From Actinobacteria bacterium UBA5176 (GTDB lineage: Bacteria; Actinomycetota; UBA4738), in assembly GCA_002413305.1 (NCBI GenBank), contig DHWS01000021.1:83147-112560 (forward strand): a stretch of 29,414 nt of DNA, written 5' to 3'. The stretch's first letter is position 1; each line of letters starts with the position of its first letter. Shown here piece by piece: positions 1 through 29,414 of the stretch. The position numbers and the translations under genes were made by a program. Under the pieces are notes generated by a model, which did not search any database, was not told where the DNA came from, and was given only the letters and a program-made list of their open reading frames with translations.

Positions 1-2837
1 TCGACGAGGAGATGGTGTACGAATCGCGGGTCGGTGAGGTGTTCGTCCTCGGCGCGTCGAGCTGGCGGATCGAAGCCATCACGCACGACCGGGTGCTGGT
101 CTCGCCCGCGCCCGGCATGCCCGGGAAGATGCCTTTCTGGCACGGCGACGCACCGGGCCGTCCCGTGGAGCTGGGCCGTGCGCTGGGCGGGTTCCTGCGC
201 GAGGTGTCGGCGCTGAAACCCGCGCAGGCGCGCGTCCGCCTGGTGAAGGCCGGGCTGGACGAGTTCGCCGCCGGCAACCTGGTGGCGTACCTGGACGAGC
301 AGCGCCGATCCACCGGCGTCCTGCCCGACGACCGGACCATCGTCGTGGAGCGTTTCCGGGACGAGCTGGGGGACTGGCGGATCTGCATCCATTCCCCGTT
401 CGGCGCCCGCGTGCACGCGCCGTGGTCGCAGGCGATCGAGGCGCGGGTGCGCGAACGGCTGGGGGTCGAGGTCCAGACCATGTACACCGACGACGGCATC
501 GTCGTGCGTCTCCCCGAGGCCGACGAAGCGCCTCCCCCCGAATCCATCCTGTTCGAGCCGGAGGAGATCGAGGACGTGGTCGTGAACCAGGTCGGCGGGG
601 CGGCGATGTTCGCCAGCCGTTTCCGGGAATGCGCAGCCCGGGCGCTGCTGCTTCCGAGGAGGAGGCCGGGTCAGCGGACGCCGCTGTGGCAGCAGCGCCA
701 GAAGAGCGCCTCGCTCCTCCAGGTCGCCGCGCGGTATGGCTCGTTCCCGATCATCCTCGAGACATATCGCGAATGTCTGCAGGACGTGTTCGACCTGCCG
801 GGGCTGGCCGAACTGATGGCCCAGGTGCGACGGCGCGAGGTGCGGGTGGTCGAAGTGGATACGCCCGTGGCATCGCCGTTCGCCCAATCGCTGCTGTTCG
901 GCTACATCGCGGCATTCATGTACGAAGGAGACGCGCCGCTCGCCGAACGGCGTGCCCAGGCGCTCTCGTTGGACCGAGGGATCCTGGCGGAGCTGCTCGG
1001 CCGCGAGGAGCTTCGGGAGCTGATCGACGCCGAAGCCCTGACCGACCTGGAACTCGAGCTGCAGCGGCTGGCGGACGACCGGAGGATCCGGGACGCCGAC
1101 GCGGTGCACGATGCGCTGCGGACACTCGGCGACCTGACATTGGCGGAAGTCGAAGCGCGCTCGGCGCACCCCACGGAGGCGGCGGGATGGCTGGCCGAGC
1201 TGGAAGCCTCGCACCGCGCGCTGCCTCTGCGGATCGCCGGCGAGGTGCGGTGGGTGGCGATCGAGGACGCGTCCCGGTTCCGAGACGCGCTGGGGACCGC
1301 GTTACCGGTGGGGATCCCGGCGACCTTCCTGGAGGCGGTGGCGGACCCGGTCGGCGACCTGGTGGCCCGTTTCGCACGAACCCACGGCCCGTTCGTGGCC
1401 ACCGACGTGGCGGCGCGACTGGGGCTCGGGGTGGCGGTGGCGCAGCAGGCGCTCGACCGGCTGGAGGCTTCCGGCCGGGTCGTCCAGGGCGAGTTCCGCC
1501 CGGGGGGTTCGGGCCGTGAGTGGGTCGAGGCCGAGGTGCTCCGGCGGCTCCGGCGGCGTTCGCTGGCGGTCCTCCGCCGGGAGGTCGAGCCCGCCCCCCA
1601 GGAGGCGCTGGGGCGCTTCGTCGCGGCGTGGCAGGGCGTGGGCGTGGCGGGGCCGGCTCGGGCCGACCTCGACGCGCTGTACCGGGTGATCGAACAACTC
1701 CAGGGTGCTCCGGTGCCGGCGTCGGCCCTGGAGCGGCAGGTCCTTCCGGCGCGGCTGCTCGGCTATTCGCCGGCGCTCGTTGACGAGCTGTCGGCGTCGG
1801 GCGAGGTGGTGTGGGCGGGAAGCGGCGCCGTCGGCAGCGACGACGGGTGGGTCTCGCTGTATCTGGCCGAGCGGGCTCCGCTGCTCCTGCCCGAGCCGCT
1901 GCCCATCGAGCTGTCTTCGGTCGGCTCGGAGGTCCGCGACGCCCTGGGGCGGCGGGGGGCCATGTTCTTCCGGCAGGTGGTGGAGGAGCTGGGTTCGGCC
2001 GAAGACGTCGAGGTCCTGCTGAGCCTGTGGGAGCTGGTGTGGGCGGGACTGGCCACGAACGACACGCTGGCGCCGCTTCGGGCACTGGTCGGCGGGGCCG
2101 GGCTGAAGCGCGGGAGTTCGCGGTCGCGAGCACGTCCCCGGTCACGAGGGTTCCCGGCGAGGTTCGGCCCGCCCTCCGCAGCCGGGCGATGGAGCCTGCT
2201 GCCCGCCCGTGAGCCGGACTCCACGCGCCGGCTCCACGGCACGGCCGAGCAACTCCTCGCCCGGCACGGCGTCGTGACGCGCGGTGCCGTCATGGCCGAA
2301 CATGTGTCCGGCGGGTTTGCCGGCGTGTACGCCGTCCTGAAGGCGTTCGAGGAGGCCGGGCGGTGCCGACGGGGGTACTTCGTCGAAGGGCTGGGCGGGG
2401 CTCAGTTCGCGCTGCCGGGGGCGGTCGACCGGCTGCGCGGGTTCTCGGAACGGCCGCGATCGCCACAGACGAGCGTGCTCGCCGCGGCGGATCCGGCGAA
2501 CCCGTTCGGGGCGGCGCTGCCCTGGCCCGAGCGGCCAGGGGAGCGGGGGCTCGGCCACCGGCCGGGCCGGAAGGCGGGTGCGGTGGTGGTGCTGGTGGAC
2601 GGGAACCTCGTGATCTACGTGGAGAGGGGCGGCCGGACCCTTCTGACGTTCTCCGACGACCCGGCGGTGGTCCGGCCGGCGGTCGACGCACTGGCGCTGT
2701 CGGTTCGGGACGGAGTGCTCGGCCGGCTCACCGTGGAGCGGGCCGACGGCGAAGGGATCTTCGACACGCCGCTGGCCCTGGCTCTGGCCGAGGTCGGCTT
2801 CCGGCAGTCGACGCGCGGGCTGCGTCTGCGAGGCTGA
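1..2837 (+). CDS. lhr: ATP-dependent helicase Lhr, C-terminal part (5' end outside window)
   Basis: This is the C-terminal ~945 residues of the large helicase-related protein Lhr, a 3'-to-5' ATP-dependent DNA (and RNA:DNA) helicase linked to DNA repair. The frame is already open at base 3 (Asp-Glu-Glu before the first Met at 12), so that ATG is internal, and the RecA-like motor motifs lie upstream of the window. The opening part (VYESRVGEVFVLGASSWRIE) is the beta-barrel that follows the motor in Lhr. Further on are winged-helix-like stretches, for example around residues 450-495 (TDVAARLGLGVAVAQQAL), which fit the tandem winged-helix C-terminal domain of actinobacterial Lhr. The C-terminus (LALALAEVGF...) is typical of the family. 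The protein would be about 1,500 residues when complete. nei follows after 16 bases, the same pairing as lhr-nei in mycobacteria, which suggests co-transcription and a shared repair role. Confidence 0.92.
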   Translation, partial: DEEMVYESRVGEVFVLGASSWRIEAITHDRVLVSPAPGMPGKMPFWHGDAPGRPVELGRALGGFLREVSALKPAQARVRLVKAGLDEFAAGNLVAYLDEQRRSTGVLPDDRTIVVERFRDELGDWRICIHSPFGARVHAPWSQAIEARVRERLGVEVQTMYTDDGIVVRLPEADEAPPPESILFEPEEIEDVVVNQVGGAAMFASRFRECAARALLLPRRRPGQRTPLWQQRQKSASLLQVAARYGSFPIILETYRECLQDVFDLPGLAELMAQVRRREVRVVEVDTPVASPFAQSLLFGYIAAFMYEGDAPLAERRAQALSLDRGILAELLGREELRELIDAEALTDLELELQRLADDRRIRDADAVHDALRTLGDLTLAEVEARSAHPTEAAGWLAELEASHRALPLRIAGEVRWVAIEDASRFRDALGTALPVGIPATFLEAVADPVGDLVARFARTHGPFVATDVAARLGLGVAVAQQALDRLEASGRVVQGEFRPGGSGREWVEAEVLRRLRRRSLAVLRREVEPAPQEALGRFVAAWQGVGVAGPARADLDALYRVIEQLQGAPVPASALERQVLPARLLGYSPALVDELSASGEVVWAGSGAVGSDDGWVSLYLAERAPLLLPEPLPIELSSVGSEVRDALGRRGAMFFRQVVEELGSAEDVEVLLSLWELVWAGLATNDTLAPLRALVGGAGLKRGSSRSRARPRSRGFPARFGPPSAAGRWSLLPAREPDSTRRLHGTAEQLLARHGVVTRGAVMAEHVSGGFAGVYAVLKAFEEAGRCRRGYFVEGLGGAQFALPGAVDRLRGFSERPRSPQTSVLAAADPANPFGAALPWPERPGERGLGHRPGRKAGAVVVLVDGNLVIYVERGGRTLLTFSDDPAVVRPAVDALALSVRDGVLGRLTVERADGEGIFDTPLALALAEVGFRQSTRGLRLRG

Positions 2838-2853
2838 GGGGAAGGCCGGCGCC

Positions 2854-3714
2854 GTGCCGGAGGGCGACTCTGTGCTGGTGGCAGGACGGAGGCTCCACGC
2901 CGCACTGGCCGGCCAGCGGGTCGTTCGTAGCGACCTCCGGGTGCCGGCATTCGCCACGTCCGACCTGTCGGGGCAGCTACTCCGGGAGGTCGCTGCCCGG
3001 GGCAAGCATCTGCTGTTCCGGACCGACGGAGGCCTGACCCTCCACACGCACTTCCGGATGGAGGGTGAGTGGCACCTCTACCGGCCCGGTGGGCGCTGGA
3101 AGGGCCCGTCGCACGAGGTGCGGGCGGTGCTCGAGACCGCGCCGTGGGTCGCGGTCGGCTTCCGCCTGGGGATCGTCGAACTGCTCCCCACCTTGCGGGA
3201 GGCCGAGGTCCTTGCGTATCTCGGTCCGGACGTGCTCGGTGCGGACTGGGACCCTGACGAAGCGGTCCGCAGGCTGGGTCTCGACCCGGACCGGGAGATC
3301 GGCGCGGCGCTGATCGATCAGCGGGTGATGGCCGGGCCCGGCAACGTCTACAAATCGGAGGCGTGCTTCCTTCGGGGGCTCGACCCGTGGATGCGGGTGG
3401 GAGACGTGTCGGACCTCGAGGGGCTGGTCGGCTTGGTGAAGCGGCTGATGGAGGCGAACCGCACCACGGGCATGCAGATCACCACCGGCGACCGGCGAGC
3501 GGGTCATGGGCGCTGGGTCTACGGGCGTGGCGGCCGGCCCTGCCGTCGGTGCGGCACCCCGGTCCGACGCCGGGCGCCGGGCGTCGATGGTGATCCGGGT
3601 TCCGAGACCTACGAGCGGGTGACCTACTGGTGCCCGTCGTGCCAGCCGTCCCGGCCGATCAGATCGAGGCGAACCTGGCCAGGGGGAGCCGCGGGCCGCG
3701 ACGCGGCGGACTGA
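2854..3714 (+). CDS. nei: Fpg/Nei-family DNA glycosylase/AP lyase (endonuclease VIII-like)
   Basis: A bifunctional glycosylase and beta/delta lyase that removes oxidised bases in base excision repair. It has 286 residues, the usual size. The GTG start gives the mature N-terminus Pro2-Glu3 (MPEGDS), the catalytic pair of the family; MPEGD is the Nei rather than the Fpg form (usually MPELPE). Lys51 (ARGKHLLF) matches the conserved beta-hairpin lysine. The helix-two-turn-helix segment is around residues 140-210, with Asn164 in GPGNVYKSE. A C4 zinc finger uses Cys230, Cys233, Cys260 and Cys263. A GGGGAAGG run just after the lhr stop can serve as ribosome binding site. The last 56 bases overlap the 3' end of the convergent alkA gene. 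The Nei2 type is favoured by the lhr neighbour, but exact substrate preference cannot be read from sequence. Confidence 0.93.
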   Translation: MPEGDSVLVAGRRLHAALAGQRVVRSDLRVPAFATSDLSGQLLREVAARGKHLLFRTDGGLTLHTHFRMEGEWHLYRPGGRWKGPSHEVRAVLETAPWVAVGFRLGIVELLPTLREAEVLAYLGPDVLGADWDPDEAVRRLGLDPDREIGAALIDQRVMAGPGNVYKSEACFLRGLDPWMRVGDVSDLEGLVGLVKRLMEANRTTGMQITTGDRRAGHGRWVYGRGGRPCRRCGTPVRRRAPGVDGDPGSETYERVTYWCPSCQPSRPIRSRRTWPGGAAGRDAAD

Positions 3715-4567
3715 TGCCAGCGGCGCCGAGGAGCCGGAGCACCCTGCCTCGGTGACCGCGGTAGGGTTCGAGGAGCTCCAGCATGAGATCGTCGTTCCCC
3801 CGGGCATGCCCGGCCAGGGCCCAGGCGACCATGTGGGGGAGGTGATAGTCGCCGACGGACACCGCGTCGGCGTCCCCCAGGGCGACGATGGCCACCTCGG
3901 CCGCCGTCCATGGTCCGATCCCCGGGAAGGCCTGCAGCCGCCGGTACGCGCCGGGCAGCGGCATGGCCAGGGTGGCTTCGACCTTCGGCGCGCGCCGGGC
4001 GATCTCACGGAGCACGCCGGCGCGGCGAGCTTCGATCCCCAGCGGGTGGAAGTCGAACGACGGCGTGGCGGCCAGCCTCTCTGGGGCCGGCGGGAGCAGC
4101 AGCCCGCCCGGACCGGGAGCCGGCTCCCCGTACCTTCGGACCAGCGACCGGAACGCCGCCCGGGCGGACGCGCCGGGCACCTTCTGCTCCAGCACCGAGG
4201 GAACGATCGCCTCGAACACCGCCTCGGTCCGGGTCATGCGAAGTCCGGGCATCCGGCGATGGAGCTCACGCAGAAGGCCGGATGCCGGGTCGAAACCGTC
4301 GAGTCGGTCGCCGGAGCCGAGCAGGGCCGGGGCGTGCTCAAGCGCCCACGCCGCCCCCGGACCCCACGCTTGGACCTCCACCGCGTCCGCTGCCGCCTGC
4401 GTGTACCGGGCGGTGGCCGGCCCCTCGCAGGTGCGGGTCGCCCGCCACCAGGACCCGGCCCGGTCCCGCAGCATGGTGGGATCGCCGAACCCGCGCCGAA
4501 GCGGCGACAGGGTCAGCGGGAGGTCGACCGGCAGCGGGAGTCGAACCGTTCGGCGCACGGGATCCAT
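3659..4567 (-). CDS. alkA: DNA-3-methyladenine glycosylase II-like (HhH-GPD family)
   Basis: A base excision repair glycosylase for alkylated purines, 302 residues. The C-terminal half carries the helix-hairpin-helix AFPGIGPWTAAEV (residues 213-225) followed by Gly-Asp at 239-240; Asp240 aligns with the catalytic aspartate of AlkA (Asp238 in E. coli). The motif VLEQKV (about 125-130) sits where AlkA has its conserved Gln-Gln segment. There is no iron-sulfur Cys cluster, which argues against EndoIII or MutY. The N-terminal ~110 residues fit the AlkA N-terminal domain, without an Ada-type fusion. The ATG at 4567 was chosen because the protein begins there in a form matching relatives, with a -10-like TATAGC (4580-4585) just upstream. 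It lies 50 bases downstream of menG on the same strand and overlaps nei tail to tail. Confidence 0.85.
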   Translation of the reverse strand: MDPVRRTVRLPLPVDLPLTLSPLRRGFGDPTMLRDRAGSWWRATRTCEGPATARYTQAAADAVEVQAWGPGAAWALEHAPALLGSGDRLDGFDPASGLLRELHRRMPGLRMTRTEAVFEAIVPSVLEQKVPGASARAAFRSLVRRYGEPAPGPGGLLLPPAPERLAATPSFDFHPLGIEARRAGVLREIARRAPKVEATLAMPLPGAYRRLQAFPGIGPWTAAEVAIVALGDADAVSVGDYHLPHMVAWALAGHARGNDDLMLELLEPYRGHRGRVLRLLGAAGISPPRRGPRLPLARFASI

Positions 4568-4579
4568 GTCCGGCCCGAC

Positions 4580-4585
4580 GCTATA
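4580..4585 (-). promoter_or_regulatory. Possible -10 box for alkA
   Basis: TATAGC on the minus strand, 12 bases before the alkA ATG, in the 50-base gap after menG. Initiation about 7 bases downstream would leave a leader of only ~5 bases. No good -35 is visible. It would let alkA be expressed apart from the upstream genes. Confidence 0.3.
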
Positions 4586-4617
4586 CCCCGGCACCGCCGC
4601 GGACCCAAACCGGCAGG

Positions 4618-5325
4618 TCAGTCCCCCGGTTTGGTGCCTGTCAGCAGCGTCACGATCCCACCGGTCAGCGGCCGGGGCCGGACGTGCGCGAACCCGGCCC
4701 GGGTCAACAGCGCGGCCATCTCCGGGCCGGGAGGGATCTGGGCGAGCGAGTGCACCAGGTACCGGTAGGCGTCCCGCCGCCCGACCAGCGAGCCCACGGC
4801 CGGTGCGACGGTTCCGAAATAGGCGTCGAACATTCGTCGGAACGCGCGGTTGGCAGGCTCCGTGATGTCCACCAGCGCGATCCGCCCGCCGCCCCGGAGG
4901 ACCCTGTGCAGCTCGCCGAAGGCGGCGGCGAGGTCGTGCAGGTTCCGCAGGACGAACCCGCTCACCGCGGCGTCGAAACTCCCGTCGGCGAACGGCAGGC
5001 GGAAGGCGCTGCCCTGGACCAGCGCCGGCCCCGGCCCGAGGCGGCGGCGTGCTTCGGCCAGCATCCTCCCGCTGGTGTCGACGCCGACGGCTCGCGAACC
5101 GGCTGGGAGGCGTCCGGTCAGCGCGCCCGACCCACACCCCAGGTCCAGGATCCGTCCCGGCGCCGGCCCGATCGCCGCCACGGTTCGGCGGCGCCACCAG
5201 TGGTCCATGCCGAAGGAGAGCACGCTGTTCAGCAAGTCGTAGCGTTCGACCAGGTCGTCGAACATCGCCCGAACCCGCGGCTCGGGTGGGGCAGTGCGTC
5301 GTGGCGTCCTTTCGCCGGTGGTCAC
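4618..5325 (-). CDS. menG: UbiE/MenG-family methyltransferase (demethylmenaquinone methyltransferase)
   Basis: A SAM-dependent C-methyltransferase predicted to make menaquinone from demethylmenaquinone, the last step of the pathway at the membrane. It has 235 residues, the normal size. The N-terminal signature MFDDLVERYDLLNSVLSFGMD, followed by WWRRR (residues 21-47), is the UbiE/COQ5 family mark. The SAM-binding loop is DLGCGSG (61-67), the post-I acid is in VGVDTSG, and the later motif FDAAVSGFVLRNLHD is also UbiE-like. GTG at 5325 was chosen because it precedes the conserved N-terminus and has a TACCCT box 7 bases upstream. Ubiquinone is not expected in actinobacteria, so MenG is preferred over UbiE. 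It lies 50 bases after pmbA on the same strand. No other men gene is in the window. Confidence 0.85.
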   Translation of the reverse strand: MTTGERTPRRTAPPEPRVRAMFDDLVERYDLLNSVLSFGMDHWWRRRTVAAIGPAPGRILDLGCGSGALTGRLPAGSRAVGVDTSGRMLAEARRRLGPGPALVQGSAFRLPFADGSFDAAVSGFVLRNLHDLAAAFGELHRVLRGGGRIALVDITEPANRAFRRMFDAYFGTVAPAVGSLVGRRDAYRYLVHSLAQIPPGPEMAALLTRAGFAHVRPRPLTGGIVTLLTGTKPGD

Positions 5326-5332
5326 GACCGGA

Positions 5333-5338
5333 AGGGTA
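5333..5338 (-). promoter_or_regulatory. -10 box for a likely leaderless menG transcript
   Basis: TACCCT on the minus strand matches TANNNT. Exactly 7 bases separate it from the GTG of menG, so transcription would start at or next to the start codon. No Shine-Dalgarno sequence is present, which agrees with leaderless translation. The -35 is not recognisable. Confidence 0.45.
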
Positions 5339-5375
5339 CCCGGCCGCCCGCCCGCCCGGTCGTACCGTGGTGGCG

Positions 5376-6731
5376 CTAGTGATCGCTTCGGCCGCTGAAC
5401 GTGAACCCGGAGATCGCCAGGGCCGGTACGCGGGAGGCAGCGAAGGAGAATTCGGCCGCGAGCTCGGTGTCCCGCCCGACCATCCGCACGTTCGAGAGGG
5501 CCTCGAGGACCGATTGCGTGAAGCGGAGGTTGGTGACCGGGGCGGTGACCTGACCGTTCTCGATCAGCCACGTGCCATCGCGGGTCATCCCCGTGATCGT
5601 CGTCTCGATCGGGTGGACGATGTTGGAGTAGTGGAACCGGGTCACCAGCAGGCCACGCTCGGTGGTCCGGACCATGTCCTCGAGGGTGGCCTCTCCCGGC
5701 GCCAGGAAGAGGTTGAGCGGGAAGGCGCCGTCCGGGTTCGGGGCCGGGAGCGCGTGGCCGGTCGATTCCACGCCGGCCTGCTTGGCGCTCCGGCGGTCGT
5801 GGACACCGGAGACGAACACCCCGCGGTCGATCAGCGTCACCCGGCGCTTCGGCGTGCCTTCGAAGTCGAAGGGGAGCCCGAGCGTATCCGGCGAGAGGGC
5901 GTCGTCGGTGATGCTGACCGCTTCGCCGCAGACGCGCTGGCCCTCCTTGCCGGAGAAAGGGGACCGGCCCTCGGCGATGCCCTTCCCACCGAATCCCATG
6001 TAGGCCAAGAAGGCCACCAGCGTCGAGACGGCGAGCGGTTCGAGGACCACGTCGTACCGGCCGGGTTCGACCTGCCGGGGACGCTGGCTGCCGGACGCCT
6101 TCGCGAACGCTCGCCGGCCGGTCCGCTCGGGATCGAGGTCGCCCATCCGCCCGGCGGCGGACTCCGAGATCCCGGCGCCCCCTTCGCCGCCGGACACAAC
6201 CGTGGAGATGGTGGCCTGCGTGGTGGGTGCGTAGCAGAACTGGCCCTGGGAGGTGGCGACCGCCACCTCGGCGGCGGACGTCTCGAAGGCTCCCGCGGCG
6301 TGGAAGGCGGGGTCCTCCACCGCGCCGACCAGCGCCGCGACCGCGTCCGCCCGGAATCGCGGAGTGGCCCGGGCGGTCGCCTCGTCGAACCGGTCGCCGG
6401 CGTCGGGCAGGGGAGCCTGTGGCGCGAGCCCGGGGAACAACGGATCGGGGGCGGCGACGCGCGCCATCTCCAGTGCGCTCGCGGCGGCCCGCCGGGCGCC
6501 CTCGACTGAGAACTCGTTGGTGGCGGCCACCCCGGTTCGGCCTTCGCTCACGGCGCGCACCCGGATGCCGGTGTCCTCCCTGGACGTGCTCTGGTGGATG
6601 TGGGACGAGGCGAACCGCGTCAGGCCGCCCCATTCGTGCAGGAAGAGCACCTCGACGGCGTCGGCACCGGGCAGGTCGAGGGCAGCTTCGGCGACCCGGC
6701 GGGCTTCCGCCGGACCGACCGGCTCGGGCAT
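5376..6731 (-). CDS. pmbA: TldE/PmbA-family protein, partner of TldD protease
   Basis: The non-catalytic subunit of the TldD/TldE (PmbA) heterodimeric metalloprotease, which in E. coli matures microcin B17 and degrades CcdA, and in other bacteria takes part in peptide natural product maturation. It has 451 residues, as usual. It shows the family fold markers, such as the N-terminal TRFASSHIHQSTSREDTGIRVR (split at residues ~33-55) and the C-terminal region with VTNLRFTQSVLEALSNV. The HExxxH zinc motif is absent, as expected for TldE. Its ATG overlaps the tldD stop by one base (TGATG), so the two are translationally coupled, which supports a 1:1 complex. No obvious RiPP precursor or cyclodehydratase is nearby, so the substrate is unknown. 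Confidence 0.9.
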   Translation of the reverse strand: MPEPVGPAEARRVAEAALDLPGADAVEVLFLHEWGGLTRFASSHIHQSTSREDTGIRVRAVSEGRTGVAATNEFSVEGARRAAASALEMARVAAPDPLFPGLAPQAPLPDAGDRFDEATARATPRFRADAVAALVGAVEDPAFHAAGAFETSAAEVAVATSQGQFCYAPTTQATISTVVSGGEGGAGISESAAGRMGDLDPERTGRRAFAKASGSQRPRQVEPGRYDVVLEPLAVSTLVAFLAYMGFGGKGIAEGRSPFSGKEGQRVCGEAVSITDDALSPDTLGLPFDFEGTPKRRVTLIDRGVFVSGVHDRRSAKQAGVESTGHALPAPNPDGAFPLNLFLAPGEATLEDMVRTTERGLLVTRFHYSNIVHPIETTITGMTRDGTWLIENGQVTAPVTNLRFTQSVLEALSNVRMVGRDTELAAEFSFAASRVPALAISGFTFSGRSDH

Positions 6732-8176
6732 CAGCGCACCCCAACCTGAACGCCACGGAACCGGGCGGGGGCGGTGCCGTGGCCGACCCGGGCGACCTGT
6801 CCCGGTTGGCCCTTGCCGCAATTCGGTGTGCCCCACATCGCCCATTCCTCCCGGCCGCCCACCGCGTCGCACGAGCCCCAGAACTCCGTGGTGATGCCCG
6901 TGTAGTTCGGGTTCCGATACATCTCGGTGAGCCGGCCGTCCTTGATACGCCAGGCGACCTCGCAGCCGAACTGGAAGTTGACCCGCTTGTCGTCGATGGA
7001 CCACGAGGTGTTCGTGGTCATGAAGATGCCGTCCTTCGTGTCCCCGATGATCTCGGCGAGCGTGCCCTCGCCGGGCTCGAGGTTGATGTTCGTCATGCGG
7101 ATCAGCGGGAGGTTCTGCCAGCCGTCGGCGCGCATGGCGCCTGCGGACGCGGCGCCGTCGCCCAGCACCGGCGCCGTCTCGCGGCTGGAGATGAAGTCCT
7201 GGAAGACGCCGTTTTCGACCAGCACCACCCGCTGGGCCGGAACGCCCTCGTCGTCGAACCCGAACGAGCCCAACCCGCCGTCCGAGGTGGCGTCCGCGAC
7301 CAGGGTGACCTTGTCGCTGCCGTAGCGGAGCGTACCGCGGTCTTCGAGCTTGACGAACGACGTGCCGGCGTAGGCCTCCTCCATGCCGAGCACACGGTCG
7401 AGCTCCAGCGGGTGGCCGACCGACTCGTGGACCTGCGACATCATCTGTTCGCCGTCGAGGATCAGCGTGGTGACCTCGGACGGGCAGTCCTTCGCAGAGA
7501 GGAGGCCGACCGCCTCGCTCGCCACCCGCTCGGCCTCCTGCACGAGCGGGAGGGTGCGGACCCGCTCGTAGCCGGCGGCCAGCAGTCCCCCGCGCGACGA
7601 GCCGGGGAAGGTTCGGCGCTGCACCTCGCCGTCCCCGATCGCCGTGGCCGCGATGCTCCCCCCGGAGTTCGTGATCGTCTGCTGGATGGCCGCGCCCTCG
7701 CTGGACGCGAACGAGGTCCGCCGCCGGTAGAAGTCAAGGATGGCTTCGCCGAACGCCAGCCCCTTGACGGCCTGCATCCGTCGGCTGGCCTCCATCAGGA
7801 GGGCCACCTTCTCGTCCAGCGGAACGGTGAACGGGTCCTCCTGGACCCGGGTGGACCAGGAGGCGGTGACGGGCTCGACCGGAGACAGGCGGACCGGATC
7901 CGTGGGAAGGCGGGAGGCGGCCCGGGCGATCTCGACCGCCAACCCGGCGGTGTGTTCGACGTCTTCGGGCGTGACGCGGGCGCTTGCCGCGAACCCCCAG
8001 TACCCGTCCACCAGGACCCGGATGCCGATGCCCTGGGAGAGGGCCCGGTCGATGCCCTCCATCTCCTGGTTCCGGACCGTGAGCGACTCGGTCTCCTCGG
8101 CGACCCACCGTGCGTCGGCGTATCCCGCCCCGGCTCGGCGGGCGGCCTCGACAGCGTGCTGCACGACATCCAACAA
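6731..8176 (-). CDS. tldD: TldD-family zinc metalloprotease, catalytic subunit
   Basis: The catalytic partner of PmbA/TldE, a cytosolic peptidase acting on small unfolded peptides in a shielded chamber. It has 481 residues. The zinc site is HESVGH at residues 250-255, followed by PLELD, the TldD form of HExxxH. The N-terminal domain ([19 protein letters not shown], ~27-45) is shared by TldD and TldE. The start is TTG at 8176, supported by AGAGAGG eight bases upstream (8185-8191); a second TTG follows directly at 8173. No ATG or GTG is better placed. The stop overlaps the pmbA ATG. It is the first gene of the minus-strand series, and a promoter-like pair lies at 8235-8264. Confidence 0.92.
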
Positions 8177-8234
8177 GGGTCGAACCTCTCTGCGGGGACG
8201 GGCGCCGGGCGGGCGGCCGGACAGCTCAGCGAGC

Positions 8235-8264
8235 AGGGTATCGCAGGCCTGTCACACCCGTCAG
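8235..8264 (-). promoter_or_regulatory. Possible tldD promoter
   Basis: On the minus strand, CTGACG (8264-8259), 18 bases, then TACCCT (8240-8235) resemble -35 and -10 boxes. The predicted mRNA start is near 8228, giving a leader of ~50 bases before the TTG. An imperfect dyad CCCGTC/GACGGG (8257-8262 and 8270-8275) overlaps the -35 and could be an operator or chance. Confidence 0.33.
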
Positions 8265-8293
8265 CCCGGGACGGGCGACCCCACGCTTTCGGG

Positions 8294-8322
8294 TACGCTG
8301 TCCGGCCGGAGGTGGACGGATC
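8294..8322 (+). promoter_or_regulatory. -10 box, Shine-Dalgarno and ATC start of the F420 oxidoreductase gene
   Basis: TACGCT (8294-8299) fits TANNNT. GGAGG (8308-8312) lies seven bases before ATC at 8320. The in-frame codons upstream of ATC contain no ATG, GTG or TTG for more than 100 bases. The spacing is ideal for initiation at the ATC, which decides this unusual start. Confidence 0.5.
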
Positions 8323-9342
8323 AAGCTCGGATTGAGCCTCGGCTACTGGGGCGCCCAACCGACGGATTTCATGCCGATGGCTCTGGAGGCCGAGCGGCTT
8401 GGGTTCGATTCGCTGTGGAGCGCGGAGGCCTACGGCTCCGACGCGGTCACCCTGATCACCTGGGCCGCCGCCCGCACCGAACGGATCGGGGTGGGGACGG
8501 CGATCATGCAGATCCCGGCTCGGACGCCCGCCGCCACGGCGATGACCGCCATCACCCTCGACCACCTCACGCACGGCCGGTTCCGGCTGGGCCTGGGGAC
8601 CAGCGGGCCGCAGGTCAGCGAGGGGTGGCACGGGGTGGACTTCGGCAAGCCGCTGGGCCGGACCCGCGAGTACGTCGAGATCGTGCGGGCGATCCTGCGC
8701 CGCGACCGGCCGGTCGAGTACCACGGGGAGCACTACCGGATCCCGCTGGTGGGTGGGACGGGGCTCGGGAAGCCGCTGAAGACGATCGTCCACCCCCTGC
8801 GGTCGGATCTGCCCATCTACCTGGCGGCGATCGGTCCGAAGAACGTGGCCCTGGCCGCCGAGATCGCCGACGGGTGGCTCCCGACCTTCTACGCACCCGC
8901 CCACCACGAGGTGTTCGACGCCTCCATCAACGAGGGCCTGGCGACGGCCGGGCGGGCGCGGGAGTCGTTCGACGTCGCGCCGTTCGCCCCCGTGATCGTC
9001 GGGGACGACGTCCAGTTGTGCCGCGACCTGGTGAAGCCGACCCTCGCGCTGTACGTCGGCGGGATGGGAGCGCGAAGCAAGAACTTCTACAACTCGCTGG
9101 TCCAGCGGTACGGCTACGAGGAGGCGGCCGCGAAGGTGCAGGACCTGTACCTGGAAGGGCGCAAAGGGGAGGCCGCCGGTGCCATCCCCGACGAGCTCGT
9201 GGATGACGTGGCCCTGTGTGGCCCGAAGGGACGCATCGCCGAGCGGTTGCACATCTGGAAGGAAGCCGGCGTGGACACGCTGATCGCCGGCGCGATGCAG
9301 CCCGAAGCCCTCCAGGTGCTGGCCGAAGCCGCCGGGGAGTGA
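8320..9342 (+). CDS. LLM-class F420-dependent oxidoreductase (apparent ATC start)
   Basis: A luciferase-like (TIM-barrel) flavin/F420-dependent oxidoreductase of 340 residues; substrate unknown. It resembles the mycobacterial Rv3520c type: LGYWGAQ near the N-terminus, [45 protein letters not shown] and [17 protein letters not shown]. Relatives begin Met-Lys-Leu-Gly-Leu; here the matching codons are ATC AAG CTC GGA TTG, so the first residue aligns with ATC at 8320, preceded by GGAGG at proper distance. The alternative TTG at 8332 would delete the first beta strand and has no ribosome site. The stop codon abuts the GTG of the following dehydrogenase, so the two likely form an operon. An F420-dependent role is inferred from family, since FMN-dependent members exist. 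Confidence 0.88.
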
Positions 9343-10308
9343 GTGGTGGGCGCGCTCGATGGGAAGGTCGCGGTGATCACCGGAGCGGGCCGGGGGATCG
9401 GCCGGGGGGAGGCCCTGCTGTTCGCCGCCGAGGGCGCGCGGGTGGTGGTGAACGACCTCGGCGGGGAGTGGGACGGGACAGGGGCCGACCGAAGGGCCTC
9501 CTCGCAGGTGGTCGAGGAGATCCGGGGGGCCGGCGGCGAGGCGGTGGCACATTTCGACGACATCTCCGAACCGAGCGGCGCCGAGTCGCTGCTGAACCTC
9601 GCCCTGGCGACGTGGGGGCGCCTCGACGTGGCGGTGAACAACGCCGGCATCCTGCGCGACAAGATGGTCTTCAACATGGAAGCGGAGGACTGGGACGCGG
9701 TGATGAAGGTCCACCTCCGCGGGCACTTCCTGGTCACGAAGGCGGCATGCGCGCACTGGCGCTCCTTGGCCAAGGCCGGACAGCCGGCCGGTGGGCGGAT
9801 CGTGAACACCTCGTCGACCTCGGGCCTGCTCGGGAACATCGGGCAGTCGAACTACGGGGCGGCCAAGGCCGGCATCGCCGCCTTCAGCTGCATCGTGGCC
9901 ATGGAGGTGCAGCGCTACGGCGTCACGGTGAACGCCATCGCTCCGGGGGCACGCACCCGGATGACCGAGAAGACGTTCGGGGACCTCAGCGTGACCGAGG
10001 GGCAGCTCGACTCGCTGGCCCCGGAGAACGTGGCGCCCCTGGTCGTCTACCTGGCCAGCGATGCCGCCGCCCACATCACCGGGCAGGTCTTCTACGTGCA
10101 GGGCGGCATCATCCAGCTGTACCGGGGCTGGGGTCCGGTCTCGGAGGTCCGGAAGGACGAACGCTGGACGCCGTCGGAGCTGGCGGAACGGATGGGCGAG
10201 CTGTTCGGCGACCGGCCGACGACCTACGCGCCCGACCGGTCGCCCCTCCGGCTGACGGCCGGGATCGAGCCACCGTTCGAATCGCCCCCCACGTCGCCCT
10301 CGGGTTGA
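9343..10308 (+). CDS. Short-chain dehydrogenase/reductase, MFE-2-like hydroxyacyl-CoA or hydroxysteroid type
   Basis: An NAD(P)-dependent oxidoreductase with a Rossmann fold, 321 residues. The cofactor loop is TGAGRGIG (13-20), followed by NNAG (99-102). The catalytic residues Ser158, Tyr171 and Lys175 are in TSSTSG...SNYGAAKAG. The segment VVVNDLGGEWDGTG after beta-2 is the form found in multifunctional beta-oxidation enzyme (MFE-2/HSD17B4) dehydrogenases, and the tail of ~60 residues beyond the core is longer than in FabG. A 3-hydroxyacyl-CoA or steroid substrate is therefore more likely than fatty acid synthesis, but this is inference. GTG at 9343 directly follows the stop of the F420 oxidoreductase; GTG at 9346 is equally possible. 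A GGGGAG run precedes it. The stop lies in the loop of a perfect hairpin. Confidence 0.88.
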   Translation: MVGALDGKVAVITGAGRGIGRGEALLFAAEGARVVVNDLGGEWDGTGADRRASSQVVEEIRGAGGEAVAHFDDISEPSGAESLLNLALATWGRLDVAVNNAGILRDKMVFNMEAEDWDAVMKVHLRGHFLVTKAACAHWRSLAKAGQPAGGRIVNTSSTSGLLGNIGQSNYGAAKAGIAAFSCIVAMEVQRYGVTVNAIAPGARTRMTEKTFGDLSVTEGQLDSLAPENVAPLVVYLASDAAAHITGQVFYVQGGIIQLYRGWGPVSEVRKDERWTPSELAERMGELFGDRPTTYAPDRSPLRLTAGIEPPFESPPTSPSG

Positions 10309-10317
10309 GGGCGACGT
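10291..10317 (+). terminator. Hairpin terminator at the SDR stop codon
   Basis: An 11-bp perfect stem, ACGTCGCCCTC (10291-10301) and GAGGGCGACGT (10307-10317), with loop GGGTT. No T-run follows (CCTTCTC), as is common for actinobacterial terminators. The SDR stop codon (10306-10308) sits at the loop/stem junction. Confidence 0.55.
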
Positions 10318-10416
10318 CCTTCTCCCGGCACTCGCTCTTCGACCGCCGGAAGATACGGCTCCCGCTTCGCTCTGATCTCTCCGCCGGCTCGCCGCCGGAT
10401 GCATCTGCCCAGGTCA

Positions 10417-10443
10417 GGGTATGTCATACCCCTCGTCTAGAGT
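10417..10443 (+). promoter_or_regulatory. Palindromic operator-like site and -10 box before rmuC
   Basis: GGGTATG-T-CATACCC (10417-10431) is a perfect 15-base palindrome. TAGAGT (10438-10443) fits a -10 box, which would place the palindrome across the -35/spacer region. This layout fits repressor binding. The predicted leader to the rmuC ATG is ~45 bases. Confidence 0.4.
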
Positions 10444-10495
10444 TTGGATCGAGGCGCGAGACATCGTGCCTGATGCATGGGAAGAAGGGAGCAGG

Positions 10496-11512
10496 ATGGG
10501 GATCGCCGTCGCCGCAGTGGCGGCTCTGGTCGTGGCGGGCCTGGTCTGGTTCGCGCTGACCGGACTTCGCCGGTCCGTGGAGTCACGGCTCACTTCGACT
10601 GACGAAGAGCTCCGCCGGCTGGCCGAGGCGACCGCCTGGCGTGAGCGCGGAGCCAGCGATGTACGTCAGGAGATCTCCGGTTTCCGGGGCGCCCTGGAGG
10701 AGTTCCGTGCCCGCGAGCAGGAGCGCCGAGCCCGGGAGGAACAGGGGTGGGAGACGCTGCACCGCGTGGCGTCCGTCCTGGCCGGCGGGCAGCGTGCGGG
10801 ACGGGCCGGCGAGAACGTGCTCCGGGAATCGCTGGCCCATCTCCCGCCGGCCATGGTCGTGACGGACTTCCGGGTGAACGGCCGGGTGGTGGAGTTCGGG
10901 CTGGTGCTGCCCGACGGGAAACGGCTGCCGGTCGACTCGAAGTGGCCCGCCGAACGAGAGCTGCTGGCCCTGGCGGAGGCGACCGACCCGGTTGAGCGGG
11001 ACCGGTTGATCCGGGTGGTGGAGCGCACCGTGGCGGAACGGGCACGGGAGGTGGCCGGCTACCGGGACCCGGCGGTCACGGCACCGGTCGGGGTCGCTGC
11101 GGTGCCGGATGCCGCGTACGCGCTGCTCCGGCGGGCCCACGCGGACGCGTACCGGCAGGGCGTCATCGTGATCCCCTACTCGATGGCTCTCCCGGTCCTG
11201 CTGTTCCTGTACACCATCGTGTCCCGGTTCGGCTCTGTGGGCGACGTCGAGGCCTGCCTCGGCGATTTGGCCGCGGCGCTGGACGCTATGGAGGCCGCGA
11301 TCGAGAACAAGGTGGCGAAGGCTTCGGCCATGCTCCGGGGCGGGACCGAGGAGCTCCGCACCGAGGTGGGTAAGGCCCGGACGACGCTCGCCCGCGCCCG
11401 GGACGCTGAGCAGCGCGCGGGGCCGGCGCTGCTGCCGGCAGAGACGGGAGTGGGTGCGGATCTGGGTCTTGGGGACGATCGCCGTCCGCGGCTCGTGGGG
11501 CTTCCGCCGTAG
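10496..11512 (+). CDS. rmuC: RmuC-family DNA recombination protein
   Basis: RmuC proteins limit recombination between inverted repeats and are predicted restriction-endonuclease-fold nucleases anchored to the membrane. This protein has 338 residues. The N-terminal membrane helix is at about 2-24 (IAVAAVAALVVAGLVWFALTGL), followed by a charged coiled coil at ~28-90. The core starts near 97 (GGQRAGRAGENVLRESLAHLP) and holds VVEFGLVLPDGKRLPVDSKWP (split at ~131-151), where Glu133, Asp147 and Lys149 could form the D/E-x-K site. ATG at 10496 was chosen over an upstream ATG at 10421 that lies in a palindrome; it has AAGGGAG just upstream and starts the membrane helix cleanly. It is shorter than E. 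coli RmuC (475). It converges with the broken histidine kinase 21 bases downstream. Confidence 0.85.
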   Translation: MGIAVAAVAALVVAGLVWFALTGLRRSVESRLTSTDEELRRLAEATAWRERGASDVRQEISGFRGALEEFRAREQERRAREEQGWETLHRVASVLAGGQRAGRAGENVLRESLAHLPPAMVVTDFRVNGRVVEFGLVLPDGKRLPVDSKWPAERELLALAEATDPVERDRLIRVVERTVAERAREVAGYRDPAVTAPVGVAAVPDAAYALLRRAHADAYRQGVIVIPYSMALPVLLFLYTIVSRFGSVGDVEACLGDLAAALDAMEAAIENKVAKASAMLRGGTEELRTEVGKARTTLARARDAEQRAGPALLPAETGVGADLGLGDDRRPRLVGLPP

Positions 11513-11533
11513 ATCGCGGATCGCGCGGTGGTG

Positions 11534-13056
11534 CTAGCGGATCGAGCCGGCCGCCGGCGAGGACTGGCCGTTCCCGATGGGAGCGAGCTCCATCGAGTGG
11601 CCTTCCTTCGCCCCGACAGACGGGTGGACCAGAGGAAGCGAGACCGTGAAGGCGGTGCCTTCGTGCTCCCGGCTGGTCACCTCGATCCGTCCACGCAACA
11701 CGTCCACGAGGTTCTTGACCAGGCTGAGCCCAAGCCCGATGCCTCCGTAGCGCCGGGTCGAAGACGAGTCCACCTGATAGAAGCGCTCGAAGATGTGCGG
11801 CAGCTCTGTCTCGGGCATCCCGATGCCACGGTCCCGGACGGTGAACGAGAGGATGCCGCCGGACCCGATCGCCGTCAGGTCGCACGACGTCTCCTCCGGC
11901 GAGAACTTAAGGGCGTTGCCCAACAGGTTCGCCAGGGTCTGGGCGACGTATTGCCGGTCGCTGATGAGGCTCGGCAGGTCGCGCGGGATGGCCATCTGGA
12001 CCCGGGAGGCGCGTGAGCCGAGCCCCTCCACGACTTCTCGGGCGAGGTCGGCGAACGAGAAGGTGGTGATGCTCAGCTTGAACTGCTGGTCCTCCAGATG
12101 TGAGCTGGTCAGCAGGTTCTCGACCAGATGGAACAGCCGGTCGCCCTGCCGTTCGATCGCCTCGAGGAACTCCTCACGCGATGCGTCGTCGCTCGCGAAC
12201 TGCGGCTGCCGGAGCGTCTTCGCGTAACCGATGATCGACGTCAGGGGCGTCCGGAGCTCGTGCGACGCCACCGCGACGAAGTCCCGTTGCAGCCGGTTCA
12301 GCCGCCGCAGCTCGGTGACGGTTCGAAGCTCCCGCCGAAGGAGCTCTTCGGACCGGCGGGCGTCCTCCTCCAGGTGTGCGTTGCGCTCGGCGAGCCTCTT
12401 CGCCACCAGGAACATCACGGGGAACATGACCAGCGAGAGCGCCGCCAGGCAGAGGAGCATCGTGAGGAGCACGGTCCGGAACAGCCGGTCGCTCTGTCGC
12501 TGGATGCCGGCGTAATCCTGGTACAGCTCGGCGACGGCCACGGGCTTGCTCCCGGGCGCCGAACCCTCCAGCCGGAGCGGAACGTACGTCTCGAACAGCT
12601 TCGGCGCCAGCGCCCGCTCGAACGTGTTCTCGGGCTCGGTCAGGTTCGAGACGCCCGCCTCGACGCCACCCCCAAAGGCGATCTCCAGGTCGCCATCGAA
12701 CGAGATCGGCGGCCGTCCAGTCGCGGTTCGTCGGAGAACAGCACGGTCCCGTTGTGGCTCCAGATCTTCAGCCGGACCACGGGCGCTATCAGCACGCGCG
12801 AGCGGACGAAGCCCGCCAGCGTCCGGTATCGTTCGCTCCGCGCCGGGATCGGCGCGGTGACGTCCCGGACGGTGAGCTCGTGGCTGAGGATCGCTTCGGT
12901 CACGAACTGCGCGTGGAACGTGGCGGAGGCCTCCCGTTGCTGGCGGATCAGCCTCGACACCACGATCGATGCCGTGGTGCCGATCACCGCCAAGGCCACG
13001 AGAGCGCTCACCCCCAGCTGGATGAGCAGTCGCGACATCCCGGGAGTGCGTCTCAT
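11534..13056 (-). pseudogene. Sensor histidine kinase, split by a one-base frameshift
   Basis: A membrane two-component sensor kinase read in two frames. The 5' part (13056 to ~12709) has a membrane helix at residues ~10-33 and an extracellular segment ending NGTVLFSDEPRLDGR. The 3' part continues in another frame from ~12706 (ISFDGDLEIAFGGGVEAG, then FETYVPLRLEG), has a second membrane helix (LLTMLLCLAALSLVMFPVMF), and a full kinase: H-box SHELRTPLTSIIGYAK (His codon 12260-12262), N-box LANLLGNALKFSPEE, DRGIGMPE, IFERFYQVD and GGIGLGLSLVK. Adding one base between 12706 and 12712 restores ~507 residues. Without it the 5' frame stops at 12640, and the 3' part could start only at GTG 12541, losing the sensor. 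No HAMP is evident, and no response regulator is adjacent. It may be a real mutation or a base-calling error in CGGCGGCC. Confidence 0.8.
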
Positions 13057-13166
13057 GTCGGGTCTGTTATCGGACGAACCTCGGGTGGGCTACATCGGGA
13101 AGGCCGAATATGCCGGTCCGAGCCGGCCGCCGACACGGGCGGCGCCAAGCCCCGGCCTGTGGGCTT

Positions 13167-13188
13167 CCGAACGGGGTTCGGCTAGTCT
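13167..13188 (+). promoter_or_regulatory. Leaderless promoter with dyad before the PIG-L deacetylase gene
   Basis: TAGTCT (13183-13188) fits TANNNT and lies exactly 7 bases before the ATG at 13196; no Shine-Dalgarno sequence is present. Directly upstream, CCGAAC-GGG-GTTCGG (13167-13181) is a perfect 6-bp dyad in the -35/-10 spacer and could be an operator. Its 3-base centre differs from the 4-base centre of LexA boxes. Confidence 0.48.
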
Positions 13189-13195
13189 CGTTCCC

Positions 13196-13966
13196 ATGAA
13201 CGTCGAACGCGCCATGGTCATCTTCGCCCATCCCGACGACGCGGAGTTCGGCACTGCCGGCACGGTCGCCTCCTGGGCCCGGTCGGGTATCGAAGTCGCC
13301 TACGTCTGCGTGACCGACGGGTCTGCCGGTTCGAACGAGCCCGGTGTGGTGCGCGAAGAGCTCGCCGAGATCCGGATGGCCGAGCAGCGCGCGGCGTGCG
13401 ATGTTCTGGGCGTGGAAGACCTGACCATCGTCGGCATCCAGGACGGCTACGTCGAGCTCACGCTGGATCTCCGCCGGGCTCTGACCCGGGAGGTCCGCCG
13501 GTTCCGGCCCGATGTCCTGGTGGCCCCGGACCCCACGCGATACTGGGACGACAGCCGCAGCTATATCAACCACATCGACCACCGCACCGTTGGTCAGGCC
13601 TGCATGGCGGTGGCCAACCCCGACTCTTCGACCCGGCCGATGTTCCCCGAGCTGCTCGCCGAGGGCTTCGAACCGCACGAGCTGCCCTACCTCTGGATCG
13701 GGACGTTCGGGGCCGAAGCGGACACCTACATCGACATCACCGAGACCATCGAGACGAAGATCGAAGCCCTCCGCTGCCACAAGAGCCAGATCCACGACTG
13801 GCCGGTGGATGAGTGGATCCGCGACCGGGCCCGCGAGCGGGCGGAGGGACACGGGTTCGAGTACGCGGAGGCCTTCAAGACGTTCAAGCTCCGCGAGCGC
13901 GAAGAGGAACGCCGGCAGGCAGACGAAGCCAGCGCCGGCGACAGCGGAGGACAGGGGCGGGGATGA
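13196..13966 (+). CDS. PIG-L/LmbE-family zinc deacetylase
   Basis: A zinc-dependent N-acetylglucosaminyl-type deacetylase of 256 residues. The metal and catalytic motif AHPDDAEFG is at 11-19 (His12, Asp14, Asp15), and the third ligand motif HIDH is at 126-129. Family members act on GlcNAc-inositol (MshB), mycothiol conjugates (Mca), bacillithiol precursors or glycopeptides; the AHPDDAEFG start is closer to general LmbE/BshB-type members than to MshB, and the substrate cannot be told. The C-terminal ~40 residues are highly charged (REREEERRQADEAS) and probably helical or disordered. ATG at 13196 follows a TANNNT box by 7 bases. The stop overlaps the ATG of the next gene (ATGA), so the DUF5319 protein is co-translated. 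Confidence 0.88.
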   Translation: MNVERAMVIFAHPDDAEFGTAGTVASWARSGIEVAYVCVTDGSAGSNEPGVVREELAEIRMAEQRAACDVLGVEDLTIVGIQDGYVELTLDLRRALTREVRRFRPDVLVAPDPTRYWDDSRSYINHIDHRTVGQACMAVANPDSSTRPMFPELLAEGFEPHELPYLWIGTFGAEADTYIDITETIETKIEALRCHKSQIHDWPVDEWIRDRARERAEGHGFEYAEAFKTFKLREREEERRQADEASAGDSGGQGRG

Positions 13967-14538
13967 GCATGGACGACGACGAATCCCTCGATGAGGGCGA
14001 AGACCCGTCGGAGAACGTCTCCGGGGACGACGACGACGCCGACCCCGCGCAGCCACTCTCGCCCGACGAGCGGGAGAGCGTCGAAGCCGACCTCGAGGAT
14101 CTCGATTCCATGCGCACCGTGTTCGAGGCGCAGGGGGCCAAGGGCGTCGTGATCGCCTGCAGCGAGTGCGGCTCGAACCACTTCTACGGATGGGAGCTGC
14201 TCCGGGAGAGCCTCGAACATATGCTGGCCACCGGCGAGCCGCGGATGCACGAGCCCGCCTATCAGCCGCGTGAGGACGACTACGTCGTGTGGGACTACGG
14301 CAAGGGGTACGTGGACGCGCTGGCCGACGCCGGCCTGGAGGGCGGCTCACGGGTCCCGATCACCCGGTGCGCGTGGTGCGACACGCCGGTCGAAGCGCAC
14401 TTCGCGTTCTGCCCCTCCTGCGGCCGTCCGATGGCGGTGGTACGGCTGTTCCGCGAGCTCCTGGGCCGCGGTCTGGACGAACGCGACGTCCGGTCGCTCC
14501 TGCTGCGGGCGGGGTTCGAACCGTTCGGGATCGACTGA
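13963..14538 (+). CDS. DUF5319-family zinc-ribbon protein
   Basis: A 191-residue protein of an actinobacterial family with unknown role. The first ~48 residues are very acidic (DDDESLDEGED, GDDDDADP) and likely disordered. The family core follows: VFEAQGAKGVVIACSECGSNH (split at ~54-73), then HEPAYQPREDDYVVWDYGKGY (split at 96-116). Cysteines pair as Cys66/Cys69 and, near the C-terminus, Cys136/Cys139 and Cys150/Cys153, the latter forming a zinc ribbon. Relatives usually end shortly after the WDY-GY segment, so the ~75-residue ribbon tail may be a lineage feature. It overlaps the PIG-L gene by four bases (ATGA). The acidic start plus zinc ribbon suggests a protein- or nucleic-acid-binding adaptor, which is inference only. 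Confidence 0.8.
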   Translation: MSMDDDESLDEGEDPSENVSGDDDDADPAQPLSPDERESVEADLEDLDSMRTVFEAQGAKGVVIACSECGSNHFYGWELLRESLEHMLATGEPRMHEPAYQPREDDYVVWDYGKGYVDALADAGLEGGSRVPITRCAWCDTPVEAHFAFCPSCGRPMAVVRLFRELLGRGLDERDVRSLLLRAGFEPFGID

Positions 14539-14597
14539 GCGAGCCGCCCCGGAACCCTCGACCGCGCGCCAGGGTGACCGGGTCCGCGTGCCTTCAG

Positions 14598-17156
14598 TTA
14601 CCTGGCGACCGGTCGCTCCAGGATGCAGTCCTCCGGGAGCTTGTCCGGCCGGAGCCCCTTGAACGAGGGCGCGCGGAGCTTCCCGACGGCCGTCATCTGC
14701 AGGTATTCGACCTCGCACACCAGGTCCGGGCGGACCCACCGGGCACCCTTCACCTTCCGGAGCTCGGGATCGTCGGCGGGTGGATCGTCCTGTTCGAGTT
14801 CCTTCAGCTTGGCCAGCAGATCGGCGAGCATCCGGTCGGTGAAGCCCGTCCCGACCTGTCCGATCCACCGGAGCTTCCCATCGTCGTACGCCCCGAGCAG
14901 GAGCGCGCCGAACGACGAGCTCCGCCCGCGTTGCCCCGGGGTGCGGCCGAGGATCACGCAGTCCTGCGTCTGCAGGATCTTGATCTTCCGCCAGTCGTCC
15001 GATCGCCTGCCCGGCAGATAGCGGCTCGCGGCCCGCTTCCCGACGATCCCCTCCAGCCCGTGGTCCTTCGCGATCTCGAAGAACCGAACCCCGTCGTCCG
15101 GCACCGAGTAGATCAGCCGCAGGCCCTTGCCCTCGTGCACGATCTCGGTCAGCCGCGATCGCCGATCGGACAACGCGCGCGCCGTGAGGTCCTCCCCATC
15201 CACCCACAGCACGTCGAATGCGACCATCTCGACCGGGATCTGCCGCCTGGCCTTCTCCACGTCGGCCGGCGAGGACAGGTTCATCCGCTGCTGCAGCAGC
15301 TCGAACGACGTCCGCCCCTGCTCGTCGGTGGCCACGATCTCGCCGTCCAGCACCGCGTTCGTTGCCTTCAGGTTGCGGTACACGCGGGCCAACTCCGGAT
15401 ACGTGCGCGACTGGTCGCGCCCGGTCCGGGACACCAGCCGGACCTCCTCGCCGTCCAGGTACAGGAGCGTCCGCACCCCGTCCAGCTTGGGCTCGAACCA
15501 CCATCCCTCGCGGTCGAACGGCGCGTACCCCCCCGCAGCCAGCATCGGCGCGAAGGCGGGCGGCTTCGGCAGCGGTTCCTCCTCGGAGGCGCTGGCCATG
15601 AACACCAGCCAGTCGCCCTTCGTCTTCACCAGGTGGTACTCGCCGTGGTGGCGTTCGCCGTGCAGCCGGAAGCTGACCTTCTGCGGTGTCCACTCGAGCA
15701 GGTTGTACGTCCCTGCGTCCCAGATCTGCACATCCCCCGCTCCGTAGTGGCCCTTGGGGATCGTGCCCTCGAACGACCCGTACTCCATCGGGTGGTCCTC
15801 GGTCTGCACCGCGAGATGACGTTCACCCTTGACCAGCGGGAGCCCCTTCGGCACGGCCCACGAAACCAGGACCCCGTCGCGCTCCAGCCGCAGGTCGTAG
15901 TGCAGCCGCGTGGCGTCATGCCGCTGGATGACGAACGAGTTCCCCCCCGGTGACGGCCCGCCGCCGAATGGTTCGGGCGTGGCCTCCGGGTCGCGCTTCT
16001 GCAGGTACTCGCCGAGCTTTGGGTCGCGGGACCGGGCGATGGCTTCGTCGCTCTGGGAAGGGCGGGACACGCCCTCGTCGCTCGGCGAGGGGCGACCTGC
16101 CTCCACCCGGTGCGACTCGGTGGCGGGAGTGGCGTCGGTCCGTTCGACCCCCACGGCGGCCAGCGCGGGCCCGATGTCCTGCGGCGATTCGAGCACGCCT
16201 CGGAACGGGTCGCCCGGCTCGCGAGCCCACCGCTCCCAAACGGTCCTGATCGTGAAGTCGCCGGGCCGGATGGCGCCTTCTGCCACCTCGTCCCACGTCA
16301 CGGGCGTCGAAACGGTCGCCCCGGGTTCCGGCCGGACGGAGTACACCGCGGCGATGTTCGCCCCCACCCGGTTCATGTTGTGGTCGACGAATACCTGTCC
16401 GGTTCGCTTCCGCACCTCCCACTCCATCGTCACCCGCTTCGGATCCGCCCGCCGGATCAGCTGCCCGATGGCCCCCACGAACTCCCGGATCTGCAGGTAG
16501 GTGAAGCCGTCGGCGATCGGCACGTAGATCTGCATGCCGGTCGCCCCCGATGTCTTCGGGTACGCCGTCAGCCCGAGCTGTGAGCAGGCCGTCCGCACGT
16601 ATCCGGCCACGGCCAGCACGTCCTCATACGTGACCGGCTCGAACGGATCCAGGTCGAAGAACAGGTAATCGGGCGATTCGATCGATCCGCACCGCGAATG
16701 GAGCGGATGAAACTCGATGCAGCCCAGGTTGGCCATGAACAGCAAGCCGGCGACGTCTTCGACCATCAGGTAGTTGATGACGTCGTGCTTCGCCGGCCCC
16801 CACCGACCCTCGGCGGTGCCCGCACTCTGCACGGCGCACCGCGTCATCCAATCCGGGGTGTGCGACGGCGCGTCCTTCTCGTAGAAGAAGGGACCGTGGA
16901 TGCCGTCCGGCATCCGCTTCATCGTCAGCGGACGGCCGGCCAGGTACGGGAGGATGCGCTCGGCGACGTTGAAGTAGTACGCGACCAGGTCGCCCTTGGT
17001 GTAGCTCTCCTCCGGCCAGAACACCTTGTCCAGGTTGGACAGCCGAAGGTTGCGGCCGTCGACAGCCATCCACCACTGTTCGCCGTCCCGCTCGGCGGGG
17101 AGCAGCCGCGGGAACTCCACGGTGAAGGCCGGTCCGGACGCTCGTTTCCTCGGCAT
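14598..17156 (-). CDS. ligD: ATP-dependent DNA ligase LigD (polymerase-phosphoesterase-ligase)
   Basis: The multifunctional ligase of bacterial non-homologous end joining, 852 residues. Domain order is polymerase (~25-330), 3'-phosphoesterase (~385-525), ligase (~530-852), as in mycobacteria. Polymerase: the metal motif DLD is at 168-170 (LFFDLDPFEP) and HPLH at ~150-153. Phosphoesterase: His413, His419, Asp421 and Arg423 lie in RHDATRLHYDLR, with His455 and Tyr459 in DHPMEY; all six known active-site positions are intact. Ligase: the nucleotidyl lysine is Lys557 in EPKLDGVR. A linker near 353-376 has a short repeat (GRPSPSDEGVS, SRPSQSDEAIA). ATG at 17156 was chosen because the polymerase domain begins ~20 residues later. 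It is divergent from ku across 163 bases, so both NHEJ proteins are encoded together. Confidence 0.95.
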   Translation of the reverse strand: MPRKRASGPAFTVEFPRLLPAERDGEQWWMAVDGRNLRLSNLDKVFWPEESYTKGDLVAYYFNVAERILPYLAGRPLTMKRMPDGIHGPFFYEKDAPSHTPDWMTRCAVQSAGTAEGRWGPAKHDVINYLMVEDVAGLLFMANLGCIEFHPLHSRCGSIESPDYLFFDLDPFEPVTYEDVLAVAGYVRTACSQLGLTAYPKTSGATGMQIYVPIADGFTYLQIREFVGAIGQLIRRADPKRVTMEWEVRKRTGQVFVDHNMNRVGANIAAVYSVRPEPGATVSTPVTWDEVAEGAIRPGDFTIRTVWERWAREPGDPFRGVLESPQDIGPALAAVGVERTDATPATESHRVEAGRPSPSDEGVSRPSQSDEAIARSRDPKLGEYLQKRDPEATPEPFGGGPSPGGNSFVIQRHDATRLHYDLRLERDGVLVSWAVPKGLPLVKGERHLAVQTEDHPMEYGSFEGTIPKGHYGAGDVQIWDAGTYNLLEWTPQKVSFRLHGERHHGEYHLVKTKGDWLVFMASASEEEPLPKPPAFAPMLAAGGYAPFDREGWWFEPKLDGVRTLLYLDGEEVRLVSRTGRDQSRTYPELARVYRNLKATNAVLDGEIVATDEQGRTSFELLQQRMNLSSPADVEKARRQIPVEMVAFDVLWVDGEDLTARALSDRRSRLTEIVHEGKGLRLIYSVPDDGVRFFEIAKDHGLEGIVGKRAASRYLPGRRSDDWRKIKILQTQDCVILGRTPGQRGRSSSFGALLLGAYDDGKLRWIGQVGTGFTDRMLADLLAKLKELEQDDPPADDPELRKVKGARWVRPDLVCEVEYLQMTAVGKLRAPSFKGLRPDKLPEDCILERPVAR

Positions 17157-17168
17157 GCTCGACTGGCC

Positions 17169-17174
17169 ATGGTA
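17169..17174 (-). promoter_or_regulatory. Possible ligD -10 box
   Basis: TACCAT on the minus strand, 12 bases before the ligD ATG, fits TANNNT and would give a leader of ~5 bases. The -35 is not clear. No SOS box is seen in the ligD-ku gap. Confidence 0.3.
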
Positions 17175-17255
17175 CCGGCGCGGGCCGGGCAGAATGGGCC
17201 GCGTGTTTCGTGGGAACGATCGATGGGGACTCCCGAGACGAAGGCGGGCCGGCAG

Positions 17256-17261
17256 TACAAT
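17256..17261 (+). promoter_or_regulatory. Possible ku -10 box
   Basis: TACAAT matches TATAAT in five of six positions, in the ligD-ku gap. It would give a leader of ~52 bases, with GGAGG (17304-17308) 11 bases before the ku ATG. A -35 is not evident. Confidence 0.4.
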
Positions 17262-17319
17262 GACCGTCCCCGCCGGCCGCGGGTTGGCGGCGGCGACTTC
17301 CCTGGAGGTGCGACGGACG

Positions 17320-18159
17320 ATGCCAAGGGCCATGTGGAAGGGAGCGATCTCGTTCGGTCTCGTCTCGATCCCGGTCGGGCTCTACCCCGCGACCGAGGAG
17401 AAGACCCTCCGCTTCAACCAGCTCCACGACAAGGACTTCGGGCGCATCAAGTACCAGCGGACGTGCGCCAAGTGCGGCGAAGAGGTCACCTTCGACCATA
17501 TCGTCAAGGGGTACGAGTACGAGAAGGACAAGTACGTCGTCCTGGAGGACGAGGACTTCGACGCCGTGCCGGTCGAATCGTCCCGGGCCATCGATATCCT
17601 CCAGTTCGTGGACCTCGAAGAGATCGACCCGATCTACTTCCAGAAGTCCTACTACCTCGTCCCGGAAGAGACCGGGTTGAAGGCGTACACGCTGCTCCGC
17701 CAAGCCATGAGTGAGGACGGACGGGTTGCCATCGCGAAGATCGCCTTCCGCGACAAGGAGCATCTCGCGGCGCTGCGGTTCAAGGACAACGTGTTCGTCC
17801 TGGAGACGATGTTCTGGCCGGACGAGATCCGGGCCGCCGACTTCGAGGAGCTCGACAAGAAGGTCAACGTCCGGCTCCAGGAGATCCAGATGGCCAAGAG
17901 CCTGATCGAGAGCCTGACCGACGAGTTCAAGCCCGAGCAGTTCCGAGACGAATACCGCGAAGCGCTGCTCGGCATCATCGGGAAGAAGGTGTCGGGCGAG
18001 GAGATCGAAGTGATCCCCGAAGCGGAGCCGACCAAGGTTGTCGACCTGATGGAGGCGCTGAAGGCGTCGGTCGCGGCGCAGAAACAGAAGAAACAGGCGG
18101 CCCCCCAGGCCAAGTCCAAGAAGTCCACGGCGCGGCCGAAGAAAGCCGCCGCAGGGTAG
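17320..18159 (+). CDS. ku: Ku DNA-end-binding protein
   Basis: The homodimeric ring protein that binds double-strand ends and recruits LigD. It has 279 residues, typical for bacterial Ku. It opens MPRAMWKGAISFGLVSIPV, the family hallmark, followed by YPATEEKTLRFNQLHDKD and a zinc-like pair CAKCGEE. The core runs to about residue 230 (FRDEYREALLGII). The C-terminal tail (~250-279) is rich in Lys, Gln and Ala (QKQKKQAAP, SKKSTARPKKAAAG), the basic extension that in mycobacterial and Streptomyces Ku affects DNA binding and LigD stimulation. ATG at 17320 matches the family start. It is divergent from ligD, and glnB follows after 18 bases on the same strand. Confidence 0.96.
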   Translation: MPRAMWKGAISFGLVSIPVGLYPATEEKTLRFNQLHDKDFGRIKYQRTCAKCGEEVTFDHIVKGYEYEKDKYVVLEDEDFDAVPVESSRAIDILQFVDLEEIDPIYFQKSYYLVPEETGLKAYTLLRQAMSEDGRVAIAKIAFRDKEHLAALRFKDNVFVLETMFWPDEIRAADFEELDKKVNVRLQEIQMAKSLIESLTDEFKPEQFRDEYREALLGIIGKKVSGEEIEVIPEAEPTKVVDLMEALKASVAAQKQKKQAAPQAKSKKSTARPKKAAAG

Positions 18160-18516
<357 letters not shown>

Positions 18517-18524
18517 GCGGCCGG

Positions 18525-20996
18525 GTGCCCCCGACGCGCGTGACCCCGGTGACCCAGGACCTCGCTTCGTCGCTCCGTGCGCTCGACGCCGAACCGCTCG
18601 CCGGCCGGTCGGGGGTCGAGCTGGCCAGCCGGCGCGCGGAGGCGTTCGACTTGGCCATCACCGCCGGACTGGCGCCGCTGGAGGGCATGGCCCTCGTGGC
18701 GATCGGCGGCTACGGCCGGTCCGAGATGGCGCCGGGGTCGGACATCGATCTCCTGCTCGTCCACGAGCCCGGGCTGGAGGCCGGGGCGGAGGAGGTCTTC
18801 GCCGGGGTGCTCTACCCGCTGTGGAACGCCGGGATCCGGGTGGGGCATTCCGTACGAACCGTCGAGCAGTGCCGCGCCGAGAGCATGGCCCACCTCGATG
18901 CGCTGACCGCCCTGCTTGACGCCCGGTTGCTGGCGGGCGAGCCGGCGCTCGCGGAGCAGGCCCGAACCGCCGCTGCCGGGATCGTGCACGAAGACCCGGC
19001 GGAGTTCGTCGATGGACTCCGCATGTGGCGGATCGAACGGCGGGCTCGGGCAGGAGCGCTGGCCGAGTCCCAGGAGCCGGACCTCAAGGAGGCTCTGGGG
19101 GGCCTTCGGGACCTGCACCTGCTCGGGTGGCTGGCCGCACTGGAGGCCCACGAACTGCTGCGACCGTCCGAACGGCGATGGGCCGGCGCTGCGCTGGACT
19201 ACTTCTTGCTCGTCCGGACCGCCCTCCACCGCCGGGCGGCCGGCTCGTCGAACTCGGTGGTGGCGGACCAGCAGCCGGCGATCGCCGACGCGCTCGGTGT
19301 GGTGGGGGAGGAGTCGTGGGAGTCGCGCGACGTCCTCATGCGGACGCTGTTCGAACACGGCCGCCGGGCGAACGCGGTGGCCACAGCGGTCCTGGAGCGC
19401 GCGGCCCGCGCGGTGGGTTCGACCTCACGCCACGAGCTCCACGCCGAGGCGACCGAGGCCGTCCTGCTGTCCGCGTTCGAGCTCTTCGCCCGGGTGGCGC
19501 ACGAGGGCGGGATGCCGGCGGTCGAGGAGCTCGATCGCGTGGAGGCGCTGGTTCCTTCGGAGCCGCCGGCAACCTGGCCGCCGGGCTCGGTGGAGGCCTT
19601 CGTCACGATGCTGGCGTCGGGAGAGGGCGGGGTCGAGGCGTTGGAGTGGCTCGATGCCCTCGGCTTCCTGCCGGCGGTGCTGCCGGAGTGGCGGGGGGTG
19701 CGGGGCCGGCCGCAGCGCGACCCCTACCATCGCTACCCCGCGGACGTGCACCTGCTTCGCACCGCGGCGGAGATGGCGCTGCTCCTGTACCGGCCGGACG
19801 AACCGTTCGCCGCGGAGGCCGCCGCGCAGATCGAGGACGTTCGGGCGCCCCTCTTCGGCGGGGTGCTGCACGACATCGGGAAGGTCGGCCGAGGGTCGCA
19901 CCTCGTGGAGGGCGAGCGCATCGCGGCCGGCGCGGTGCGGCGGATCGGGCTGGACGAAGCCGTGGCGGATGACGTGCTGTTCTTGGTCCGCGAGCACCTA
20001 CTTCTCTCCGACACCGCGACCCGACGGAACCTCCAGGACGAGGACCTCATCCTCCGGGTGGCGGCCAGGATCGGGAACCCACGCCGCCTGGCCATGCTGT
20101 ACCTCCTGACCATGGCCGACGCGGCGGCGACCGGGCCCAGCGCCTCGACACCCTGGCGCGTTGCGCTGGTCCGCGAGCTAACCGGGAAGGTCGGCCGGGC
20201 GTTCGACCGTGGGCTCATGGATCCCGGCCAGGCCGGCCGGCTCGCGCAGGCGGAGGCGGCGATCCGAGGAGCGCTTGGAAGCGAACCTCCGGCCCGGGTC
20301 GAACGCTTCCTGGCCATGATGCCGCCCGGCTATCTGTTGTGGGCGCACCCCCACGAGGCACTGGGGCACCTGGGGCTCATCGACCCGCCGCCGGCGCCCG
20401 ATGAGGTACGGCACGTCGTCCAGCAGGGACGGGCTCCGGGCACGCGGTTGCTGGTGGTCGGCGCGCGCGACCGGCTCGGACTGCTGGCGGCGTTGGCGGG
20501 AGCGATGACCCTGTCTCGCCTGTCGATCCTCACCGCGCAGGCATTCACCACGGAGGAAGGCCTCGCGGTGGACGCCTTCGACGTGCGGTTGGCGGCCGGA
20601 GACCTGGCCGGCCCGATCGACGACGCGCGGTGGGTGCGCTTCGAACGCGAAGCGCGGGAAGCGCTGGACGACCTCCCGGCGGTGGCGGAGCGGATCCGCC
20701 GGCTCCGGTCGCACTATCGTTCCCCAGTCGCCGACGTCCCGGTCCACGTGCACACGGACGACGAGGCCTCGGATTTCTTCTCTGTGGTCGAGGTCGGCGC
20801 GCCGGACCGGATCGGGCTGTTGTTCGACCTGACCAGGACGTTCGCCTCGCACGGGGTGGACGTGCACTCCGCGAAGGTGGCCACGTACGGGCCGAGGGTG
20901 GTCGACGTGTTCTACGTGACCGTCGCCGGGGAGAAGCTGCGAGGGGAAGCGAGTGCGCTGGAGGAGGCGCTGGCCCGGGCCGGAGCCGAACCTTAG
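18525..20996 (+). CDS. glnD: [Protein-PII] nucleotidylyltransferase GlnD
   Basis: The bifunctional enzyme that adds and removes a nucleotidyl group on P-II according to glutamine level. It has 823 residues. Nucleotidyltransferase domain: GGYGRSEMAPGSDIDLLLVH at 61-80, with metal-binding Asp73 and Asp75. HD hydrolase domain: GVLHDIGKVGRGSH near 445-460. Two ACT domains bind glutamine: about 637-705 (TRLLVVGARDRLGLLAALAG) and about 750-820 (VVEVGAPDRIGLLFDLTRTF). All four domains of GlnD are present in the usual order. GTG at 18525 is eight bases after glnB; a second in-frame GTG at 18540 is an alternative start. The stop overlaps the convergent DUF72 stop by four bases. Confidence 0.95.
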   Translation: MPPTRVTPVTQDLASSLRALDAEPLAGRSGVELASRRAEAFDLAITAGLAPLEGMALVAIGGYGRSEMAPGSDIDLLLVHEPGLEAGAEEVFAGVLYPLWNAGIRVGHSVRTVEQCRAESMAHLDALTALLDARLLAGEPALAEQARTAAAGIVHEDPAEFVDGLRMWRIERRARAGALAESQEPDLKEALGGLRDLHLLGWLAALEAHELLRPSERRWAGAALDYFLLVRTALHRRAAGSSNSVVADQQPAIADALGVVGEESWESRDVLMRTLFEHGRRANAVATAVLERAARAVGSTSRHELHAEATEAVLLSAFELFARVAHEGGMPAVEELDRVEALVPSEPPATWPPGSVEAFVTMLASGEGGVEALEWLDALGFLPAVLPEWRGVRGRPQRDPYHRYPADVHLLRTAAEMALLLYRPDEPFAAEAAAQIEDVRAPLFGGVLHDIGKVGRGSHLVEGERIAAGAVRRIGLDEAVADDVLFLVREHLLLSDTATRRNLQDEDLILRVAARIGNPRRLAMLYLLTMADAAATGPSASTPWRVALVRELTGKVGRAFDRGLMDPGQAGRLAQAEAAIRGALGSEPPARVERFLAMMPPGYLLWAHPHEALGHLGLIDPPPAPDEVRHVVQQGRAPGTRLLVVGARDRLGLLAALAGAMTLSRLSILTAQAFTTEEGLAVDAFDVRLAAGDLAGPIDDARWVRFEREAREALDDLPAVAERIRRLRSHYRSPVADVPVHVHTDDEASDFFSVVEVGAPDRIGLLFDLTRTFASHGVDVHSAKVATYGPRVVDVFYVTVAGEKLRGEASALEEALARAGAEP

Positions 20997-21718
20997 GATC
21001 GCGGGGGCTCAGCCGCGATGAAGGCGCGCATCCGCTCGGCCAGGATCGGTCCGGCGCCCTTGTCCTCGTGCTTGAAGAAGCAGAACACGTCCGCGCCCTC
21101 GGCGAGCGCCGGACCGATCCGGTCGGCCCAGCCTCCCAGCTCCTGATCCGTGTACGCCATCTTGCGAAGGCGTAGGTAGACGAAGGGGCTGGCCGTCAGC
21201 GGCGCTTGCGGGGCGGGCTGGTCGTCCGTCTCGGCCACGCACCAAGCCGCTCCCTGCGACGCCAGGACGGGTTTCGCCTCGACCCACGAAGGATGGCGAA
21301 ACTCGAACGCGTAGCGATGTGTGGGCGGCAGGTACGCCAGGAAGGACTCGATCAGTGTGCGGTCATAGGGCAGGTTCGGCGGGCACTGGAACAGGATCGG
21401 GCCGAGCCGGTCGCCGAGTGTCCGGGCCCGCTCCAGGAACGCCGAGACGGCCTCGTCCGCGTCCTTCAACCGCAGCCAGTGCGTGATCCGCTGGTGTGCC
21501 TTCAGGACGAACCGGAACGTCTCGGGAGTCGCGTCTCGCCAGGTGACCAGCGTCTTCTCGGCCGGCTGCTGGCGGAAGGTGTAGTTGATCTCGACCGACG
21601 GGAAGCGTTCGGCGTAGAACGGCAGCATCTCTTTCTGCCGGAGCGTGGGGGGATAGAAGGGTCCCTTCCATTCGTCGTAGGCGAACCCCGACGTCCCGAG
21701 GTAGAGCGTCCCGGCCAT
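20993..21718 (-). CDS. DUF72 (YecE-family) protein
   Basis: A TIM-barrel protein of unknown function, 241 residues. Family signatures: LYLGTSGFAYDEWKGPFYP near the N-terminus (residues ~5-23), PSVEINYTFRQQP, FVLKAHQRITH, ILFQCPPNL, and YAFEFRHPSW. These are the conserved acidic, Tyr and His-rich surfaces of YecE. An upstream ATG at 21736 is in frame, but 21718 is preferred because the family N-terminus starts there and GGAG lies just before it. It is divergent from the alpha/beta hydrolase over 58 bases and overlaps glnD tail to tail by four bases. No function can be assigned from the sequence. Confidence 0.88.
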   Translation of the reverse strand: MAGTLYLGTSGFAYDEWKGPFYPPTLRQKEMLPFYAERFPSVEINYTFRQQPAEKTLVTWRDATPETFRFVLKAHQRITHWLRLKDADEAVSAFLERARTLGDRLGPILFQCPPNLPYDRTLIESFLAYLPPTHRYAFEFRHPSWVEAKPVLASQGAAWCVAETDDQPAPQAPLTASPFVYLRLRKMAYTDQELGGWADRIGPALAEGADVFCFFKHEDKGAGPILAERMRAFIAAEPPRS

Positions 21719-21776
21719 CGCTCCAGATTCTCCCATCGAAGACGGCCGGTGCGTCCTGCTGCAATCATCGCTCTGG

Positions 21777-22445
21777 ATGAGCGAGCCATTCGAACTCGAG
21801 GTCGGGGATCGGCTGACCGGGGCGCGGTGGGACGAACCCTCCGGCGCGTGGGGGGTGTTCGTCCTGGCGCACGGAGCCGGGGCGGGGATGGAGCATCCGT
21901 TCCTGGCAGGGGTGACCGAGGGCCTGGGGTCGGAGGGTCTGGCTTGCCTGCGGTTCGAGTTCCCGTACGTCCACGCGGGGCGGAGGTCGCCCGATCCGCC
22001 GGCCGTCCTGCTGAGAACGTGGCGTGCCGCGTGCGCCGAAGGAGCCGCACGGGCCGCCGGCCGCTCCCTGGCCGCTGGCGGGAAGTCGATGGGCGGGAGG
22101 ATCGCGTCGATGCTCGCGGCGGAGGAGGGCGAAGCCTTCCCCGCCGGTGCGCTGGTCTTCTTCGGCTACCCGTTGCATCCTCCGGGGCGGCCCGAGAAGC
22201 TCCGGGACGCGCACCTCGGCGGCATCCTTCGGCCCATGCTGTTCATCCAGGGCACGAACGACGCCCTGGCCACGTTCGGACTTATCTCCTCGGTGGTGAC
22301 CAAGCTGGGCCCACGAGCCCGGCTGCACGCGGTCGAAGGTGGCGATCATTCGTTCCGCGTGCGGGGCGCGAAGCGGAGCGACGCGGAGATCGGGCGAGAC
22401 CTCGGCGTGCTGGCTGCGGGGTTCGTTCGCGAGGTCGCCGGCTGA
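21777..22445 (+). CDS. Alpha/beta hydrolase, KANL3/Tex30-like
   Basis: A small serine hydrolase of 222 residues. The first motif is AHGAGAGMEHPF (31-42), characteristic of the KANL3/Tex30 group related to dienelactone hydrolases. The nucleophile elbow is GGKSMGG (101-107) with Ser104; Asp162 in IQGTNDAL and His191 in GGDHSF complete a likely triad. There is no signal peptide, so it is cytosolic. The substrate is unknown. The ATG at 21777 lies in a 58-base divergent gap with DUF72, with no clear ribosome site. Its stop overlaps the next start (TGATG), so it is translationally coupled to the small zinc-binding protein. Confidence 0.85.
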   Translation: MSEPFELEVGDRLTGARWDEPSGAWGVFVLAHGAGAGMEHPFLAGVTEGLGSEGLACLRFEFPYVHAGRRSPDPPAVLLRTWRAACAEGAARAAGRSLAAGGKSMGGRIASMLAAEEGEAFPAGALVFFGYPLHPPGRPEKLRDAHLGGILRPMLFIQGTNDALATFGLISSVVTKLGPRARLHAVEGGDHSFRVRGAKRSDAEIGRDLGVLAAGFVREVAG

Positions 22446-22729
22446 TGCCTCGCCGTCACGAGCGGGCCCGCGAACGGCCTGGTCCGGCGATCCCGGTCGA
22501 GCGGCCGCTCACGGCCACGCCGGCATGGGCGCAGGCCGGCGGGGCGATCGTCCGGGCGGTCACCGGCGAGAAGGGGAAGACGTACCGGTGCCCGGGCTGC
22601 CAGCAGGAGATCCGGCCCGGGACGCCCCACCTGGTGGTGATCGAGGAAGAGGACGTCGAGGCACGCCGCCACTGGCACACACCGTGCTGGAAGCGGGAGC
22701 TCCGCCGCCGCGGCTTCACGGTCGCCTGA
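22445..22729 (+). CDS. Small conserved actinobacterial zinc-binding protein
   Basis: A 94-residue basic protein. A single treble-clef-like module is formed by Cys49 and Cys52 (YRCPGCQQEIRPG), His76/His78 and Cys81 (RRHWHTPCW). Similar short proteins are common in actinobacteria and are sometimes mislabelled ATP/GTP-binding; no P-loop is visible here. The N-terminus is Arg- and Pro-rich. Its ATG overlaps the hydrolase stop by one base (TGATG), which suggests a linked role. It ends seven bases before the convergent radical SAM gene. Nucleic acid or protein binding is possible but not shown. Confidence 0.8.
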   Translation: MPRRHERARERPGPAIPVERPLTATPAWAQAGGAIVRAVTGEKGKTYRCPGCQQEIRPGTPHLVVIEEEDVEARRHWHTPCWKRELRRRGFTVA

Positions 22730-22736
22730 GGTCCGG

Positions 22737-23843
22737 TCAGAGCATCGAAAGCTGTTCGGCCCGCTGTCCATCACGTCCGCGCCCTGCCGACGGTCGCACG
22801 TTCTTCCGGCTGGCCGATCGTCCCGAAGCGGATCGATTCCCGTTCCCCACCCGCCGCGTGTCCCGCGGTGCCGCGCGCCCGATCCCGAACCGCCTGGCGA
22901 GCTCCTGGACCCGCCCGGTGATCTCCGCCTGGTACGCGTTCGGGGCGTAGGCGCTTCGGCCGTACAGCCGCTCGTACCGCGGCACGAGGGACGGGTGGTG
23001 CTCGCCGAGCCAGCCCATGAACCACTCCCGGGCGCCGGGCCGAAGATGCAGCACGATCGGCGCGAGGTGGGTCGCCCCGGCCTCCGCGATGGCCCTGACC
23101 GTGGCCGTGAGGTGTGCGGGCGAATCGGTCAGGAACGGGATGATGGGGGCCATCAGCACCCCGCAGGGAACGCCGGCCTCGTTCAGCGTCCGGCACACCT
23201 CGAGCCGCTTCTGCGGAGCCGGGGTCCCGGGCTCGAGCGAGCGCCACACGTCCCGGTCGACGAACCCCACGCTGACGTTCGTGCCGATGTCGGCCACCTG
23301 CGCGCATGCTTGGAGAAGGTCGACGTCCCGGAGGATGAGCGAGCCCTTCGTCAGGATCGAGAAGGGATTGGCGGTGTCGAGGAGCACTGAGAGGATGCCG
23401 CGCATGAGCTGGTAGCGCCCCTCGGCCCGCTGGTAGGGGTCGACGTTGGTGCCCATGGCGATGTGTCCGCCTCCCCACGACGTGGCGGCCAGCTCCCTGC
23501 GCAGGAGCTCCTCGGCGTTGACCTTCACCACGATCTGGGAGTTGAAGTCCTCCCCGGAGTCCAGGTCGAGGAACGTGTGCGTGTTCCGGGCGAAGCAGTA
23601 GAAGCACGCGTGGGTGCACCCCCGGTACGGGTTGATCGTCCACCGGAACGGGACGCGAGAGGCCTCGGGCACCCGGTTGATGATCGACCGGGCCCGGACC
23701 TCGTAGAACGTGATCCCGCGGAACTCGGGCGTGTCGAAGGTTCGAACCACGGCGCCCTGGCCGAACAGCGAGGCGGTGAGCCGTGGGTCTCGTTCGGGCT
23801 CGACGATCTTCAGGTTGTCCCAACGCACGGCGAGACGCACCAT
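22737..23843 (-). CDS. Rv2578c-family radical SAM protein (SplB-like)
   Basis: A radical SAM enzyme of 368 residues related to the SplB (spore photoproduct lyase) group, COG1533. The 4Fe-4S site is CTHACFYC: Cys76, Cys80 and Cys83 as CxxxCxxC. Flanking markers are RWTINPYRGC, FARNTHTFLDLDSGEDF, GTNVDPYQRAEGRYQLMRGI and PFSILTKGSLILRD, all typical of the Rv2578c family. The tail (~325-368) is Arg- and Ser-rich and ends QLSML. ATG at 23843 was chosen; the internal GTG in AVRWDN is possible, as mycobacterial relatives begin near RWDN. A perfect LexA box lies five bases before the ATG, so it should be repressed by LexA and induced by DNA damage. Its reaction is unknown; repair of a DNA lesion is a reasonable inference. 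Confidence 0.9.
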   Translation of the reverse strand: MVRLAVRWDNLKIVEPERDPRLTASLFGQGAVVRTFDTPEFRGITFYEVRARSIINRVPEASRVPFRWTINPYRGCTHACFYCFARNTHTFLDLDSGEDFNSQIVVKVNAEELLRRELAATSWGGGHIAMGTNVDPYQRAEGRYQLMRGILSVLLDTANPFSILTKGSLILRDVDLLQACAQVADIGTNVSVGFVDRDVWRSLEPGTPAPQKRLEVCRTLNEAGVPCGVLMAPIIPFLTDSPAHLTATVRAIAEAGATHLAPIVLHLRPGAREWFMGWLGEHHPSLVPRYERLYGRSAYAPNAYQAEITGRVQELARRFGIGRAAPRDTRRVGNGNRSASGRSASRKNVRPSAGRGRDGQRAEQLSML

Positions 23844-23848
23844 GGTAC

Positions 23849-23864
23849 TCGAACACCTGTTCGA
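23849..23864. promoter_or_regulatory. SOS box (LexA binding site)
   Basis: TCGAACACCTGTTCGA is a perfect inverted repeat with 7-base arms, identical to the actinobacterial LexA consensus TCGAAC-N4-GTTCGA. It lies five bases upstream of the radical SAM ATG. A -10-like TGCAAT (23869-23864, minus strand) abuts it, so bound LexA would cover the start of transcription. I saw no second perfect site in the window. Confidence 0.88.
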
Positions 23865-23925
23865 TTGCACATCCCTCTCACCCGGCTCCACCCGGCTCCT
23901 TAGTAGGTTCCAGTACGCCGGCCTG

Positions 23926-23931
23926 TATGAT
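23926..23931 (+). promoter_or_regulatory. Possible -10 box for the HicB-like/HTH gene
   Basis: TATGAT, preceded by TG, matches the -10 consensus well and lies 33 bases before the GTG at 23965. The -35 is weak. The SOS box is 62 bases upstream, probably too far to control this promoter. Confidence 0.3.
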
Positions 23932-23964
23932 TCCGTCACTCCGAGCGCAGCGGGATCGATCGAC

Positions 23965-24369
23965 GTGCAGATCAGAGCTTCCTTGAGGCAGGGACCGGAC
24001 GGCGGGTGGGTGGCCGAGACGGAAGGCGACGTCCGGGTCCGGGCCGCCGGGCCGACGCCGGACGCGTGCCTGGCGAGCCTGGGACGGTGCGTGGAGGTCG
24101 GTTTGGATGGCCGAACCGGCCCGGTGACCATCCTGGTCGAGGTGACGCCGGTGCTTGCCGGCGTGGCCGAGGCGGCCGAGATCATGCGGTGGGACAAGCG
24201 TCGCGTCGTGACCTACATCGACCGGGGGGCGTTCCCACAGCCGATCCAGGCCCTCGCCTCCGGCCGCGTGTGGCGCCGGGCGGACGTCGAGCGCTTCGCC
24301 GTTCACTGGCGCTCCCGCCTGGCGGCCCGGGCCCGCCGGGACGCTCCGACGCCGCCGCCCGTCATATGA
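23965..24369 (+). CDS. HicB-like domain fused to a helix-turn-helix domain
   Basis: A 134-residue protein in two parts. Residues ~2-45 (IRASLRQGPDGGWVAETEG, then AGPTPDACLASLGRCVEV) look like the HicB antitoxin fold, with the usual GGWVAE strand and the TPDACLASL helix. Residues ~66-115 (VAEAAEIMRWDKRRVVTYI, RGAFPQPI, GRVWRRADVERF) look like an excisionase/MerR-type DNA-binding domain. The C-terminus is Arg- and Pro-rich. No HicA toxin is adjacent, so it may be a free-standing regulator rather than a toxin-antitoxin part. GTG at 23965 was chosen because the HicB strand begins right after it; no strong ribosome site is seen. Its stop overlaps the phosphatase ATG (ATGA). Domain assignment is by eye. 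Confidence 0.72.
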   Translation: MQIRASLRQGPDGGWVAETEGDVRVRAAGPTPDACLASLGRCVEVGLDGRTGPVTILVEVTPVLAGVAEAAEIMRWDKRRVVTYIDRGAFPQPIQALASGRVWRRADVERFAVHWRSRLAARARRDAPTPPPVI

Positions 24370-25076
24370 GCGTCCGGCTCCTCCTCGTCCGCCACGGCCG
24401 GGTGGACTTCGAGTCCGGCGTCTTCCGGACGACGGCGCGCGGCCGCCAGTGGGATCCGCCCCTGGGCGAACAGGGGCTCGAGCAGGCCCGGAGCCTTGCC
24501 GCCCGCCTCGAGATGATGGACCCTCCCGCCCGCATCGTGGTCTCGCCCTTCCAGCGTTGCCGCCAGACCATCGAACCCTTCGTCCATGCGACTGGCCTCG
24601 TCGCCGACGTGGTCGAAGACGTCGGCGAGGTCTCTATCGGCGCTTGGGAGGGTGTGCGGTTCGAGGACATCATCTCGGGGGACGAAGAGCTCGCCCGGAG
24701 GTTCCGCGAGCAGGAGGCGATGTTCAGCATGTCGCCGGGGGGCGAATCGGGCGAGCAGCTCCGGTCGAGGGTCGTCCCGGCCGTGGAAGCCGCGCTCGAG
24801 GGGATCGAGGACGGCACCGTCGTGATCGTCACCCATGGCGGGGTCATCAACGCGTACCTCGGCCACGTCATGGGCATCGCCCGGGACATGTTCTTCCTTC
24901 CGGACAATGCGTCGATCAACACGGTCCGGGCCGACGGCGGGTGCCGGGAGATGCGGTTCCTGAACGACGTCCGTCACCTCACCGATCCACAGGCGTTCGC
25001 GCCGAACCTACGGGTCGGTATACTTCGCGGGCCACAGGAGACAAGCTCGCGAGTGGCCCCGAACGAATCCGGGTAA
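24366..25076 (+). CDS. Histidine phosphatase superfamily (phosphoglycerate mutase-like) protein
   Basis: A phosphatase of 236 residues that works through a phosphohistidine. His10 in LVRHG is the nucleophile, Arg64 in SPFQRCRQT binds phosphate, Glu88 (GEVSIGAWEG) is the likely proton donor, and His157 in VTHGGV is the second catalytic histidine. The substrate is not evident; the GAWEG segment occurs in many CobC/GpmB-like members. ATG at 24366 overlaps the previous stop (ATGA). The last ~20 residues contain a TATACT sequence that may be a promoter for the SCP2 gene. There is no signal peptide or other domain. Confidence 0.85.
   Translation: MSVRLLLVRHGRVDFESGVFRTTARGRQWDPPLGEQGLEQARSLAARLEMMDPPARIVVSPFQRCRQTIEPFVHATGLVADVVEDVGEVSIGAWEGVRFEDIISGDEELARRFREQEAMFSMSPGGESGEQLRSRVVPAVEAALEGIEDGTVVIVTHGGVINAYLGHVMGIARDMFFLPDNASINTVRADGGCREMRFLNDVRHLTDPQAFAPNLRVGILRGPQETSSRVAPNESG
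25019..25024 (+). promoter_or_regulatory. Possible -10 box for the SCP2 gene
   Basis: TATACT inside the end of the phosphatase gene, with TTCGCG (24996-25001) 17 bases upstream as a weak -35. The mRNA would start near 25031. The gene has a strong Shine-Dalgarno, AAGGAGG (25103-25109), five bases before GTG 25115. Confidence 0.35.
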
Positions 25077-25114
25077 CCACTCGACCGACCGACAGCCGAC
25101 AGAAGGAGGCCGAA

Positions 25115-25501
25115 GTGGGTGTGAAGTTCCTTTCGGACGAGTGGACGCAGGCCGTCCAGGATGCCCTGAACTCGAACGAAACGTTCAAGAGCGCGGCAGG
25201 ATCGCAGACGGCGAAGGTCCAGCAGGTGGTCACCGCGCCTGAGGGCGAGAAGCGCTACTGGTTCAAGCTCGAGGGCGGGCAGGTCTCGCTGGGCACCGGC
25301 GACTCACCGGACCCGGTCGACGCCACGATCACCCAGGACTACGACACCGCGGTCGCCCTGGCCAAGAACGAGCTCACCGGCACGGCGGCCTACATGAGCG
25401 GCAAGATCCGGGTCTCCGGCGACCTCATGAAGCTCATGCAGCTCCAGGGGCCGCTGGGTCAGATGCCGGCCGCCCTGAAGGACCTGGACGTCGAGTACTA
25501 G
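25115..25501 (+). CDS. SCP2 sterol-binding domain protein
   Basis: A single-domain SCP2-like protein of 128 residues, with a hydrophobic tunnel for lipids or acyl-CoA. Markers: WTQAVQDALNSNETF near the N-terminus, YWFKLEGGQVSLGTGDSP in the sheet, and the C-terminal signature AVALAKNELTGTAAYMSGKIRVSGDLMKLMQLQ (residues ~75-107). It has no signal peptide. Start at GTG 25115 rather than 25121, because AAGGAGG is five bases before the former. This is the strongest ribosome site seen in the window, so expression may be high. It ends three bases before the convergent thioesterase stop. The ligand is unknown. Confidence 0.9.
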   Translation: MGVKFLSDEWTQAVQDALNSNETFKSAAGSQTAKVQQVVTAPEGEKRYWFKLEGGQVSLGTGDSPDPVDATITQDYDTAVALAKNELTGTAAYMSGKIRVSGDLMKLMQLQGPLGQMPAALKDLDVEY

Positions 25502-25504
25502 ACC

Positions 25505-25951
25505 TCAGAAGGCTCCGGGGGCGGGCAGCACGATGAACGTGCCGCTCGCCCTCGCCAGGAGCTGCCCGTTCACGTCGAGGACCTCCGACTCCCCGTAGCC
25601 CATCCGCTGTCCGAGGTGGAGGGATCTCCCGCGGCCGATCAGACGGTTGCCTTCGCCCTTCGCCAGGAAGTGCACGTTCAGCTGCGCCGTCCGGTGGGTG
25701 AGGCCTGGGCGGAGTTTCGACCGAAGCGCCAGCCCGATCGAGGTGTCCGCGATCGCGGTGATGATCCCCCCGTGGACGATCCCCTGGGGGTTGAAGTGGT
25801 GCGGCTCCAGCTGCAGCGAAAGCTCGGCCAGTCCGTCGCCGACGGACACCAGCTCGAGGCCGGCCCACTGGTGGAAGGGCGAGTTCCGGACCCGCTCGCG
25901 CAAGGCTTCGAGGTATCGCGGGTCCAGGCCGGGGCCCACTTCCTCGTCCAT
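25505..25951 (-). CDS. PaaI-family hotdog thioesterase
   Basis: A predicted acyl-CoA thioesterase of 148 residues with a hotdog fold. The signature FNPQGIVHGGIITAIADTS (53-71) includes Asn54, His60-Gly-Gly and Asp69, which in PaaI-type enzymes bind and hydrolyse the thioester. The second half (THRTAQLNVHFLAKGEGNRL) is the usual central sheet. The N-terminal ~30 residues (LRERVRNSPFHQWAGLELV) are also typical. The substrate may be an aromatic or short-chain acyl-CoA; no paa genes are near. ATG at 25951 is preceded by TAGACT at 8 bases, with no Shine-Dalgarno, so leaderless expression is likely. Confidence 0.88.
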   Translation of the reverse strand: MDEEVGPGLDPRYLEALRERVRNSPFHQWAGLELVSVGDGLAELSLQLEPHHFNPQGIVHGGIITAIADTSIGLALRSKLRPGLTHRTAQLNVHFLAKGEGNRLIGRGRSLHLGQRMGYGESEVLDVNGQLLARASGTFIVLPAPGAF

Positions 25952-25959
25952 GAGCCGGG

Positions 25960-25965
25960 AGTCTA
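25960..25965 (-). promoter_or_regulatory. -10 box for a likely leaderless thioesterase transcript
   Basis: TAGACT (minus strand) fits TANNNT, eight bases before the ATG at 25951. There is no ribosome binding site between them. Confidence 0.45.
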
Positions 25966-25985
25966 CCCCGAGGCTCGCGCCTCCA

Positions 25986-25991
25986 TATGAT
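25986..25991 (+). promoter_or_regulatory. Possible -10 box for the small hypothetical gene
   Basis: TATGAT matches the -10 consensus in five of six positions. Transcription near 25998 would place the GGGGAGGG ribosome site (26027-26034) in the leader. The -35 is not clear. Confidence 0.3.
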
Positions 25992-26017
25992 GAGCGCCGC
26001 ACCGCTCTGGCGAGCCG

Positions 26018-26260
26018 GTGCCACCTGGGGAGGGATGGAGTACGGAACCGACGGAGATCTTCGAGCTGATCCTCAAAGCGGATGAGCTGCTCAAGTACGC
26101 CACCGAGGACAAGGCGGCCGTCCGGGCCGGGCAGGCCCGCGAGCTCCTCGACGAGGCCAGGCGGGAGGCGGGCGCCATCGGGAACGACCAGCTGGTCGAA
26201 CAGGCCGAACGCCGCCTCGCCGACCTGGCCACGATGCCGGGGGATACGCCGGACGGCTAG
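26018..26260 (+). CDS. Small helical hypothetical protein (start uncertain)
   Basis: A protein of 72-80 residues that I do not recognise by name. It is almost entirely helical and charged: EIFELILKADELLKYATEDK, AVRAGQARELLDEARREA and NDQLVEQAERRLADL, resembling a TPR-like or three-helix bundle; no cysteines, no membrane helix. The start is a puzzle. GTG at 26018 is in frame but has no ribosome site. A strong GGGGAGGG (26027-26034) lies seven bases before in-frame ACG at 26042, which would give MTEPTEIFEL; the ATG at 26035 is out of frame. The outer start is given here. It converges with upp, and a TATGAT box lies upstream. Confidence 0.6.
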   Translation: MPPGEGWSTEPTEIFELILKADELLKYATEDKAAVRAGQARELLDEARREAGAIGNDQLVEQAERRLADLATMPGDTPDG

Positions 26261-26286
26261 CGCATCGGTTCCGTCCCGCGAGCGGG

Positions 26287-26946
26287 CTAATGCCGCGGCG
26301 GCCGGTCCCTCAGTCCGGAGCGCCCCGGTTCGGTCCCGAACAGGCGGTCCCCGAAGTCGCCCAGTCCCGGCAGGATGTAGCCGTGCTCGTTGAGCTCGCG
26401 GTCGAGGGCGACCGTGAAGACCGGGACCTCGGGATGCTCTTCCTCCATCTTCGCCACGCCCTCCGGCGCTGCGACCACGCACGCGAACCGGATCTCTGCC
26501 GGCCGGCCCGCGGCGATGTGCGTGCAGGCGGCAGCCGCCGACCCGCCGGTGGCCAGCATGGGGTCGAGCAGCAGCACGAAGCGCCCTTCGACCGGCGGAA
26601 GCTTCTGGTAGTACGACGTGGGGAGCAGCGTCGTGTCGTCGCGTTCGAGCCCGATATACCCGACCGAGACCTCGGGGAAGAGCTCCGTCACGGCTTCCAG
26701 CATCCCCAGACCCGCCCGCAGGATCGGCACGGCCACCAGGTCCGGCGTGATCGAACGGCCCTCCGCCGGCTCGAGCGGCGTATGCACCACACTCTCCACC
26801 GTGGGCAGCCCACGGACCGCTTCGAGCACCAGCGCGATGGTCAGCCGCTTCGCCAGGGTCCGGAAGACCGGCGGCGGCGTGTCCCGGTCGCGCAGCCGGG
26901 TCAGGAGGTGCTGGGCCAGCGGATGGTCGACCACCGTCAGCGTCAT
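26287..26946 (-). CDS. upp: Uracil phosphoribosyltransferase
   Basis: Converts uracil and PRPP to UMP in pyrimidine salvage. It has 219 residues; the family usually has 208-215. The PRPP loop is LLLDPMLATGGSA (125-137). Other markers are VPILRAGLGMLEAV (73-86), SYYQKLPP, and the uracil-binding C-terminal YILPGLGDFGDRLFGT. The N-terminal VVDHPLAQHLLTRLRD is typical. ATG at 26946 has TAGCAT nine bases upstream. It is divergent from deoC, and the two promoters share a -10 octamer. Pairing of upp with deoC fits recycling of nucleosides: base to UMP, deoxyribose to glycolysis. Confidence 0.95.
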   Translation of the reverse strand: MTLTVVDHPLAQHLLTRLRDRDTPPPVFRTLAKRLTIALVLEAVRGLPTVESVVHTPLEPAEGRSITPDLVAVPILRAGLGMLEAVTELFPEVSVGYIGLERDDTTLLPTSYYQKLPPVEGRFVLLLDPMLATGGSAAAACTHIAAGRPAEIRFACVVAAPEGVAKMEEEHPEVPVFTVALDRELNEHGYILPGLGDFGDRLFGTEPGRSGLRDRPPRH

Positions 26947-26954
26947 GTCGGCCG

Positions 26955-26961
26955 TATGCTA
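26955..26961. promoter_or_regulatory. Overlapping divergent -10 boxes of upp and deoC
   Basis: TATGCTA (26955-26961) reads TATGCT on the plus strand (26955-26960, toward deoC) and TAGCAT on the minus strand (26961-26956, toward upp). Both fit TANNNT. The upp ATG is nine bases away; the deoC GTG at 26966 is five bases away. Confidence 0.42.
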
Positions 26962-26965
26962 GCCG

Positions 26966-27991
26966 GTGCGACATCCCGGCGGAGAGGGCCTTCGTCCCTC
27001 GCCGGCAGGCCGACCGAAGGAGCCCACCGCGGATACGAAGATCGAACGGGCGGGTACCGTGCTCCACCGCGAGCCCCGCTTCTCGCCCGCCGGTGCGGCC
27101 GCGCTGGTCGCCCGAACGACGGGGGTCGACGCGGTCGGCCTGGAGGAGCGTGCCGCCTCGCTCGCCAAGCGTTCGATCAAGAGGGAATCGAAGCTCTGGG
27201 CGCTGGACCTCGCCATCCGATGCATCGACCTGACCACCCTGGAGGGCGCCGACACGCCGGGGAAGATCGTGGCGATCTGCGCCAAGGCCGTCCGGCCGGA
27301 CCCAACCGACCATTCGATCCCTCCGGTCGCTGCCGTCTGCATCTACCCCGCGCTGGTCCCGGTGGCCGCCGGCCAGCTGAAGGGCACCAGCGTTCACGTG
27401 GCTAGCGTGGCCGGCGCGTTCCCGAGCGGCCTCGGCCCGCTGAAGGAGCGCCTGGACGAGATCCATGACGCCGTCGCGATGGGCGCCGATGAGATCGACA
27501 TCGTCCTGAACCGTTCGGCCTTCCTCTCCGGCCGCTACCGGCAGGCGTTCGAGGAGGTGGCCGCGTCGAAGGAAGCCTGCGGGGACGCGCATCTGAAGGT
27601 GATCCTGGAGATCGGGGAACTGGGCTCCTTCGACCAGGTTCGGCGCGCCTCGATGCTGGCCATGGCGGCAGGAGCCGACTTCATCAAGTCCTCCACGGGC
27701 AAGATCGGGACCGGCGCCTCGCTGCCCGGCGCCCTGTGCATGATGGAGGCGGTTCGCGATTTCTTCCACGAGACCGGCCGGCCGGTCGGGGTCAAGGTCG
27801 CCGGTGGGGTCCGTCGTTCGAAGCAGGCCATCCAGTACCTCGTGCTGCTGTACGAAACGCTGGGCGCGGACTGGATGACGCCGGACCGCTTCCGGATCGG
27901 CGCCTCGACGCTCCTGAACGACGTGTTGATGCAGGTCAAGAAGGAGCGGTCGGGCGCCTACCAGGGCCCCGACTACTTCACGATCGACTGA
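26966..27991 (+). CDS. deoC: Deoxyribose-phosphate aldolase
   Basis: Cleaves 2-deoxyribose 5-phosphate to acetaldehyde and glyceraldehyde 3-phosphate. It is up to 341 residues, of the longer actinobacterial form. In this numbering Lys241 (ADFIKSSTGKIG) is the Schiff-base lysine and Lys277 (VGVKVAGGVR) the second catalytic lysine; EIDIVLNRSAF holds the conserved aspartate. GVDAVGLEERAASL and LTTLEGADTPGK are family features. The start is uncertain: GTG 26966 has no ribosome site, and the first ~30 residues (Gly/Pro/Arg-rich) come from a palindromic, non-conserved stretch (26976-27005); GTG 27059 gives a start nearer the conserved part. An AAGGAG at 27017-27022 has no standard start after it. 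The aldehyde dehydrogenase follows after 19 bases and can oxidise the acetaldehyde. Confidence 0.92.
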   Translation: MRHPGGEGLRPSPAGRPKEPTADTKIERAGTVLHREPRFSPAGAAALVARTTGVDAVGLEERAASLAKRSIKRESKLWALDLAIRCIDLTTLEGADTPGKIVAICAKAVRPDPTDHSIPPVAAVCIYPALVPVAAGQLKGTSVHVASVAGAFPSGLGPLKERLDEIHDAVAMGADEIDIVLNRSAFLSGRYRQAFEEVAASKEACGDAHLKVILEIGELGSFDQVRRASMLAMAAGADFIKSSTGKIGTGASLPGALCMMEAVRDFFHETGRPVGVKVAGGVRRSKQAIQYLVLLYETLGADWMTPDRFRIGASTLLNDVLMQVKKERSGAYQGPDYFTID

Positions 27992-28010
27992 CCGTGGCGA
28001 AAGAGGGGGC

Positions 28011-29414
28011 ATGAGCGAGGACCTCGCGCAACGCGAAGCGCGGAAGCCGGCGAAGGCCGCGCCGTGGGCGTACGCGCCCGCGCCCGAGTCGCGCGAGATC
28101 GTCAAGGTACCTGACCATCTGGGTCTGTTCATCGGCGGGGAGTTCGTCGAACCGCTGAGCGGGAGGTGGTTCGACACGATCAGCCCGTCCACCGAAGAGT
28201 ATCTCGCCGAGGTGGCGGAGGCGGGGGCCGAGGACGTCGGCCTGGCCGTCACCGCAGCCCGCACGGCGTGGGAGAAGCGCTGGCGCGACCTCCCGCGCCG
28301 GGAGCGCGCCAAGTACCTGTACCGGATCGCCCGGGGCCTGCAGGAGCGGAGCCGTGAGTTCGCCATCCTGGAGTCGATGGACGGCGGCAAACCGATCAAG
28401 GAGTCCCGGGACGTCGACGTGCCGCTGGCGGCGGCGCACTTCTTCTACTACGCCGGGTGGGCGGACAAGCTCGAGTACGCGTTCCCGCATCGCGTGCCGT
28501 CGCCGCTTGGCGTCGCGGGCCAGATCATCCCGTGGAACTTTCCCTTGTTGATGGCCGCCTGGAAGCTCGCGCCGGCGCTGGCCGCGGGCAACACGGCGGT
28601 GCTGAAGCCGGCCGAGACCACGCCGCTCACGGCGCTGCTGCTCGCCCAGGTGATCCAGGAGGCCGAGCTCCCCCCCGGAGTGGTGAACATCGTGACCGGT
28701 GCGGGAGAGACCGGCGCTGCGCTGGTCAACCACCCCGACGTCGACAAGATCGCGTTCACCGGCAGCACCGAGGTGGGGAAAGTCATCCGCCGTGCGGTGG
28801 CCGGCACGCACAAGCACCTCACGCTGGAGCTGGGCGGGAAAGCCGCGAACATCGTCTTCGAGGACGCCCCGCTCGACCAGGCGGTCGAAGGCATCATCAA
28901 CGGCATCTACTTCAACCAGGGGCACGTCTGCTGCGCCGGCTCGCGCCTGCTCGTGCAGGAATCGGTGTTCGAGCCCGTCCTCGACAAGCTGAAGGCGCGC
29001 TTGCAGACCCTCCGGGTGGGCGACCCGCTCGACAAGAACACCGACGTCGGGGCCATCAACAGCCGGCAGCAGCTCGACAAGATCGAGGAGTTGGTCGAGT
29101 CGGGCGTCGAAGAGGGCGCCGAGATGTACCAGCCCGAATGCACGCTGCCCGAGCGCGGGTTCTGGTTCCGCCCGACGCTGTTCACCGGGGTGAGCCAGTC
29201 GCACCGCATCGCCCGCGAGGAGATCTTCGGGCCGGTGCTTTCGATCCTCACGTTCCGGACGCCGGACGAGGCCCTCGAGAAGGCGAACAACACGCCGTAC
29301 GGCCTGTCGGCCGGGGTGTGGACCGAGAAGGGGTCGCGGATCCTATGGATGGCCCAGGGCCTGCGGGCCGGGGTCATCTGGGCGAACACGTTCAACCGGT
29401 TCGACCCGGCGTCG
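28011..29414 (+). CDS. Aldehyde dehydrogenase family protein (3' end outside window)
   Basis: An NAD(P)-dependent aldehyde dehydrogenase, 468 residues present, with the last ~20-40 missing. Motifs: IIPWNFPL for the cofactor site, KPAETTPLTA, FTGSTEVGK (Rossmann loop), LELGGKAANIV with general-base Glu273, the active-site stretch YFNQGHVCCAGSR with nucleophile Cys307, and EEIFGPVLSI. The residue two before the Cys is His where the common pattern has Gln or Glu. An N-terminal extension (~35 residues, Ala/Pro-rich, KAAPWAYAPAPESREI) precedes the fold. ATG at 28011 has AGAGGGGG just upstream. It directly follows deoC; the inferred job is oxidation of acetaldehyde from deoxyribose breakdown, as deoC-ALDH pairs are known in Streptomyces. 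Confidence 0.92.
   Translation, partial: MSEDLAQREARKPAKAAPWAYAPAPESREIVKVPDHLGLFIGGEFVEPLSGRWFDTISPSTEEYLAEVAEAGAEDVGLAVTAARTAWEKRWRDLPRRERAKYLYRIARGLQERSREFAILESMDGGKPIKESRDVDVPLAAAHFFYYAGWADKLEYAFPHRVPSPLGVAGQIIPWNFPLLMAAWKLAPALAAGNTAVLKPAETTPLTALLLAQVIQEAELPPGVVNIVTGAGETGAALVNHPDVDKIAFTGSTEVGKVIRRAVAGTHKHLTLELGGKAANIVFEDAPLDQAVEGIINGIYFNQGHVCCAGSRLLVQESVFEPVLDKLKARLQTLRVGDPLDKNTDVGAINSRQQLDKIEELVESGVEEGAEMYQPECTLPERGFWFRPTLFTGVSQSHRIAREEIFGPVLSILTFRTPDEALEKANNTPYGLSAGVWTEKGSRILWMAQGLRAGVIWANTFNRFDPAS

Follow-up and report, generated by a model that had tools for sequence, protein, structure and literature searches.

The radical SAM gene at 22737-23828, in the 29,414-nt stretch of the Actinobacteria bacterium UBA5176 genome analysed here (the window), belongs to the Rv2578c family and lies directly behind a LexA box of the type used at this genome's SOS genes, a box that recurs at the start of orthologues across distant actinobacteria. 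The product ends in a putative beta-clamp-binding peptide. Taken together, and with somewhat more confidence than doubt, we read the gene as encoding an SOS-induced radical SAM enzyme that is recruited by the clamp and processes a DNA lesion; the estimate stands no higher because LexA control, docking and a lesion substrate have to go together. Judged from the sequence, LexA control of the window gene is close to certain, and a role in the DNA damage response is likely. In the mechanism we propose, LexA on the box would cover the promoter and repress the gene, and DNA damage would free the promoter through RecA-stimulated LexA cleavage. The flexible C-terminal tail would anchor the enzyme to DnaN where forks are stalled or gapped, in the manner of translesion polymerases, and the 5'-deoxyadenosyl radical would attack a damaged nucleotide there, either by direct reversal or by lesion trimming.

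The LexA box and the SOS operators of this genome

The box, TCGAACACCTGTTCGA, consists of perfect 7-bp arms (TCGAACA and TGTTCGA) around a CC centre. An earlier note on this DNA had called it a perfect dyad, which is exact as to sequence, position and arms, while the central CC is not palindromic. A scan of the window for the box with up to 3 mismatches returned five matches against 0.29 expected; the site itself accounts for two of these, one per strand, and the rest carry 3 mismatches each. The window box is beyond chance, and it is the operator type found at the SOS genes of this genome, a 2.99-Mb draft (81% complete, 176 contigs) in which TCGAACRNNYGTTCGA occurs 5 times and CGAACN4GTTCG 28 times, with 0 occurrences of the reversed-pattern control in each case. 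Two LexA-like DNA-binding domains were seen in the genome, one strong (C22:33964-34158, 90.6 bits) and one weak (25.4 bits). Two boxes precede the strong lexA, and the core of one of them, CGAACAGGTGTTCG, is the window's 14-bp core on the opposite strand. recA (C22:23353-24141) is preceded by TCGAACACGTGTTCGA, with 56 nt from the core to the ATG, and variant boxes also lie 5' of dnaE2-like, uvrD, dnaB and DUF222-HNH genes, the dnaE2-like one being a PHP/Pol III alpha gene with a Y-family polymerase close by on the same strand. Among the 21 inspected of the other 27 CGAACN4GTTCG sites, an SOS gene was not seen at many, and some of the 28 may be due to chance.

Some of the boxes elsewhere in the genome stand before genes of other kinds. 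A LexA-type box lies 5' of a DUF222-HNH protein that we take to be 13E12-like (L142, C25:1107), another lies 5' of a small protein whose double-zinc-ribbon match is weak and under the Pfam cut-off (L143, G000:C31:1528), and a third lies 5' of a metallo-beta-lactamase-fold gene divergent from dnaE2, whose first ATG falls inside the box (L139, C9:39830). The window itself is a repair-rich stretch, with an Lhr-type helicase, an Fpg/Nei-like glycosylase and a LigD among its genes (Table 1).

Table 1. Features of the window, with positions counted from its first nucleotide
Feature	Position	Strand	Basis or remark
Lhr-type helicase, C-terminal part	12-2837	+	
Fpg/Nei-like glycosylase	2854-3714	+	Pfam cut-off passed by the N-terminal domain and narrowly missed by H2TH
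LigD with primase-polymerase, phosphoesterase and ligase domains	14598-17333	-	
DUF72 gene	20993-21736	-	203 bits; downstream of the radical SAM gene, past one + strand gene
Rv2578c-family radical SAM gene, likely GTG start (VRWDN)	22737..23828	-	Family score, start alignment
ATG reading of the radical SAM gene	22737-23843	-	368 aa
Predicted disordered, poorly conserved linker and tail, residues 325-368	22740..22871	-	Model pLDDT <50
Putative beta-clamp-binding pentapeptide QLSML, residues 364-368, extreme C-terminus	22740..22754	-	Sequence and orthologue patterns
Phe84, at the position of SPL Tyr98	23592..23594	-	F in 50/51 rows, Y in 1/51
CX3CX2C [4Fe-4S]/SAM motif CTHACFYC, residues 76-83	23595..23618	-	Sequence and alignment
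-10-like TACCAT, overlapping the ATG at 23841-23843	23842..23847	-	By eye and from the orthologue pattern
LexA/SOS operator TCGAACACCTGTTCGA	23849..23864	none	Exact coordinates; core also before lexA

Conservation of the box and the start of the gene

The assignment to the Rv2578c family made in the earlier note is secure, the window protein scoring 495.4 bits against the NCBIfam rSAM_Rv2578c equivalog model (NF038135, cut-off 430). A family search of 396 genomes of the phylum gave 173 matches at E <= 0.001, 44 of them above the equivalog cut-off, and a contig scan using one protein gave 7 named loci. The 117 loci studied comprise 30 + 80 places from the 396-genome search and the 7 named loci; matches below ~224 bits were omitted, as were four fragment or contig-edge matches (G277, G231, G384 and G269) and one with an internal stop (G117). 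Eleven of the 117 form a PA0069-like group (f14), considered below, and 106 lie outside it.

Within -120 to +60 of the expected start, the exact GAACN4GTTC is present in 89 of the 102 non-f14 loci counted, four having been dropped for upstream sequence that was too short. Shuffles gave a mean of 0.27 and a maximum of 2 (100 sets), and control windows gave 0/509 (intragenic) and 2/414 (farther upstream). At least 10 of the 12 consensus bases are found in 82 of the 102 loci (1.06 in shuffles), a looser count that control windows pass too (10/509 intragenic, 13/414 farther upstream). When the interval is extended to +110, the exact box stands in 94 of 104 loci and a further six have 10-11 of the 12 bases; this count leaves out L073 and L123, the latter without upstream sequence. 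A box around the start is absent in four of the 104, namely L057 (Agromyces), L062, L067 and L087, the last of which has one box, but at -591. By family, 24 of the 26 sampled labels have the exact box and the remaining two have a near box. The earlier note had suggested that the link might hold across distant actinobacteria and had named the lack of a LexA box upstream of most orthologues, together with a lack of induction by DNA damage, as what would speak against its reading; these counts bear the suggestion out.

Named carriers of the box are Streptomyces (two), Micromonospora, Blastococcus, Streptosporangiales and an unclassified Actinomycetota contig. One further protein (L027) is identical to a protein named Mycolicibacterium celeriflavum, so its family label (f28) includes a mycobacterium; the 13 loci of that label have the exact box in 10 cases and a near box in 3. 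Streptomyces-type loci (label f22, assigned to Streptomyces by inference from likeness, plus two named contigs) have GGGAACN4GTTCTA in 12 of 13, about 30 nt before the ATG in most. Plasmid copies were also seen: that of Nonomuraea has the exact box and the C-terminus QLRLL, and that of Arthrobacter has the box only as GAACATACATTC and ends in QEPLF.

The box had been placed five bases before the ATG of the gene, which is literally correct, and this ATG is probably not the start. In a 51-row alignment, 41 rows begin at residue 6 of the ATG reading with nothing before it, and 50 rows have M, V or L at residue 6, which makes the GTG at 23828, 20 nt past the box, the likely start. The other ten rows, the window protein included, have other predicted N-terminal extensions. 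In the wider set, 72 of 106 loci have an RW start, and the closest homologue (P0002) has an ATG at the residue-6 codon and another five residues earlier. The ATG at 23841-23843 would instead probably lie within a -10-like element. Of 98 loci selected for carrying a box, 62 show TANNNT where the box ends on its 3' side (against 0.3% of 2271 background windows), and 49 have a TTG hexamer no more than 14 nt 5' of it (background, 4.1%); the operators sit just 5' of the -10 region, often overlapping it. For the window, a sigma-70 consensus scan of 23700-24100 gave no promoter match and no clear -35 element was seen, so its candidate -10 is argued from the orthologues only. Across the same 98 loci, the first in-frame start codon follows the box at a median distance of 10 nt, which suggests that many of the mRNAs are probably short-leader or leaderless. 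The intergenic region is common to divergent reading frames, and the box might accordingly serve the + strand gene that starts at GTG 23965, or be fortuitous. The exact box is nevertheless found in the same position, close to where the radical SAM gene starts, in nearly every family label, at that short median distance, and we consider either alternative so improbable as to be almost negligible; the radical SAM gene is the one we take LexA to control.

The three cysteines of the cluster motif (C76, C80 and C83) are kept in all 51 aligned rows. An intein seems to be present at this motif in at least 23 of the 117 loci (L055, L056, L058, L062, L065, L067, L073, L075, L076, L079, L081, L092, L094, L095, L097, L100, L101, L106, L108, L115, L117, L119 and L134), and NCBIfam NF038136 names such intein-containing proteins. 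In L056, which was read through, the intein starts where the third Cys of CX3CX2C would stand, and the +1 Cys takes that place on splicing, which means that the Fe-S site would not form beforehand; in the others, the insertion point alone was observed.

Published LexA links and the comparison with spore photoproduct lyase

LexA control of a gene of this kind is not new, such a link being already published in the available parts of four reports (PMC9380542, PMC7739468, PMC3323433 and PMC8565304). In the available text of the first, the radical SAM gene vnz_31145 of S. venezuelae is induced 19.97-fold by mitomycin C and has a LexA ChIP signal, with a published box, TCGACCGTTCGCTC, at -61 (PMC9380542). 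As given there, TCGACCGTTCGCTC is a 14-mer different from the Streptomyces-type GGGAACN4GTTCTA, and from the sequences the operator assignment may deserve a second look. A seven-species analysis that includes M. tuberculosis counts a "radical SAM protein" among the core members of the Gram-positive LexA regulon; the species is not stated in the available portion (PMC7739468). SOS-regulated SplB-like genes have been on record since at least 2012, when splB was predicted to be SOS-regulated in alpha- and betaproteobacteria (PMC3323433); an assigned reaction for such genes was not found in the accessible text of the reports. SOS networks of Bacteroidetes likewise include splB (COG1533), according to the part available (PMC8565304). 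The likeness of these genes to the window gene is one of description, as SplB-type genes called SOS-regulated, and a clamp tail is not mentioned in the accessible portions of either account (PMC3323433, PMC8565304).

The closest published counterparts are Streptomyces Rv2578c genes (SAM40697_5543/SVEN_6313; PMC12924846, available part), and vnz_31145 is probably SVEN_6313, as inferred from locus numbering. These share with the window gene the family score, the (M/V/L)RW start, CX3CX2C and GTN(V/T)D.YQRAEG. They differ in the operator, the window having the full TCGAAC...GTTCGA, whereas the Streptomyces type is GGGAAC...GTTCTA and lies farther from the start; unlike them, the window gene comes from an uncultured actinobacterial family. 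According to the accessible text of that study, inactivation of the Streptomyces gene had no significant fitness cost, its neighbours are unrelated to repair and a DNA-repair link is called speculative, a model of the protein has an RMSD of >4 A to SplB, and SAM40697_5543 of S. ambofaciens is the attachment site of the prophage Samy (PMC12924846). By that account, Samy in its native host interrupts what is probably an SOS gene.

The placement of the protein in the photoproduct-lyase group, also made in the earlier note, holds for the fold and fails for the family model and the catalytic residues. The predicted fold is nearest that of spore photoproduct lyase (SPL), which leads the other matches listed by about 5 Z units. 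A single-sequence search of the PDB found no relative. SPL (SplB; PDB 4FHC-4FHG, 4K9R and 4RH0) and the window protein have in common the fold, the cluster motif, an EPGT...AP segment and an equivalent of Tyr96. The window differs in having an SOS box, in a clamp-type tail (SPL's own C-terminus being outside the comparison) and in lacking equivalents of Cys140 and Tyr98. The score against the SPL family model (TIGR04070) is 14.9 bits, where the cut-off is 400. The Tyr98 position is occupied almost throughout by Phe (Table 1), and residues 84-179, the stretch corresponding to Cys140, contain no conserved Cys, the commonest column being 96 (8 of 51 rows) and the window protein having none there at all. 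A Cys elsewhere, such as the invariant Cys227, may be a spatial substitute.

Could the gene nonetheless encode a genuine SPL, or a thymine-dimer reversal enzyme, under SOS control? In B. subtilis SPL, the C141A mutant is as inactive in spores as cluster mutants are but keeps about one-third of the rate in vitro, and mutants without the Cys or the Tyr retain some in vitro activity (PMC3742179); the missing residues thus do not exclude an SPL-like reaction. Against this stand the score far below the cut-off, the near-universal Phe, the lack of a conserved Cys and the inactivity of C141A in spores, and we regard this alternative as very unlikely. Since the Cys140/Tyr98 relay is missing, the substrate is probably not the spore photoproduct, which is not the first one to try.

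The substrate does not follow from the likeness in fold, and an SOS-induced radical SAM enzyme might act on RNA, free nucleotides or protein, for example in anti-phage defence as viperins do. The lead of SPL among the fold matches listed, the clamp-type tail and the company of dnaE2, recA and uvrD under the same operator type point to DNA instead, and we judge a substrate other than DNA unlikely. For the reading we prefer, a DNA lesion would be the highly probable substrate if clamp docking holds, and a less likely one without docking.

The C-terminal tail and relatives beyond the family

The bacterial clamp-binding pentapeptide is described, in the available part of the source, as QL(S/D)LF at the C-terminus with variation tolerated (PMC9690074). 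The tail of the window protein is a putative pentapeptide of this kind, matching the published consensus and showing the motif looked for in client proteins, with Met and Leu in place of the consensus Leu and Phe; across the 51 aligned rows Q364 hardly varies, despite the variable linker. Q[LMPAV]x[LMI][FLIMV] occurs within the last 12 residues in 72 of 104 proteins (0.36 expected from shuffled tails), as the final five residues in 66 of the 72, and with hexapeptide and PTLF-type forms added, the count is 88 of 104 (1.64 expected). These counts omit L127, whose frame was read without the cluster motif, and one stop-less locus. The 16 proteins without even the widest pattern include both f41 and all four f45 loci, some of the 16 having C-termini close to it (QLKLC or QLTLT, for example), so docking would not be essential everywhere. 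The tail is present in 116 of 121 homologues among the matches listed (P0001-P0121, window included), in 115 of 120 among those listed for a mycobacterial query (114 ending in QPTLF) and in 119 of 120 among those listed for a Paracoccus query (85 ending in QLSLF), the rows inside each of these three query sets being close relatives. This genome has a dnaN gene; a clear C-terminal pentapeptide was not seen in its own DinB (C9:35686), taken as a yardstick for the motif. No report of a clamp-type tail in this family was found in the literature, judged by title and start of abstract among the matches listed.

Short motifs are easily over-read, and LexA regulation could hold while QLxLL/QPTLF serves as something other than a clamp motif, such as a degron or a peptide for another partner. 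The relaxed pentapeptide is missing in 27 of 105 loci (L127, probably in the wrong frame, among them), and Roseburia, a distant relative without a box, meets the wide tail pattern (QQSLFD). On the other side, the published consensus is matched by the very last residues, which follow a linker predicted to be disordered, and QLSLF, QPTLF and QLALL recur in distant groups whose linkers have diverged. We give a non-clamp tail a small but real chance, and from these patterns we consider clamp docking through the tail likely.

The related PA0069 family of Pseudomonadota (NF033668), of which the window protein is not a member (247.7 bits, cut-off 360), has a QLSLF-type tail and a different operator. 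Of at least 60 listed matches from plasmid records, 18 were examined, and named PA0069-type relatives were among them. Eight of the nine alphaproteobacterial loci have GTTCN7GTTC no farther than 650 nt upstream of the match, against a mean of 0.056 in shuffles (of two-base blocks, not true dinucleotides) and 0/9 intragenic. In Methylobacterium bullatum the site is distant from the match (-603), and in Pseudorhodobacter it was not found within the 650 nt. The second half is TGTTC in 6 of the 8 site-bearing loci, and the sites fit the Caulobacter LexA consensus (T/A)TGTTC(N6)TGTTC, as given in the available part of its source (PMC13384398). No literature linking PA0069 with LexA was found. All nine alphaproteobacterial proteins end in Qxx[LM][FL] (QLSLF, QLTMF twice, QLSLL twice, QLRLL, QLRLF, QYSLF and QGELF), seven of them under the stricter pattern. 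The E. coli LexA box is CTGT-N8-ACAG, and a copy from Aeromonas caviae, which ends in EQLRLF, has CTGTATATATAAACAG, which fits it.

The actinobacterial PA0069-like group (f14, L128-L138) has the wider tail pattern Qxx[LMIV][FLWYM] in 11/11 proteins and a GAACN4GTTC-type box in none of the 11 loci. In six f14 genomes (e.g., G076, G011 and G041), operator sites number 0-7 against 1-8 for the reversed control, and LexA domains above the cut-off score 38-50 bits, compared with 79-106 in three other families. These genomes barely use the operator, so the absence of the box in f14 serves as a check on the method and does not count against SOS control. Dyads sought in f14 were set aside, since the repeats found look like coding sequence. 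None of six distant relatives has a box of the types tested, and the tail pattern failed in Gemmatirosa (ending in AQLSLGI), Monoglobus, Bacteroides mobile pair B, Paenibacillus and Haloarcula.

The operator differs between Actinomycetota and Pseudomonadota, yet the regulation and the tail have both been retained, suggesting that each is under selection. We therefore put forward, tentatively and at slightly less than even confidence, that the Rv2578c and PA0069 proteins form a widespread class of clamp-tethered SOS radical SAM enzymes that would repair or trim an unnamed fork lesion, LexA control and the tail having been retained together in the two phyla despite a wholly changed operator. The clamp-type tail points to a concrete site of action, DnaN at forks. 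If the proposal is true, radical chemistry would join the fork-associated damage responses of both actinobacteria and proteobacteria.
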